Shown here: positions 1 to 64,000 of the stretch, one piece after another
Position numbering within the stretch: position 1 is the stretch's first letter
How the letters are laid out: every line of letters begins with the position of its first letter
Assembly (NCBI RefSeq): GCF_026020075.1
Contig: NZ_CP102772.1
Span: 4,740,501-4,804,500 of the forward strand
Reading direction: 5' to 3'
DNA from: Bosea sp. NBC_00550
GTDB taxonomy: Bacteria > Pseudomonadota > Alphaproteobacteria > Rhizobiales > Beijerinckiaceae
DNA length: 64,000 nt
The notes under the pieces: model-generated
The model's input: only the letters and a program-made list of their open reading frames with translations
What the model was told of the DNA's origin: nothing
Databases searched by the model: none
Translations under genes and position numbers: made by a program

Positions 1-17
1 AGGTGCATCGCCCGATG

Positions 18-1073
18 TTACGCCCCCGCGAGGGCCGCTTCCACGGCCTTGAGATCGAAGCCCTTGAGCCCGATCACGGTCAGCCGCCCGTCGCGGGCCT
101 CGCCAGCGCCCCAGGGCCGGTCGAAATGATGGCCGACGCGCCGGCCGACGCCCTGCACGACGAGGCGCATGGGCTTGCCCGGCACGGCGGTGAAGCCCTT
201 GAGGCGCAGCACGCCCTCGGCCTCTGCCGCCCTCGCGACGCGCGCCGTCAGCTCTTCCGGCGTGAGCCCCGCCGGCAGCGGCACGGCGACCGAGTCGAAA
301 TCGTCATGGTCGTGATCGTGCTCGCCCTCGCCGTGATGCGAGGGGCGGGCGGCGAGATCGCTCTCGGCGGCGGCGCTCAAGCCCACGATCAGCGCCGGCT
401 CGACCTTGCCATTGATGGTCTCGACGATTTTGATCGCCTTCGGCAGATGCTCGGCGATTTCGGCCTTGACGCGGGCGCGGCCGGCTTCGTCGACGAGGTC
501 GCTCTTGTTGAGCAGGATCAGGTCGGCACAGAGGATCTGGTCCTCGAACACCTCTTCCAGCGGGTTGTCGTGCTCGACGGACGCATCGGCCGCCTTCTGC
601 GCCGCCAGCGCCTCCGGATCATCAGCGAACTGGCCCTCGGCCACCGCCGGGCCGTCGACCACGGCGATGACGCCGTCGACCGTGACGCGGGCGCGGATCG
701 CCGGCCAGTTGAAGGCCTGCACCAGCGGCTTCGGCAAGGCGAGGCCGGAGGTCTCGATCAGGATGTGCTCGGGCGGGTTCGGCCGGTTCAGCAGCTTTTC
801 CAGCGCCGGCACGAAATCATCGGCGACAGTGCAGCAGATGCAGCCGTTGGGCAGCTCGACCACGTCCTCGTCGCTGCAGCCGGCGATACCGCAGCCTTTC
901 AGGAACTCGCCGTCGAAGCCGAGATCGCCGAATTCGTTGACGAGCACGGCGAGCTTCTTGCCCTGCGCGTTCTCGAGGAGATGGCGCACCAGCGTGGTCT
1001 TTCCGGCGCCGAGGAAGCCGGTGATGATCGTGCAGGGCGTCTTGCCGAGGTTGGCGGTCTGCGGAGCGTTCAT
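18..1073 (-). CDS. cobW: CobW-family GTPase, cobalt/cobalamin metallochaperone
   Basis: A G3E-family P-loop GTPase that is thought to supply cobalt to the cobaltochelatase step of aerobic B12 synthesis. The P-loop GFLGAGKTT is near residue 20, the CICC metal-binding motif (NGCICCT) near residue 78, and the NKSD guanine-specificity motif near residue 190. A His/Asp-rich stretch (HHGEGEHDHDHDD) in the linker is typical of CobW. The start is the ATG at 1073, 4 bp after the DUF1636 stop; a longer reading upstream would run through DUF1636 and lacks family similarity. It is the last visible gene of the riboswitch-led cbtB-cbtA-DUF1636-cobW operon, and cobN could lie beyond the left edge (inference). 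The protein is full length at 351 aa. Confidence 0.93.
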   Translation of the reverse strand: MNAPQTANLGKTPCTIITGFLGAGKTTLVRHLLENAQGKKLAVLVNEFGDLGFDGEFLKGCGIAGCSDEDVVELPNGCICCTVADDFVPALEKLLNRPNPPEHILIETSGLALPKPLVQAFNWPAIRARVTVDGVIAVVDGPAVAEGQFADDPEALAAQKAADASVEHDNPLEEVFEDQILCADLILLNKSDLVDEAGRARVKAEIAEHLPKAIKIVETINGKVEPALIVGLSAAAESDLAARPSHHGEGEHDHDHDDFDSVAVPLPAGLTPEELTARVARAAEAEGVLRLKGFTAVPGKPMRLVVQGVGRRVGHHFDRPWGAGEARDGRLTVIGLKGFDLKAVEAALAGA

Positions 1074-1077
1074 AGGT

Positions 1078-1467
1078 TTATCCTTGCTGGCGCGCCGGCA
1101 TCGGCGGCACGCGTGCGACCACGCCCTTGCGGAAGGACTGGGGCCGCTCTTTCCAGGGAACGATGCCGTTGGCGCTGGCGGCATAGGCCTCCGCCGCGCC
1201 GACGATCTCGTCGAGATGGGTTTCTGTATCCAGGTCGCCGATCAGATAGGTCCATTTGCCGTCGGCCGCGAAGGCGACGGTGCAGGGCCGCTTGCAGACG
1301 GCGAGGCATTCGACGGGCACCACCGGAATGGCACTGCCCTTGGCTGCGAGCTGCGCGGCCAGCGCTTCGGCGAGCGCCAGCCCCGGCTGGTCGTAACCCT
1401 CCGGGAGGTCGGCGCGCGCCCGTCTGCAAACCGTGCAGACATGGATGGTGAGGTCGCCCTCGGACAT
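1078..1467 (-). CDS. DUF1636 metal-binding (thioredoxin-like) protein
   Basis: A 129-aa DUF1636 protein, a small thioredoxin-like, ferredoxin-like family that travels with cobW and cobalt transport genes. Visible Cys residues suit metal or [2Fe-2S] binding: CTVC near residue 11, then a pair in ECLAVCKRPC. The start is the ATG at 1467; upstream codons in frame belong to cbtA in another frame. It lies 41 bp after cbtA and 4 bp before cobW in the same operon, so it should be controlled by the same cobalamin riboswitch. Its biochemical role is not established; a part in cobalt handling is inferred from context. Confidence 0.85.
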   Translation of the reverse strand: MSEGDLTIHVCTVCRRARADLPEGYDQPGLALAEALAAQLAAKGSAIPVVPVECLAVCKRPCTVAFAADGKWTYLIGDLDTETHLDEIVGAAEAYAASANGIVPWKERPQSFRKGVVARVPPMPARQQG

Positions 1468-1508
1468 GTGGCTTGCCTTTCGCGCGGAGCCCGAAGGCGC
1501 CGCTATCC

Positions 1509-2249
1509 TCAGGCCGCGGCGGCGCGGCGGCTCACCCAGGGCCAGAGCACGCCGACCATGAAGCCGGTCGCGAGCCAGAGCGCGGCCTGGATGCCGAGCG
1601 AGAGCGCCGCGAAATGCGCCGCGACCTCGGCCGGGACCTTGCTCTCCGGCGCGGCCGGATGCGGCGCACCGACGACGTGCGGCAGCAGGATCACGACGAC
1701 GGCGAGCAGCTTGAGCCAGGGCGCGTCGAAGCGCAGGAACACGAACAACCCGATGGCCGTGGCGATCGCGGTGGCGAGCCACCAGAGCTGGCGCTGTTCC
1801 AGCGCGGCGGATGCCGCGCCCGGCAGCTCCGGCGCCAGCCCCATCGCCGGCACGAGGCCGAAGGCGAGGAAGCCGCAGGCGCCCCAGATCAGGGCGCGGC
1901 GCTGATCGATCGTGTCCCCGGCCGCGATCATGCCGGCGAGCAGCAGCGCGGCGAAGCCGATCGCGGTCGCGATCGTGACCGAGCTGGTGAAGAGCGTGCG
2001 CTGGAGGCCGTCCGCCGGCTTCCATTCGGCATGCTCATGGCCGGGCGCATCGCCCGCCGGGCCATGCGCGAGGATGATTTTCGCCTCGCCGTCGAAAGCG
2101 GCGAGCGTCGGCGCTTTCAGCGCGAGCGCCGCCTCATAGGTCTCGGCCTTGAGGATAAGCGGGGTGGTGGTGACATGCTGCAGGGCGGCGACGATCAAGC
2201 CAGCCAGAAGCCCGGCCAGGATGCTGACCGTGAGAACACGCGTGACCAT
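1509..2249 (-). CDS. cbtA: Cobalt transporter subunit CbtA
   Basis: A 246-aa integral membrane protein of the CbtA family, the larger subunit of a predicted B12-regulated cobalt transporter. About five hydrophobic segments are visible: residues 5-25, 88-108, 118-138, 155-172 and 218-238. A His/Asp/Glu-rich loop (HGPAGDAPGHEHAE, about 62-75) could bind metal. It starts 12 bp after cbtB, which carries the matching His-rich partner, and both lie behind a cobalamin riboswitch. Transport has been predicted from comparative genomics for the family, not shown here. Confidence 0.92.
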   Translation of the reverse strand: MVTRVLTVSILAGLLAGLIVAALQHVTTTPLILKAETYEAALALKAPTLAAFDGEAKIILAHGPAGDAPGHEHAEWKPADGLQRTLFTSSVTIATAIGFAALLLAGMIAAGDTIDQRRALIWGACGFLAFGLVPAMGLAPELPGAASAALEQRQLWWLATAIATAIGLFVFLRFDAPWLKLLAVVVILLPHVVGAPHPAAPESKVPAEVAAHFAALSLGIQAALWLATGFMVGVLWPWVSRRAAAA

Positions 2250-2261
2250 GATGGCTTTCCC

Positions 2262-2438
2262 TCAGTGGCAGGGAAAGGCGAGGCCGTGACGGGTATCGTG
2301 CGCGGCGTTATGGACATTGGTCGAGGCCGCGAAGCCGGTCGTATAGATCAGCGCGACGCCGATCGCGAGCGCGGCGGCAACCGCCTTGACGCGTTCGGAA
2401 ACGCTGAGTGTGGGAGTGGAAACCGAAACCGTGTTCAT
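2262..2438 (-). CDS. cbtB: Cobalt transporter subunit CbtB (58 aa)
   Basis: A very short gene. The 58-aa product has one membrane helix (about residues 18-38) and the CbtB signature tail with conserved histidines: NVHNAAHDTRHG then the terminal FPCH. Two ATGs are adjacent (2441 and 2438). The second is preferred because the GGAGAG upstream then sits about 4 nt away, against 1 nt for the first. It is the first gene after the cobalamin riboswitch and precedes cbtA by 12 bp. The family partner CbtA immediately downstream makes the call firm. Confidence 0.92.
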   Translation of the reverse strand: MNTVSVSTPTLSVSERVKAVAAALAIGVALIYTTGFAASTNVHNAAHDTRHGLAFPCH

Positions 2439-2483
2439 CATGCTCTCCGTAGCCGCCCCGCCGGCAGCTGGTTGGATCTTTGC

Positions 2484-2665
2484 GGGTCGACGGCAGGTCT
2501 CCTGGCTCGCGGGTTAGACGTCCTGCGCCGCCTTCCCGGAGCGTTGGCTCCAGTGGCCGATGGCGAAGGACACCCGCTTACAGTTGCGGGGGCAGCCGCG
2601 GCATTGGGCAGAGCAAGCCCGCACCGCGTTCCCTTTTCACCTCCTCGCGGAGGCACCGTCAGCGA
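2484..2665 (-). promoter_or_regulatory. Cobalamin (AdoCbl) riboswitch upstream of cbtB
   Basis: Read on the minus strand, the segment holds the class I cobalamin riboswitch landmarks in order: GAGGTGAAAAGGGAA near the 5' end (about 2648-2634), the conserved core CCCGCAACTGTAAGCGG (about 2601-2572), and the B12 box GCCAGGAGACCTGCC (2506-2492). The 3' end lies about 50 nt before the cbtB start, room for a sequestering or terminator helix. By family precedent, adenosylcobalamin binding lowers expression of cbtBA-DUF1636-cobW. The 5' boundary is approximate. Confidence 0.93.
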
Positions 2666-2718
2666 CGATCATTAGCCTTAGGGATGCTGCTGTGCAATGC
2701 AGGGTGCGCCGCAAGCGC

Positions 2719-2810
2719 GTCATTCTCGGCCTTGACCCGAGAATCTCATGCAGGAAGAGGCTCGCGCGCCTCCTTCGGGGTGGGATGCCCGGGTCAAGCC
2801 CGGGCATGAC
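2719..2810. repeat. Dispersed palindromic intergenic repeat, copy 1
   Basis: Starts GTCATTCTCGG and ends CCCGGGCATGAC, with an inner palindrome GCCCGGGTCAAGCCCGGGC. It belongs to the same family as copies at 6651, 11757, 30731, 36112, 36479, 38483 and 63792, all intergenic. It lies between the riboswitch and cobU. Confidence 0.8.
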
Positions 2811-2839
2811 GACAGGGGGCGGCGCCGAAGGACCTGCCC

Positions 2840-3352
2840 ATGGACTTGCCCCATCTCGCCCTCATCCTCGGTGGCGCCCGCTCCGGCAAGAGCCGCCATG
2901 CCGAGTCGCTGATCGAGGCTTTGCCGGCGCCCTGGACCTACATCGCGACCGCCCAGGCCTATGACGACGAGATGCGCGAGCGCATCGCCGAGCATCGGAT
3001 GCGCCGGCCCCCGGGCTGGCTGACGGTCGATGCGCCGCTCGATCTGGCGGAAGCGATCGCCGAACAGCCGGCCGGGCAGCCGATCCTCGTGGATTGCCTG
3101 ACGCTTTGGCTGACCAACCTGATCCTCGCCGAACGCGATACCGCTGTTGCCGGGGCCGCGCTTATCAGTGCATGCGAGCAGGCTTCCGGCCCCATCGTGC
3201 TGGTCTCCAACGAAGTCGGCCTCGGCATCGTGCCCGAGAACGCGCTCGCCCGGCGCTTCCGCGACGAGGCCGGGCGGCTGCATCAGGCGCTTGCGGCACG
3301 CGCCGGCCGCGTGGTCTTCATGGTCGCCGGATTGCCGATGCGAGTGAAGTGA
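2840..3352 (+). CDS. cobU: Bifunctional adenosylcobinamide kinase / adenosylcobinamide-phosphate guanylyltransferase
   Basis: CobU/CobP catalyses phosphorylation of adenosylcobinamide and then GMP transfer to give AdoCbi-GDP in the nucleotide-loop assembly of B12. The 170-aa length is normal. The P-loop GGARSGKS is at residues 11-18; family motifs include DCLTLWLTN near 84-92 and SNEVGLGIVPEN near 122-133. The start ATG at 2840 has AAGGA about 7 nt upstream. cobO follows after 9 bp, suggesting cotranscription. It is divergent from the cobalt uptake operon, so it does not share the riboswitch on that strand. Confidence 0.95.
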   Translation: MDLPHLALILGGARSGKSRHAESLIEALPAPWTYIATAQAYDDEMRERIAEHRMRRPPGWLTVDAPLDLAEAIAEQPAGQPILVDCLTLWLTNLILAERDTAVAGAALISACEQASGPIVLVSNEVGLGIVPENALARRFRDEAGRLHQALAARAGRVVFMVAGLPMRVK

Positions 3353-3361
3353 GCCGAAGAC

Positions 3362-3979
3362 ATGACGCGGGATATCGACGCTGACGAAGCCGCCCGCCAC
3401 AAGGCGAAGATGGAGAAGCGCAAGGCGGTTCAGGACGCCGAAATCGCCTCCAAGACGGTCGAGAAGGGCCTGCTCATCGTCAATACCGGTCCCGGCAAGG
3501 GCAAGTCGACGGCGGCCTTCGGCCTGATCCTGAGGGCGCTCGGCCATGGCTGGCGCATCGGCGTGGTGCAGTTCATCAAGGGCGCCTGGTCGACCGGCGA
3601 GCGCAAGGCGCTCGAAGCCTTCGGCGATCAGGTCAGCTGGCACAGCATGGGCGAGGGCTTCACCTGGGAAACGCAGGACAAGGCCCGCGACATCGCCGCC
3701 GCCGAGCGGGCCTTCGCCAAGGCGAGGGAATTGATGGCCGATCCGGAGATCAGGCTGCTGGTGCTGGACGAGCTCAATATCGCCTTGCGCTACGATTACC
3801 TGCCGCTCGCCGATGTCGTGGCGACGCTCAAGGCTCGCCGGCCCGACCTCCACGTCGTCGTCACCGGTCGCAACGCCAAGCCGGAACTGATCGAGGCCGC
3901 CGACCTCGTCACCGAGATGACGCTGGTGAAGCATCACTTCGCCGCCGGCGTGAAGGCGCAGCAAGGTATCGAGTTCTGA
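3362..3979 (+). CDS. cobO: Cob(I)yrinic acid a,c-diamide adenosyltransferase (corrinoid adenosyltransferase, CobA/CobO type)
   Basis: Transfers the 5'-deoxyadenosyl group from ATP to the reduced cobalt of corrinoids. The 205-aa length is typical. An N-terminal charged helix (about residues 5-35) precedes the P-loop NTGPGKGKST (about 41-50). Further family motifs are QFIKGAW near 69 and LDELN near 136. It begins 9 bp after cobU and is in the same direction, so the pair is probably an operon within the B12 pathway also served by cobD and cobC further right. Confidence 0.95.
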   Translation: MTRDIDADEAARHKAKMEKRKAVQDAEIASKTVEKGLLIVNTGPGKGKSTAAFGLILRALGHGWRIGVVQFIKGAWSTGERKALEAFGDQVSWHSMGEGFTWETQDKARDIAAAERAFAKARELMADPEIRLLVLDELNIALRYDYLPLADVVATLKARRPDLHVVVTGRNAKPELIEAADLVTEMTLVKHHFAAGVKAQQGIEF

Positions 3980-4069
3980 GCCTCTTTCGGGGGGCGCAGA
4001 AAGAAGCTTGCCGTCTTTCTCGGGGTAAATCGACCCAACCCATTCCAGCAGACGAAGACGGGTAGGAGA

Positions 4070-4224
4070 GCGCGGGAACCCCTCTCCTGTAAGGAGAGCG
4101 GAGGGGTGAGCTGTTTGGAGGGGCATCGCTAGCCCGAGCCCAACCGCGCCGTGAGCACTCGCGTCCCTGGTCCAGCGGCCTCCACCTCATCCTGCCCGCT
4201 CCTTCCAGGAGAGGGTTCCCGCGC
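4070..4224. repeat. MITE-like palindromic repeat with ~26-bp inverted arms
   Basis: The left arm (4070-4095, GCGCGGGAACCCCTCTCCTG...) and right arm (4199-4224) are inverted copies that differ by about one substitution and one base indel. They flank about 100 bp without an ORF. It sits between cobO and the tetR-type gene. Similar GAGGGG/TTCTCC-rich repeat sequence is found around the DUF559 gene near 61721-62292. Confidence 0.6.
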
Positions 4225-4286
4225 CTCCATTGCCCGATCGATTACCCTTGCTGGCGGACACTTGACGGAATGGGGTTCCTCTTCAT

Positions 4287-4310
4287 ATTGAATTTGAATT
4301 CAGATTCAAT
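4287..4310. promoter_or_regulatory. Palindromic operator upstream of the TetR-family gene
   Basis: A 24-bp near-perfect inverted repeat with arms ATTGAAT and ATTCAAT around a TGAATTCA core; only one symmetric base pair (positions 8 and 17) is mismatched. It is AT-rich in a GC-rich background and ends 13 bp before the regulator start codon. This is the expected place for an autoregulatory TetR site. The binding partner is inferred from proximity. Confidence 0.75.
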
Positions 4311-4323
4311 TTCGAGATCGTGC

Positions 4324-4944
4324 ATGGTCGATGGAACCCCGAAACAACCGCGCAAGGCGGGCAAGCGTGAGGCGATCCTCTCCGCCGCGCGCCGGATCGT
4401 CTCGGAGGTCGGCTTCCAGGAAACATCGATTGCCGCAGTGGCCTCCGCCAGCGGCGTCTCCACCGGCAGCGTCTATTCGTATTTCTCCTCCAAGGCCGAG
4501 CTGATGGCCCAGATCGTCGCGGCGGTGTCCTCGCGAGAACTCGCCGTGCTGCGCGAGATCGCCGCGAGCGATGCGCCGGTCACCGAGCGCCTGACGTCGG
4601 CAGTCGAAGCTTTCGCCCGGCGCGCCTTCGCCAATCGCCGTCTCGCCTGGTCGATGATCGCCGAACCCGCCGATCCGGCCGTCGATGCGACGCGGCTCGA
4701 CTATCGCCGTGAGATCGCCGGCATCTTCCGCGCACTTGTCGTGGAAGGCGAAGGGCAGGGCGCTTTCCGTCCCGTCGATCCCGACGCCGCCGCGGCGATG
4801 ATCGTCGGCGGCTTCATGGAAGCGCTGATCGGCCCGCTTTCGCCCGAGCGGCCGATCACCGCCGAACGCGGTCGCGAGATCGCTGCCGCGCTCGCCGATC
4901 TCTCCCTCGCCGCGCTGATCTCCCGTGAAGGACAGGCCGCATGA
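4324..4944 (+). CDS. TetR/AcrR-family transcriptional regulator
   Basis: A 206-aa TetR-family repressor. The N-terminal HTH runs from about residue 12 to 58 (ILSAARRIV, TSIAAVASASGVSTGSVYSYF), followed by a variable helical ligand domain. The ATG at 4324 was chosen because the family domain begins shortly after it and the palindromic operator lies just upstream. The stop overlaps the start of the acyl-CoA dehydrogenase gene by 4 bp (ATGA), so the two are translationally coupled and the regulator very likely controls this pair. By analogy with FadR/PsrA-like TetR proteins, an acyl-CoA or fatty acid effector is possible (inference). Confidence 0.9.
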   Translation: MVDGTPKQPRKAGKREAILSAARRIVSEVGFQETSIAAVASASGVSTGSVYSYFSSKAELMAQIVAAVSSRELAVLREIAASDAPVTERLTSAVEAFARRAFANRRLAWSMIAEPADPAVDATRLDYRREIAGIFRALVVEGEGQGAFRPVDPDAAAAMIVGGFMEALIGPLSPERPITAERGREIAAALADLSLAALISREGQAA

Positions 4945-6596
4945 CCGCTCTCGATGCATACGGCTACGACACCCACGAGGTGCTGAACCAGGCCCCGGCG
5001 CTGGCGGATTACGACGCCTACGCGGCGGACCCCGCGCTCGGACGCATCCTCGACATGTTCGGCGCCGGCTGGTTCCGCGAGCAGGCGAGCGTGGTCGGCG
5101 GCCATGTCGGCTCGCAACGCGTGCAGGATCTGGCGCGGCAGGCCAATCGCAGCCTGCCGGAACTGCGGACGCATGATCGCTGGGGCCGGCGCGTCGACCA
5201 GATCGAATTCCACCCCGCCTGGCATGAGCTGATGGGGCTCGCCATGCGCGACGAGTTCCATTCGCTCTGCTGGACCAAGCCGCGCTCCGGCGCGCAGGTG
5301 GCGCGCGCCGCGGTCTCCTATCTCTGGAACCAGGGCGAGAACGGCATCTGCTGCCCGCTCGGCATGACCTATTCGGCGATCCCCGTCCTGCAGCGCGACC
5401 CCGCGCGCTGGGCCGAGTTCGGCAAGCTGATCACCTCCTCCGACTACGATCAGCGTCCGCTGCCGGCAGCGCAGAAGCGCGGCGGCACGGTCGGCATGGC
5501 GATGACCGAGAAGCAGGGCGGCTCCGACCTGCGCCAGACCCAGACCGTCGCCACGCGCAACGCCGACGGCACCTATTCTCTCACCGGGCATAAATGGTTC
5601 TTCTCCGTCCCGCATTCGGATGTGTTCCTGACGCTGGCGCGGACCGAGGAGGGCGTCTCCTGCTTCGTCGTGCCGGGCTGGCTGCCGAACGGTTCGCGCA
5701 ACCGGCTGCAGATCCAGCGGCTCAAGGACAAGTGCGGCAACAAGTCGAACGCCTCCTCCGAGGTCGAATTCCGCGGCGTCATCGCTCATCTCATCGACGA
5801 GCCCGGCCATGGCATCCGCGCCGGGCTGGAGATGAACCACTACACGAGGCTCGATTTCGCCGTCGGCTCGGCCGGGCTGATGCGCCATGCGGTCGCGCAG
5901 GCGGCGCATCACACCGCCCATCGCCGCGCCTTCCAGAAGGCGCTGATCGACCAGCCGATCATGACCAATGTGATCGCCGACCTCGCTCTGGAGGCCGAAG
6001 CCGCCGCCTGGCTCGCCTTCCGCTTTGTCCATGCGCTCGATCGCGAGGGCGGGAGCGAGGCGGAGAAGCTCATCGGCCGCATCGGCGCGCCAATCGCCAA
6101 ATACTGGAACTGCAAGCGCGCCACGCCGGTGGTGGTCGAGGCGCTGGAATGCCATGGCGGCAACGGCTTCGTCGAGGACCATCTGATGGCGCGGCTCTAT
6201 CGCGAGGCGCCGCTCAACGGCATCTGGGAAGGTACGGGCAATGTCGTTTGCCTCGACGTGCTCCGCTCGATCCGCCGCTATCCCGATTGCGTGCCGGCCC
6301 TGCTCGACGAATTGCGCGCCGCGCGCGGCAACGATCCGCGCTATGACGCTTTCCTCGCCGAATTGGCGACCGATCTCGTCGATGTGCTCCGCCACGAGCA
6401 TCTGGCGCGGCGCTTCGTCGAGCGCATGGCGCTTGGCTTGTCGGCCTCGCTGCTGATCCGCCACGCGCCGCATGCGGTGGCCGACGCCTTCGTCGCCTCG
6501 CGACTGGCGGGTGGCTGGTCGGGCCATTTCGGCTCGCTGCCCGTGGGAGCCGATCTTCAGGCGATAGCGCGCCGCGCCGTGCCGTTGCCGGAGTGA
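4941..6596 (+). CDS. AidB-like acyl-CoA dehydrogenase family protein
   Basis: A 551-aa flavoprotein of the AidB branch of the acyl-CoA dehydrogenases. The long N-terminal region before the ACAD core (LRTHDRWGRRVDQIEFHP near 73-90) and the motif GGNGFVEDHLMARLYREAP (about 398-416), then IWEGTGNV, are characteristic of AidB. MTEKQGGSDLR (about 188-198) is the conserved flavin/substrate-loop motif. E. coli AidB binds DNA and is linked to alkylation stress, but many homologues may be true dehydrogenases; which applies here is not visible. The start overlaps the tetR stop by 4 bp, indicating joint control. Confidence 0.9.
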   Translation: MTALDAYGYDTHEVLNQAPALADYDAYAADPALGRILDMFGAGWFREQASVVGGHVGSQRVQDLARQANRSLPELRTHDRWGRRVDQIEFHPAWHELMGLAMRDEFHSLCWTKPRSGAQVARAAVSYLWNQGENGICCPLGMTYSAIPVLQRDPARWAEFGKLITSSDYDQRPLPAAQKRGGTVGMAMTEKQGGSDLRQTQTVATRNADGTYSLTGHKWFFSVPHSDVFLTLARTEEGVSCFVVPGWLPNGSRNRLQIQRLKDKCGNKSNASSEVEFRGVIAHLIDEPGHGIRAGLEMNHYTRLDFAVGSAGLMRHAVAQAAHHTAHRRAFQKALIDQPIMTNVIADLALEAEAAAWLAFRFVHALDREGGSEAEKLIGRIGAPIAKYWNCKRATPVVVEALECHGGNGFVEDHLMARLYREAPLNGIWEGTGNVVCLDVLRSIRRYPDCVPALLDELRAARGNDPRYDAFLAELATDLVDVLRHEHLARRFVERMALGLSASLLIRHAPHAVADAFVASRLAGGWSGHFGSLPVGADLQAIARRAVPLPE

Positions 6597-6650
6597 AGTC
6601 CGGGGCGACGAACGGCATTCGCCGCTAACGGGTTTTACGAGAACCGCGCC

Positions 6651-6794
6651 GTCATTCCGGGGCGGGCCGAAGGCCCGAGCGCGGAACCCATGAACACCGT
6701 CCGATGGACGTCATGCCGGAGTGTCGGCGCCTTCTCCCGAAAACCCTGTGTCCATGGGTTCCAGGCTCATCGCTGCGCGATGCCCCGGAATGAC
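6651..6794. repeat. Dispersed palindromic intergenic repeat, copy 2
   Basis: Begins GTCATTCCGGGGCGGGCC and ends CCCCGGAATGAC. Inner inverted words are GAACCCATGAACAC near 6685 and CATGGGTTCCAGGCTC near 6753. It is the long subtype of the family (compare the copies at 36112 and 38483) and lies between convergent genes. Confidence 0.8.
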
Positions 6795-6826
6795 GGTGTG
6801 TTTCCGGAGCAAGTTGATCGTCGGAG

Positions 6827-7804
6827 TCAGAGCAGAGCGGCGGCCGTCAGCCCTGCCGCCAGTCCCCACAGCAACCCGCAGGCGCGCCGGTACAGCGCAA
6901 GCGCGCGCCTGATGTCGGCAGCGTTCGCATCGGCCCGACCATCGCCCATCCAGTGATCGTCGATGCGGGTATCGCCATAGACGCGCGGGCCCGCCAGCCG
7001 CAGCCCGAGCGCACCGGCCATGGCCGCCTCCGGCCAGCCGGCATTGGGCGAGCGGTGCTTGCCGGCGTCGCGCCGCAGGGCTCGCCAGGCACCGCCAGCA
7101 TCCACCGTCCGGTCGAGTGCCGCGGCAACGATCAGCAGCAGCGCCGTCAATCGCGAGGCCGGCAGGTTGACGAGGTCGTCGAGCCGCGCCGCGGCCCAGC
7201 CGAAGGCGAGGTGACGCGGCGTGCGATGGCCGATCATCGAATCGGCCGTGTTGATCGCCTTGTAGGCGGCGATGCCCGGCAGGCCTCCGGCGCCGAGCCA
7301 GAAGGCCGGCGCGGTGATGCCGTCGGAGAAGTTCTCCGCGAGACTCTCGATGGCGGCGCGCGCCACCCCGGCCTCGTCCAGCGTGTTCGGATTGCGCCCG
7401 ACGATCATCGAGACGGCCTTCCGGCCGCCTTCCAGGCCCTCGCGCTCCAGCCCCTCGGCCACGCGGGCGACGTGTTCGTAAAGGCTGCGCTGGGCGATCA
7501 GCGTCGAGGCGACGAGCGCGAGCGGGATGAGGCCAAGCGGCCAGAAGGCCAGGCAGAAGCTCTGGAGCAGCAACGCGGGAGCGATCGTGGCCGCGAGCAG
7601 CAGCGCCAGCGCCAGCACGCCCATCGCCTTGCGGGTGACGAAGGACGAGGCCTCGCGGTTCAGCGCCCGGTCCAGCGCTCCAATCAATCGCCCGATCCAG
7701 GTGACGGGATGGCCGATTGCGGCATAGAAGCGCTCGGGATAGCCGAACGCCGCCTCGATCGTAAGCGCGAGCACGAGCAGCGGCAGGCTGGCGGAGAGGT
7801 TCAT
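6827..7804 (-). CDS. cobD: Adenosylcobinamide-phosphate synthase CobD/CbiB
   Basis: An integral membrane enzyme that attaches the aminopropanol (phosphate) arm to adenosylcobyric acid. The 325-aa length is typical. Family motifs include GHPVTWIGRLIG near 31-42, a VGRNP(N)T motif near 133, ESLAENFSDG near 150 and YKAINTADSMIGH near 180. Several hydrophobic segments are visible. The start ATG at 7804 was chosen because family similarity begins with this Met (MNLSASLPLLVLAL); the upstream extension is antisense to cobC. cobC starts on the opposite strand at 7803, so the two start codons share the bases CATG. Confidence 0.94.
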   Translation of the reverse strand: MNLSASLPLLVLALTIEAAFGYPERFYAAIGHPVTWIGRLIGALDRALNREASSFVTRKAMGVLALALLLAATIAPALLLQSFCLAFWPLGLIPLALVASTLIAQRSLYEHVARVAEGLEREGLEGGRKAVSMIVGRNPNTLDEAGVARAAIESLAENFSDGITAPAFWLGAGGLPGIAAYKAINTADSMIGHRTPRHLAFGWAAARLDDLVNLPASRLTALLLIVAAALDRTVDAGGAWRALRRDAGKHRSPNAGWPEAAMAGALGLRLAGPRVYGDTRIDDHWMGDGRADANAADIRRALALYRRACGLLWGLAAGLTAAALL

Positions 7805-8831
7805 GCGGGGCGCGGGCGCGATCGTGGCTGAGGACGACATCTGGCATGGCGGCGATCTCGCCACGGCCCGCGCGCTCTTTCCGGATGCGCCGCAACCGTG
7901 GATCGATCTCTCCACCGGGATCAATCCGATCCCCTATCCGCTTCCGGCGCTGCCGTTAAGCCTCTGGACGCGCCTGCCCGGCGCCGATGACGAGGCCGCG
8001 CTCATCGCCGCCGCCCGCGCGGCCTACCGGGTGCCGGACGGCGCAGGCATCGTCGCGGCGCCCGGCACGCAAATCCTGATCGAGCTGCTGCCGCATCTCG
8101 CGCCGGCCGGGCCCGTCGCCATCCTCGGTCCGACCTATGCGGAACACGCCCATGCCTGGCGCAAGGCGGGCTTCACGGTGATGGAGGCGGCATCGCCCAC
8201 CGAGGCGGCTGCGACCGTCGTCGTGGTCAATCCCAACAACCCCGATGGCCGCATGCTCTCGCGAACGGAACTCGCCGGCCTCGCCGTCCGCTGTGCCGCG
8301 CGCGGCGGCCTGCTCGTCGTCGACGAGGCCTTCGCCGATTTCACGCCGGAGACGAGCCTCGTGCGGGATTTGCCCGCTGGCGCGCTCGTCCTGCGCTCCT
8401 TCGGCAAGACCTATGGGCTCGCAGGCCTGCGTCTCGGCTTCGCCATCGGCGCTGCCGATCTGATGGCGCGGCTCCGAGCATCGCTCGGGCCCTGGTCGGT
8501 GGCGGGACCTGCCTTGCACGTCGGCGCGCAGGCCCTCGCGGATCGCGATTGGCTCGCCAGGGCCGGCGCAGATCGCAGCCGTGATGCCGCACGCCTGGAC
8601 GCGCTGCTCGCGCCGTATGGCCGCATCGTGGGCGGCACCAGCCTGTTCCGCCTGTTGGAGACGCCGACTGCATCGGCACTCTTCGTCCGCCTCGGCCGCC
8701 ACGGCATCTATGTCCGCCGCTTTCAGAGCGCACCCGACCGTTTGCGCTTCGGCCTGCCCGGCGACGAGGCCGCGTGGTCGCGCTTGCAGGCGGCGCTCAT
8801 TGATGCGCCCGAAACATCGCCACCAGCGTGA
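7803..8831 (+). CDS. cobC: Threonine-phosphate decarboxylase (CobC/CobD-type PLP enzyme)
   Basis: A PLP-dependent fold type I enzyme that makes (R)-1-aminopropan-2-yl phosphate from L-threonine-O-3-phosphate for the B12 lower-loop linker. It has 342 aa. Motifs are WIDLSTGINPIPYP near the N-terminus, NPNNPDGR near 142, DEAFADF near 174 and the PLP lysine motif SFGKTYGLAGLRLGF near 199-213. The ATG at 7803 overlaps the cobD start on the other strand; a GTG at 7824 is an alternative just before the conserved HGGD motif. The product is the amine substrate of the cobD enzyme, so divergent pairing makes pathway sense. Confidence 0.93.
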   Translation: MRGAGAIVAEDDIWHGGDLATARALFPDAPQPWIDLSTGINPIPYPLPALPLSLWTRLPGADDEAALIAAARAAYRVPDGAGIVAAPGTQILIELLPHLAPAGPVAILGPTYAEHAHAWRKAGFTVMEAASPTEAAATVVVVNPNNPDGRMLSRTELAGLAVRCAARGGLLVVDEAFADFTPETSLVRDLPAGALVLRSFGKTYGLAGLRLGFAIGAADLMARLRASLGPWSVAGPALHVGAQALADRDWLARAGADRSRDAARLDALLAPYGRIVGGTSLFRLLETPTASALFVRLGRHGIYVRRFQSAPDRLRFGLPGDEAAWSRLQAALIDAPETSPPA

Positions 8832-8910
8832 AGCTTGCATGCGGCGAGCGCGGGGACAGAAGCCGGCGCGGCGGCTAACGTCCACTGACGGATTCGGGGA
8901 GAGACGACGC

Positions 8911-9882
8911 ATGGCATTGCTGCCGCCGGAAGGCGAATTGACGATAGGCTTCGCGCACGCCGCCTATCAGCTCAGGGACGAATTCGCCCGCCGCAATCGC
9001 GCCGCCCGCAGCTTCGAGGTCCGCAGCCTCGACGAATTGCGCGAGCGCGGGCCGGAGGCGGATATCATCGTCGTCTCCGGCATGTGGCGTAACGATCTGT
9101 TGCCGAGGCTGCCGAAGCTGCGCTTCATCCAGTCGGTCAGCGCCGGCACCGACCAGTTCGACAAGGCGGCGCTCGGCGCAGCCGGTGTCCGTCTCGCCAG
9201 TGCACAGGGCGGCAACGAGCGCGCCGTGGCCGAGCATGCGATGTCGCTGATCCTGGCGCTGACCCGGCAAATCCATTTCGCCCGGGACAATCAGGCAAAG
9301 CAGTCCTGGCGGCCGATGATCGGCGATCGCGCGCTCCGCGAGGATGAGCTCGGCGGCGAGACGCTGGTCGTCGTCGGGCTCGGCCGCATCGGCCTGAGGC
9401 TGGCGAAGCTCGCGGCCGCGTTCGACATGCGCGTCATCGGCGTGCGCCGCAGCCCCGAGCCGCAGCCGCATGTCGAAGCCATCGTCCATCCCGACAAGCT
9501 CGCGGAAACGGTCGCGCAGGCGGATTTCGTCGCGCTGACCTGCCCGCTGACCCCCGAGACGGAAGGGCTGGTCGACGCCCGCATCCTCGCGGCGATGAAG
9601 CCCTCCGCCTACCTGATCAATGTCGCGCGTGGCCGCGTGGTCGACGAAGCCGCGTTGTTGGATGCCCTCGGCAATGGCGGGATCGCCGGTGCCGGGCTCG
9701 ATTGCTTCCATGACGAGCCGCTGCCGGCGGCCTCGCCGTTCTGGCGCCTGCCGCAGGTCATCGTCACCCCGCACAGCGCCGGCGAGACCCGCGCCTATGA
9801 GAGCAATGTCATCGATATCCTCATCGACAATCTGGATCGTCTCGCACGCGGCGACGCAGGCCTGCGCAACCAGATCGTCTGA
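8911..9882 (+). CDS. D-2-hydroxyacid dehydrogenase (NAD(P)-dependent)
   Basis: A 323-aa member of the D-isomer-specific 2-hydroxyacid dehydrogenase family. It has the Rossmann motif VVGLGRIG (about 151-158), the catalytic Arg in NVARGRVVDE (about 241), a Glu in the HDEP motif, and the catalytic His in TPHSAGETR (about 284). The start is the ATG at 8911 with GGGGAGAG upstream; the open frame extends further left but only antisense of cobC lies there. The substrate cannot be read from sequence (glyoxylate/hydroxypyruvate or other 2-ketoacids). The MFS gene follows after 9 bp, likely in one transcript. Confidence 0.9.
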   Translation: MALLPPEGELTIGFAHAAYQLRDEFARRNRAARSFEVRSLDELRERGPEADIIVVSGMWRNDLLPRLPKLRFIQSVSAGTDQFDKAALGAAGVRLASAQGGNERAVAEHAMSLILALTRQIHFARDNQAKQSWRPMIGDRALREDELGGETLVVVGLGRIGLRLAKLAAAFDMRVIGVRRSPEPQPHVEAIVHPDKLAETVAQADFVALTCPLTPETEGLVDARILAAMKPSAYLINVARGRVVDEAALLDALGNGGIAGAGLDCFHDEPLPAASPFWRLPQVIVTPHSAGETRAYESNVIDILIDNLDRLARGDAGLRNQIV

Positions 9883-9891
9883 CCGGGGCAG

Positions 9892-11118
9892 ATGACGGCC
9901 ATGGCTTCGCCCAGATTTCTTCGGCCCGGCGGGCCGTCGCTCATCGTCGCGCTCGGCGTCACGCAGGTCTTCGGCTATGGCGCGCTCTACTACGCCTTCA
10001 CCGTGCTGGCGCCGCGCATCACCGAAAGCTTCGGCTGGCCGCCGGAATGGACCTATGGCGGTCTGGCGGCCGGGCTCTTCCTCGGCGGCGCCGTCGCCCC
10101 GGTGACCGGCAGCCTGATAGACCGCTACGGCACGCGGCTGGTGATGACGGTGGGATCGGCCTTGGCCGGGCTGTCCCTGCTGGCGCTGGCGGAGGCGCGG
10201 GGCATCGTCAGCTACGTCGCGGCCATGGTCGCGCTGCAGGCGGTGACCACCGCGGTCTTCTACGATGCGGCCTTCGCTGCGCTGACGCAGGCGCGCGGCG
10301 GCCAGGCACGGCGCGCCATCAGCCAGCTCACCCTGATCGGCGGCTTCGCCTCGACGCTGTTCTGGCCATTGACCAGCAGCCTGCTGGCGGTCCTCGACTG
10401 GCGCGGCGTCTACAGGCTCTACGGCCTGTCGCAGATCCTGGTCTGCATGCCGTTGCACCTCCTCTTCCTGCCGGGGCGGGTGAAGCGGCCGGTGGCGGCG
10501 CATGCCTCGGGCGCAGCCGCATCGGCGCCGGCGGAACCCGAAACGGCCTATCTCACGGGCGATGCCCGCCGCCGCGCCTTCCTGTGGCTGGCGCTGGCCT
10601 TTTCGCTGCAGGGCTTCGTCGTCTCTGCCATGGCGATCCATCTGCTGACGCTGCTGCGCGGCTTCGGCCTCGGCGCTGCGGTCGCGGTCGGCATCGGCGC
10701 GATGCTCGGGCCTTCTCAGGTGGCGGGGCGATTGGTCGAGATGCTGTTCGGCCGCGCCGTCTCGCCCGTCACCACTGCCTGGGTTTCCGCCTGCCTGATG
10801 CCGCTTGGCCTTGCGCTGCTGCTGGTCGGCGGATCGCTGCCGGTGGTTGCCGGCCTCTTCGCCGTTGCCTTCGGCATCAGCATGGGGCTGAGTTCGATCG
10901 TGCGCGGCACGGTGCCGTTGCAACTGTTCGGGCCGGTCGGCTTCGGCGCGACGATGGGCAAGCTCTCGGCGCCCGGCCTCGTCATCAAGGCGGCGGCGCC
11001 GCTGGCCTTCGCCGTGGCGCTGGAGCGCGGCGGCGTGACGGTCTCGACGCTGCTGCTGATCGCCTTCTCGGCCCTGGCTGCCGTCGCGCTCTTCCTGCTG
11101 GCACGCAGCCGGCGCTGA
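9892..11118 (+). CDS. Major facilitator superfamily transporter
   Basis: A 408-aa polytopic membrane protein with about 12 hydrophobic segments and MFS loop-2 motif similarity near residue 79 (GSLIDRYGTRLV). The central cytoplasmic linker at about 198-222 is Ala/Glu rich. It begins 9 bp after the D-2-hydroxyacid dehydrogenase, so it may move the substrate or product of that enzyme, probably an organic acid (inference). An ATG at 9901 is an alternative start. The specific substrate is unknown. Confidence 0.85.
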   Translation: MTAMASPRFLRPGGPSLIVALGVTQVFGYGALYYAFTVLAPRITESFGWPPEWTYGGLAAGLFLGGAVAPVTGSLIDRYGTRLVMTVGSALAGLSLLALAEARGIVSYVAAMVALQAVTTAVFYDAAFAALTQARGGQARRAISQLTLIGGFASTLFWPLTSSLLAVLDWRGVYRLYGLSQILVCMPLHLLFLPGRVKRPVAAHASGAAASAPAEPETAYLTGDARRRAFLWLALAFSLQGFVVSAMAIHLLTLLRGFGLGAAVAVGIGAMLGPSQVAGRLVEMLFGRAVSPVTTAWVSACLMPLGLALLLVGGSLPVVAGLFAVAFGISMGLSSIVRGTVPLQLFGPVGFGATMGKLSAPGLVIKAAAPLAFAVALERGGVTVSTLLLIAFSALAAVALFLLARSRR

Positions 11119-11122
11119 GCTT

Positions 11123-11635
11123 TCAGGCCAGCAGCCCCTGCCACCAGCGCCGGGCGGCATCGCGCGTCCGGATGGCGAAGGCATAGGCGGCCGATGCCCG
11201 CACCCAGCCCAGGACCTGGTCGCGCAGGCGGATCACGATCCCCATGATCCCTGCGAACCAGCCATAGCTCATCAGCTTCTCGCGCCCGGCATGATAGATG
11301 CGCTCGACGATGAGGAAGCTGGCGAGATGGGCGAGGCCGAGCACGATCAGCCCCGGCCAGAAGGCGCCGCGCGCCATCATGACGAGGCCGAGCAGCTTCA
11401 GCGGCTCGGCGATGGCGAAGGGCACGGCGAGCGCCAGCAGCACGAGCGGGCGCGGCAGCCCGGCCACGGCTTCCTCGAGGCGATGAACCAGCCGCAGCGA
11501 TGAAAACCAGCGGATGAGCGGCCGGTAGAGCGGCCGCGCCATCTCGTCGAGGACGATGAACACCGTCAGGACCGCGCGGACGATCCCGAGCGCGAGCCGC
11601 TTGGGCAGGCTCCTGTCGGGCGAAACTGGGGGCAT
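11123..11635 (-). CDS. Conserved hypothetical membrane protein
   Basis: A 170-aa protein with two to three hydrophobic stretches (about residues 14-38, 64-86 and 92-115) and a basic C-terminus (RTRDAARRWW). I do not recognise a named family. The ATG at 11635 was preferred because a longer reading runs into the palindromic intergenic repeat and loses protein-like composition. It is convergent with the MFS gene; the two stop codons are only about 5 bp apart. Confidence 0.6.
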   Translation of the reverse strand: MPPVSPDRSLPKRLALGIVRAVLTVFIVLDEMARPLYRPLIRWFSSLRLVHRLEEAVAGLPRPLVLLALAVPFAIAEPLKLLGLVMMARGAFWPGLIVLGLAHLASFLIVERIYHAGREKLMSYGWFAGIMGIVIRLRDQVLGWVRASAAYAFAIRTRDAARRWWQGLLA

Positions 11636-11756
11636 GGTGTGATCCGGCGTGAAGCCGTCCTTAATAGGCCGGTCTTTATGGCGTTTCGAAGCCCGAAACG
11701 AAGATCGCGAGAGCCTGTCACTCTTTGAAGCGTGCTGCGTTTTCGTGGAAACGCGA

Positions 11757-11851
11757 GTCATCCCGGACGGAGCGAAGCGCAGATCCGGGATCCATGCCTG
11801 ACGATTGTTGGACACGCTCTGGCATGGATCCCGGGTCAAGCCCGGGATGAC
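11757..11851. repeat. Dispersed palindromic intergenic repeat, copy 3
   Basis: Begins GTCATCCCGGAC and ends CCCGGGATGAC, with internal inverted words GATCCATGCC and GGCATGGATC. Short subtype of the family; intergenic between two minus-strand genes. Confidence 0.85.
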
Positions 11852-11892
11852 GTCGCGGGTCTGTAGAAATCAGCAAATCTTTGCGCTGCAAC

Positions 11893-13557
11893 TCAGCTGC
11901 GCGCGTCCTCCTTGAGCATCGCCACGCCCTTCTCGGCGATCATCATGGTCGGGTTGGCGGTGTTGCCCGAGGTGATGGCCGGCATCACCGAGGCGTCGAT
12001 GACGCGCAGGCCCATGACGCCGCGCACGCGCAGGCGCTCGTCCAGCACGGCGCCGGGATCGTCGTCGCGTCCCATCCTCGCCGTGCCGACCGGGTGGAAG
12101 ATCGTGGTGCCGAGCTTTGCGGCGGCATCCAGCAGCGCTTCGTCCGAGTCGGCCTCCGCACCCGGCAAATATTCCTCCGGCCGGAAGCGTGCCAGCGGTG
12201 CCTGCGCCACGATCCGGCGGGTCAGCTTCAGTGCGTCGATCGCGACCTGCCGGTCTTCCTCGGTGTCGAAATAGTTCGGGGAGATCACCGGCGTGTCGTG
12301 CACGTCGGCGGAGCGCAGATGGACGCTGCCGCGGCTGGTCGGCCTGAGATTGCAGACACTCGCCGTGAACGCGTCGAAGGGGTGCAAGCCCGAACCCCAG
12401 CTGTCGAGCGAGAGCGGCTGGAAATGGTACTGGAGATTGGCGGTGGCATAATGCGGCGCGGATTTGGCGAAGGCGCCGACCTGCGAGGGCGCCATCGTCA
12501 GCGGGCCGGAGCGCAGCGCCGCCCATTGCAACGCCATCAGCGGGCGCCGCCAGACCTTGGCGTAGTCGCTGTTCAGCGTCTTGACCCCCTGGACCTTGTA
12601 GACCGGCCGGATCTGGAGATGGTCCTGCAGGTTCTCGCCGACGCCGGGCGCATTCACCAGCGTCTCCAGCCCGAGGCCCTGCAGGCGCGCGCCATTGCCG
12701 ATGCCGGAGCGTTCGAGCAGCAGCGGGGAGGCGATCGCGCCGGCCGAGAGCACGACCTCGCCGCTGACCTCGACCCTCAGCTTCTCCTCGCTGGGTGTTC
12801 CCAGGCCATGGGTGAATTCGACCGCCTTGGCCCGGCCGTTCTCGAAGACGATGCGCTCGACATGGACGCGCGTCTCCAGCCGCAGGTTGGTGCGGTCGCG
12901 CTGTTCGAGCAGCGGCTTCAAGAAGGCGCGATAGGCACTCAAGCGGCGCCCACGCCGCTGGTTCACCTGGAAATAGGATGATCCCTCGTTGTCGCCGGTG
13001 TTGAAATCCGGGATCTTGGCGATGCCGGTAGCCTCGGCCGCGTCGCGGATGGCGTCGAGGATCGCCCAGCGCACGCGCGGATGCTCGACGCGCCATTCCC
13101 CGCCGGCCTTGTGCAGCCCGCCGGGCGGCGGCGCGATATGGTCCTCATGCCTGAGGAAATAGGGCAGCACCTCGTCCCAGCCCCAGCCGGTCAGCCCGAG
13201 CTGGCGCCAGCCGTCATAATCGGCCGCCTGGCCGCGCATATAGACCATGGCGTTGATCGCCGAGGAGCCGCCTACGACCTTGCCGCGCGGATAGGCCAGC
13301 GCCCGCCCGCCGAGGCCGGGCTGGGGCTCGGTCTGGAACAGCCAGTCGGCGCGGGGATTGCCGATGGCGAAGAGATAGCCGACCGGAATGTGGAGCCAAA
13401 TCCAGTCGTCCAGCCCGCCCGCTTCCAGCACGAGGACCTTGGTGTCCGGATCGGCCGCGAGGCGGTTGGCGACGACGCAGCCGGCCGATCCTGCGCCGAT
13501 GACGACGTAGTCGAAGCTGCCGATCAGGCGGCGGTCGGAAGGCACGGCGTCGGACAT
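11893..13557 (-). CDS. GMC-family FAD-dependent oxidoreductase (choline/alcohol dehydrogenase-like)
   Basis: A 554-aa flavoprotein of the glucose-methanol-choline family. The FAD dinucleotide-binding motif [15 protein letters not shown] is at about 19-33. The GMC signature 1 region [18 protein letters not shown] is near 91-108. The catalytic His region HPVGTARMG lies near 486, and the C-terminal [14 protein letters not shown] region is conserved. The ATG at 13557 was chosen because the FAD fold begins soon after it. By family it oxidises an alcohol (choline, or aliphatic or aromatic alcohols); the substrate is not visible. It is divergent from nadE across 261 bp. Confidence 0.92.
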
Positions 13558-13818
13558 GGCGTTTCCCGGGGGTGCGGCGGCTGCGATGTCCGCTCTTCGA
13601 TCCCTGAGGGATACTGTGCGCCATGCCGGCCGGCAATCGCACGGGCTTGCGACGTTCGGCCCATCTGCGGATGGGACGGAGCGCCCGGTTCGGCGCGCTC
13701 GACCTCCCATGTCGCCGCATCGGCGCAGCCCTGCCGGCGCCCGGCTTGCTTACCGCCTCGCGCCTGCGCGATAAGCGGTGCAGGCCGGCTCGCTGCCTGT
13801 CGGCCCGACGGAGTGACG

Positions 13819-15858
13819 ATGAGCTTCCGCAACATTCACGCCCACGGTCTCGTCCGGATCGCATGCGCCGCGCCGCGGCTGAAGGTTGCCGATCCCGCCT
13901 TCAACGTGGCCGAGACCATCGCGCTGCTGCGCCGGGCCGATGAAGGCGGCGCCTCGCTCTGCTTGTTTCCGGAACTCGGCATCAGCGCCTATGCGATCGA
14001 CGATCTGCTGCAGCAGAACGCGCTGCTCGACGCGGTGCGTGAGGCCCTGTCGCGGCTCGTCGAGGAAAGCCGGAGCCTGCGCTGCGTCGCGGTCGTCGGT
14101 GCGCCCCTGCGCGTCGAGGGGCGGCTGTTCAACTGCGCCGTCACGATCCATCGCGGCCGCATCCTCGCCGCCGTGCCGAAGACCTATCTACCGAACTACC
14201 GCGAATTCTACGAGCGCCGGCAGTTCGCCTCGGGCGAGCGCGCCGGTGCGCTCTATATCGATCTCTGCGGCCAGGAGGTGCCTTTCGGCACGGACATTCT
14301 GCTCGCCGCTTCCGACATCCCCGATCTCATCGTCCATATGGAGATCTGCGAGGACGTCTGGACGCCGATCCCGCCGAGCTCCTTCGCCGCGCTCGCCGGC
14401 GCGACCGTGCTGCTCAACCTCTCGGCTTCAAACGTGACCATCGGCAAGTCCGACTGGCGCCACTCTCTTTGCAAAGCGCATTCAGGGCGCTGCATCGCCG
14501 CCTATGCCTACTCCGCCGCCGGCACCGGCGAATCGACCACCGATCTCGCCTGGGACGGGCAGGCGATGATCTACGAGAACGGCGCGCTGCTGGCCGAGGC
14601 CGAGCGCTTCGCCGCCGAGCCGCAGCTCATCCTCGCCGATATCGACCTCGAGCGGCTGGCGATGGACCGCATCCGCCAGAACACCTTCGGCGACAGCGCC
14701 GACATGCATCGCGACAGGCTCGGCTTCCGCCGTATCGACTTCACGCTCGATCCGGATCGCGGCTCGGATCTGGGCCTCGCTCGCACGGTCGAGCGCTTCC
14801 CCTTCGTGCCGAATGAGGATGCCCGGCTGAACGAGCTTTGCTTCGAGGCCTACAACATCCAGTCGCACGGTCTGCGCAAGCGGCTGGAGAGCACGCGGCT
14901 CGACAAGGTTGTGATCGGCGTCTCCGGCGGCCTCGATTCGACGCAGGCGCTGATCGTCGCGGCCCATACCTTCGATGCGCTCGGCCTCCCCCGCGAGAAC
15001 ATCCTCGCCTATACGCTGCCGGCCTTCGCCACGAGCAAGGACACCAAGGACAACGCCTGGCGGCTGATGAGATCGCTCGGTGTCAGCGCCGAGGAGATCG
15101 ACATGACGCCGGCCTGCCGGCAGATGCTGGTCGATATCGGCCATCCCTTCGCCAAGGGCGAGCCGGTCTACGACATCACCTTCGAGAACGTGCAGGCGGG
15201 CGCGCGCACCTCGGTGCTGTTCCGCCTCGCCAACCGGCACAACGCGCTGGTGATGGGCACCGGCGACCTTTCGGAATTGGCGCTCGGCTGGTGCACCTAT
15301 GGCGTCGGCGATCACATGTCGCACTACAACGTTAACGGCTCCGTGCCGAAGACGCTGATCCAGCATCTCATCCGCTGGGTGGCGCAATCCGGCCGCTTCG
15401 GCGCGGAAGCCTCGGCCGTGATGCTCGACATCCTCTCAACCGAGATATCGCCCGAGCTGGTGCCGGGCGACGGCGACAAGCCGGCCCAGAAGACCGAAGA
15501 TTTCGTCGGCCCCTATGCGCTGCAGGACTTCAACCTGTTCTACACCACGCGCTACGGCTTCAAACCCAGCAAGATCGCCTTCCTGGCCGAGCATGCCTGG
15601 CGCGACGCGACCGCCGGCGACTGGCCGCCGAACATGGAGGCAGCAAAGCGCGTCGCCTATGATCTCCCGGTGATCAAGCGCTGGCTCGGCGTCTTCATCC
15701 GCCGCTTCTTCGAGACCAGCCAGTTCAAGCGCTCGGCCATGCCGAACGGCCCGAAGGTTTCCTCCGGCGGCTCGCTCTCGCCCCGCGGCGACTGGCGCGC
15801 GCCGAGCGACGCCTCGGCTGCGCCCTGGCTGAAGGATTGGGAGCGGATTCCGGATTGA
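13819..15858 (+). CDS. nadE: Glutamine-dependent NAD+ synthetase
   Basis: Amidates NaAD to NAD+ using ammonia from a fused glutaminase. The 679-aa size matches the long two-domain form. An N-terminal nitrilase-like domain carries the triad Glu52 (FPELGIS), Lys121 (VPKTYLPN) and Cys177 (MEICEDVW). The C-terminal synthetase has the PP-loop SGGLDS at about 369-374. The ATG at 13819 starts the conserved domain; the frame remains open much further upstream, antisense to the GMC gene, and that part is not coding. It is a single gene with no close operon partner. Confidence 0.95.
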
Positions 15859-16001
15859 AGGAAGGAAGCTGAGGTTGTTGGGTTCGCTCCCCGGCGCAAA
15901 CGACGGATTTCGGTACGCCGTCGCAATTGTCAGCCTCTTACGTCGTGTCAACCACTGAGCTCATTCTTAAACGGCTCTGAGGCCGCCGAGGCGCCTTGTC
16001 G

Positions 16002-16874
16002 TCAGGGAATGACCCCCGGGGGTAGCGGCGGCTCCGCATTGAGCAGCGTGATCGTCACCCGTCGGTTCGGCGGGGTGTAGGGATTGTCGACGAAGAGCGG
16101 CTCGGTGTCCGCGCGTCCCACCACGGAAACGAAGCGGTTGCTGGGGAGCCCGGCGCCCGACAGTATCTCGCGCACGGCGAGCGCTCGCCCGGCGGTGAGG
16201 CTCCAGGAATCGACGGCCTGCACCGAGCCCGGGCGCGCGGCGGCCGTATGGCCGGCGACAGACAGTTGGTTGGGCAGCCGGCGCAGGGTGGGCGCGAGCG
16301 CCTCCAGCACGAGACGAGTGCGCTCGTAGGGCTGGACCGAGCCCTCGGGGAACATGGTGCGGCCGTACTCGTCCACGAGGGAAACGTTCAACCCCTCCTT
16401 GGTCGGCTCGATCACGATGTTGCGCGACAGCTCGGCAATTTCGGGCATCTTCTGGAGCGCCTGCCGGAGGCTGGCTATGGCGCTGTAGTTGGCCTGCACG
16501 CCGGCGGCCGGGCGGCTGACCTCGCGGTCGCTGGCGCGGCCCGAATTTGTTGGGCGCGCTTTGTCGTCCTGCCCGGTAGTGCCCCTCGCCGCGTCGCGGG
16601 GCGCCGACGGCTTGTTGCCTGCCTTGTCTAGGACGGTGCCCATCAGGACGCCGCCAGCGCCACTGGTTGTAGGACTCGGAGCCGCCGGGGCGAAGTATTC
16701 CGCCAAGCCGATCTTCTGCTCCTGCGTCGTCATGCTGATCAGCCACATCAGCAGAAAGAACGCCATCATGGCGGTCACGAAGTCCGCATAGGCGATCTTC
16801 CAGGCCCCGCCATGGTGCGCATGAGCGGCCTTCTTGACCTTCTTGATGATGATCGGCTGGGGGGGCTTGGCCAT
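16002..16874 (-). CDS. motB: Flagellar motor stator protein MotB
   Basis: The peptidoglycan-anchored stator subunit. The 290-aa protein has a basic N-terminus, one membrane helix (about 28-48) with the proton-carrying Asp31 in YADFVTAMMAFFLL, a Ser/Thr/Ala-rich plug/linker (about 62-128), and an OmpA-like peptidoglycan-binding domain (about 150-280, including the VAGHTAA and NRRVTI motifs). It lies 28 bp after motA in the same direction. No other flagellar genes are in the window. Confidence 0.93.
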   Translation of the reverse strand: MAKPPQPIIIKKVKKAAHAHHGGAWKIAYADFVTAMMAFFLLMWLISMTTQEQKIGLAEYFAPAAPSPTTSGAGGVLMGTVLDKAGNKPSAPRDAARGTTGQDDKARPTNSGRASDREVSRPAAGVQANYSAIASLRQALQKMPEIAELSRNIVIEPTKEGLNVSLVDEYGRTMFPEGSVQPYERTRLVLEALAPTLRRLPNQLSVAGHTAAARPGSVQAVDSWSLTAGRALAVREILSGAGLPSNRFVSVVGRADTEPLFVDNPYTPPNRRVTITLLNAEPPLPPGVIP

Positions 16875-16902
16875 CGAGTCCCTATTGGAGATTGGGTCAG
16901 AT

Positions 16903-17760
16903 CTAGGCAGGCAGATCGGCGGTTGCCGCTTCCACTTCGCTGAAGGTCGGGCGGACGTCGCTCATCAGAGCCTTGCGGGCAAATTCTACCGCCATCACCG
17001 GCGGCTGGCCGCTGATATGGGCGAGGAGACCCGCCTTGAGTGAAAGGTAGTATTTGGATTCCGCCTCGTAGATGCCCTTGAGCGACTGCGCCATGGGCCC
17101 GAAGAAGCCGTAGGCGACGAAGACGCCGAAGAAGGTGCCGACGAGCGCGCCGCCGATCAGATGTCCCAGCACCTCCGGCGGCTCGGTGATCGCCCCCATC
17201 GTCTTGATCACGCCGAGCACGGCGGCGACGATGCCGAGCGCCGGTGTTCCGTCGGCGAGCGACTGCATGGCCGCAACGACACGCTCCTGCTCCTGGTGGT
17301 GCGTCTCCAGTTCCTCGTCCATGAGAGCGTCCATCTCGTGGACGTTGTTGGCGCCCATCGTCAACATCCGCATGTAGTCGCAGACGAACTCGACCGCATG
17401 ATGGTTCGCTGCAAAAGTCGGGAAGGCGTTGAACAGCGTGGACTCGCTCGGATTATCGATGTGCTCCTCGACCGCGAGCATGCCCTTCTGCTTCACAAAT
17501 TTGTACAATGAATACTGCATCCCCAGCAGTTCGACATAGCATTCCTGCTTGTACTTGGGGCCCTTCATGAGCGTGCCGAGCATGGCGGGCACGGCCTTGA
17601 GCACCGGCGCGGGGTTGCCGATGACGAAGGCACCGATCGCTGCACCGAGGATGATGACGAACTCGAACGGCTGCCAAAGGACCTCAAGGTGGCCACCCAT
17701 CGCCGCGTAGCTGCCGAAGACGCAGACGAAGACGATGATTGTGCCGACGATCAGCCGCAT
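16903..17760 (-). CDS. motA: Flagellar motor stator protein MotA
   Basis: A 285-aa stator proton-channel subunit with four predicted helices: about 2-20, 33-50, 170-190 and 200-222. The cytoplasmic loop carries the charged residues that touch FliG. Conserved motifs include PALGIVAAVLGVIKTM (about 173-188) and GTFFGVFVAYGFFGP. The ATG at 17760 begins the first helix (MRLIVGTII); the 12 upstream codons look non-coding. It forms a motA-motB pair with 28 bp spacing. Confidence 0.94.
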   Translation of the reverse strand: MRLIVGTIIVFVCVFGSYAAMGGHLEVLWQPFEFVIILGAAIGAFVIGNPAPVLKAVPAMLGTLMKGPKYKQECYVELLGMQYSLYKFVKQKGMLAVEEHIDNPSESTLFNAFPTFAANHHAVEFVCDYMRMLTMGANNVHEMDALMDEELETHHQEQERVVAAMQSLADGTPALGIVAAVLGVIKTMGAITEPPEVLGHLIGGALVGTFFGVFVAYGFFGPMAQSLKGIYEAESKYYLSLKAGLLAHISGQPPVMAVEFARKALMSDVRPTFSEVEAATADLPA

Positions 17761-18415
17761 GGTTTGCCACCCTCGCACCGCAGCAGGTACAGCCACGCGA
17801 AGCCACTACTGGTCCGACGAAATGACCGATCAAGGTTAATGGCGAGTTTACAGCCATTGGCACGCGGGCTTGTAAGCGTCGTCGTCCTCCGGCCACGGCT
17901 TTGAGGCTTGGGGCGGCAGGGCCGGCCCACGGGAGGAAATCGGGGTGCGATGAGCCTCCGCCAATCCCGGTGATCGGCGTCCAATAGGGGACCGTTTCCC
18001 GCGGTCTACGCTGCGCCGCTTTGCTGTGGCGCGGCGAGGCTGAGGATGACGCGGGTGAGAGCCAGGTGGGCAACGTGTGCAAGCGCTTCCTCGCGCCGAC
18101 GCAGCGCTTCGCAAGCTACAAGGAGCCGAACGCCAGGCTTGCCGAACGCTACGTCACGCACGCCAAGGCGACGGCTCCCCCTCGGTTCCGTGGACCATCT
18201 GGCATGCTCTGATTGCGTTCTCTCGCCGGCGCCAATCCAACCCTCCGGACAACGTATCGAGTCGCTGGAAAGCTGACCAAGAAGGTTGACCGCATATCGG
18301 ACTTTTAGCCGATGCTTGCTGAGTGCCGCAGAACAGAACTGTCACTCCGCTTGGGGGCGCAGCCAGCACTGGCGTAACGAGGCGGAACGAGGAGTGTCCG
18401 GATTTGGGGGCGGGC
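17761..18415. other. Gene-poor interval between motA and the IS30 transposase
   Basis: No convincing gene. Short open frames exist on both strands, but none has a recognisable family or a good start. The first ~100 bp probably contains the motA promoter (read leftward). The right part could include decayed insertion-sequence DNA, but I could not match it to a family. Confidence 0.4.
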
Positions 18416-19576
18416 TCAACTGATCGCCGCAACACACTCGGCGAACTTCTCGGCTGGGGTTTGATAGAGCAAGGTCTTTCTGGGCCGTTCGTTGAGCTGA
18501 CGGGCGATGGCGCTGAGCTGGGCCTGGCTTTGCAGGGACAGGTCGGTTCCGTGGGGAAGATACTGGCGCAGGAGCCGGTTGGTGTTCTCGTTCGAGCCAC
18601 GTTGCCAGGGTGACCTGGGATCGCAGAAGTAGACCTCGACGTTCGAAGCGAGGGCCAGCCGCTTGTGGTCGGCCAACTCCTTGCCTCGGTCCCAGGTCAG
18701 GGACTGATAGAGTTCGCCGGGCAGTTTCTTCGACTGTTTGATCAGGGCGGTGATGACGCTCCCGGTGTCTTTGTTGGCGACCTTGACCAGCATCACGTAG
18801 CGCGAATGCCGCTCGACCAGCGTGGCGACGTAGCTGTTCCGGGAGCCGCCGATCAGGTCGCCTTCCCAGTGACCAGGGACCGCACGATCCTCGACGGAGG
18901 CCGGCCTTTCGCTGATGGAGACGGCGTCCCTGATCTGGCCCAGGCCGTTCCGCTTCAGGCTGGCGTGCCGGGAGCGGCGGATCGTTCGCCGGGCCCTCAG
19001 GTGGTCCAGCAGTTCCTTCTTCAGCACCCCACGGGTCTGGATGAACAGGCTGCGGTAGATCGTCTCGTGCGACACTTGATTGTGTGGCTCCCGGGGGCAG
19101 GTGCGCTTGAGCCAGCCGGCGATCTGCTCGGGCGACCAGTTCCGCTGCAGCTTGCCGGATACTGTCCGGGCCAGACCGGGTCGGCAAGCCAGCTTGCACG
19201 GCTTGGGACGCAAGGCCCGGTCCCAGGCCGCCTGATCGGAGCGCGCCGCGCGGTAGCGATCCGGCCCGCCGTTGCGCTGAACCTCGCGACTGACCGTGGA
19301 CGGTGATCGGCCCAATTGCCGAGCGATCACGCGCAGCGACCGGCGGGTGCTGAGCCCTCGGGAGATTTCCTCCCGCTCGCTGAGAGTGAGCGCCCGCGGC
19401 GCCCGCCGCCGGTCTGGAGGCCGAATGCCGCCCGTCGGCGAAAGCACCGAGAACACCGAAGAGGACTCCCGATCGAACCGCCGCCCAATCGAACTCATCG
19501 ACTCGCCGGCCTTCCAGCGATCCCAGATCTCAGCCCGCTGGGCCGCCGAATAGTAGATCCGCCGCCGCTGCTTCAT
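18416..19576 (-). CDS. IS30-family transposase
   Basis: A 386-aa DDE transposase of the IS30 family. The N-terminal HTH region includes LTLSEREEISRGL and RSPSTVSREVQRN. The catalytic triad is visible as GHWEGDLI (first Asp), LTWDRGKEL (second Asp) and PWQRGSNENTN (Glu). The start ATG at 19576 gives the usual family N-terminus (MKQRRRIYYS). It appears intact. I could not identify the terminal inverted repeats or a target duplication, so element limits are not given. It is inserted between motA and the dpp-type operon. Confidence 0.92.
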   Translation of the reverse strand: MKQRRRIYYSAAQRAEIWDRWKAGESMSSIGRRFDRESSSVFSVLSPTGGIRPPDRRRAPRALTLSEREEISRGLSTRRSLRVIARQLGRSPSTVSREVQRNGGPDRYRAARSDQAAWDRALRPKPCKLACRPGLARTVSGKLQRNWSPEQIAGWLKRTCPREPHNQVSHETIYRSLFIQTRGVLKKELLDHLRARRTIRRSRHASLKRNGLGQIRDAVSISERPASVEDRAVPGHWEGDLIGGSRNSYVATLVERHSRYVMLVKVANKDTGSVITALIKQSKKLPGELYQSLTWDRGKELADHKRLALASNVEVYFCDPRSPWQRGSNENTNRLLRQYLPHGTDLSLQSQAQLSAIARQLNERPRKTLLYQTPAEKFAECVAAIS

Positions 19577-19736
19577 CACCCACGCTCCATCTCCAAAGGA
19601 AAAGTAGCGTGTTGCGATTACCGATTGAGACCACCGGCGATCTCCCAATGTCCGGTTGTGGCGCGATCAGGTCGTTTGCGGCGCCGGTCGCGAAGTTCGG
19701 CTATCCACCCAAATAGAGCATTCCCTGCAGCCCAAC

Positions 19737-19764
19737 AAAAAGCCCGCGGCGCGAGCCGCGGGCT
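19737..19764 (-). terminator. Rho-independent terminator after the dpp-type operon
   Basis: On the minus strand AGCCCGCGGC, a TCGC loop and GCCGCGGGCT form a perfect 10-bp stem followed by TTTTTGTT. It lies 24 bp past the stop of the ATPase gene at 19788. Confidence 0.9.
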
Positions 19765-19787
19765 GATCGTTTTACGCTTCGAAGGCC

Positions 19788-21638
<1,851 letters not shown>

Positions 21639-21656
21639 CTCAGGTCCTTCTCTGGA

Positions 21657-22607
21657 TCAGATCACGCGGCGCGGGTCGAGCGCATCGCGCAGGCCGTCGC
21701 CGATGAAGTTGATCGACAACACGGTGAGGAAGATTGCAGCGCCGGGGAACAGTGCCCAGTGCGGCGCGGAGTCGAGATGGTCCTTGGCGTCGAACAGCAG
21801 GCGACCCCAGGTCGGGATATCCGGCGGGAAGCCGAGGCCGAGGAAGGAGAGCGTCGATTCCGCGATGATGGCCGAGGACACCTCGATGGTGGAGGCGACG
21901 ATCACCGGGCCGAGCGCGTTCGGCAGGATGTGGCGGGTCATCTGGCGCAGCTTGGTCGCGCCCTGTGCACGGGCGGCCTCGACGAACTCCTTCTCGCGCA
22001 GCGAGAGGAACTGCGCGCGCACCAGCCGGGCCACCGGCATCCAGCGCAACCCGCCGATGACGACGACGATCAGCACGAAGACGCCGCCCTCCACCCCGAA
22101 CAAGGCCTTCAGCTGCTCGCGGAACAGGTAGATGATCAGCAGCAGCAGCGGCAGCTGCGGCAGCGACAGGAACAGGTCCGTCACCCACATCAGCACGGGG
22201 TCGGCGACCTTGCGCGACATGCCGGCGAAGGCGCCGATGATGACGCCGACGGTCGTCGCGACGATCATCGCGGCAAGGCCGACGGCGAGCGAGATGCGCC
22301 CGCCATACATCATGCGCGCCAGAATATCCTGGCCGAGGTCGTCGGTGCCGAGCGGGTGCGCCCAGGACGGCCCCTGCAACTGTGCCGAGAAGTCGATGTC
22401 GTTGATCGCGACCGGCCAGAACCACGGGCCGACGACGACGCTGAGGATCAGGAAGGCGAGCACGACGGCGCTGGCCATGGCGAGCTTGTGCCGGCGGAAC
22501 CGGCGCCACGTCTCGCGCCCCGGCGAGACCGCGACGGTGGCGGCTGCGGCCGTCACGATCGGATCAGCTGAAGGAGATGCGAGGGTCGAGCCAGCCATAA
22601 AGGACAT
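21657..22607 (-). CDS. ABC transporter permease, DppC/OppC type
   Basis: A 316-aa inner-membrane permease with about six helices. It has the OppC N-terminal region (WRRFRRHKLAMASAVVLAFL) and the BPD permease EAA loop (EFVEAARAQGATKLRQMTRHILPN). The start is uncertain: TTG at 22613, ATG at 22607 and ATG at 22598 are all in frame without a clear ribosome site. Any choice overlaps the dppB-type gene end by 35-50 bp, implying coupled translation. The ATPase gene follows after 18 bp. Confidence 0.9.
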   Translation of the reverse strand: MSFMAGSTLASPSADPIVTAAAATVAVSPGRETWRRFRRHKLAMASAVVLAFLILSVVVGPWFWPVAINDIDFSAQLQGPSWAHPLGTDDLGQDILARMMYGGRISLAVGLAAMIVATTVGVIIGAFAGMSRKVADPVLMWVTDLFLSLPQLPLLLLIIYLFREQLKALFGVEGGVFVLIVVVIGGLRWMPVARLVRAQFLSLREKEFVEAARAQGATKLRQMTRHILPNALGPVIVASTIEVSSAIIAESTLSFLGLGFPPDIPTWGRLLFDAKDHLDSAPHWALFPGAAIFLTVLSINFIGDGLRDALDPRRVI

Positions 22608-23523
22608 CCGCAATGAGATTGAACATGACCACCAGGCAAGCGAAGACGAAGGTCACCGCCATGATCACAGGTGTGTCGTTGGCGAGGATCGCGTCGATCA
22701 GAAGCGAGCCGATGCCGGGGATTCGGAAGATCTGCTCGGTCACGATGGCGCCGCCGAACACGGCGGGCATCTGCAGCGCGACCAGCGTCACCACCGGGAT
22801 CAGCGCGTTGCGCGTGATGTGCCGCAGCGTGACCTTGCGCTCGCTGAGGCCCTTGGCGCGCGCGGTGGTGACATAGTCGAGCCGGATGACGTCGAGCACG
22901 GCCGAGCGGACATAGCGCGTATAGGAGGCCGCCTGGAACAGGCCGAGCACCATGATCGGCATGATCGCCTGGCGGAACATCTCCCAGTACCAGCGCCAGC
23001 CGGTCGCGGCGACGTCGGAACGATAGACGAAGGGGAACCAGTCTAGCGAGACCGAGAAGATCAGGATGAAGAGCAGGCCGGTGAAGAAGGTCGGCAGAGA
23101 GAAGCCGACGAATGCCAGCGTGTTGGCGATCTGGTCGAAGATCGAATAGGGCCGCGTCGCCGCGTAGATGCCGACCGGCAGGGCGATGCATAGCGCCAGG
23201 ATCTGCGAGGAGCCGACCACGAACAGCGTCGTCGGCACGCGCTGCAGGATGAGCTTGTCGACATTGATGCGGCTGGCGAAGGAGAAGCCCCAGTCGCCCT
23301 GGGCCATGGCGCCGAGCCAGCGCAGATAGCGCACCATGATCGGGTCGTTCAGGCCGAAGCTGGCGCGGATGGCTTCGCGCACCTCGGGCGGCACGTTGGG
23401 ATTGGTCGCCATTTCGGAGAACGGATCGCCCGGCGCCAATGCAAGCACCGTGAACAGGATCACGCTGATTCCGAGAAGACTTGGAATGGCGATCAACAGC
23501 CGCCGTATGAGATAGGTCGCCAT
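22564..23523 (-). CDS. ABC transporter permease, DppB/OppB type
   Basis: A 319-aa permease. The N-terminus MATYLIRRLLIAIPSLLGI is typical of DppB, and APGDPF follows after the first helix. The EAA loop is DYVTTARAKGLSERKVTLRH (about 200-219). The ATG at 23523 was chosen because upstream codons belong to an intergenic hairpin. It is separated from the binding-protein gene by 154 bp that hold two strong hairpins, so its expression may be set lower than that of the binding protein. Confidence 0.92.
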   Translation of the reverse strand: MATYLIRRLLIAIPSLLGISVILFTVLALAPGDPFSEMATNPNVPPEVREAIRASFGLNDPIMVRYLRWLGAMAQGDWGFSFASRINVDKLILQRVPTTLFVVGSSQILALCIALPVGIYAATRPYSIFDQIANTLAFVGFSLPTFFTGLLFILIFSVSLDWFPFVYRSDVAATGWRWYWEMFRQAIMPIMVLGLFQAASYTRYVRSAVLDVIRLDYVTTARAKGLSERKVTLRHITRNALIPVVTLVALQMPAVFGGAIVTEQIFRIPGIGSLLIDAILANDTPVIMAVTFVFACLVVMFNLIADVLYGWLDPRISFS

Positions 23524-23580
23524 ATAGTTTCTTCTCTTTGCGTGCGCGGCACCGCCGCGGACTGAACGCCGATTGCAACC

Positions 23581-23670
23581 GGCCCATCCTTGCGGCTTGC
23601 CGCAGCCGAAAGGATGGGCCGGGTACAAAAGCGGCCCCTCGCGGAGACGAATCTCTCCGCGAGGGGCCGC
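23581..23670. terminator. Tandem strong hairpins between the binding-protein and permease genes
   Basis: Hairpin 1 (23631-23670) has a perfect 17-bp GC-rich stem with a 6-nt loop (CGAATC). Hairpin 2 (23581-23620) has outer arms GGCCCATCCTT and AAGGATGGGCC with an inner TGCGG/CCGCA stem. No long U run follows on the minus strand, so they look more like a partial attenuator or RNA-stabilising structure for the upstream binding-protein message than a full terminator (inference). Confidence 0.7.
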
Positions 23671-23677
23671 CTGGCTC

Positions 23678-25465
23678 TTAGCTGCGATACCAGGCCGCGA
23701 GGTTCCAGGTATCGACGTCCCAGCCGGAATGGTCGTGGGAAAGGTTGTTCAGCGATGCGGCCACGCGGGTGCGGGACAGCAGCGGCAGGATGATGTTGGC
23801 CTCGCAGAAGATCTCGTTGACCTTGATCAGCAGCGCGGCGCGCTTGGCCGGGTCGAGCTCCTTCTGAGCGGCCTTGTAGGCCTCGTCGGCAGCCGGATCG
23901 GTGTAGCGCGAGACGTTGCGGCCGAGCCACTTGTTCTCCTTGGTCGCGACCTCCCAGGAGACGAACTGGTTGAGGAAGCGCTCCGGATCGGGCTGGGGCT
24001 GGGTCGTCGTGTACATCTCCATGTCGACATAGAGCTTGGTGTAGGTGTCGGGATTGGCGACGTCCGACGAGAAGAACACCGAGGCCGTGACCGACTTGAG
24101 CTCGAGATCGATGCCGGCGCGCTGGCAGGCCTGCTTGATGATGGCCTGGGTCTTCTGGCGCGGGGCGTTGATCGAGGTCTGGTAGACGTATTTGAGCTTC
24201 TTGCCGTCCTTCTCGCGGATGCCGTCGGCACCCTTCTTCCAGCCGGCGTCGTCGAGGATCTTGTTGGCCTTGTCGACGCTGAACTCGTATTTCAGCTTCT
24301 GCGACTTGAACTGCTTGGGCTCGTTGACGAAGCTCGCCGTCGCGATGCCGCCGCGGCCATAGATGAACTTCTGGATCGAGTCGCGATCGATCAGGAGGTT
24401 GATCGCCTCACGCACCTTCGGATCCGACAGCGTCGGGTGCTTGGTCTTGATGCTCGAGCGCTCGCCGTCGACTTCCGTCCACGGATCGGTCGGGTTCAGG
24501 ATGATGAACTCGATGTCGCCCGAGGCGACCGCGCTGATCTTGCCGCGACCGCCGGTCTCCATGCGCTTGAGGACCTCGTCCTCGACCTGCAGGTTCCAGG
24601 CATAGTCATATTCGCCGGTCTGCAGCACGGCGCGCGCCGCCGAGACTGCGTCGCCGCCGCCCTTGACCTCGAGCGTGTCGAAGGCGGGCTGGTTCTTGAT
24701 GTGATAGTCGACGAAACGCTCGCCGGTCAGGACGTCGCCGGGCTTGAACTCGACGAACTTGTAGGGGCCGGTGCCGATCGGCTTCAGGTTGTCCGGCGCC
24801 TCGCGCGACTTGGCGCCGACATAGTCGCCGAACCGGTGCTTGGGCAGGATCTGGCCGACGGTGCCGACGAAGGGGTCGGCCCAGAACGGCGTCGGCTGCT
24901 GGAAGATGACCTTGACGGTGAGGTCGTCGACCTTCTCGACCTTGATGTTGGTATAGGAGCCGGTGGTGTAGGCGGCCGTCGCCGGATCCTTGGCGTATTC
25001 CCAGGTGAAGACCACGTCGTCGGCGGTGAAGGGCTTGCCGTCATGCCACTTCACGCCGGGCTTCAGCTTCCAGGTCACGACCGTGCCGTCGGCCGAGAGC
25101 CCGCCATTGGCCTTCGTGGGCACCTCGGCGGCGAGGCAGGGGATGAGGTTGCCTTCCTTGTCCCAGCCGGCGAGCGGCTCGTAGAAGATGCGCGAGGCGA
25201 TCTGGTCCTTGGTGCCGGAGGCGAAATGCGGGTTGAGCAGGGTCGCGGCCTGCCAGAGCAGGATCTTCAGCGGCCCGCCGCCACCGGCCTTGGTCGGCTT
25301 GTATTCGAGCGTGGCGTTCGCCATCGCGACATCGTTCCAGACGAGGATCTGGCTTGCGATCGGCGCGGCGATACCCACCGCCGCCATCTTTTGCATGAAG
25401 GAGCGTCGCGAAAGCGTGCCTTCCTTCACATCCGCGACGAGGCCGCGGATTTCCTGCTCTTTCAT
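23678..25465 (-). CDS. ABC transporter substrate-binding protein, peptide/nickel (SBP_bac_5) family, Tat-type signal
   Basis: A 595-aa extracellular solute-binding protein of family 5. The N-terminus has a twin-arginine motif SRRSFMQK (about residues 19-26) and a hydrophobic stretch, so Tat export is likely. Core motifs include GVKWHDGKPFTADDVVFTWEY. The ATG at 25465 has GGTGGAGG about 8 nt upstream. It leads the operon binding protein, permease B, permease C, fused ATPase. The substrate is probably a peptide or related compound; the exact ligand is not visible. Confidence 0.92.
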   Translation of the reverse strand: MKEQEIRGLVADVKEGTLSRRSFMQKMAAVGIAAPIASQILVWNDVAMANATLEYKPTKAGGGGPLKILLWQAATLLNPHFASGTKDQIASRIFYEPLAGWDKEGNLIPCLAAEVPTKANGGLSADGTVVTWKLKPGVKWHDGKPFTADDVVFTWEYAKDPATAAYTTGSYTNIKVEKVDDLTVKVIFQQPTPFWADPFVGTVGQILPKHRFGDYVGAKSREAPDNLKPIGTGPYKFVEFKPGDVLTGERFVDYHIKNQPAFDTLEVKGGGDAVSAARAVLQTGEYDYAWNLQVEDEVLKRMETGGRGKISAVASGDIEFIILNPTDPWTEVDGERSSIKTKHPTLSDPKVREAINLLIDRDSIQKFIYGRGGIATASFVNEPKQFKSQKLKYEFSVDKANKILDDAGWKKGADGIREKDGKKLKYVYQTSINAPRQKTQAIIKQACQRAGIDLELKSVTASVFFSSDVANPDTYTKLYVDMEMYTTTQPQPDPERFLNQFVSWEVATKENKWLGRNVSRYTDPAADEAYKAAQKELDPAKRAALLIKVNEIFCEANIILPLLSRTRVAASLNNLSHDHSGWDVDTWNLAAWYRS

Positions 25466-25674
25466 CGGATTGCCTCCACCTTTAAACAATAAATTATCCC
25501 CCGGCGCTTTCGCGCCGTGTTTTCGTTGATGGCCTCAGCAAGGCATGTGCCAACGAAAGCGTCAACTGTGCAGCGCGGGACTGGTATGTCCCTGTGACGG
25601 TCTCGGATGGCTGGAAGCGGGAGCGTATGCATGAATGTGCCTTGCGCCTGCATCTTGCTGAAATTTTATGCGGG

Positions 25675-26538
25675 TCAATCCGTAAAGACGACAGTTTTCT
25701 TTCCGTTGAGAATGATGCGGTCCTCGAGGTGATGGCGGACGGCGCGCGCCAGCACGCGCCGCTCGATGTCGCGCCCCCTGCGGACGAGATCGTCAGGCGT
25801 GTCCCGGTGCGAGATGCGCTCGACGTCCTGCTCAATGATCGGGCCTTCGTCGAGATCCGAGGTCACGTAATGGGCGGTGGCGCCGATCAGCTTCACGCCG
25901 CGCTCATGCGCCTGGTGATAGGGCTTGGCGCCTTTGAAGCCGGGCAGGAAGGAATGGTGAATATTGATGCAGCGCCCGGCGAGCTTGGCCGAAAGCCCGT
26001 CGGACAGGACCTGCATGTAGCGCGCGAGCACCACGAGATCGGTCCGGCTGTCCTGGATCCGCCGCCAGATCTCGGCCTCCTGCTCCATCTTGGTCTGGCG
26101 GGTGACCGGCAGGTGGTGGAAGGGCAGCTCGCCCAGATCGGTCGAGGCGAAATGCTCGCGCGCGTGATTCGAGACGATGCCGGTGATCTCCATCGGCAAT
26201 TCGCCGATCCGCCAGCGATAGATCAGGTCGGCCAGGCAATGGTCGAATTTCGAGACCAGAAGCATGACGCGCTTGCGGCGGCTGGCCTCGTGCAGGCTGA
26301 GCTCCATGCCGAAGCGCCGGCCGAGCGCCGCGAGCGATTCCGCGATGGCCGCGTGCGGCTGGCTGCCGTCAAGCCGGTTGAAGACGACGCGCATGAAGAA
26401 CCGGTCGGACTCGGTGTCGTCGAATTGCTGTGCGTCGAGGATGTTGCAGCCGGCCTCGAACAGCAGGGTGGAGACGGCGGCGACGATGCCGGGGCGGTTC
26501 GGGCAGGAGAGGGTCAGGGTCGAGCTGAGATCGAGCAT
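25675..26538 (-). CDS. purU: Formyltetrahydrofolate deformylase
   Basis: Hydrolyses 10-formyl-THF to THF and formate, balancing one-carbon pools. The 287-aa length is normal. An N-terminal ACT domain (about 5-80, [20 protein letters not shown]) is followed by the formyltransferase fold (about 90-280) with the signature [19 protein letters not shown], which contains the catalytic His, and DEGPIIEQD. The ATG at 26538 begins the ACT domain. It stands alone; 185 bp separates it from the transporter operon. Confidence 0.94.
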
Positions 26539-26893
26539 GGCTGGCGCCGCCCGCCGGGGCGGCCCTTTCACGATAGAGATGAAGACATGAAGCGAGGAGC
26601 CGGCTGCGCGCGACGCGCTGCGGTCAACCTCGGCCGGCCGGGCGCCGGAAAGCTGCCGCCGGTGAGCGACGTTGCGGCCGGGAAAGGCGCTTCGGTCTCG
26701 CTGTCCTCATGATCGTCCGGGCTGTCCTGGCTCATTGGTCGGCTGGACCATGCCGGATCAAACACCGCCCCCGGCGGCTTTTGTCAACGCGTGCAGCCGG
26801 AGCGCCTTGACTTGTTCGTGCCGAGAATGGAATATTTATTCCAATAAGCGGGAAGCCTAAAAAATTCCTGCCGTTTTCCGGGAGGCAGCTTCC
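26539..26893. other. Intergenic region between divergent purU and the SDR operon
   Basis: No gene recognised. A GC hairpin (GCCGCCC, GCCG, GGGCGGC) lies just upstream of purU near 26547. The AT-rich part nearer 26820-26880 carries the palindrome listed separately and probably the promoter for the plus-strand operon. A 65-codon minus-strand frame here lacks any recognisable family. Confidence 0.5.
26828..26843. promoter_or_regulatory. Palindrome upstream of the SDR/IolG-like operon
   Basis: A perfect 16-bp inverted repeat, TGGAATA, TT, TATTCCA, 50 bp before the SDR start codon and in an AT-rich patch. It looks like an operator for a dimeric regulator. No regulator gene is adjacent, so the binding protein is unknown; LacI, GntR or RpiR families are possibilities by size and symmetry only. 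Confidence 0.6.
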
Positions 26894-27694
26894 TTGCCGC
26901 AAGCCAGCGTGTTCAGCCGTGATCTCCACGGCAAGGTCGCCGTCGTCACCGGTGCCAGCCAGGGACTTGGCGAGGCGATCGCGCGCGAATTCGCCGCTCG
27001 CGGCCTGCAGGCCGTGCTGCTGACCGGGCGCAACGCGGCGCGCGGCGAGGCGGTGGCGGAGAGCCTGCGCACTGAGGGCTGCGACGCTCGTTTCCATCAG
27101 GTCGATCTCGCCGATCTCGACGCCGTCAGGCAGATCGTCCCGGCGGCGGAGAAGGCCTTCGGCCGCCTCGACATTCTCGTCAATGCCGCCGGAGATACCG
27201 ATCGCGGCACGATCTTCGACACGTCGCCGGAGCTCTACGAGCGCATCATGGCGGTGAACCTGCGAGCGCCCTTCTTCCTGATCCAGGGCGCGGCCGAGCT
27301 GATGCAGCGGCAGGGCATCGCGGGCGCGATCGTCAACATCCAGTCGATGTCGGCCCATGGCGGTCAGCCTTTCCTCTCCGCCTACAGCGTTTCGAAGGGC
27401 GCGCTCGCGGTGCTGACCAAGAATGTCGCCTACGGCCTCATCAAGCACCGCATCCGCGTCAACGGCCTGAACATCGGCTGGATGGCGACCCCGGGTGAGG
27501 ACGCCATCATGAAGCTGCGCCACGACGCCAGGGATGGCTGGCTCGACGAGGCCGCCGCCTCCCAGCCTTTCGGCCGGCTGATCGATCCGCGCGAGGTCGC
27601 CAAGGCCGTCGCCTATCTCGCTTCTGCCGAGTCGGGGCTGATGACCGGCGCCAACATCGATTTCGACCAGAACATTCTCGGCGCGCACGACTAG
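26894..27694 (+). CDS. Short-chain dehydrogenase/reductase (SDR)
   Basis: A 266-aa classical SDR. The cofactor motif TGASQGLG is near residue 19-26, NAAG near 96, and the catalytic Ser-Tyr-Lys appears as SMSAHGG then YSVSK. The start is TTG at 26894: GGGAGG (26880-26885) lies exactly 8 nt upstream, while the next in-frame candidate (GTG at 26906) would be 20 nt away. It is the first gene of a carbohydrate block with an IolG-like dehydrogenase 37 bp downstream. The substrate is probably a sugar or cyclitol (inference from context). Confidence 0.88.
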
Positions 27695-27731
27695 CGCGCT
27701 GAGCCCAATCGCGGCAGGACGGCCGCCGGAC

Positions 27732-28754
27732 ATGACCACGGGACTGAAGACGACCATGAAGATCGGATTGCTGGGCGCCGGCCGCATCGGGCGCATCCAC
27801 GGGCTGAACGTCGCCGCGCGCGGCGATGCCGAGTTGGTCGCCGTCACCGACGCGATGCCGGAGGCCGCCGCCTCGCTCGCCGCCGCCACCGGCGCGAAGG
27901 CCGCGAGCACCGAGGCGATCCTCGCTGACACCGCCATCGACGCGGTGCTGATCTGCACCCCGACCGACACCCATGCCGATCTGATCGAGCAGGCAGTCTC
28001 CGCCGGCAAGGCCGTGTTCTGCGAGAAGCCGGTCGATCTCGACGCCGCCCGCATCCGCCGCTGCCTGGAGATCGTCGGCAAATCCGGCAAGCCGCTGATG
28101 ATCGGCTTCAACCGCCGCTTCGATCCGAATTTCGCGGCGCTGGAGAAGCGGCTGCGCGCGGGTGAGGCCGGCGAGATCGAGATCGTCACGGTGATCTCGC
28201 GCGATCCTTCGCCGCCGCCGGTCGATTACGTCAAGCGCTCGGGCGGGCTCTTCCGCGACATGATGATCCATGATTTCGACATGGCGCGCTTCCTCTTGGC
28301 CGAGGAGCCGGTCGAGGTCTTCGCGCTCGGCTCCGCCCTCGTCGACAAGGCGATCGGCGAGGCCGGCGACGTCGATACCGCCGCCGTCGTCATGAAGACG
28401 GCCTCGGGCCGCATCGCCCAGATCTCGAATTCCCGCCGCGCGACCTATGGCTATGACCAGCGCATCGAGGTCCACGGCTCCAAGGGCATGCTGCGTGCCG
28501 GCAACATCCACGAGACGACCGTCGAGATCGCGACGGGGCAGGGCTTCCGCGCCGATCCCGTGCAGAACTTCTTCCTCGAGCGCTATGCGGCCGCCTATCG
28601 CGCCGAGCTCGACGCCTTCATCGCCGCCTGCAACGGGAAGGCTATGGCGTCGCCGACCGGCCTCGACGGGCTGAAGGCCCAGATTCTGGCCGATGCCGCG
28701 ACGGAATCGGCACAGACCGGCAAGCCGGTCCGCGTCGATCTGGGAGCCAAGTGA
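27732..28754 (+). CDS. Gfo/Idh/MocA-family dehydrogenase, inositol 2-dehydrogenase-like
   Basis: A 340-aa NAD(P)-dependent sugar/cyclitol dehydrogenase closest in appearance to IolG. The Rossmann motif GLLGAGRIGRIH is near 12-23, the conserved EKP motif near 98-100 and the catalytic HDFDMARF region near 177-184 (Asp and His). Two starts are possible, ATG 27732 and ATG 27756. Its TGA overlaps the ATG of the phosphatase gene (TGATG), implying coupling. myo-Inositol oxidation is the family reaction; other polyols or amino sugars cannot be excluded. Confidence 0.88.
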   Translation: MTTGLKTTMKIGLLGAGRIGRIHGLNVAARGDAELVAVTDAMPEAAASLAAATGAKAASTEAILADTAIDAVLICTPTDTHADLIEQAVSAGKAVFCEKPVDLDAARIRRCLEIVGKSGKPLMIGFNRRFDPNFAALEKRLRAGEAGEIEIVTVISRDPSPPPVDYVKRSGGLFRDMMIHDFDMARFLLAEEPVEVFALGSALVDKAIGEAGDVDTAAVVMKTASGRIAQISNSRRATYGYDQRIEVHGSKGMLRAGNIHETTVEIATGQGFRADPVQNFFLERYAAAYRAELDAFIAACNGKAMASPTGLDGLKAQILADAATESAQTGKPVRVDLGAK

Positions 28755-29551
28755 TGGCTGGTGGTGCGATGACCCCGGCGGAACGCGATCTGCGGTATTA
28801 TGCGGCGCTCGGCCTCGCGGCCGAGGCAAGCCATCTGGCGCTGGGCTATTTCAACAAGCGCGAGTCGCTCGGCGTCACCATGAAGGGCGCACAGGACTGG
28901 CTGACCGTCGCCGACGGCAAGGTCGAGGACTTCCTGCGCCAGCGGCTTTCCACGCTGTTCCCGAACGATTCCGTCATCGGCGAGGAAGGCGGCGGCGAGG
29001 CCTCCTACGCCGTCTGGATTCTCGATCCGATCGACGGAACCGCCAACTTCGCCCATGGCGACCGCAACTGGTGCATCTCCATCGGCTTCCTCTCGCAGCG
29101 GCAGCCGGCGATCGGGGTTGTGGCCGCGCCTGCGCTCGGCGAGGTCTATGCCGCGCGGCGCGGCGTCGGCGCCACGCTGAATGGCGATCCGATCAAGGTT
29201 TCGGGGGCGGCCGACATAGCCCGCTCCTCCGTCGAGCTCGGCTGGTCGACCCGCATTCCCGCGCAGAACTACCTGAAGGTGATCGAGCGGGGCTATGCGG
29301 CGGGCGCGGCGATGAAGCGCGGCGGCTCCGGCACTCTCGGCCTTTGCCATGTCGCCGGCGGTTGCAGCGACGCCTATGCCGAACTTCACATCAACGCCTG
29401 GGACGTCGCGGCGGGCATCGTCATCGCCAGCGAGGCCGGCGCTCACATCAATGATTTTTTCGCCGGCGAAGGGATCGCCAAGGGCAATCCGATCCTATGC
29501 TGCACGCCGGAGCTGGCACCGGTGCTGAAGGAGATCACCGGAATCGTTTAG
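28754..29551 (+). CDS. Inositol monophosphatase-family phosphatase
   Basis: A 265-aa Mg2+-dependent phosphatase of the IMPase/FBPase superfamily. The metal-binding motifs are present: GEEGG near 79, DPIDGTANFAHG near 92-103 and the C-terminal WDVAAG near 216. The ATG at 28754 overlaps the preceding stop by one base; a GTG at 28751 is also in frame. It lies between an IolG-like dehydrogenase and an AfuABC-like importer, which fits removal of phosphate from an imported sugar- or cyclitol-phosphate (inference). Histidinol-phosphate or PAP phosphatase activity is a family alternative. Confidence 0.9.
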   Translation: MAGGAMTPAERDLRYYAALGLAAEASHLALGYFNKRESLGVTMKGAQDWLTVADGKVEDFLRQRLSTLFPNDSVIGEEGGGEASYAVWILDPIDGTANFAHGDRNWCISIGFLSQRQPAIGVVAAPALGEVYAARRGVGATLNGDPIKVSGAADIARSSVELGWSTRIPAQNYLKVIERGYAAGAAMKRGGSGTLGLCHVAGGCSDAYAELHINAWDVAAGIVIASEAGAHINDFFAGEGIAKGNPILCCTPELAPVLKEITGIV

Positions 29552-29640
29552 CCAGCACGATATTTGATTGATCTTTCGGAGAAGTCGTCTCAGCTTCGTC
29601 TCAAGCCACAAAAACAAGAGATCCGATCAGGGAGGTTACC

Positions 29641-30678
29641 ATGCAGTCGAAATCCTGGCTCAAGGCGGGGCTCTTCGCCGCGCTCGCCACCGCGGCCTTC
29701 GCCGCCACGCCGGCCCGCGCTCAAGGGTCGCTCGTCATGTATTGCGGCGTCCAGGAGGAATGGTGCCGCGCCATGTCGACGGCCTTCGAGAAGGACACCG
29801 GCATCAAGGTCGCGATGACCCGCAAATCGGCGGGCGAGATCTATGCCCAGCTCAAGGCCGAATCCTCCAATCCGCGCGGCGACATCTGGTGGGGCGGCAC
29901 AGGCGATCCGCATCTGCAGGCGGCGGAGGAGGGGCTGACCCTCGAATATGAATCGCCCAAGAACGCGGAGCTGAACAGCTGGGCGCTAGACCAGTGGAAG
30001 GCCGCCAAGCAGCGTTCCATCGGCATCTATGCCGGCGCGCTCGGCTTCGGCTTCAACACCGAGCAGATCAAGGCCAAGGGCATCCCCGAGCCGAAATGCT
30101 GGGCCGACCTGCTCAACGCCAAGCTCAAGGACGACGTCCAGGTCGCCGATCCCAACTCGTCCGGCACCGCCTACAACCTGCTCGCCACCGTCGTGCAGCT
30201 GATGGGCGAGGAGAAGGGCTTCGAGTATCTCAAGGCCCTGCACAAGAACATCAGCCAGTACACCAAGTCGGGCGCCGCTCCGGCCAAGGCGGCGAGCCTC
30301 GGCGAGACCGCCGTCGGCATCGTCTTCATCCATGACGCGGTGGTCTTCGCCGTGCAGGGCGACCCGATCAAGCCGGTCGCGCCCTGCGAGGGCACGGGCT
30401 ACGAGATCGGCTCGATGTCGATCGTCAAGGGCGCGCGCAATCTCGACAACGCCAAGAAGTTCTACGACTGGGCCCTGACCCCGGCCGCCCAGGCGCTGGC
30501 CGCCCCGGCCAAGTCCTATCAGGTGCCGTCGAACAAGGCTTCGCCGGTGCCGGCGCAGTCGCCGAAGATGGATCAGATGAAGCTGATCAACTACGACTTC
30601 GTGAAATACGGCTCCTCGGCCGAGCGCAACCGCCTGCTCGCCAAGTGGGACAAGGAAGTGAAGGCGCTGCCGAAGTAA
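29641..30678 (+). CDS. ABC transporter substrate-binding protein, AfuA-like
   Basis: A 345-aa periplasmic binding protein of the family that includes iron binders and the sugar-phosphate binder AfuA. A Sec signal peptide ends at PARA-Q near residue 27-28. It lacks the adjacent Tyr-Tyr pair expected of FbpA-type iron proteins. It does have His231-Asp232 (VFIHDAVV) and Glu250, which after signal removal fall close to the His-Asp and Glu ligands I recall for G6P-binding AfuA. SD GGGAGG is 5-6 nt before the ATG. It is followed by the cognate permease and ATPase genes. Confidence 0.85.
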   Translation: MQSKSWLKAGLFAALATAAFAATPARAQGSLVMYCGVQEEWCRAMSTAFEKDTGIKVAMTRKSAGEIYAQLKAESSNPRGDIWWGGTGDPHLQAAEEGLTLEYESPKNAELNSWALDQWKAAKQRSIGIYAGALGFGFNTEQIKAKGIPEPKCWADLLNAKLKDDVQVADPNSSGTAYNLLATVVQLMGEEKGFEYLKALHKNISQYTKSGAAPAKAASLGETAVGIVFIHDAVVFAVQGDPIKPVAPCEGTGYEIGSMSIVKGARNLDNAKKFYDWALTPAAQALAAPAKSYQVPSNKASPVPAQSPKMDQMKLINYDFVKYGSSAERNRLLAKWDKEVKALPK

Positions 30679-30730
30679 TCGGCGCCGTCCTTCGGTGAGA
30701 CGTCGGGAGGTTCACCTCCGAACCTCCGCC

Positions 30731-30825
30731 GTCATCCCGGGCTTGACCCGGGATCCATGCCAGAGCGCTTCCGCTTAACGTTCAGGCATGGATCCCGGAT
30801 CTCCGCTCCGCTCCGTCCGGAATGA
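30731..30825. repeat. Dispersed palindromic intergenic repeat, copy 4
   Basis: Begins GTCATCCCGGGCTTGACC and ends CCGGAATGAC, with inner words GGATCCATGCC and GGCATGGATCC. Unusually, it lies inside a likely operon, between the binding-protein and permease genes. Confidence 0.85.
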
Positions 30826-30916
30826 CGGTTGCGGGGCTCCTACAGAATCGCATCAAGAACCGTGAAGGCCGGCGCGAACCGGCCCGGATCGCTTTCCACG
30901 AGGGGACAGGGCAACC

Positions 30917-33129
30917 ATGGCGCCAGCGACGCGACTCGTGCTGCTGATCGGCTGGCTCGGCTATGCGCTGATGCCCTGGTATCTCGTCGAGGGCATGAGC
31001 CTGACGAGCTGGGGCTGGCTCGGCGAATACCCGTTCGGCAAGGCCGGCAGCGCGCTGGCGCTGGCTCTTTCGGGCCAGACGCCCTGGCTCCTGCCGGTGG
31101 GCATTGCGCTGGCAGCGGCGACGGCCTTTGTCGGTAGCCATGACCGGCAGCGCACGGCCCGCGTTCTGGTCTGGGCGGGCCTGCTCGGCATGGTCCTGTT
31201 CTTCGCCCAGGCCTTCTCCATCGTCCTGCAGGACCAGGGCATTCCATGGCTCGCGGCGCTGCTCGGCGGGGCCGGCGCCGCCCAGCGCGGCATCGGCGGC
31301 GGCGCCTTCGTGACGCTGCTGTCGCTGCTCTTCCTGCTCTGCCACGGCCTCGCCTATCGCGGCGTCTGCCGCGGGGATCTCTTCACGGTCTCGACGATCG
31401 GCCTCGTCGTCCTGCTGATCGGCATCTTCATCTTCTTCCCGGTGGCGATCATCCTGAAGAGCGCCCTGGTCGACCAGAGCGGCGCCTTCGCCCCCTCAGC
31501 CTTCATCGCGCGCTTCCTCGATTCCTCGATCTGGGGGTTGGGCTGCGTCACCAGCAACACCAATTGCGGCGTCGCCTGGAACACGCTGGTCCTCGCCGTG
31601 CTCTGCGGCGTCATCACCACCCTGCTTGGCCTTGCCTGCGCGCTTCTCATCCTGCGCACCGGCATGCCGGGCAAGCGCATCATGCGCGCGCTGACGGTGC
31701 TGCCGATCATCACGCCGCCCTTCGTCATCGGCCTGGCGCTGATCCTGCTCTTCGGCAGGGCGGGAGCCATCTCGACGATGCTCTACGAATGGTTCGCCAT
31801 CCCGCGCTCGCGCTGGCTCTACGGCCTGCCGGGCGTACTGCTGGCGCAGGTGCTCGCCTTCGCGCCGATCGCCTTCCTCGTGCTGATCGGCGTCGTCCAG
31901 GGCATCAGCCCAAGCCTGGAGGAAGCCTCGCAGACGCTCGGCGCCAAGCGCTGGCAGACCTTCCGCACCGTGACCTGGCCGCTGCTCAAGCCCGGCATCG
32001 CCAACGCCTTCCTGCTCGGTTTCGTCGAGAGCATGGCCGATTTCGGCAATCCGCTGGTGCTCGGCGGCAATTTCGAGGTGCTCTCCACCAAGATCTTCTT
32101 CGCGGTGGTCGGCGCTTCCTACAATCAGGGGCAGGCGGCGGTGCTCGCCATCGTGCTGCTCGCCTTCACGCTCGGCGCCTTCTGGGTGCAGCAGCGCTGG
32201 CTCGGCGGCAAATCCTATACGACCGTGACCGGCAAGGGCGATGCCGGCCTGCCGACGCCGCTGCCGCGCCGCATCACCTGGCTGTCGGCGGCCGTGATCG
32301 TGCCCTGGGTCGCGCTGACGCTGGTGATCTACGTCGTCATCCTGGTCGGCGGCTTCGTCCGCAACATGGGCCGGGATTTCACGCCGACCCTGCAGCATTA
32401 CACGACCGGCTTCGCCATCGACTTCAGCAACGGCATCTATTTCCAGGGCTCGGCCTGGCCGTCCTTCTTCACCACCATCAAGGTCGCGGCGATCTCGGCG
32501 CCGCTGACGGCGATCATCGGCCTGCTGACCGCCTATCTGCTGACGCGCCAGCGCTTCCGCGGCCGCGGCGGGCTGGAATTCGCGACGATGCTCTCCTTCG
32601 CCATTCCCGGCACGGTGCTCGGCGTCGCCTATATCCTCGCCTTCAACGTGCCGCCGGTCGAGATCACCGGCACGGGGCTGATCCTCATCATCGCCTTCGT
32701 CTTCCGCAACATGCCGGTCGGCGTGCGCTCCGGCATCGCCGGCCTGTCGCAGATCGACAAGAGCCTGGACGAGGCCTCGACGACGCTGCGCGCCCGCAGC
32801 TTCACCACGCTCTGGCGCGTCGTGCTGCCGCTCTTGAAGCCCGCGCTGGTCTCGGCGCTGGTCTACAGCTTCGTGCGCTCGATGACGGCGGTCAGCGCGG
32901 TGATCTTCCTGGTCTCGGCCGAGTACAACCTTTCCACCGCCTATATTGTCGGCCGCGTGGAGGCCGGCGAGTTCGGCCTCGCCATCGCCTATTCCTCGGT
33001 GCTGATCGTCTTCATGGCGCTCGGCATCGGCCTCATCCAGTTCGGCGTCGGCGAGCGCAAGCTCGGCCGCCGCAAGGTCGTGGCACTATCCAGCTCGGTC
33101 TCCGACCCAATCACCCAGGGAGCAACAAG

Positions 33130-33133
<4 letters not shown>
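30917..33133 (+). CDS. ABC transporter permease with two fused transmembrane domains, AfuB/FbpB-like
   Basis: A 738-aa membrane protein. An N-terminal block of about five helices (about 5-160) precedes two binding-protein-dependent permease domains (about 215-420 and 510-725). Each permease domain has an EAA-type loop: SLEEASQTLGAKRWQTFRTV near 332-351 and SLDEASTTLRARSFTTLWRV near 615-634. This long architecture is that of AfuB and related FbpB/SfuB proteins. The stop overlaps the TTG start of the ATPase gene by 4 bp. A dispersed repeat lies in its 238-bp upstream gap. Confidence 0.9.
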
Positions 33134-34197
<1,064 letters not shown>

Positions 34198-34360
34198 GCC
34201 GGGCGAAGATCGATAAAAATCAACGTTCGGATGCCAGCCGTATGGGCGTTCTGCCGCATTCTCGGCACTTTCAGGCGTTATTTCTGTTGAGTTGGCTAAT
34301 CAAAAAATGATAGATTCTGCCGACACATGATCACCTGAAACGGGGAAAGACCGCACTGAA

Positions 34361-36088
34361 ATGGCCACGGGCGAAAGCGCTACCAACATCCTGCTCCACC
34401 TCGCCGGCGGCGTCGCGCTGCTGATCTGGGCGGTCAGGCTGGTCCGAACGGGCGCGATGCGCGCCTTCGGCTCCCAGCTCAGGCATGCGCTGCAGAGTTT
34501 CACCCGCAATCGTTTCGCCGCTTTCGGCAGCGGCATCGTCGTCACCATGGTGCTGCAGAGTTCCACGGCGACGACTCTGCTGGTCTCCTCCTTCGCCGGT
34601 CAGGCCTTGATCGGCTCGGCCATGGCGCTCGCGGTCCTGCTCGGTGCCAATCTCGGCACGGCGCTCGCCGCCTTCGTCATCTCGATGGATCTCGGCTGGC
34701 TCTGGGGCCTGTGCATCGCCATCGGCGTCGCGATGTATCTGTCGAGCGAGGCGATGGAGCGCCCGCGCAATATCGGCCGCGTCCTCGTCGGCATCGGCCT
34801 GATCCTGCTCTCGCTGATCGAACTGAATACGGCCGCCGCCCCGCTCGCCCAGTCGCCGACCTTCCGCGTCGTGCTCGGCGCCCTCGGCAGTGAGCCGCTG
34901 CTCGCCGTGCTCGTCGCCATCGCCGCGACCTGGATGGTGCATTCCAGCATCGCGATCATCCTGCTGGTCGCGACCTTCGCTTCCTCAGGCCTGTTCCCGC
35001 CGGCGACGGCTCTGACGCTGGTCATCGGCGCCAATCTCGGCAATGCGCTGATCCCGGTGCTCGACCAGCTTGGCGCGCCCGCCGCCCAGCGCCGCGCCGC
35101 CGTCGGCAACCTGCTGACCCGGCTCGTGCTGGCGATCGCCGTGCTGCCCTTCGTCGGCCCGCTCTCGGCCTGGCTGCTCAGCCTGCCCTCTGCCGATGCG
35201 CGCCTCGCGATCGAGTTCCACGTCGCGCTGAACTTTGTGGGTGCGCTCGTCTTCCTGCCTTTCGTCAAGCCGATCTCATCGCTGGTCGAGCGCTTCATGC
35301 CCGGCAAGAACGATAAGGCCGAGGCCGTGGCGCCGCGCTATCTCGACCCCAACGCGCTCGACAGCCCGACAGAGGCTCTGGCCGGCGCCATGCGCGAGGC
35401 GCTACGTCTCGGCGACCGCGTCGAGGTCATGCTGCGCGACACCATGACCCTGCTGGAGAAGGACGAGCTCAAGCTCTCCCGTGCCATCGCCCAGGCCGAT
35501 GACGGCGTCGATACCATCCACGAATCGATCAAGCTCTATCTGGTCAAGGTCTCTCGCAACGAGCTGACCGAGGAGGAGAGCCGCCGCCTGTTCGAGATCA
35601 TCACGCTGATCACCAATCTCGAGCATATCGGCGACATCATCGACAAGAATCTGCGCGAGCTCGCCGAGAAGAAGATCCGCAAGCGCTACACCTTCTCGCC
35701 GGAGGGGCTCGGCGAGATCCGCCAGTTCCATCAGCGCGTCGCCTCGGCGCTGGCGCTCGCCCTCAACGTCTTCGCCACCCGCGACCTCGTGCTCGCCCGC
35801 CAGCTCTTCGCCGACAAGGCGGCGATGCGCGAGGCCGAGCGCCACGCCGCCGACAGCCATTTCCAGCGCCTGCGCTCCGGCCGGCCGGAATCGATCGAGA
35901 CCAGCGCGATCCATCTCGACATCATCCGCGACCTCAAGCGCATCCACGGCCACGTCGTCTCGATCGCCTATCCGATCCTCGAGAGCGCCCACGAGCTGCG
36001 CGAGAGCCGCCTGCGTGAGACCAAGGAAGCGGCCCGCAATCGCGAGACGCCGACCGTGCTCATTCCGTCGCCCCATTCGGGGGGGTAG
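34361..36088 (+). CDS. Na+/Pi-cotransporter family protein with PhoU-like C-terminus (NptA/YjbB type)
   Basis: A 575-aa protein with two Na/Pi-cotransporter repeats (about 10-150 and 165-300). Each holds a QSS-type motif: QSSTATT near 67 and HSSIAII near 193. A helical PhoU-like domain (about 330-550) follows. E. coli YjbB of this class is reported to export phosphate. Its position after a phosphatase and an importer suggests release of surplus phosphate (inference). It begins 163 bp after the ATPase gene, with an AT-rich stretch (TTGAGTTGGCTAATC) that could be its own promoter. Confidence 0.88.
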   Translation: MATGESATNILLHLAGGVALLIWAVRLVRTGAMRAFGSQLRHALQSFTRNRFAAFGSGIVVTMVLQSSTATTLLVSSFAGQALIGSAMALAVLLGANLGTALAAFVISMDLGWLWGLCIAIGVAMYLSSEAMERPRNIGRVLVGIGLILLSLIELNTAAAPLAQSPTFRVVLGALGSEPLLAVLVAIAATWMVHSSIAIILLVATFASSGLFPPATALTLVIGANLGNALIPVLDQLGAPAAQRRAAVGNLLTRLVLAIAVLPFVGPLSAWLLSLPSADARLAIEFHVALNFVGALVFLPFVKPISSLVERFMPGKNDKAEAVAPRYLDPNALDSPTEALAGAMREALRLGDRVEVMLRDTMTLLEKDELKLSRAIAQADDGVDTIHESIKLYLVKVSRNELTEEESRRLFEIITLITNLEHIGDIIDKNLRELAEKKIRKRYTFSPEGLGEIRQFHQRVASALALALNVFATRDLVLARQLFADKAAMREAERHAADSHFQRLRSGRPESIETSAIHLDIIRDLKRIHGHVVSIAYPILESAHELRESRLRETKEAARNRETPTVLIPSPHSGG

Positions 36089-36111
36089 AGCGCGCGCTCC
36101 ACAACGGTGTC

Positions 36112-36261
36112 GTCATTCCGGGGCGGCCCACAGGGCCGAGCCCGGAACCCATGAACACGACGTCTCGGAAAAGAAGCAAGGCGCGGCAGCCGTCGTTCCG
36201 CTCCGGCACCTATGGTGTTCATGGGTTCCGGGCTCATTGCTGCGCAATGCCCCGGAATGAC
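36112..36261. repeat. Dispersed palindromic intergenic repeat, copy 5
   Basis: Begins GTCATTCCGGGGCGGCCC and ends CCCCGGAATGAC with inner GGAACCCATGAACAC and GTTCATGGGTTCC. Long subtype, like the copies at 6651 and 38483. Confidence 0.85.
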
Positions 36262-36297
36262 GGTGGAGCTTTGAGAGCCGGGTAAGCCGGCGCCGGG

Positions 36298-36414
36298 TCA
36301 CCTCGGCGCCGCGAGGATGATCGCGGCTCCGGTGAGGCAGACGATCCCGCCGGTCAGGTCCCCGCGATCCGGCTCGCAGAGCGCGGCGCCGATATAGGCG
36401 GCGATGGCGGGCAT
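36298..36414 (-). pseudogene. C-terminal remnant of a YnfA/UPF0060 membrane protein
   Basis: A 38-codon minus-strand frame ends like YnfA proteins: PDRGDLTGGIVCLTGAAIIL near its C-terminus, then APR and stop. YnfA proteins are about 108 aa, so roughly the first 70 residues are missing. The sequence upstream of the ATG does not continue the family in any frame, so this is a truncated remnant. It lies between two copies of the dispersed repeat, which may have promoted the deletion (inference). Confidence 0.6.
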
Positions 36415-36478
36415 GGGCGTTCGGGGCTTTGCGCGGCGGGTGCGCCAGTCTAAAGCCATGCCTTACAGAAACAACGCC

Positions 36479-36588
36479 GTCATCCCGGACAAGCGGCTTC
36501 AGCCGCACCGATCCGGGATCCATGCCAGATCGCTTCTTCCGAAGGTTCAGGCGTGGATCCCGGGTCTCCCTCTCGTCACCCGGGATGA
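36479..36588. repeat. Dispersed palindromic intergenic repeat, copy 6
   Basis: Begins GTCATCCCGGAC and ends ACCCGGGATGAT, with inner GGGATCCATGCC and GGCGTGGATCCC. Short subtype. Confidence 0.8.
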
Positions 36589-36606
36589 TTGATGAAGGTT
36601 TGACGC

Positions 36607-37830
36607 ATGCCCGATATCGCCATCATCGGCGCCGGCCCGGCCGGCCTGATCGCCGCCGAGCGGCTGGCCGCGGCCGGGCACCGCGTCACGATCCACGAGC
36701 GCATGACCTCGCCTGCCCGCAAGTTCCTGCTGGCCGGGCGCGGCGGCCTGAACCTGACCCATTCCGAGCCGCTCGACGCCTTTCTCCGGCGCTATCGCGA
36801 AGCCAGCGGCTGGCTCGAACCGGCCCTGCACGCCTTCCCGCCGCAGGCCCTGCGCGACTGGGCCGACGAACTCGGCGCCGACACCTTCGTCGGCTCCAGC
36901 GGCCGGGTCTTCCCGCGCGCCATGAAAACCTCTCCGCTGCTGCGCGCCTGGCTCGGCCGGCTCGATGGGTTGGGCGTGCGTCTCGCGGCGGGCAGGAGCT
37001 GGACGGGCTGGGATGCAGCGGGCGCGCTGACCTTCCGCCTGGCGAGTGGTGAAACCGAAGCCATCCGCCCCGACGCGACGCTGCTCGCGCTCGGTGGCGC
37101 GAGCTGGCCGCGGCTCGGCTCCGATGGCGGCTGGGTGCCGCTATTGGCGGAGCGCGATGTCGCCGTTTCCCCGCTGAAGCCCGCCAATGGCGGTTTCGCG
37201 GTCGCCTGGTCGCAACTGATGAAGGAGCGCTTCGCCGGCCAGCCGCTGAAGCGCGTCGTCGTCCGTTTCGCGGGTGAGCAGGCGGCCGGCGAGGCCATGA
37301 TCGATGCCGAGGGCATCGAGGGCGGCGTAATCTACGCGCTCTCGGGCCCGATCCGCGAGGCGGTCCTGCGCGACGGCGCGGCGGAGATCGAGGTCGATCT
37401 GCGCCCCGACCTCACGGCGGAAGCCCTCGCCACCCGCCTCGCGAAGCGCCGCAAGGGCGAGACGCTGAGCAACCATCTGCGCAAGGCCGCGGGCCTCTCG
37501 CCGGTTGCGGTCGGCCTGTTGCGTGAGGTCGCTGGAACCGCGCTTCATGATGAGCCGGAGCGCCTGGCTGTGCTGATCAAGGCGTTGCCGCTGCGTCTCG
37601 GCGCAGCCATGCCGATCGCCCGCGCCATCTCGACGGCCGGCGGTGTCGCGCGCGATGCGGTCGATGCCGGTTTCATGCTGAAGCGCCTGCCCGGAATCTT
37701 CGTCGCCGGCGAGATGCTCGACTGGGAGGCGCCGACCGGCGGCTATCTGCTGCAGGGCTGCTTCGCCACGGGCGTCGCCGCGGCCGCGGGAATCGAAAGC
37801 TGGTTGCGCGGGCCCGGCGATCGCGGCTGA
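36607..37830 (+). CDS. TIGR03862/HI0933-like (YhiN-type) flavoprotein
   Basis: A 407-aa FAD-dependent oxidoreductase-like protein. The N-terminal Rossmann motif AIIGAGPAGLIAAERLA is at about 5-21. The family motif KFLLAGRGGLNLTH follows at about 39-52. The C-terminal FAD contact region includes ISTAGGVARDAV, GEMLDWEAPTGGYLLQGCFATG. This family is widespread but its reaction is not established. It has an independent position downstream of a repeat; two small genes follow after 52 bp. Confidence 0.88.
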   Translation: MPDIAIIGAGPAGLIAAERLAAAGHRVTIHERMTSPARKFLLAGRGGLNLTHSEPLDAFLRRYREASGWLEPALHAFPPQALRDWADELGADTFVGSSGRVFPRAMKTSPLLRAWLGRLDGLGVRLAAGRSWTGWDAAGALTFRLASGETEAIRPDATLLALGGASWPRLGSDGGWVPLLAERDVAVSPLKPANGGFAVAWSQLMKERFAGQPLKRVVVRFAGEQAAGEAMIDAEGIEGGVIYALSGPIREAVLRDGAAEIEVDLRPDLTAEALATRLAKRRKGETLSNHLRKAAGLSPVAVGLLREVAGTALHDEPERLAVLIKALPLRLGAAMPIARAISTAGGVARDAVDAGFMLKRLPGIFVAGEMLDWEAPTGGYLLQGCFATGVAAAAGIESWLRGPGDRG

Positions 37831-37882
37831 ACCTCGGCCCGCCCGCTGCGTTGCTTCAGCATCGCAGCAGGAGAGTCCGGGC

Positions 37883-38104
37883 ATGACCGAGGCCTTGAAG
37901 CCGGGAACCGATGTCACATGGCGCTGGGGCGCTCATCGCGCGCGCGGCCGGGTCGAGCAGGTCTTCACCCGGCCGGTGAGCCGCACGATCAAGGGCACGC
38001 GTGTCCGCCGCAATGCGACCGAGGCGAAACCCGCCTATCTCGTGACGCAGGCCCATGGCGGCTACGCGCTCAAATCCCATACCGAGCTGGAGCGGCTGCA
38101 ATGA
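37883..38104 (+). CDS. DUF2945 (Tudor-like) small protein
   Basis: A 73-aa protein matching the DUF2945 family, annotated elsewhere as a hypervirulence-associated Tudor-domain protein: GTDVTWRWG at the start, RGRVEQVFT, then a basic stretch KGTRVRRNATEAKPAYLV and SHTELERL at the end. The function is unknown. Its stop overlaps the start of the next gene by 4 bp (ATGA), so the two are coupled. Confidence 0.85.
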   Translation: MTEALKPGTDVTWRWGAHRARGRVEQVFTRPVSRTIKGTRVRRNATEAKPAYLVTQAHGGYALKSHTELERLQ

Positions 38105-38445
38105 AGCATGTCGATCTCACCCCGCCCGAGGCCGTCGCCAAGGCGGCCGCGAAAGGCCTCAGGCTGCGCCAGCAATTCAATCGCGGCGGCACGCAGATCG
38201 GCGTCGCGCGGGCCCGCGACCTCAGCCATCGACGGACATTGAGCGAGGACACCGTCCGGCGCATGGCGAGCTATTTCGCGCGTCACGCGGTCGATTGTCA
38301 GGCCAAGGGCTTCGGCGACAGGGACAACCCTTCGGCCGGCTGGATCGCCTGGTTGCTCTGGGGCGGCGACGAGGGCCGCGACTGGTGCGAGCGCAAGAAG
38401 GCAGAACTGGAGCGGGCCGGCGACCAGGAGCAGAAGCGCGCCTGA
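38101..38445 (+). CDS. Conserved hypothetical protein, phage-associated-type domain
   Basis: A 114-aa soluble, basic protein. The pattern GLRLRQQFNRGGTQIGVARA (about 19-38), RRMASYFARH, and the Trp-rich GWIAWLLWGGDEGRDW near the C-terminus resembles a domain I have seen in phage structural/protease regions and in free-standing bacterial proteins. No function is assigned. The ATG at 38101 overlaps the DUF2945 stop; earlier in-frame codons are a shifted reading of DUF2945. The pair probably forms a two-gene unit. Confidence 0.7.
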   Translation: MKHVDLTPPEAVAKAAAKGLRLRQQFNRGGTQIGVARARDLSHRRTLSEDTVRRMASYFARHAVDCQAKGFGDRDNPSAGWIAWLLWGGDEGRDWCERKKAELERAGDQEQKRA

Positions 38446-38482
38446 TGCCGCTGGATCACGTTGGTCTATGCGGAACCACGCC

Positions 38483-38624
38483 GTCATTCCGGGGCGGACC
38501 GCAGGCCCGAGCCCGGAACTCATGAACATGACAGCCCATTAAAAGGGCGCCGATCGGACGAATCTTCTCGCCCGCTCCTTGTTTATAGGTTCCGGGCTCT
38601 TCGCTGACGCGAAGCCCGGATGAC
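38483..38624. repeat. Dispersed palindromic intergenic repeat, copy 7
   Basis: Begins GTCATTCCGGGGCGGACC and ends GAAGCCCGGATGAC. Inner inverted words are GGAACTCATGAAC and TATAGGTTCCGGGC, less well paired than in other copies. Lies between convergent genes. Confidence 0.75.
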
Positions 38625-38660
38625 CGTGTGGTCCGTCAAAACCCAGCAAGCTCCCAAGCC

Positions 38661-41600
38661 TCAGCCGGTCGCCATCAGCCTGCGCACGAAGCTCACGCCG
38701 CCATCCGTCGTGGAGATTTCACCGACTCGCGTCAGCGACACCAGGATATCGCGCACCGCGCGCTCCACCTTGCGGCCCTGCCGGAAGCGACCGGCGATCG
38801 CCGCCGCATCGAGCGCGGCCGGGGCGGAGCCCAGCGCGGACAGCACGCTCGCCACCCGCTCCACCGGGTCGGTCGGGAAGACCGGACGCCCGGCATTGGC
38901 CGGAAGCGCCGCGACCAGCCCATCCGCCTCGATCTGCTCGCCTCCTTTGCCGGCGCCGCCGAAGCGCGGGCGCTGGTAGTCCGGCCTGAGCCAGCGCACG
39001 GTGCCCCGCGTCTCCTCCTGCGTCCTGAGGCGGTTCAGGGCGACAAGCCGCGCCAGAATCTCCTCCTCGGCCAGATCGGCCGGCCAGCCATAGGCAGCTG
39101 CCACCGCCGCATCGATGGCGTCGTGATATTCGTTCAGGATCAGAACCAGCCTACGGTCGCGAATATCGTCTTCGGCGGCGGTCAGCGTACGCCCCGCCCG
39201 GATCGCCTCGCGCACATTGTAGAGCTTGGTCAACGTCAGGTCGGGATGATCGGCCAGAACCTGCTTGCGCAAGCCATCCAGCGCCTCCGCGGGCTGGCGA
39301 ATGGCTTCCTTCTGAAGATCGCTTGCATCGGGGAACGGGAAGGGATCGAAGCAGCGGGATTTCACGTAGACAGCATCGCGGGCGTAGACGCCGAGCTTGC
39401 CCGCGCTCGCGAGATACCAATTTTCGTGGATCGAGGACGATAATACCCCGAGCGCGTAAGCATCTGAAAGGCCAATGGCTATGAGTTTGTTGTCAGGCAG
39501 AATCGACGCGTCGAGGAACTGGAAAACGCGGTGCTTCGCCGTCTCCACCGTGGCGATGTAGCGTTGGAGGTGAGCGAGGGCGGGACGAATTTCATCGCGC
39601 GTCCGGCCGAATAGCCACCAGCGCGCTTTGATGTCGGCATCTCTGTTGCGATCGCGCTCTACTTTCACAGTTCGGAGCAGGTGCTGATAGACCTCGGGAT
39701 AGCGCTCCCTGACCTCGTCCGGTTTGAGACCATAAAGGTCGACGACCATCACATCTCTAGGGCGAGCGGTCAGGTCGCGGCCGTTTCGATAGGCGCGAAT
39801 GTGATGTTCCAATCCCGTCCGCCGCCCAAGTCCTAAAGTGCGCGCCTGTTGTGCGCTGACGATAAAACCGGCCCCGAACAGCATCACCCCGCGGGAACTG
39901 AGAGCGGCATTAGCCCGGAGACCTGCGGCTGTGCCGGCGTCCACTCCGATGGTCAAATCGGAATTGATCCGTCCTTCCCGTTCGCTCAGTTCGATCTGTG
40001 GCTGATCGGTGTCGAGTCCGGACTCCGACACGACCTCGAACAGCTTGCCCTGGCACCGTCCGGCTTGCGCCACCGTCATCGCGATGCGCACCGCTGCGGT
40101 GTCCTTGCCCACCTTGATCCAGGGATGGTCCGCGATCGCCATGACGAGTGAGAGCGGCCGCTTGCCGTTGAGGTGCCTCTCCACGGTCCGGCGCTGGAAA
40201 AGTTGAGTGATCGAATTCGTGGTGACGAAGCCAAAGCGCCTCAGTTTCGTGCCTGGCCGGGTCAGGATTTCGGCCGCCCGGTCCCACCAATACATCACCA
40301 GATCGGCGCTCTCGTTCATCTGCGGATGCGCCGCCCAAAGCGACTCGGCATAGACATCGCCTAGTCGAGACCGTAGGTCCTTGCCGCCGATGAAGGGCGG
40401 ATTGCCGACGATAAACTCGGCCTCCGGCCATTCCGGCCGGCGCGGATTCGGCAAGACCTCGCCGCCGTCGCGCCATTGCGGGACCGGCCAGCCATCCCAG
40501 CACAGCACCGCGTCGCGCTTATGGATATGGTCGAGCTTCTCCAGGATCGGCTCGCGCGGCGCGAAGCCACGGGTCCGGAAATGCCATTGCAGATGGCCGA
40601 TCCAGAGCACGAGATCGGCGATGGCGACGGCGCGACGGTTGGTTTCCATGCCGAGGAATTGATGCGGCCCGACATGGTGGGCGGCGAAGCCTGACAACTC
40701 CTCGTTGCGGCCGAGCTCGCCCGCCGCATCCAGCACCTCGCCCTCCAGCTTCTTCATCAGCTCTTGCGCGACGTGCAGGAAATTTCCCGTCCCGCAGGCC
40801 GGATCGAGCACCCGCGTGGTGCAAAGCGCCTCGTGAAATTCCTCGACCAGAGCCAGCGCCTTGCGCGCGTCGCCGCCGTCGCGTGCCTGCTGCGCCGCGC
40901 CGAGGACGGCCCGCCAATCCTCCCGCAGCGGGCCGATCACGGTTTCCACGACCAGCCGCTCGACATAGGCGCGCGGCGTGTAATGGGCGCCGAGTCGCGC
41001 GCGCTCCTCCGGGTCCAGCGCCTGTTCCAGCAGCGCGCCGAAGATCGCGGGCTCGACCTCCTTCCAGTCATGCTCGGCCGCGGCGAGCAACTCGCCGATC
41101 TCCTCGCGCCCGAGCGCGAACACCCTCGCATCCTCGTAGAGCTTGCCGTTGAAGCGCTTCATCCTCTCGCGCACGGAGGTCGAGTATTCGCCCTTGTCCA
41201 TCGCCTGCCAGAGCTCAGCGACCAGCGGCAGGAAGGAGGCGGGGTCGTCGCGGCACTCGCGCAACAGCGCCTTGAAGGCGTCCTTGCGGATCAGCCCGAC
41301 ATCCTCGGCGAACATCGTGAACAGGCAGCGCATCAGGAAGAGCGCGACCTCCTCGGGATCATGCGCGCGCTCCAGCGCCTTCGAGACCGCGGCCAGCCTT
41401 TCGGCGATCGCCCGCGTGACGCGGGCGGCATGGCGGGCCGGGTCGAGCGCGAGCGGCTCGGTCCAGATCGCGGCGAGGCGCTTGCGCACGGCCTCATCCC
41501 GTAGATCGTCGAGATAGACCCGGTAGCTCTGCCGATCCGGGAACTGGACGTAGTTCTTACCCTGGCCGGTGAAGTCGGCGTAGAATTCGAAGCAGTGCCC

Positions 41601-42083
41601 GACATCGCAGACGATCAGGAAGGGCGGCCAGCCATGCGGGGCCGGCAGTGCCTTGGCATAGTCCTCCGCCTGCCGCCGGGCATTCAGCATCAGCACGTCC
41701 CAGGCCCGGTCGGCGCCGCGTCGGCCGCGCGGGCCGGCGGGCTCCGCGAAGGGCAGGGCGCCCTGCGCCGGCAGGACCTCCTTCGCCTGCCCCTTCATCC
41801 TGCTCTGCTTGGCTTCGAGGACGAAGGCGCCTTTCCGGTAGAGGTCGATCCGTCCCGTGGTGGAGCCGCCCTGCCCATCCGGGAAGCGCACCGGATACTC
41901 GAAGCGATAGGTCACAGCGTCGGAATCGCTGGTCGGCGGCTGCGGCGCCTCGACGCCGATCAGCCGGCAGAGTTCGCTGAGGAACTGCGCATAGGCCGCG
42001 CGCTCCGCCCCTTCCGATACGCGCCAGCGGGCGATGAAGGCCTCGACCTCCGCCGCATCCGCCTCGGACCCGCCCCCCGACAT
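38661..42083 (-). CDS. Solo type IIG (MmeI-like) restriction-modification enzyme
   Basis: An 1140-aa protein combining nuclease and adenine methyltransferase. The N-terminus has a PD-(D/E)XK-like signature (GRID near 77-80, FVLEAK near 87-92). A helical spacer follows, then N6-adenine methyltransferase motif [10 protein letters not shown] (about 427-435) and motif IV NPPF (561-564). The rest should hold target recognition. The ATG at 42083 has GGGGAG 7 nt upstream. No separate restriction, specificity or DISARM genes are adjacent. Expected function: self-contained defence against foreign DNA; the recognition site is unknown. Confidence 0.87.
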
Positions 42084-42116
42084 GGCCCGTCTCCCCAGGT
42101 TGTATTATCGTCATAT

Positions 42117-42135
42117 ATGCAATCTAAGATTGCAT
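42117..42135. promoter_or_regulatory. Perfect 19-bp palindrome between the R-M gene and uvrB
   Basis: Arms ATGCAATCT and AGATTGCAT around a single central A, 33 bp upstream of the R-M start codon (minus) and 90 bp upstream of uvrB (plus). It does not match the alphaproteobacterial LexA box (GAAC-N7-GAAC). Its closeness to the R-M start suggests an operator for that gene (inference). Confidence 0.65.
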
Positions 42136-42225
42136 AAGCCTCTCCTGTCAACTGCTGTCACCAATCGCGCCCGCGAAGCGTCGTGCCCCCTCGCATCCCC
42201 GGCCGTTCCGCCCCATATTGCGGCC

Positions 42226-44904
<2,679 letters not shown>

Positions 44905-44986
44905 ATAGTGAGCATCGTAGGTCGATACAACCTTGACGTGTCGACGGAGGCGCGGTCAGTTTCTCTTTTGACTTGGGGGCTGAGTC

Positions 44987-45100
44987 GTGACGCAAGAGAT
45001 GTCGTATCAGCTGAATGCTGATGCTGCGATTAGGGATTTGATTTTAGAATTCGAGTGCCAGCCTATCCTATTCGTCGGGAGCGGGATATCGAAACGGTAC
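44987..45100 (+). pseudogene. SIR2-family (NAD-binding) gene, 5' fragment cut by an IS
   Basis: From ATG 44999 (or GTG 44987, which has a GGGGG upstream) 34 codons read into the start of a SIR2-like domain: AAIRDLILEFECQPILFVGS then GISKRY, with the GSG(I)S nucleotide-binding turn. The frame then enters the IS3-family element and stops at 45113-45115. The remaining several hundred codons are absent from the window. SIR2-domain proteins of this type are frequently NADases in phage defence; that role is inference for this fragment. Confidence 0.75.
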
Positions 45101-45166
45101 TGGCCTGCCCCCTGAAAAGTGGCCCTCCCTGAAGTAGGCTTTTTGAGCCTTTGGAGGATGCCCGCG

Positions 45167-45440
45167 ATGCCGCAGAAGAAGCACAAGCCTGAAGAGATCG
45201 TCGCGAAGCTGCGGCAGGTCGACGTGCTGTTGTCCCAGGGGCGCCCGGTCGCGGAGGCGATCCGGGCCATCAGCGTGACGGCGTTCACGTATTATCGCTG
45301 GCGCAAGGAGTTTGGCGGGCTGAAGTCCGACCAGGTGAAGCGTCTGAAGGATCTGGAGAAGGAGAACGAGCGGCTGCGCAAAGCCGTCTCGGATCTGACG
45401 TTGGAGAAGCTGATCCTCAAGGAAGCTGCCTCGGGAAACT
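45167..45440 (+). pseudogene. IS3-family orfA, 3' end displaced by the IS110 insertion
   Basis: An 89-codon OrfA with HTH and leucine-zipper-like region: HKPEEIVAKLRQVDVLLSQG near the start and KRLKDLEKENERLRKAVSDL later. The ATG at 45167 has GGAGG 9 nt upstream. At 45440 the frame enters the IS110 element and stops at 45463. Joining 45440 to 46826 restores the expected ending SGNF-stop with TGA at 46828-46830, which fixes the insertion point. Confidence 0.85.
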
Positions 45441-46825
45441 ACTTCTCTATTCGGGGTTCATAGGTCAACTCCCTTGCGTGCGCATCCTGGATCGGCGCGC
45501 GAACGGTCCTGCGGAGCTCTTGCTTCTCTCCGAGGTCGGCCTGTGCCGCCTCATGATGGGATCAGAGGGAGTGGGCGGAGCCATCTAAGCCGCGCGCTCG
45601 GCAGAACCGACGCTCGAGTTTCCTCGGTCTCGCCCGCTCCCATCGTCCCCGCAGGGCCCCCTCCACGCCGGAGGAGCTCGGTATTGCGTGATGCTAAAGC
45701 GCGGGCCTCAGGCCGCCGTGGCGGATGCGGCCGACCAGCGGAAGTCCGTCTCGTCGCGCCACATGCGGTGCAACACGATGGCCAGCTTGCGAGCGACGGC
45801 CACGAGCGCCTTCTGCATGCCTCGGCGTTTGGCCACGGCCAACCCCCAGACCTTCAGGGAGGACCACGGGCCGCGCGGGCTGGTCAGCAGCACGAGCGCG
45901 GCTTCATAGAGCGCAGCGCGCATCATCGTGTCCCCGCACTTCGAGACCCGCCCGCCCCGCATCGTCTCACCGGACTGGTAAAGCCGCGGCGTCAGACCGA
46001 AATGCGCCCCGACGCATTGCGATCGTCCGAAACGGGCCGGGTTGTCGACGCATGTGCGGTAGGTCAGCGCCACGACCGGCCCAACGCCGGGTGCGGTCAT
46101 CAGCCGTCGGCAGATCGGATCGATGCGGACCTGGTCCAGCAGCATCTTGTGCAGCTTGGCGAGTTGGGTCCGCAACGCGGAGCGAGCCTCCAGCAACGGT
46201 AGGACCACAGCCGCGACGAAGGGCAGATCGAGCACGAGGTCTCGCACGCGCTGCTCGAAGCCGGCAGCTCCCACGACACCGACCTTGAGGCCAAAATTGC
46301 GCAGCTGACCTCGTAGGTCGCTCTCGATGTCATAGGCCTTACGCTGAAGCAATTTGCGCGAGGTCAGGAGCAGGCGGCGTTGCTGGCTGGCTGGCGTCTT
46401 GACGTGGACCGGCTTGAATAGGCCGACACGCATCATCTGAGCGATACCCATCGCGTCGTTGCGGTCGGTCTTGTTGATGCGCGCCGAAAGGGCGGCGTGC
46501 ATGTGACGGGTTTCGACGCAGATCGCCGGCAACCCAGCTTCGACCAGGCCGGCGTAGAGCCATGGCGAGAGAGGCCCCGCCTCCAGGCCGATACGAGCAT
46601 AGCTGTGGCCGAGACCGATGAGGTGTTTGCAGATCACCTCAGGATGGCTCTCGACGGTGGTACGGTGCACGACCTTACCGTGCGGATCGACGATGCAGAT
46701 GGCGGTCTCTTTCACGGAGACATCGAGGCCGACATGGTGCTGGTGGTTCATGGTGGGACTCCCGCGTTGGATCGGAGCGCCACTATGCCGCCGCTTCAAC
46801 CGCGCGAGGCGCCCCGAATACCCCA
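45441..46825 (-). mobile_element. IS110-family element nested in the IS3-family element
   Basis: Limits were set by restoring orfA (previous entry), giving 1385 bp. Subterminal inverted repeats TATTCGGGG (45448-45456) and CCCCGAATA (46812-46820) fit the IS1111-like subgroup. A single transposase gene lies on the minus strand. About 260 bp left of the gene stop has no ORF of note and may carry the element's non-coding region. Confidence 0.82.
45708..46751 (-). CDS. IS110-family (IS1111-like) transposase
   Basis: A 347-aa DEDD transposase. The N-terminal RuvC-like domain begins VGLDVSVKETAICIVD with the first Asp; GLEAGPLSPW and KTDRNDAMGIAQMM carry the next acidic residues. The C-terminal transposase_20 domain has the serine motif region (TAPGVGPVVALTY and FGLTPRLYQSGE). 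The start ATG at 46751 begins the domain directly; a longer frame upstream is antisense to orfB. It appears intact. Confidence 0.93.
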   Translation of the reverse strand: MNHQHHVGLDVSVKETAICIVDPHGKVVHRTTVESHPEVICKHLIGLGHSYARIGLEAGPLSPWLYAGLVEAGLPAICVETRHMHAALSARINKTDRNDAMGIAQMMRVGLFKPVHVKTPASQQRRLLLTSRKLLQRKAYDIESDLRGQLRNFGLKVGVVGAAGFEQRVRDLVLDLPFVAAVVLPLLEARSALRTQLAKLHKMLLDQVRIDPICRRLMTAPGVGPVVALTYRTCVDNPARFGRSQCVGAHFGLTPRLYQSGETMRGGRVSKCGDTMMRAALYEAALVLLTSPRGPWSSLKVWGLAVAKRRGMQKALVAVARKLAIVLHRMWRDETDFRWSAASATAA

Positions 46826-46826
46826 T

Positions 46827-47720
46827 CTGAGCCCCGCCCGTCGTCGCCGGTGCATCGACCACGCCATGATAAAGTTCGGCGTGTCGGAGCGGCTGGCGTG
46901 CCGGGTTCTGGGGCAGCATCGATCTACGCAAAGGAAACTGCCGACGGGTCGCGTCGATGATGCGGCGCTGACCGCCGACATTGTCGAGCTCGCCACCCAG
47001 TATGGCCGCTACGGCTACCGCCGGGTCGCGGCCATGCTGGAGACCGCCGGTTGGGCGGTGAACGTCAAACGCGTTGAGCGGATCTGGCGGCGGGAGGGGC
47101 TCAAGGTGCCGGCCAGGCAACCGAAGAAAGGCCGTCTCTGGCTGAATGACGGATCATGCATCCGGCTTCGGCCGGAACACCCCAACCATGTCTGGTCCTA
47201 CGACTTTGTCGAGGATCGCACCCACAACGGTCGAAAATTCCGCATGCTGAACGTGATCGACGAGTTCACCCGGGAATGCATTGCGATCCGGATCGACCGG
47301 AAACTCAAAGCCACCGACGTCATCGATGTCCTGTCCGATCTTTTCATCCTGCGCGGCGTGCCCGGGCATGTTCGTTCGGACAACGGTCCCGAGTTCGTCG
47401 CCAAAGCAGTGCGGGATTGGATCGCAGCGGTCGGCGCGAAGACAGCCTTTATCGAGCCTGGCAGTCCTTGGGAGAACGGCTACTGCGAGAGCTTCAACTC
47501 CAAGCTGCGCGACGAACTCCTGAGCGGCGAGCTGTTCTACAGCCTCGCCGAGGCTCGGATCGTCATCGAGGGCTGGCGTCAGCACTACAATACCCGGCGC
47601 CCGCACTCCTCGCTCGGCTACAAGCCGCCAGCACCGGTCGCTGTGGTCTGGCCGCCTACGAAAACCCAACCCGCTTCGCCGGCCATCTCAACCGTGGCCG
47701 ACAAGCCCACCATGCATTAG
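46827..47720 (+). pseudogene. IS3-family orfB, separated from orfA
   Basis: The rve-type integrase part is complete to its stop. It begins with the usual LSPARRR region at the IS110 junction. The DDE residues are in WSYDFVEDRT (Asp), RSDNGPEF (Asp) and SPWENGYCESFNSK (Glu). OrfAB would normally be made by -1 frameshifting from orfA, which the IS110 insertion now prevents. An upstream frame within the IS110 DNA could in principle provide a start. Confidence 0.85.
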
Positions 47721-47753
47721 ATTAGAACCGGGCCACCTGATGGGGGCAGGCCA

Positions 47754-48194
47754 GTTTTGTTCCCAGACGACGACTTCGTCGCCTGCACGGAAATCGAGGC
47801 CATTGGTGATGACGCTGTTGGCCTCTGAGGTGTTGCGCACCAACGCGACCTCGTCGGGCGCCGCGCCGATCTGGGCCGAGATCCTGGCGCGCGAATCCTT
47901 CAGCGTATCGTTGAACTGCGCCCGGTTGTTGAGCGACACATCATAGTCGACGATCCGTGAAAGCGCCGTGACCTTCTCGGCGACTGCCTGGAAGGTCGGG
48001 CACAGGTTCGCGCAATTCATCGGCACGGCCGACTCAGGAAAGATAAACTGGCGGCGCACCAGGAGCCAATAGATCTCTCCATCGCTTGGTTGCGCATTCG
48101 CGATGTTCTGGATGGCAGTATTGCCAGCCGCCGCCAACGCACCGGCTGCGGTAGCATTCTGCAGAATCGATCTGCGGGTGATTGAGAGTTCCAT
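47754..48194 (-). pseudogene. Tat-exported class V aminotransferase-like gene, 3' part lost at the IS
   Basis: 147 codons from ATG 48194 read a twin-arginine signal (SITRRSILQ then a hydrophobic Ala-rich stretch) and the N-terminal part of a class V aminotransferase/isopenicillin-N-epimerase-like protein (NCANLCPTFQAVAEKV, LVRNTSEANSVITNG). At 47753 the IS3-family element begins and the catalytic PLP-lysine region is missing. A Tat-signal PLP enzyme of this type would be periplasmic. Function lost by truncation. Confidence 0.8.
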
Positions 48195-48288
48195 GTCGGC
48201 CTCCGAGTAGTGTTCACCCCCAAGCCAAGTGCCGAATTCTTCTCTGCCTTCAATCGCTGCCTCACCCTGCTCGGGTTGCGCGTCCAGA

Positions 48289-49749
48289 TCATGGGATCAC
48301 GGGCGGATGGTATTCGAGCGTGTAGGCCAGCGCCCAGAGCATGAACAGCACGAGGGGTAGGTGGACGAGCAACTGCAGGAACGTGAAGCCGACGACGTCG
48401 CGCGCCTTCAACCCCAACACGCCGAGCAGCGGTAGCATCCAGAATGGGTTGATCAGGTTTGGAAGCGCCTCGGCCGCATTGTAGACTTGTACCGCCCAGC
48501 CCAGATGTACTTTGAGGTCGTTGGCAGCCTGCATCACATACGGCGCCTCGAGGAGCCACTTGCCGCCTCCCGAAGGAATGAAGAAGCCGAGCACCGCCGA
48601 GTAGATGCCGATCACCAAAGGATAGAGGTGCTGGGTCGACATCGCGACGAATGCATGAGCGATTTGGTCGGAGACGGTCAGGCCGGCCTCGTTCTTCGCC
48701 ATCGTCAGGATTGCCGCGATGGAGCCGTAGAACGGAAACTGGATCAGCACTCCTGAAGTCGCCGGAACGGACTTCACGACCGCGTCAAGAAAACGCCTTG
48801 GCCGCCAGTGCAGCAGCATGCCGAGCATAATGAAAAGGAAATTGTAGGTGTTGAGGCTGGAGATCGCGATCATCGGGTCTTTGGTCGCAAACTCATGGAT
48901 CAACCACCCCGCTGCGAGTGCGACGATTAGGACCGTCAGCAGAGGGGAATGTTCCAGCCACTCCCCCGGCTGCTGTGGCCGCCGCTGTTCACCCGTCTCC
49001 CCGCGCTCGACCTTGATCCCCATGGCCTGCGCCGTGATGGCGGTGCCGGGACCCGGAGCGGACGAGACGGCAATCACGACCGAGATGGCCACCAGAACGG
49101 CGGTGATGACGACCGACTGCCAAAGGAAGATCGTTTCGGAGAATGGGATGACGCCCGTTATCGGCAAAAGCGACTTCGGCAGGCTGGCGGCATTCGCCTG
49201 CAATTGCGCGGCCGAGGACGAAAGCCCCATCGCCCAGGTGGCGCCGAGCCCGAGATAGGCCGCCGCGGCCGCAGCACGATAGTCCATCTTGAGTTCCTGG
49301 CGCTCCGCGAGCGCGCGCACCAGCAGCCCGCCGAAAATGAGGCTCAACCCCCAGTTCAAAAGCGACGCCAGCATGCTGATGCCCGCAATCAAGCCAACGG
49401 CTCCTGGCCCGGTGCGTGGAATCTCAGCGAGACGATGGATGAGTCTCTGGGCCGGAGACGATACCGCGACGACATAGCCCCCGATCGCGACGAAGGCCAT
49501 TTGCATCGTAAAGGTGATCAGGCTCCAGAAGCCATCGCCGAATGCCCGGCTGACCGAGAGAACGGACGCGCCGTTCAACATTGCAGCAAGAGCGACGACG
49601 ACAACCGCGATCGCCACGAAGACAAACGCGTCGGGAAACCAGCGCTCTGCCCACGCAGTAAAGGAAATCGCAATTCTTGCCAGGACGCCTTCCTTCGGCG
49701 CCGGCTCGTCGCGCAAATTCGCAACTGTTGCCAATATTGGCTTCGTCAT
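48289..49749 (-). CDS. atoE: Short-chain fatty acid transporter, AtoE family
   Basis: A 486-aa polytopic membrane protein of the AtoE/short-chain fatty acid transporter family, with about 11-12 helices. Family motifs include FWSLITFTMQM near 78-88, GPGAVGLIAG, and FIPSGGGKWLLEAPYVM near 411-427. The ATG at 49749 was chosen since GGAAG lies 6 nt upstream; ATG 49755 and a longer start at 49782 are in frame. It follows the two CoA-transferase subunit genes, so the trio imports and activates acetoacetate or butyrate-type acids. Confidence 0.9.
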   Translation of the reverse strand: MTKPILATVANLRDEPAPKEGVLARIAISFTAWAERWFPDAFVFVAIAVVVVALAAMLNGASVLSVSRAFGDGFWSLITFTMQMAFVAIGGYVVAVSSPAQRLIHRLAEIPRTGPGAVGLIAGISMLASLLNWGLSLIFGGLLVRALAERQELKMDYRAAAAAAYLGLGATWAMGLSSSAAQLQANAASLPKSLLPITGVIPFSETIFLWQSVVITAVLVAISVVIAVSSAPGPGTAITAQAMGIKVERGETGEQRRPQQPGEWLEHSPLLTVLIVALAAGWLIHEFATKDPMIAISSLNTYNFLFIMLGMLLHWRPRRFLDAVVKSVPATSGVLIQFPFYGSIAAILTMAKNEAGLTVSDQIAHAFVAMSTQHLYPLVIGIYSAVLGFFIPSGGGKWLLEAPYVMQAANDLKVHLGWAVQVYNAAEALPNLINPFWMLPLLGVLGLKARDVVGFTFLQLLVHLPLVLFMLWALAYTLEYHPPVIP

Positions 49750-49821
49750 GGCCATCTTCCTTCGAAGATTGTTCTGACTCAAAGTTGTTGAGGTGAAGTC
49801 GGTATCGATTTTCTGATTTTG

Positions 49822-50472
49822 CTAGATTTTCATCTCGGAAACATTGGGATGGATCCGAAGATTTGCCTCCGTCGCAGCCACGATCTGGTCGACAGTTATG
49901 CCAGGCGCCGTTTCGAGCAGCGTTGCCTGCCCATCAGGAAACGCGATGACGGCCATCTCGCTGACCACGAGGTCCACGGGCCTCGACGATGTCAGTGGCA
50001 GAGAACAGGTCTTCAGAATCTTGGGCTGACCCTTGGCGGTGTGCTGCATGGCGACCACGACACGCTTGGCGCCGGCAACGAGATCCATCGCGCCGCCCAT
50101 GCCCGGCACCATCTTTCCGGGGATCATCCAATTCGCCAGCAGGCCTTGCTGATCGACCTGGAGGCCGCCGAGCACGGTCATGTCGACATGGCCGCCGCGG
50201 ATCAGGCCGAATGAGGTGGCGCTGTCGAAAGTGCACGCGCCGGGAAGAGCCGTCACCGGCCGGCCGGCAGCGTCTGACAGAAGCGGTTGGATCAGCCCCT
50301 CCTCCGGAACAGGACCGGTGCCGATCAGTCCGTTCTCGGATTGGAAAAACACCTGGATCCCGTCCGGAACATAGTTGGCAACCAGCGTCGGAATGCCGAT
50401 CCCGAGATTAACGAGCATTCCCGCTCGCAATTCCAGCGCAATCCGCTTAGCGATAATCTCTTGAGCATCCAT
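49822..50472 (-). CDS. atoA: 3-oxoacid/acetate CoA-transferase subunit B
   Basis: A 216-aa beta subunit of a family I CoA-transferase. The catalytic glutamate motif SENGLIGTG is at about 45-53. Other motifs are GIGIPTLVANY near 24, GGHVDMTVLGGLQVD near 92 and GKMVPGMGGAMDLV near 118. It follows the alpha subunit by 6 bp and precedes atoE. It activates short-chain acids by transferring CoA from a donor such as acetyl- or succinyl-CoA; the exact pair is not readable. Confidence 0.93.
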   Translation of the reverse strand: MDAQEIIAKRIALELRAGMLVNLGIGIPTLVANYVPDGIQVFFQSENGLIGTGPVPEEGLIQPLLSDAAGRPVTALPGACTFDSATSFGLIRGGHVDMTVLGGLQVDQQGLLANWMIPGKMVPGMGGAMDLVAGAKRVVVAMQHTAKGQPKILKTCSLPLTSSRPVDLVVSEMAVIAFPDGQATLLETAPGITVDQIVAATEANLRIHPNVSEMKI

Positions 50473-50478
50473 CGGCTG

Positions 50479-51126
50479 TCACCCGGTAGCGATCACATAA
50501 TCGACGAGAGGCGCCGGCGTGACGACGTGATCCGGCGGAATGAAGCCGACCGGCACGACATGCTCGACCGTCACCATGGTTGTGTCGGCGGCCATGACCA
50601 TCACGGGGTTGAAGTTCCGGGCGGTGAGCGCGTAAGTCAGATTGCCGAGATAATCCGAAAGGAAGGCGCCGATGATCGCGAAATCGGCGCGGAGCGCCGT
50701 TTCGAGGAGATAGCTCCGGCCATCTACCTCGATCTTCTGCTTGCCTTCCTCGACGATGGTTCCCACGCCGGTCGGCGTCAGAACACCGCCAAGACCATAG
50801 CCGCCCGATCGGATGCGCTCGATCAACGTCCCCTGCGGCACCAGATCGACCGTGATCCGTCCCTCGATCATCTGTTTTTGCGTGACCGGGTTGAGCCCGA
50901 TGTGGCTCGCGATCACTTTTCGCACGAGCTCTGCGTCGATGAGCTTGCCGATCCCGCGTCCGGGCATCGCAGTGTCGTTGGCGATCACAGTCAGGTCGCG
51001 TTTTCCCTGTCTCACCAACTCGTCGATTACACGTTCGGGCGTGCCGACACCCATGAAGCCACCGATCATCAGGCTCGCGCCGTCAGGGACCATATTAACC
51101 GCGTCAGCAACAGGGATCGACTTCAT
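50479..51126 (-). CDS. atoD: 3-oxoacid/acetate CoA-transferase subunit A
   Basis: A 215-aa alpha subunit. The CoA-transferase signature GGFMGVGTPERVIDEL is at about 22-37; NLTYALTARNFNPVM near 161 and the ending HVVTPAPLVDYV are also typical. It is the first gene of the atoD-atoA-atoE set and lies 235 bp from fabI. No acetyl-CoA acetyltransferase gene is present nearby, so the operon is incomplete compared with E. coli atoDAEB. Confidence 0.93.
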   Translation of the reverse strand: MKSIPVADAVNMVPDGASLMIGGFMGVGTPERVIDELVRQGKRDLTVIANDTAMPGRGIGKLIDAELVRKVIASHIGLNPVTQKQMIEGRITVDLVPQGTLIERIRSGGYGLGGVLTPTGVGTIVEEGKQKIEVDGRSYLLETALRADFAIIGAFLSDYLGNLTYALTARNFNPVMVMAADTTMVTVEHVVPVGFIPPDHVVTPAPLVDYVIATG

Positions 51127-51361
51127 GCCCGGCCCTCACATTCAAGATGCGCGTCTTGCCGTTTGAAATCCGCAGCGGTTCCAATCGAACGCTAATGCGT
51201 CGGACTGCCGATGCTATTGTCCTTTAGGGAGCCTCCACAGCTGCCAAGCGGCGAGCCGGCTAGGGCGCTTGTACAGATGCGGATGGGAAGTCAGCTGCAA
51301 AACCCGCAACGGCGCCTGATAGGGGCACATACATGGTTGGTTGATCGCAGCCCGCGCCCGC

Positions 51362-52147
51362 TCAGTCCATGATGTGGTAGCCGCCATCAATGTAGATCAC
51401 GTCTCCGGTCATTAATCGGGCGGCATCGTGAGCGAGGAAAGCCGTCGCCACGCCGACATCGTCGATGCTGATCAGCTCGCGGGCCGGGGCACGGGATTTG
51501 GCCTTCGCCAATAATTCATCGAATTCGGCGATGCCAGAGGCTGCGCGGGTGGCGAGGGGGCCGGGCGAAACGGCGTGGACCCGGATACCCTTGGGGCCCA
51601 GTTCGGCGGCGAGATAGCGCACCGAGCATTCAAGAGCTGCCTTGGCCACACCCATGATATTGTAGTTTTCTACCACCATCTGCGAGCCGTAATAGGTCAT
51701 GGTAAAAAGCGTGCCGCCCTTCTTCATCAACGGCTCGGCCAGATGCGCCATGCGGATGAACGACCAGCACGAGATTTCCATGGTTTCGAGGAACCCCTCG
51801 CGCGGCGCGTCCGTCACGCGGCCCCGAAGCGTGTCCTTGGGGGCGGATGCGATCGAGTGAACCACGAAATCCAGTTCTCCCCACTCGGATCGGATGCGCT
51901 CGAAAACGGCTTCGAGCTCTCCGGGCGAGCTCATGTTCATCGGCATGACAATCGCAGCCTCCACCTCCTGCGCCAATGGCTCGACATAGGGCTTCGCCTT
52001 CTCGTTGAGATAGGTGACGGCGAGTTCGGCGCCAAAGGCGCGAAAGGCGCGGGCGCAACCCCAGGCGATCGACCGGTCGTTGGCGATGCCGACGATCAAC
52101 CCTCTGCGGCCTTCCAGGAGCTTGGCTTTGACGGTGGGCAGCGGCAT
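51362..52147 (-). CDS. fabI: Enoyl-[acyl-carrier-protein] reductase, FabI type
   Basis: A 261-aa NADH-dependent enoyl-ACP reductase. The SDR-like cofactor site is GIANDRSIAWGCARAF (about 20-35). The active-site pattern is Tyr-(X)6-Lys, visible as YNIMGVAKAALE (about 162-173). The C-terminal cofactor loop GDVIYIDGGYHIMD is typical. It starts 14 bp after a broken acetate kinase. In Hyphomicrobiales such a fabI copy often ends an operon of DUF3141, enoyl-CoA hydratase/phosphate acetyltransferase, ackA and fabI, so this is likely an accessory paralogue, not the housekeeping copy (inference). Confidence 0.92.
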   Translation of the reverse strand: MPLPTVKAKLLEGRRGLIVGIANDRSIAWGCARAFRAFGAELAVTYLNEKAKPYVEPLAQEVEAAIVMPMNMSSPGELEAVFERIRSEWGELDFVVHSIASAPKDTLRGRVTDAPREGFLETMEISCWSFIRMAHLAEPLMKKGGTLFTMTYYGSQMVVENYNIMGVAKAALECSVRYLAAELGPKGIRVHAVSPGPLATRAASGIAEFDELLAKAKSRAPARELISIDDVGVATAFLAHDAARLMTGDVIYIDGGYHIMD

Positions 52148-52161
52148 GACGGGACCTCCGG

Positions 52162-52666
52162 TCAGGATGCGGCGGACGTGTGGAGCAACGCGAAGGTGTG
52201 GCGGGCGATGACGAGTTCCTCGTCAGTTGGAATCACGAGGAGCGCCACTTTGCTTGCTGCGGTGGACATGCAAACGGCGCCGGATTCATTGGCGTCGGGT
52301 CTAGATCGGCACCCAGCCAGGCAAGACGTTCGGCGATGCGGCCGCGGATAGCCGGCGCGTTTTCACCGACTCCTGCGGTGAAGACGAAGGCGTCGAGTCC
52401 ACCAAGAGCGGCCGCCAACATCCCGGTCTGCAGCGCACAGCGATGGACGAAATGGTCGATTGCGAAGGCCGCGCCCGCCTCGTCACTCGCCAGCAGATCG
52501 CGCATGTCATTGGAGAGGCCGGAAAGACCCTTGAGCCCGGAATCGCGATACAGAAGATCAGAAACATCCTCCGCGCTCATGCCCTTGTGGGTGATCAGTT
52601 AGAGCACTACACCGGGATCGAGCTGACCGGGTCGGGTCCCCATCGGGAGGCCAGTGCGTCAATTGC
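52162..52666 (-). pseudogene. ackA: Acetate kinase C-terminal remnant with frameshifts and a stop
   Basis: Three pieces of an acetate/propionate kinase read in order on the minus strand. A short AIDALA piece (near 52666-52650) is followed by a frame change. Then come MGTRPGQLDPGVVL, an in-frame TAA at 52601-52599, and [20 protein letters not shown] through [16 protein letters not shown] second frameshift near 52298 leads to [17 protein letters not shown] and the stop at 52164-52162. About the first half of the gene (roughly 200 codons) is missing. It cannot give an active kinase. Confidence 0.88.
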
Positions 52667-52707
52667 TGGGCGGCGCGATCGGACATGCGGGATCCCTTCG
52701 GATGAAG

Positions 52708-54924
52708 TCAGGACGCGATACGATTGCCTGGATTCGACGGCCCAAGAGCTACCGGCTCACTTGGAGTCTGAAAGAACAGGGCAATGCGCGCGAGCCTCTC
52801 GCTAGTGGCGTCCGTTAGCGAGCCTGCCGCCTCCAGCACTTCGCGCAGAGCCGCGAAAGCCGCACGCCGCTCGTCTGGCTGCTTCGGCAGCAAAGCCGGG
52901 ATGGCTGCGAGTGCCGCATCCTCGTCGATCAGGAGCATGTAGTACTGTTCGCGTATCACTTTCTTGAATTCCCGAAGGCTTGTTTGCCGCGTCGCAGGAT
53001 GGGCCTGTCGGATACGACGGATCGCCTCGAAGCCGCGCTCGTCAACGCTGCCGCGTGCCAACCCGACATAGATTAGTGAACGGGCCAGCCCTTCGCGAAG
53101 CCCACCTGCCGTCATGAGCGCTCGCAATTCTGAAATCCGGGCTTCGAGGAGCCGGGTGTGCAGCAGGTTCGCCGCCGCTTGGCGCGGCCGGCGATGCGAC
53201 TTTACGTCGACACCGAGCGCACTCTGAAGCGCCGACGTTCCATAAATGGCATGGAAGCTCTGCTCCGACATCTTCTCAATCTCTTTACGCCAATTCTCTA
53301 AGCTTTCGACGATCTGCTCGGAAGCCTTCTCCTGAAGCGCCAAGAAAGGATTGTCGGCGGGAATTGCTTGCCTGTTTTCTCGAACGTTTTCCGCGGCGCC
53401 CTCGACCCACGAGAGCCAAGGGTTGCCGGCTCCAAACATTTCGTAGGAAAGGCGAAGCGGATGCAGGCTCCGCAACGCCGCGGCCATCGGCGTTGTGACG
53501 AGTGCCTGGACGATCGGCTGCGCCACGGTCCGGTAGAGCGCGAGGTTGATTTCGGAGACGCGCGCAGCGGCGGCAAACCGTCGCTCATCCTCCAGATCAT
53601 TTCCGCCCATGGCACGAATGTCATCCAGGGTTCGCGCTTCGCAGCGCATGACCCATGACCCCGTTACGAGATCGGGATTTGTGACCGCTTCACCCTTTGC
53701 CTCAAGAACTGCCTCGTAAAGGCCGGGCGGCAACACATCGATTAGGTCGATATTGGACGCGAACTCATCGTGCTCCTTGCGGGCCACTCCCGAAGAGACG
53801 AAGATACCAAGATGACCCACAGTCTCGTGCACCGCGTAGACGATTGTCTGGCCATAGGCGCGGATGTCGTCGACGCTATCGTATAGGTCGAGGATCCAGT
53901 CGAGCGCCTGCTGCGGGGGGGTGATGTTGTCGCCCTTGGAGCAGAAGACCACGATCGGTGAGGCAATGTTGCGTAAATCGATCGTCGTTCCATCGGAAGT
54001 CTGAATCGCACCGGCTGCAAGCTTGTTCCCCACAAAGAGCTCGTCGACGATAAACTGCATTTCTTCGGCATTGAGTGTTACATGCCCACCCCACCATTTT
54101 TCGAAACCGAGATAACGATCTGCTTCCGTGTCGATCTTTGAGTAGAGATTGTATTGCTTCGACCAAAGCGTGTTTGCGGGATTCTGGCTCTCGAAATTCT
54201 GAACTAACGAAGCCCCGTCGAAGATGCCGGCACCCAGATCGCCTGCAAGCGCGGTCAACCAACTGCCGCCGAGCAGCCCCCCCGCGTACCGCATCGGAAA
54301 CTGCCCCCTGACGCCAGCCCAGTAGGACAACGGCGTGCCGGCGACGATAATTGGGCCAAAAAGCTCCGGGCGAAGCGATGCCAGGATCATGACTGCCCAG
54401 CCGGCTTGGCAATTGCCGATTACGCAGGGTTTGCCCTCAGCATCCGGATGGCGCTCGATGACCTTCTCAAGGAAGATTGCCTCGGCCCGCGCGATGTCCT
54501 CGATGGTCTGGCCGTGCACAGGATCGGGCAAGAAGCCGATAAAATAACAGGGGTGCCCCGCCTTCAGGGCAACACCGATTTCGCTGTCGGCCTTGAAGCC
54601 GCCAATCCCGGGACCATGGCCCGCGCGCGGATCGACGACCACGAAGGGTCGCTTGCGTTGGTCAATGACTATCCCCGGCGGTGGAACGATGCCGGCCAGC
54701 ACGTAGTTGACCGGGCGCGCCAGCGTGCGCCCGTCACAAATTAATTCCGCTTCATAGTCGAGTACGTTTGGAGCGAGTTGTTTCGCGTGCTCCTCATACT
54801 GTCCTGCTCGCTTGCGCATTGTATCGAGGAAGAGAATCGCGCGCTGCCACGCGTCGGTCGAGTAAGAAAATGCGCTGTCTAGCGTGGACGGGTCTAATTT
54901 CTGAGATGTCGTCGGCTTGACCAT
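52708..54924 (-). CDS. DUF3141 protein (PHA-synthase-like alpha/beta hydrolase)
   Basis: A 738-aa protein of the DUF3141 family. It has an alpha/beta-hydrolase region with a Cys nucleophile box GNCQAGW (Cys about 172), resembling the G-X-C-X-G lipase box of poly-3-hydroxyalkanoate synthases, and a later HETVGHLGIFVSSG His region. The C-terminal third is helical. The ATG at 54924 has GGGAG 7 nt upstream. In relatives it leads an operon with a hydratase/phosphate acetyltransferase, ackA and fabI; here the middle gene is gone. Its substrate is unknown, but a short-chain acyl-CoA role is plausible. Confidence 0.88.
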   Translation of the reverse strand: MVKPTTSQKLDPSTLDSAFSYSTDAWQRAILFLDTMRKRAGQYEEHAKQLAPNVLDYEAELICDGRTLARPVNYVLAGIVPPPGIVIDQRKRPFVVVDPRAGHGPGIGGFKADSEIGVALKAGHPCYFIGFLPDPVHGQTIEDIARAEAIFLEKVIERHPDAEGKPCVIGNCQAGWAVMILASLRPELFGPIIVAGTPLSYWAGVRGQFPMRYAGGLLGGSWLTALAGDLGAGIFDGASLVQNFESQNPANTLWSKQYNLYSKIDTEADRYLGFEKWWGGHVTLNAEEMQFIVDELFVGNKLAAGAIQTSDGTTIDLRNIASPIVVFCSKGDNITPPQQALDWILDLYDSVDDIRAYGQTIVYAVHETVGHLGIFVSSGVARKEHDEFASNIDLIDVLPPGLYEAVLEAKGEAVTNPDLVTGSWVMRCEARTLDDIRAMGGNDLEDERRFAAAARVSEINLALYRTVAQPIVQALVTTPMAAALRSLHPLRLSYEMFGAGNPWLSWVEGAAENVRENRQAIPADNPFLALQEKASEQIVESLENWRKEIEKMSEQSFHAIYGTSALQSALGVDVKSHRRPRQAAANLLHTRLLEARISELRALMTAGGLREGLARSLIYVGLARGSVDERGFEAIRRIRQAHPATRQTSLREFKKVIREQYYMLLIDEDAALAAIPALLPKQPDERRAAFAALREVLEAAGSLTDATSERLARIALFFQTPSEPVALGPSNPGNRIAS

Positions 54925-55122
54925 TACACACTCCCGCCGGAATTCAGTTCCTAGTCGGCGCGGTTTTAGCCGGTCAGTGCGTAATTTACGAGTCCGATCT
55001 CGAAACGCCAGTTCTGGCCGACAACTGCATCTACTGAGCGCCCGAGGCACGCGCAAATAGGATTCCAGCGGAGAATCGGATGTGATTCATGGGTTTCGAC
55101 TGATCTGGAGGTCGGAAGCGAT

Positions 55123-55344
55123 GTCTACTCGGATGGACGAAGACGACTGGGCGTCAAAGAGAAGGACAGGCCCGCCTTCTTCGCCACCACGCTCATAAGG
55201 CCCGCCCGTATCGAGCAGGGCATCGGCACCCTCAAACGCTTCAAGCGCGTTGGCCTCCGATGCGAAAAGACAGCCCGGAATTTTCGGTCCATCGTCAGCT
55301 TCGCCGCAGGCCTATGCTTGATCAAATTCGTCCAGACGGCCTAA
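55123..55344 (+). pseudogene. IS5-family transposase C-terminal remnant
   Basis: 73 codons to TAA (55342-55344) match the end of IS5-type transposases: KEKDRPAFFATTLIRPARIE near the start, then GTLKRFKRVGLRCEKTARNF, ending LIKFVQTA. The rest of the transposase is missing upstream, where DUF3141 promoter DNA begins. The element is not functional. Confidence 0.82.
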
Positions 55345-55406
55345 CACGTAAGTAGCCGAGTGAAATTGGCGCGAGGCCCCGCGGCTGGCGTCCCGAAATG
55401 CCGCAA

Positions 55407-56654
55407 TCAGAGCTTCAACGCCTGCCTATACTCCTCGCCAAACGTGGACAGTGAACTGGCGAGCACCGTCGCCGCGCCATCCACCAGGCCGCAACGGCCG
55501 GAACCAGGCAGCAGCCGCGTAAGATTCTCCAGGGCCGCAAGATCACTCGGCCGCCCGGCGCCGGCCTCGATACGCTCGAGGATGCGCGAAACCTGATTTG
55601 TGCCGATCTTGCAGGAGGGGCATTGACCGCAGGAATTGGCCGCGAAGAAAGCGACGTATTCTGCCGTCTTGCGCAGGATACTAGTGCCTTCGCCAACTAC
55701 GATCATCGCACCCGTGCCGAGCCGCGAGCCACGTGCCCGCAGGCTGTCGAAATCCAGCGCCACGTCGAGATCACTGGCCGTCAGAAGCGTGTTGGAAGGA
55801 CCGCCGGTGAAGACGGCCTTGAACCCCTTATCCGCGAGCATTCCGCCGCCATGGCCGAACACCAGGTCGCGTAGGGAGGTGCCCATGGGCAGTTCGTGCA
55901 GGCCGGGGCGCATTACGTCACCGGACAGCGAATAGAGCTTGGTGCCCACCGCATCGCCGAGGCCGAGCCCCCGATACCAAGCAGCGCCCCGGCCCAGGAT
56001 GTGCGTCGCATGGGCGAAGGTCTCGACATTGTTCAGCAGCGTCGGCGCGCCGTACACGCCCTTCTCGGCGGGGAAGGGCGGCTTGAGCGACGGGAAGGGA
56101 AAGCCGCCCACCACGCTGGCCACCGCTGCCGTCTCCTCGCCGCCGACATAAAGGCCGGAGCTGGGACTGACATGGATCTCCACAGGCATCCCGATCGCCC
56201 CGCCGACGCGCGCGAGGAGAGGATGCTGGCGCCACGCCGCGGACGCGGCGTGCAGCATTTCCACCAAGCCGGTCTCGCGCGGATTGACGTAGAGGGCAAT
56301 CCTGTTCGCCTTGACTGCGATCGCGCCGATGAGCGCGCCCTGGATCACCTGGTGGGGCGTGCGGGAGAGCAGGAATCGGTCCTTGAAAGTGCCTGGCTCA
56401 TCCTCATTGCCATTGCAGATGATCCATTTCCCGCCTCCCTCCGGGCAGAGCGGCTGGGCAGCCACGGCGGCCCATTTGCGATGCGTCGGAAAGCCTGCGC
56501 CGCCCAGACCGCGCAGCCCGGCAGCTTCCAGGGTGGGAATGATGCTGGCCGGGTCCGACAGGGCACGCTCCAACCCTTCGCCGCCGCCCGCCGCGAGCCA
56601 CCCGGCGAGATCCGGACCGACTTGGATGGCCTCGGCGGTGAGCACGGCGGTCAT
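55407..56654 (-). CDS. NuoF-like NADH-binding flavoprotein subunit
   Basis: A 415-aa protein of the complex I 51-kDa/HndC family. The FMN/NADH site is RGLGGAGFPTHRKW (48-61), GNEDEPGTFKDR (82-93) and YVGGEETA (159-166). A [4Fe-4S] site is at Cys332, Cys335, Cys338 and Cys378. No NuoE-like partner and no membrane complex I genes are present. Its start overlaps the flavoprotein stop by 4 bp (ATGA). It probably passes electrons between NADH and the neighbouring Fe-S protein (inference). Confidence 0.88.
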   Translation of the reverse strand: MTAVLTAEAIQVGPDLAGWLAAGGGEGLERALSDPASIIPTLEAAGLRGLGGAGFPTHRKWAAVAAQPLCPEGGGKWIICNGNEDEPGTFKDRFLLSRTPHQVIQGALIGAIAVKANRIALYVNPRETGLVEMLHAASAAWRQHPLLARVGGAIGMPVEIHVSPSSGLYVGGEETAAVASVVGGFPFPSLKPPFPAEKGVYGAPTLLNNVETFAHATHILGRGAAWYRGLGLGDAVGTKLYSLSGDVMRPGLHELPMGTSLRDLVFGHGGGMLADKGFKAVFTGGPSNTLLTASDLDVALDFDSLRARGSRLGTGAMIVVGEGTSILRKTAEYVAFFAANSCGQCPSCKIGTNQVSRILERIEAGAGRPSDLAALENLTRLLPGSGRCGLVDGAATVLASSLSTFGEEYRQALKL

Positions 56655-58273
56655 GTGGCGATCGACCTATCGGTGGAGGCGTCGAAATTGCCATAGGGCG
56701 GAAAGATCATCGGCGACTTGCGGCTAAGTGGCAGGCCCTGCATCTCAAGGGCGCGGCGCCAATTGGCCAGGTGCGCCAGACCGACGTTACGCGGCCGCTC
56801 CCCCCGTGCGTCGGCCGCCGCGCTGGCACCGGCGTGGCGGCCGAACACCACCAGTTCCAGCAGCGCGTTGCCCATCATGCGGTTGCGCCCGTGCAGTCCG
56901 CCGGTCACTTCGCCGGCACACAGAAGGCCGGGGACGGCCGTGCGGCCCTTCGGGTCGATCAACACACCGCCATTCTGGTAGTGCAGCGTTGGACGGATCA
57001 GGAAGGGTTCTTCGGCCGGGTCGAAGCCGCCGCGATGCGCGAGGTGGAGCAGCGTGACGAGGCTTTTCTCCAGGATGCCGGGCTTCGCCTGTTCCAGGGA
57101 TGGCGTGTCAAGAAAGACGCCGGTCTTGCCATCGCGGCCGATGCCCCGGCCCTCGGCGATCTCGCGCAGGACCGCTGAGGCCACGATGTCGCGTGGCTGC
57201 AATTCATCGACAAAACGCTCACCCCGCCCATTCACCAGATAGGCGCCGGACGAGCGGGCCGCCTCGCTGACCAGCGCGCCTTCCAGGTGCGGCGGCCAGG
57301 CGATGCCGGTAGGGTGGTACTGGAAGCTGTCCACGTCGCGCAGCGCAGTGCCGAGGCGATAGGCCAGCGCCAGCCCGTCCGCCGTGGCGCCGTAGTGATT
57401 CGAGGTCGGAAACCCCGCGAGATGCAGCCGCCCCGCGCCGCCAGTGGCCAACACCACCGCCCCGGCGCGCGCCAGCACCGCGCGGCCGTGAGCGAAGTCG
57501 TGCAGGACCGCCCCGGCACAGCGGCCGCGATCGTCGCTTAGCAATTCCAGCGCCGGATGGCGGTCGAGGAGGGTGATCCCCGGCTGCAGCAGGGTCGCTT
57601 CCCGCAGCGCCCGCATCAGTTCCAGCCCGGTGAAGTCTCGATAGGACAGCAGTCTGGCCGCGGTGGCGCCGCCCGGCTTCTTGCGCAGCAGCGTACCGCC
57701 CATGCGTTGGCTGTTCTCGGTGAGGTCGAAGTTCATCCCCTCCTGGATCAGCCAGCGGATGGCGGAAGGTCCGTCTGCGACCAGGGCCGCCACCAATGCC
57801 TTGTCGGCGGTGAAATGGCCCGCGCGCAGCGTGTCCTCGAAATGGCGTTGCAGGCTATCCTCGGCGCCCACGGCGGCCTGGATGCCGCCTTCGGCCATGA
57901 CGGTGTTGCTGTCTCCGATGCGCAGCTTGGTGGCGAGCAGCACGCGCGCCCCGGCACGGGCGGCGGTTAATGCCGCCACGCAGCCCGCTCCACCACCGCC
58001 GATGACCAACACATCAGCGTCCAGGGTCGGAGCGCCGGCGAGGTCCACATCCTCCAGCAGCGAATCCGCCTGCAGCAGGTCAGCGAGGATGGCCGGGCAT
58101 TCCTGGCCGGCGCTGACGCCGACCCGGAGCGTCACCATGGCGCCCGGCTGGCGGTCAGGGTGGTAGCCGGCCAGCAGGTCCTGCACCGGCAGGTCCAATG
58201 CCTTGGCCGGGGCCGGGGCGGCGGCTCGCCAAGCCTCCACGGCTTGCGCATGCGGAATGCAGGCGGCGCTCAA
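56651..58273 (-). CDS. Fumarate reductase/succinate dehydrogenase-like flavoprotein
   Basis: A 540-aa FAD protein. The FAD motif IGGGGAG is at 91-97. SNT at 122-124 stands where membrane SdhA/FrdA has the FAD-linking His, so FAD is likely non-covalent, as in aspartate oxidase and soluble fumarate reductases. Active-site elements are kept: HPTG (320-323), RD (361-362), R427 with HY (431-432) and LHGRNR (460-465). An ~80-residue N-terminal part precedes the FAD fold and is not recognised. It overlaps both neighbours by 4 bp. Confidence 0.88.
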   Translation of the reverse strand: MSAACIPHAQAVEAWRAAAPAPAKALDLPVQDLLAGYHPDRQPGAMVTLRVGVSAGQECPAILADLLQADSLLEDVDLAGAPTLDADVLVIGGGGAGCVAALTAARAGARVLLATKLRIGDSNTVMAEGGIQAAVGAEDSLQRHFEDTLRAGHFTADKALVAALVADGPSAIRWLIQEGMNFDLTENSQRMGGTLLRKKPGGATAARLLSYRDFTGLELMRALREATLLQPGITLLDRHPALELLSDDRGRCAGAVLHDFAHGRAVLARAGAVVLATGGAGRLHLAGFPTSNHYGATADGLALAYRLGTALRDVDSFQYHPTGIAWPPHLEGALVSEAARSSGAYLVNGRGERFVDELQPRDIVASAVLREIAEGRGIGRDGKTGVFLDTPSLEQAKPGILEKSLVTLLHLAHRGGFDPAEEPFLIRPTLHYQNGGVLIDPKGRTAVPGLLCAGEVTGGLHGRNRMMGNALLELVVFGRHAGASAAADARGERPRNVGLAHLANWRRALEMQGLPLSRKSPMIFPPYGNFDASTDRSIAT

Positions 58274-58950
58274 GCAACGGACTCCGTAGGGGGCGGATTG
58301 GCGCCGGGCGCGTCGAAGTCAATCGGCTGCCGGCCTTCCCCGATCTCGTGCAAGCGCATGATCAGGTCCGACGGGCGCAGTGTGAGGGAGGCGCGCATCC
58401 GCCGCACGAACTGGCCCAGATGCGCAGGGTCGATATGCTCGGGGCAGGCGGCAACGCAGAGATTGCAGAGCACACAGTGATCGAACAGCCCCGCCGCCGC
58501 GTCGGTCTGGCCCAGAACGGCCAGATCGACCATGCGCTGCACCTCGATCCCTTTGGGGCAGGCGTGGTCGCAGCCGCCGCAGTGGCGGCAATGCTTGGCT
58601 TCGGGGAAGACCGCGCCGATCTGCTCGATGGCTGTCCAGCTGTCGGCGAGGAGTTGCAGGTCGTAGCCATGCGCGCGGCTAGCCGGGAAATGGTCGATGA
58701 AGGCGACCTGCATGCCCTCCTCGGCCAGCATCTCGCAGGCGAGCGCCGTGCTGGCCAGCCGCTCGCCCGTGCGGCGCACCAGAACCCGGCAGGCACCACA
58801 GACCCCCTGGCCCATGCAGCCCACATTCTCGGTGAGCGGCAGGCCGGCCCCGATCCAGGCCTGGAGCAGGGAGACGCCCCTGGTCGCCCGGATGGCATGG
58901 CCGTCGAAGGTGAAGCCTACGCCATCGGCGGCTGCGGCATCGTCGGCCAT
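58270..58950 (-). CDS. Fe-S subunit with [2Fe-2S] and two [4Fe-4S] motifs (SdhB/FrdB-like)
   Basis: A 226-aa electron-transfer protein. The N-terminal plant-ferredoxin-like domain has Cys45, Cys51, Cys54 and Cys72. The C-terminal part has two full CxxCxxCxxxCP motifs: Cys121/124/127/131 and Cys149/152/155/159. The ATG at 58950 has GGAGGAG 8 nt upstream, favoured over ATG 58974. It links the flavoprotein (4-bp overlap) to the NuoF-like subunit. No cytochrome b or anchor subunit is encoded, so the complex should be soluble. Confidence 0.88.
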   Translation of the reverse strand: MADDAAAADGVGFTFDGHAIRATRGVSLLQAWIGAGLPLTENVGCMGQGVCGACRVLVRRTGERLASTALACEMLAEEGMQVAFIDHFPASRAHGYDLQLLADSWTAIEQIGAVFPEAKHCRHCGGCDHACPKGIEVQRMVDLAVLGQTDAAAGLFDHCVLCNLCVAACPEHIDPAHLGQFVRRMRASLTLRPSDLIMRLHEIGEGRQPIDFDAPGANPPPTESVA

Positions 58951-58979
58951 GCGGGTTTCTCCTCCATCCGTCATCGGGT

Positions 58980-60485
58980 TCACCAGAGGCCCAATATCCT
59001 CCACCAGGTGGTGCCGAGCACCGCGTAGATGATAAGCTCCCCAACGCACATGATGAAGCCGACGCGCCACCAGGTGCCCAACGGCACATAACCGCTTCCG
59101 AAGATGATGGGCGAGGTGCCGGTGGCGTAGTGCGTCAGTGTCATCATGATGCTTGAGCCGGCCACCATCATGAGCAAGAACGGTATCACATAGTCGGGCG
59201 GCACCACGCTGACGCCCACGGTCAGGAAGGCGAGCATCATGGCGCTGATGTGCGCCGTCGTGCTGGCGAAGAAGTAGTGCGAGAAGACAAAGAGCAGCAC
59301 GAGCAGCGTCGCGGCCAGCTCCCATCCCATGCCGGCGGCCACGATGCCGTTCTTCAGCAGGTTGGAGAACCAGGGGATGACACCGGTCTCGTTCAGCTGC
59401 TCGGCCATCATCACCAGGGCGCCGAACCAGATCAGCGTATCCCAGGCGCTCTTTTCCGAAAGGACGTCGTCCCAATCGATCGTGCCGGTGATGATGAGGG
59501 TGAACAGGCCCAGGAAGGCAACGGCTGTGGGGTCAAGCGTGAAGGCCGGGCCGAAGATCATCGCCGGCACGTTGGCCCAGAGCACGAGCAGCATCGCGAA
59601 GGTGCCGATCATCACCCATTCCTTGCCCGAGAGCGGGCCCATGCGCTTCAGTGCGGTCTGCGCATATCCGACCGCATCCGGCGTCGCCTTCACCTCGGGT
59701 GGGGAGAGGATGGAGATGGCGATGGGCATGAGCAGCAGGCAGACCAGGCCCGGCACCAGCATGTAGAGCGCCCAGGCCGTCCAGGTGAGATGGAAGGTCT
59801 GGTTCGTGACCCGCGCGACATAGTCGACCACCAGCGGGTTCGGCGCCGTGGCGGTGACGAACATGCCCGAGGTGATCGTATTGGCATGCATGTTTACGAG
59901 CGACAGGTAGGTGCCCATCTTCCGCTCGGTGCCCTTGGCAGGATCGGAATCAAACGCGGTCGCGATCGATCGCATGATCGGATGCACGATGCCACCACCG
60001 CGGGCCGTGTTGCTGGGCGTGAAGGGCGCCAGCACCAGTTCGCAGATCGCCAACCCGTAGCCGATCCCGATGGTCCGCTTGCCCAGCAGGCTGATGAAGA
60101 TCAGGCCCATGCGGCTGCCCAGACCGGTCTTCTTCAGGCCGCGCGAGATGAGGATCGCGACCACGATCAGCCAGATGAGGGGACTGGACAGGCTACCCAG
60201 CGCGTCCGCTATGGCGCCCCTCGAGGAGGTCGCGGTGACCTGCGAAAGGGCGACGATGGTCATTGCCATCATGGCCATGACGCCGATCGGCATGACCTTG
60301 AGGATGATCGCGAGGATGGTGGTCAGGAAGATGCCCAGAAGCGCCCAGGCCTTCGGCGTCAGCCCTTCGGGGGCGGGCAGCAGCAGCATGACGACCAGGA
60401 AGATCGTCGTGATGATCGCGGGCTGCAGTCGGAACGGTACCGATGCCTTGAAAAAATCGAACATCGCCTTCAGGCGCCCGAGCAT
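58980..60485 (-). CDS. DASS/SLC13-family divalent anion (dicarboxylate) transporter
   Basis: A 501-aa membrane protein of the divalent anion:Na+ symporter family (CitT/TtdT-like). It has about 12 helices and the paired substrate loops typical of the family: PSNTARGGGIVHPI (about 158-171), a second SNT-like region TATAPNPLV, and TGTSPIIFGSGY near the end. The ATG at 60485 has AGGGGGA 8 nt upstream; a TTG at 60491 is in frame. It is the first gene of the four-gene operon, 29 bp before the Fe-S subunit. Expected cargo: a C4-C6 di- or tricarboxylate. Confidence 0.9.
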   Translation of the reverse strand: MLGRLKAMFDFFKASVPFRLQPAIITTIFLVVMLLLPAPEGLTPKAWALLGIFLTTILAIILKVMPIGVMAMMAMTIVALSQVTATSSRGAIADALGSLSSPLIWLIVVAILISRGLKKTGLGSRMGLIFISLLGKRTIGIGYGLAICELVLAPFTPSNTARGGGIVHPIMRSIATAFDSDPAKGTERKMGTYLSLVNMHANTITSGMFVTATAPNPLVVDYVARVTNQTFHLTWTAWALYMLVPGLVCLLLMPIAISILSPPEVKATPDAVGYAQTALKRMGPLSGKEWVMIGTFAMLLVLWANVPAMIFGPAFTLDPTAVAFLGLFTLIITGTIDWDDVLSEKSAWDTLIWFGALVMMAEQLNETGVIPWFSNLLKNGIVAAGMGWELAATLLVLLFVFSHYFFASTTAHISAMMLAFLTVGVSVVPPDYVIPFLLMMVAGSSIMMTLTHYATGTSPIIFGSGYVPLGTWWRVGFIMCVGELIIYAVLGTTWWRILGLW

Positions 60486-60792
60486 CGGCAATTTCCCCCT
60501 TGCAAACCGGCCCGCCAGCCTTTGCCAAAGCGGCCGTGAATTCGATCAAGAAGTTCGCAGATCGCAACTGATGCAAGTACGCCGTGCCCTGACAATGGGT
60601 CCAGCAAGCAGCAAGCGTTTCAAATTCGCAAGCCCAGCACTGGACAGTCCCGACACGAGAGTTGAGCGCCGGCATCTTTTTGTCGGACAGTCTGCGCGTG
60701 TTCGGCGCAGCGCGCGGGGATATGCAGGGGGTAGGAGGCCGGGCTGGCACCATGAGCGCGCGCTTTGGTGCGTCGGTGTCAGCGAGCGAGGG
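60486..60792. other. Interval upstream of the dicarboxylate transporter operon
   Basis: No gene recognised. The first part should contain the leftward promoter of the transporter operon. Short open frames on both strands have no recognisable family. Confidence 0.5.
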
Positions 60793-60972
60793 TTATCGCG
60801 CGCTTATCTCTGGTGTCAGATCGTCGAGTCCCGCCTCGACCGCGCTGCGGTTCTTGCTGCGTGTCGACCAGGCGCGGGCCACCGCGTGAAGGTCACGCCA
60901 ACGGTCGGTGCGACCGGACGGGGCGGAGAAAAAGTGATCGATGCTGCGCGATTCCTGAACGGGAGAAGCCAT
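60793..60972 (-). CDS. Small hypothetical protein (59 aa)
   Basis: A 59-codon frame with ATG at 60972, preceded by a good purine-rich ribosome site (GGGAAGGAAACAGG). The sequence is polar and basic, with WRDLHAVARAWSTRSKNRSA in the middle, faintly like the small Arg-rich DUF1127 proteins of alphaproteobacteria but without the usual ending. It is a plausible real small gene. I do not assign a function. Confidence 0.5.
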   Translation of the reverse strand: MASPVQESRSIDHFFSAPSGRTDRWRDLHAVARAWSTRSKNRSAVEAGLDDLTPEISAR

Positions 60973-61154
60973 CCTGTTTCCTTCCCTCTCGCAGGTCGCA
61001 CTGTTTCCGCTCTTACGGATGCGCGCTTCATCGCGTTGCAGGGCCGCTGCTAGGTATGACTATGCATCTGCAAATTGTGTTCGACAGCGTTATCCTCAGC
61101 GGGCTCGCCTCTCAGGGGTAGGGGCAGGCGACTGAGCCCCCTTCAAAACCGCAG

Positions 61155-61400
61155 GTGCCCGTGGCGCCCCAGGCAGGGCAGGGCGAAGAGGTTCTTTCCA
61201 GCGGCCCTCCGATGCGCTCGTTGCGCCGATCGCGCTCTACCCCGACGCCTTGCTCGCACAGGTGCCGATGGCTTCGACCTATCCGCTGGAGGTGGTGCAG
61301 GCGGATCGATGGTTCGCAGCCAACAAGAAGCTGAAAGTCTCGATCGCCCTGAAGCTTGAGGACGGTCATCCCACCGATGGGCTTGGGGCATTCGTGGCCG
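61155..61400 (+). pseudogene. DUF3300 protein remnant with a frameshift
   Basis: The start of a DUF3300 domain is readable: APIALYPDALLAQ then ASTYPLEVVQADRWFAANKK. Upstream, QGEEVLSS matches the region before the domain but in another frame, so a frameshift lies near 61203-61209. After KKLKVS the similarity fades. The intact family is about 300-500 aa, so only a small piece remains. Confidence 0.7.
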
Positions 61401-61428
61401 CACCCGGAGAATACCAGTGCGCTCCGCG

Positions 61429-61530
61429 TCCCGTGATCACTCGGGCGATCATCCAGAGTAGTATCTGCGAGGCTTTGCCGGCATGCTGCAGGCCGATGAC
61501 TATGCCGGCTGCGACGGCCGGCCCGTCAAC
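61429..61530 (+). pseudogene. IS66-family transposase (TnpC) remnant
   Basis: One frame reads SRDHSGDHPE, a TAG stop, YLRGFAGMLQADDYAGCDG, which matches the conserved central part of IS66 TnpC (RD..GEHP..HL.GF.G.LQADGYAG). Only about 34 codons survive. It directly follows the DUF3300 fragment, suggesting that a past IS66 insertion broke that gene. Confidence 0.65.
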
Positions 61531-61720
61531 ACCGCCGGTTCGATGAGCCCGGGGTACTGGCAGGCGCGGCAAGGCTCGCCCCCGCGCTCCGGCAGGCTGC
61601 CTCGCTTGGGAGTTTCGATGCTGCCTATAATCTACCCCTCAACTTGGATTATCGCAGATAACAATGTATCTAATTGATAACATTAGACAATTTATGGCGC
61701 CTGCAAGTTTTTTCGATCAC

Positions 61721-61754
61721 CCGGATGGGAGAGGGGCAGGGGTGAGGGACCGCC
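61721..61754. repeat. Left inverted-repeat arm flanking the DUF559 gene
   Basis: CCGGATGGGAGAGGGGCAGG followed by GGTGAGGGACCGCC. The right arm at 62251-62280 is its inverted copy with one substitution and a 4-base gap. A second related palindromic block (CCCTCATCCGGCGC, CTTCTCCCATCCGGGAGAAG) lies at 61806-61852. Confidence 0.75.
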
Positions 61755-61875
61755 GTTGATCATGAAGGCGCAACGGCGCCGCAGCGCCTTCTGCGGAAAG
61801 CGCACACCCTCATCCGGCGCTCCGCGCCACCTTCTCCCATCCGGGAGAAGGGAAGAGGCATTGCGGTTCTGGAAC

Positions 61876-62235
61876 TCAGCTGATCAAGGCTTTGTGGATT
61901 GCGGCGATGACCGCGTCGCGATCGTCCAACACTTCGCTATTCGTGAAGCGAATGACCGTGAAACCATGCTGCTCGATCTCCTCGGTCCGCGCGGTGTCGT
62001 CGTCGCGCTCCCAGCCATGCTGTTGGCCGTCAGGTTCGACCACCAGCTTGCGGTCGATGCAGAGGAAGTCGACGGTGTAGCCGAGCAGCGGCACTTGCCG
62101 CCGGAACTTCAAACCGTCGAGGCGGCGATCGCGGATGAGGGACCACAGCATGTCCTCGGCTTCCGTCGCTCGGGCGCGGAGCTTTCGGGCGAGAGGCGGC
62201 GTTCTGTGGTGACTGGAAGGATGCTGTACCGGCAT
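61876..62235 (-). CDS. DUF559 (Vsr-like) endonuclease-domain protein
   Basis: A 119-aa DUF559 protein of the restriction-endonuclease-like/Vsr superfamily. Visible motifs are ARKLRARATEAEDMLW, LKFRRQVPLLGYTVDF (catalytic Asp) and KLVVEPDGQQHG in place of the common ELDG.QH, then RTEEIEQHGFTVIRF. The family is very common in Hyphomicrobiales but its role is not settled. It stands alone between inverted copies of a repeat, with no operon partner. Several Met codons near the N-terminus are not available, so the ATG at 62235 is the simple choice. Confidence 0.85.
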   Translation of the reverse strand: MPVQHPSSHHRTPPLARKLRARATEAEDMLWSLIRDRRLDGLKFRRQVPLLGYTVDFLCIDRKLVVEPDGQQHGWERDDDTARTEEIEQHGFTVIRFTNSEVLDDRDAVIAAIHKALIS

Positions 62236-62250
62236 GCCGTTCCCGGCAAG

Positions 62251-62280
62251 GGCGGTCCCTCACCTCTGCCCCTCATCCGG
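62251..62280. repeat. Right inverted-repeat arm flanking the DUF559 gene
   Basis: GGCGGTCCCTCACCTCTGCC followed by CCTCATCCGG, the inverted counterpart of 61721-61754. It directly abuts GGGAGGGTTCCCG, which resembles the arms of the MITE-like repeat at 4070-4224. Confidence 0.75.
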
Positions 62281-62340
62281 GGGAGGGTTCCCGTCCCGGT
62301 TCATAGCACGCCTCGAACGGAAGACATGGGCCCGCCCGCC

Positions 62341-63147
62341 TCAGGGCGAGATCGCCTGCAGCGCCCAGGCGCGCGCTTCGAGCGGGATCGTGCCGTCGGC
62401 GGCGATCGGCAGGCTCTCGCGCAGCTTGAGCCGCAGCTGCTCGCGCGCCTCGGGCGGCAGGCTGGCGCAATAGCCGGGGGCCGGGCCGGCGCCGAGCGTG
62501 AAGGGCTGCCAGAGATCGTCGAAATCGCGGAACAGCGTCGGCACGGTGATCGCCTCGCAGGCGATGTCGACCAGCCCCGCGGCGCCGGCAAGCTCGGTCA
62601 GTCCCTCCTGCGTGCAGAAGGGAAAGCGCCTGTCCTCGGTGAGCTCGCGCGCATTGGGGTCGAGCGCCGCCGCGGCGGTCCAGAAGGCGCGCATGAACTG
62701 GATGCCGCCGCCCGGATAATCCCAGACATAGAAGGCGACGAGCCCGCCCGGCCGCAGGACGCGCCGCATCTCGGCCAGCGCCTTGCCCCGGTCCGGCACG
62801 AAGTTGAGCATCAGCGCCGAGCCGGCGGCGTCGGCGCTGGCGTTCTCCAGCGGCAGCGCCTCGGCGCTGCCGAGCCCGAAGGTGACGCGTCGGTCGGTCA
62901 CGCGCGCCTGCGCCTGCGCCAGAAAGCCTTCGGAAGGGTCGATCGCGACGATGCTGACCGGCACGGCCTCGCCCAGCAGCGCCTCGGTCAGCGCGCCGGT
63001 GCCGCAGCCGATGTCGAGCCAATCGAAGCCCGGCAGGGGATTCAGCCAGTCGACAAAGCGCGGCGCGAGCTGGCGGCTCCAGCGCCCCATATAGCGATCA
63101 TAGCTGTCGCCGGCCTGCCATGCGTCATGGCGCGTCTGGTCGGGCAT
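62341..63147 (-). CDS. Class I SAM-dependent methyltransferase
   Basis: A 268-aa Methyltransf_11-type enzyme. SAM-binding motif I is WLDIGCGTGALTEAL (about 43-57), an acidic residue follows in AIDPSEGF (about 69-76), motif III-like LMLNFVPDRGKALAEMRRVL and LRPGGLVAFYVWDY are also typical. An aromatic cluster (YDRYMGRWSRQLAPRF) precedes motif I as in UbiE/COQ5-like proteins. The methyl acceptor is not predictable. It is a single gene without an obvious operon. Confidence 0.88.
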   Translation of the reverse strand: MPDQTRHDAWQAGDSYDRYMGRWSRQLAPRFVDWLNPLPGFDWLDIGCGTGALTEALLGEAVPVSIVAIDPSEGFLAQAQARVTDRRVTFGLGSAEALPLENASADAAGSALMLNFVPDRGKALAEMRRVLRPGGLVAFYVWDYPGGGIQFMRAFWTAAAALDPNARELTEDRRFPFCTQEGLTELAGAAGLVDIACEAITVPTLFRDFDDLWQPFTLGAGPAPGYCASLPPEAREQLRLKLRESLPIAADGTIPLEARAWALQAISP

Positions 63148-63791
63148 CGTCTGGCCTTTGGCTCTACGATAACTAACCTTACGTCAAGGCGATAACCTGT
63201 ACGAGCGAGGGATGTTCCACGTCGTGAAACCGGGGTGTAAAACTTATCCCCGCCCTTTCAACCCAAGCCTATTCTCGACCCACCTCATCCCCGAGGGGCA
63301 GCCATCCGGAGGCATGTCGTGTGGCGGGATGGGGTCGGCGCCTGCGGCTGGCCTTGCACGCCAGACTCGGGAGGCTTCGGGGCACCGCTCTGGGGACATT
63401 ACGATCCCTGCGCGAGGAGCTCGCTGGGAGGCTCGAAGGGAAAGGTTCTGCAACCCGAGACGCGACGAGGCCGGCATCGAACTGAGAAGTGCAAGCCACT
63501 TTTCGGGACCATCCGATGCACGAGACAAAGCGGAGCGCAGCGCGCTCCGTGCCGAACTGGCGTCGAGGCGAGCGGGACCGGAACCGGAGAGCCGTAGAAG
63601 CGCGGCCCGGAGTCTAGATGAGAACGCCGATAGGCGGAGCGCCACGGGGCGTGCGGAAGGTGGCTCAATCCTTCCGCGCCGCATCCTGGCTCAATGGAAG
63701 CGGCCCGATACCCCCGCGCCTCGCGGCGCTCCGCTGCCCCTCGAATTTCGAAACGCTCGTGCGGCAGCGCTGGCGGGTGAAAACACGCGCG
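63148..63791. other. Interval without a recognised gene
   Basis: About 640 bp. Long open frames exist on both strands because of the high GC content, but none has a recognisable family, a good ribosome site or a convincing protein composition. Region may include the promoter of the methyltransferase gene near 63160-63190 (AACTAACCTTACGTC). Confidence 0.45.
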
Positions 63792-63890
63792 TCATTCTCG
63801 GGCGACCGCAGGGAGACCCGGGAATCCCGGGCCGGAGGAGGCTCCGGCGCATCCTCGTCAGGAGATGCCCGGATCAAGCCCGGGCATGAC
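63792..63890. repeat. Dispersed palindromic intergenic repeat, copy 8
   Basis: Begins GTCATTCTCGGGCGACC and ends AAGCCCGGGCATGAC; closest to copy 1 at 2719-2810 (shared GTCATTCTCGG, GAGGAGGCTC-like middle and GATGCCCGG-TCAAGCCCGGG). Confidence 0.8.
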
Positions 63891-63940
63891 GCGGGAGCCG
63901 AGCCGGGCGTGACGCCGATATGCGGTTGGAAAGGAGCGCC

Positions 63941-64000
63941 TTACGCCGCCAGGGCGGGCGTGTTTCCCAGCTTGCGGATGGCGGTGCTGAGCTCCGGCTC
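63941..64000 (-). CDS. 3' end of a gene running off the right edge
   Basis: On the minus strand 19 codons end at TAA (63943-63941) with the C-terminus ELSTAIRKLGNTPALAA. The frame is open to the window edge and follows the intergenic repeat, as expected of a gene end. Too short to assign a family. Confidence 0.4.
   Translation of the reverse strand, partial: EPELSTAIRKLGNTPALAA

Follow-up and report, generated by a model that had tools for sequence, protein, structure and literature searches.

The window, the whole stretch of 64,000 nucleotides analyzed here, corresponds to positions 4740501-4804500 of a 6.27-Mb genome. A cluster of four genes lies on its minus strand. They encode a DASS transporter (58980..60485, 501 aa), an Fe-S electron-transfer subunit (58270..58950, 226 aa), an SdhA/FrdA-type FAD flavoprotein, the predicted catalytic subunit (56651..58273, 540 aa), and a NuoF-type NADH/FMN/[4Fe-4S] subunit (55407..56654, 415 aa). 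The four families named in the first-pass annotation were all recovered with Pfam: Na_sulph_symp (PF00939) in the transporter, Fer2_4 and several Fer4 models in the Fe-S protein, FAD_binding_2 in the flavoprotein, and Complex1_51K and NADH_4Fe-4S in the NuoF-like protein. The 29-bp gap between the DASS and Fe-S genes is correct. Two ATGA overlaps had been described; the one between the flavoprotein and NuoF-like genes is ATGA, but the one between the Fe-S and flavoprotein genes is TTGA, as the flavoprotein starts with TTG.

No membrane-anchor gene was seen by eye among the open reading frames listed at 55-61.8 kb, which agrees with the proposed absence of an anchor or quinone subunit. The flavoprotein and the NuoF-like protein have no 19-residue window with hydropathy above 1.6. 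The Fe-S protein has one such window, at 1.63, which falls on its second [4Fe-4S] motif. Upstream of the operon, a DUF559/restriction-endonuclease-like protein is encoded (61876-62235, minus strand). At the other side, a remnant of an acetate kinase gene (52233-52580, minus strand) adjoins the gene for a DUF3141 protein (52708-55056). The remnant covers only positions 257-357 of the 392 in the profile, and its N-terminal part is missing there, since stops are in frame just upstream.

Cofactor and active sites of the three enzyme subunits

The Fe-S protein contains exactly 12 cysteines, all of them invariant in 62 aligned sequences (the window included). C45, C51, C54, and C72 constitute a [2Fe-2S] motif, while C121/124/127/131 and C159/162/165/169 constitute two [4Fe-4S] motifs, matching the one [2Fe-2S] and two four-Cys motifs first read from this protein. 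Its scores are below the cut-off of every NCBIfam model among the matches listed.

The flavoprotein keeps the active-site residues of SdhA/FrdA, as had been claimed. All eight positions checked match E. coli FrdA (H320, T322, E337, R340, R361, H431, Y432, and R465 in the flavoprotein), and they are identical in all nine proteins of an alignment of six family members (the window included) with FrdA, SdhA, and NadB of E. coli K-12. In a larger alignment of 59 sequences, again with the window, six of the eight (His320, Arg340, Arg361, His431, Tyr432, and Arg465) never vary, and the other two, Thr322 and Glu337, are each at least 90% conserved. The reported replacement of the FAD-linking His was also found: Asn123 occupies the position of the covalent-FAD His of E. 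coli FrdA, and all six aligned family members have Asn there. Because N123 stands in place of this His, non-covalent FAD is expected. We take the roles of the aligned FrdA and NadB positions (active site, covalent-FAD His, and Glu121 of NadB) as given.

Residues 1-82 of the flavoprotein (58028..58273, minus strand) align as an N-terminal extension that is not present in E. coli FrdA, SdhA, or NadB but is shared by all six family members in the comparison. This family-specific extension includes an invariant C59 and an HPD motif. All 59 aligned flavoproteins, the window's among them, share A11, L34, H38, P39, and D40, which supports translation beginning before residue 46, the first internal ATG. 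Subunit docking is our guess for the function of the extension.

Profile searches place the flavoprotein below the cut-off of every NCBIfam model among the best 25 of 55. The best model is TfrA (322.2 bits against a cut-off of 718), and sdhA_frdA_Gneg gives 283.7 bits against 567.3. Source annotations of the trio genes are L-aspartate oxidase, FAD-binding protein, or ferredoxin. The first name, used in several database entries, together with a score of 285 bits for the nadB profile and the loss of the FAD-linking His, which is also missing in E. coli NadB, would fit an NAD-linked L-aspartate oxidase or dehydrogenase working in NAD or aspartate metabolism. Such a NadB-like function is highly improbable. 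The score is far from the nadB cut-off of 452.75 bits; the position of Glu121 of NadB is Pro in the flavoprotein and Pro, Ala, or Gly in five aligned relatives; and a match to nadA, seen in 12 of 14 control genomes, is absent from the own genome.

The NuoF-like protein likewise scores below the cut-off of every NCBIfam model among the matches listed, with 345.6 bits for TIGR01959 (nuoF) against an equivalog cut-off of 558.65. It fits the FMN/NADH subunit first proposed. The cluster cysteines C342/345/348/388 are kept in the alignment with E. coli NuoF, and the motifs GGAGF, DEPGT, GEET, and KPPFP are present; E. coli NuoF shares most of these motifs. The FMN, NADH, and [4Fe-4S] motifs are common to NuoF, HoxF, and HydB subunits; in contrast to these, the gene has no NuoE-type partner and is linked to an FrdA-type gene. 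By gene linkage and motifs, an FMN/[4Fe-4S] NADH subunit is tied here to an FrdA-type protein, as in a soluble NADH-dependent fumarate reductase. Elsewhere, the own genome encodes the NuoF of complex I. There is also a third NuoF-type gene, at 4825207-4826394, about 20 kb past the window (442.6 bits, below the cut-off).

Compared with the PDB, the NuoF-like chain has B subunits of bifurcating enzymes as its top three matches, and a related fumarate reductase fed by Flx/Hdr is proposed to bifurcate in the excerpts of PMC7282089. An electron-bifurcating complex, in which NADH is oxidized with fumarate and ferredoxin together, is nevertheless very unlikely. The NuoF-like chain stops at residue 415, whereas the bifurcating B subunits (584-630 aa) continue beyond, and no NuoE/HydC-type gene is found among the operon genes.

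Conservation and distribution of the trio

The order of Fe-S, FrdA-like, and NuoF-like genes is conserved far beyond chance. With the window left out, 39 related loci were collected: 30 from a scan of genome contigs, seven from a plasmid collection, and two from genomes of the same family. NuoF is present in 37 of them and the Fe-S gene in 38. The set of four families had been said to need a search for co-occurrence, and for the trio this order recurs widely and is not limited to one strain. The plasmid collection gave an eighth match, from Ilyobacter, which lacks NuoF and was left out of the 39. Among the 30 loci from the contig scan, the flavoprotein is found in 30, the Fe-S gene in 29, and NuoF in 28. 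In both loci without NuoF (L023 and L033), the contig ends just past or within the flavoprotein gene. In L023, a radical-SAM gene is located upstream of the flavoprotein, and the Fe-S gene is absent there.

The hosts of the trio are alpha-, beta-, and gammaproteobacteria, as well as metagenome-assembled genomes labelled Myxococcales, Acidimicrobiia, and Propionibacterium. Among the named relatives in the scan, Roseomonas mucosa is the closest, with a flavoprotein that is 90% identical. At E ≤ 1e-100, the flavoprotein is found in 1 of 61 relatives, 3 of 199 family genomes, and 31 of 398 phylum genomes, each count including the own genome of the window. This patchy distribution suggests horizontal spread. 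Just past the operon, at 55159-55341 on the plus strand, there is an open stretch of 61 codons with no Pfam match, which presumably represents the tail of an IS5-type transposase; such a tail beside the operon would fit the patchy distribution.

Another 29 loci of the phylum, 44-50% identical, constitute a sister clade. The Fe-S gene is present in 26 of these, the three without it having at most 417 bases upstream. NuoF is present in 0 of 29, with downstream flanks of 594-1506 bases, and it was not found in six of these loci with wide flanks either. In the tree, the sister-clade loci and Ilyobacter form a separate group (28 rows, 100/100). Since the relatives without NuoF are separated in this way and none of the 29 has it, linkage to NuoF is a mark of one subfamily rather than a chance association.

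Transporter and substrate

The DASS protein scores 359 bits against TIGR00785, exceeding the cut-off of 198.6, and its closest solved structures are chloroplast DiT1, DiT2, and LaINDY. DASS exchangers typically swap succinate for other dicarboxylates, and in LaINDY Arg159 with Glu146, His392, and His401 at the cation site are kept in exchangers and absent from cotransporters, according to the excerpts of PMC7553777. All four residues (E146, R159, H392, and H401) are kept in the DASS protein. Among 19 DASS relatives in trio loci, R159, H392, and H401 are present in all 19; at position 146, 8 have E and 11 have D. By these residues, as far as the excerpts define them, the protein is of the exchanger (DASS-E) type; it shares the family with LaINDY, DiT1, and DiT2, and the charged residues replacing sodium with LaINDY. 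The trio had been described as having its own transporter. An exchanger-type DASS does adjoin it here, but DASS (at least 34% identity) is near the trio in just 19 of the 39 relatives, DctA in 4, and either in 21. In two genomes of the same family (L091 and L092), DctA follows the trio, with an FMN-dependent dehydrogenase in between in L091. Cupriavidus metallidurans CH34 has both DASS and the trio.

Fumarate is the likeliest substrate, judging from the active-site set and from fumarase or aspartase genes that four lineages, two of which have NuoF, carry close to the flavoprotein gene. In Neisseria, a class I fumarase gene is divergent from the trio in all five loci with enough upstream sequence, as called by Pfam on one locus and by tblastn (at least 92%) on the rest; two loci of Neisseriaceae (L020 and L022) end too soon. 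The same class I fumarase gene is located 4.5 kb upstream of the trio in Alysiella. In Cupriavidus sp. P-10, class II fumarase FumC (778 bits, cut-off 664.75) directly follows NuoF. Fumarase genes directly precede the Fe-S/FrdA pair in one locus without NuoF (L072, 6314-10023); neither NuoF nor Hdr/Flx matches were found near this locus and five similar ones. In Ilyobacter polytropus, also without NuoF, aspartate ammonia-lyase is encoded about 7 kb upstream of the flavoprotein homologue. Within the stretches searched, no fumarase or aspartase gene was found at the window locus or in 32 of the 39 trio loci. Elsewhere in the own genome there are class II and class I fumarases and an ordinary SdhA (954.7 bits, cut-off 727.35), which also passes the cut-off of sdhA_frdA_Gneg with 805.6 bits.

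The same machine could act on another unsaturated acid imported by DASS, of the mesaconate, aconitate, or itaconate type, or on urocanate. FrdA-type enzymes are known with varied acceptors, and Foldseek with the flavoprotein model gave E. coli FrdA as the best match, yet the fit of this model to urocanate reductase is about equally good. A TctC-type receptor adjoins the trio in Roseomonas mucosa (Pfam), TctC relatives of 31-37% identity are within the flank in four further loci, and the window has no fumarase near the trio. We regard such an acceptor as unlikely, because the complete FrdA active-site set is kept, the fumarase or aspartase neighbours occur in four lineages, and DASS and DctA are dicarboxylate carriers.

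Proposed reaction and relation to known enzymes

The trio is probably a soluble cytoplasmic NADH:fumarate oxidoreductase running toward succinate. The gene order, the active site, the NuoF motifs, the fumarase and aspartase neighbours, and the transporter, which is of exchanger type by the residues in the excerpts cited above, agree with the soluble three-subunit reductase with a transporter suggested in the first-pass annotation. From these data and the predicted folds of two single subunits, we infer that the three proteins form a complex, and we propose its electron path, cluster order, substrate, direction, and physiological role as follows. NADH would donate hydride to FMN of the NuoF-type subunit. 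From the [4Fe-4S] cluster of this subunit, electrons would pass singly across the three Fe-S-subunit clusters and reach FAD in the FrdA-type subunit, where fumarate would be reduced to succinate. The Fe-S/FrdA pair is a conserved module, and NuoF would supply it with electrons in place of the membrane anchor found in complex II. Through the DASS exchanger, succinate would probably leave the cell while fumarate, malate, or a related acid enters. The net effect would be a sink for NADH without quinone and without proton pumping.

Electron transfer from NADH to fumarate releases about 67 kJ/mol (standard gap computed from inputs of +30 mV and -320 mV), and therefore the enzyme should run toward succinate. 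The energy is probably not conserved, as a clear membrane segment is absent from all three enzyme subunits. The reverse, a dehydrogenase for succinate or a related acid that feeds NADH, had been offered as an alternative. In its favour, Roseomonas is largely aerobic, and NuoF relatives can be reversible. This direction is implausible and, as a rival, extremely improbable, because it is uphill by the same 67 kJ/mol and the own genome already has an ordinary SdhA. A likely role of the trio is disposal of NADH at low oxygen, with succinate exported against fumarate or malate. Together with ordinary succinate dehydrogenase, it could bypass complex I.

The trio shares with complex II (SQR/QFR) the catalytic fold, the active site, and an Fe-S partner with [2Fe-2S] and two-cluster domains. 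It differs from complex II in that no anchor gene was seen and the FAD-linking His is absent, and in its two 4-Cys [4Fe-4S] motifs and the N-terminal extension of the flavoprotein. Hydrogenobacter thermophilus reportedly has a soluble NADH-dependent fumarate reductase, as the title of Miura et al. 2008 says, and this enzyme is said to consist of five subunits with scattered genes. The trio would be of the same soluble NADH-dependent type, but its enzyme genes are three, in one operon. The Aquifex genes for FrdA-E are named frdA, frdB1, aq_116, nox, and dmsB2, none of them nuoF, in the excerpt of PMC10052474.

Another group is linked to Flx/Hdr. The 'succinate operon' of Pseudoclostridium thermosuccinogenes contains genes for fumarase and a putative succinate transporter in addition to an Flx/Hdr-linked two-gene fumarate reductase (excerpts of PMC7282089), and its kinship with the window cluster is judged by gene order. 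In tubeworm symbionts, tfrAB is interspersed with flxABCD-hdrABC (excerpts of PMC6315080). In this type, as far as the excerpts go, electrons are proposed to come from the Hdr/Flx complex with bifurcation, whereas the window trio has NuoF instead. The flavoprotein homologue of Ilyobacter is 47% identical to that of the window and lies beside Hdr- and Flx-like genes. On the Ilyobacter polytropus plasmid (L036, 613-9515), HdrB/C/A-, MvhD-, and Flx-like genes are followed by the Fe-S/FrdA pair, and an aspartase gene lies at the upstream edge. This run looks like a fumarate reductase fed by Hdr/Flx. Five Ilyobacter Hdr/Flx/MvhD proteins have no match in 20 kb around the window cluster. For the fumarate reductase of Blautia luti, the excerpts of PMC12773636 give an assay with methyl viologen and mention an NADH-dependent form solely as part of a theoretical pathway.

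No description of a NuoF-fed Fe-S/FrdA trio was found among the literature matches listed, and for this reason we call it a new variant. The first-pass annotation knew of no described enzyme with this exact set; this stands for the NuoF-fed trio within those matches, but soluble NADH-linked fumarate reductases as such are already known from Hydrogenobacter and, as a proposal in the excerpts cited above, from the Flx/Hdr-fed enzyme. The trio looks like a variant of these in which the parts are newly combined.

As a tentative possibility, the trio is a horizontally spread plug-in, in which an Fe-S/FrdA head takes interchangeable NADH modules (NuoF, or, in anaerobes like Ilyobacter, Hdr/Flx). Combined with a fumarate/succinate exchanger, it might give aerobes such as Roseomonas and Neisseria a quinone-free sink using outside fumarate; with ordinary succinate dehydrogenase, it might give a non-pumping succinate/fumarate shuttle from NADH to quinone that bypasses complex I. 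If the proposed reaction is correct, genes annotated as L-aspartate oxidase, FAD-binding protein, and ferredoxin would encode a compact NADH:fumarate reductase, and models of metabolism in the Roseomonas, Neisseria, and Cupriavidus carriers would change with regard to NADH disposal at low oxygen. The trio would also illustrate the recombination of parts of complex II and complex I, and succinate could be made from fumarate and NADH with a soluble enzyme encoded by three genes.
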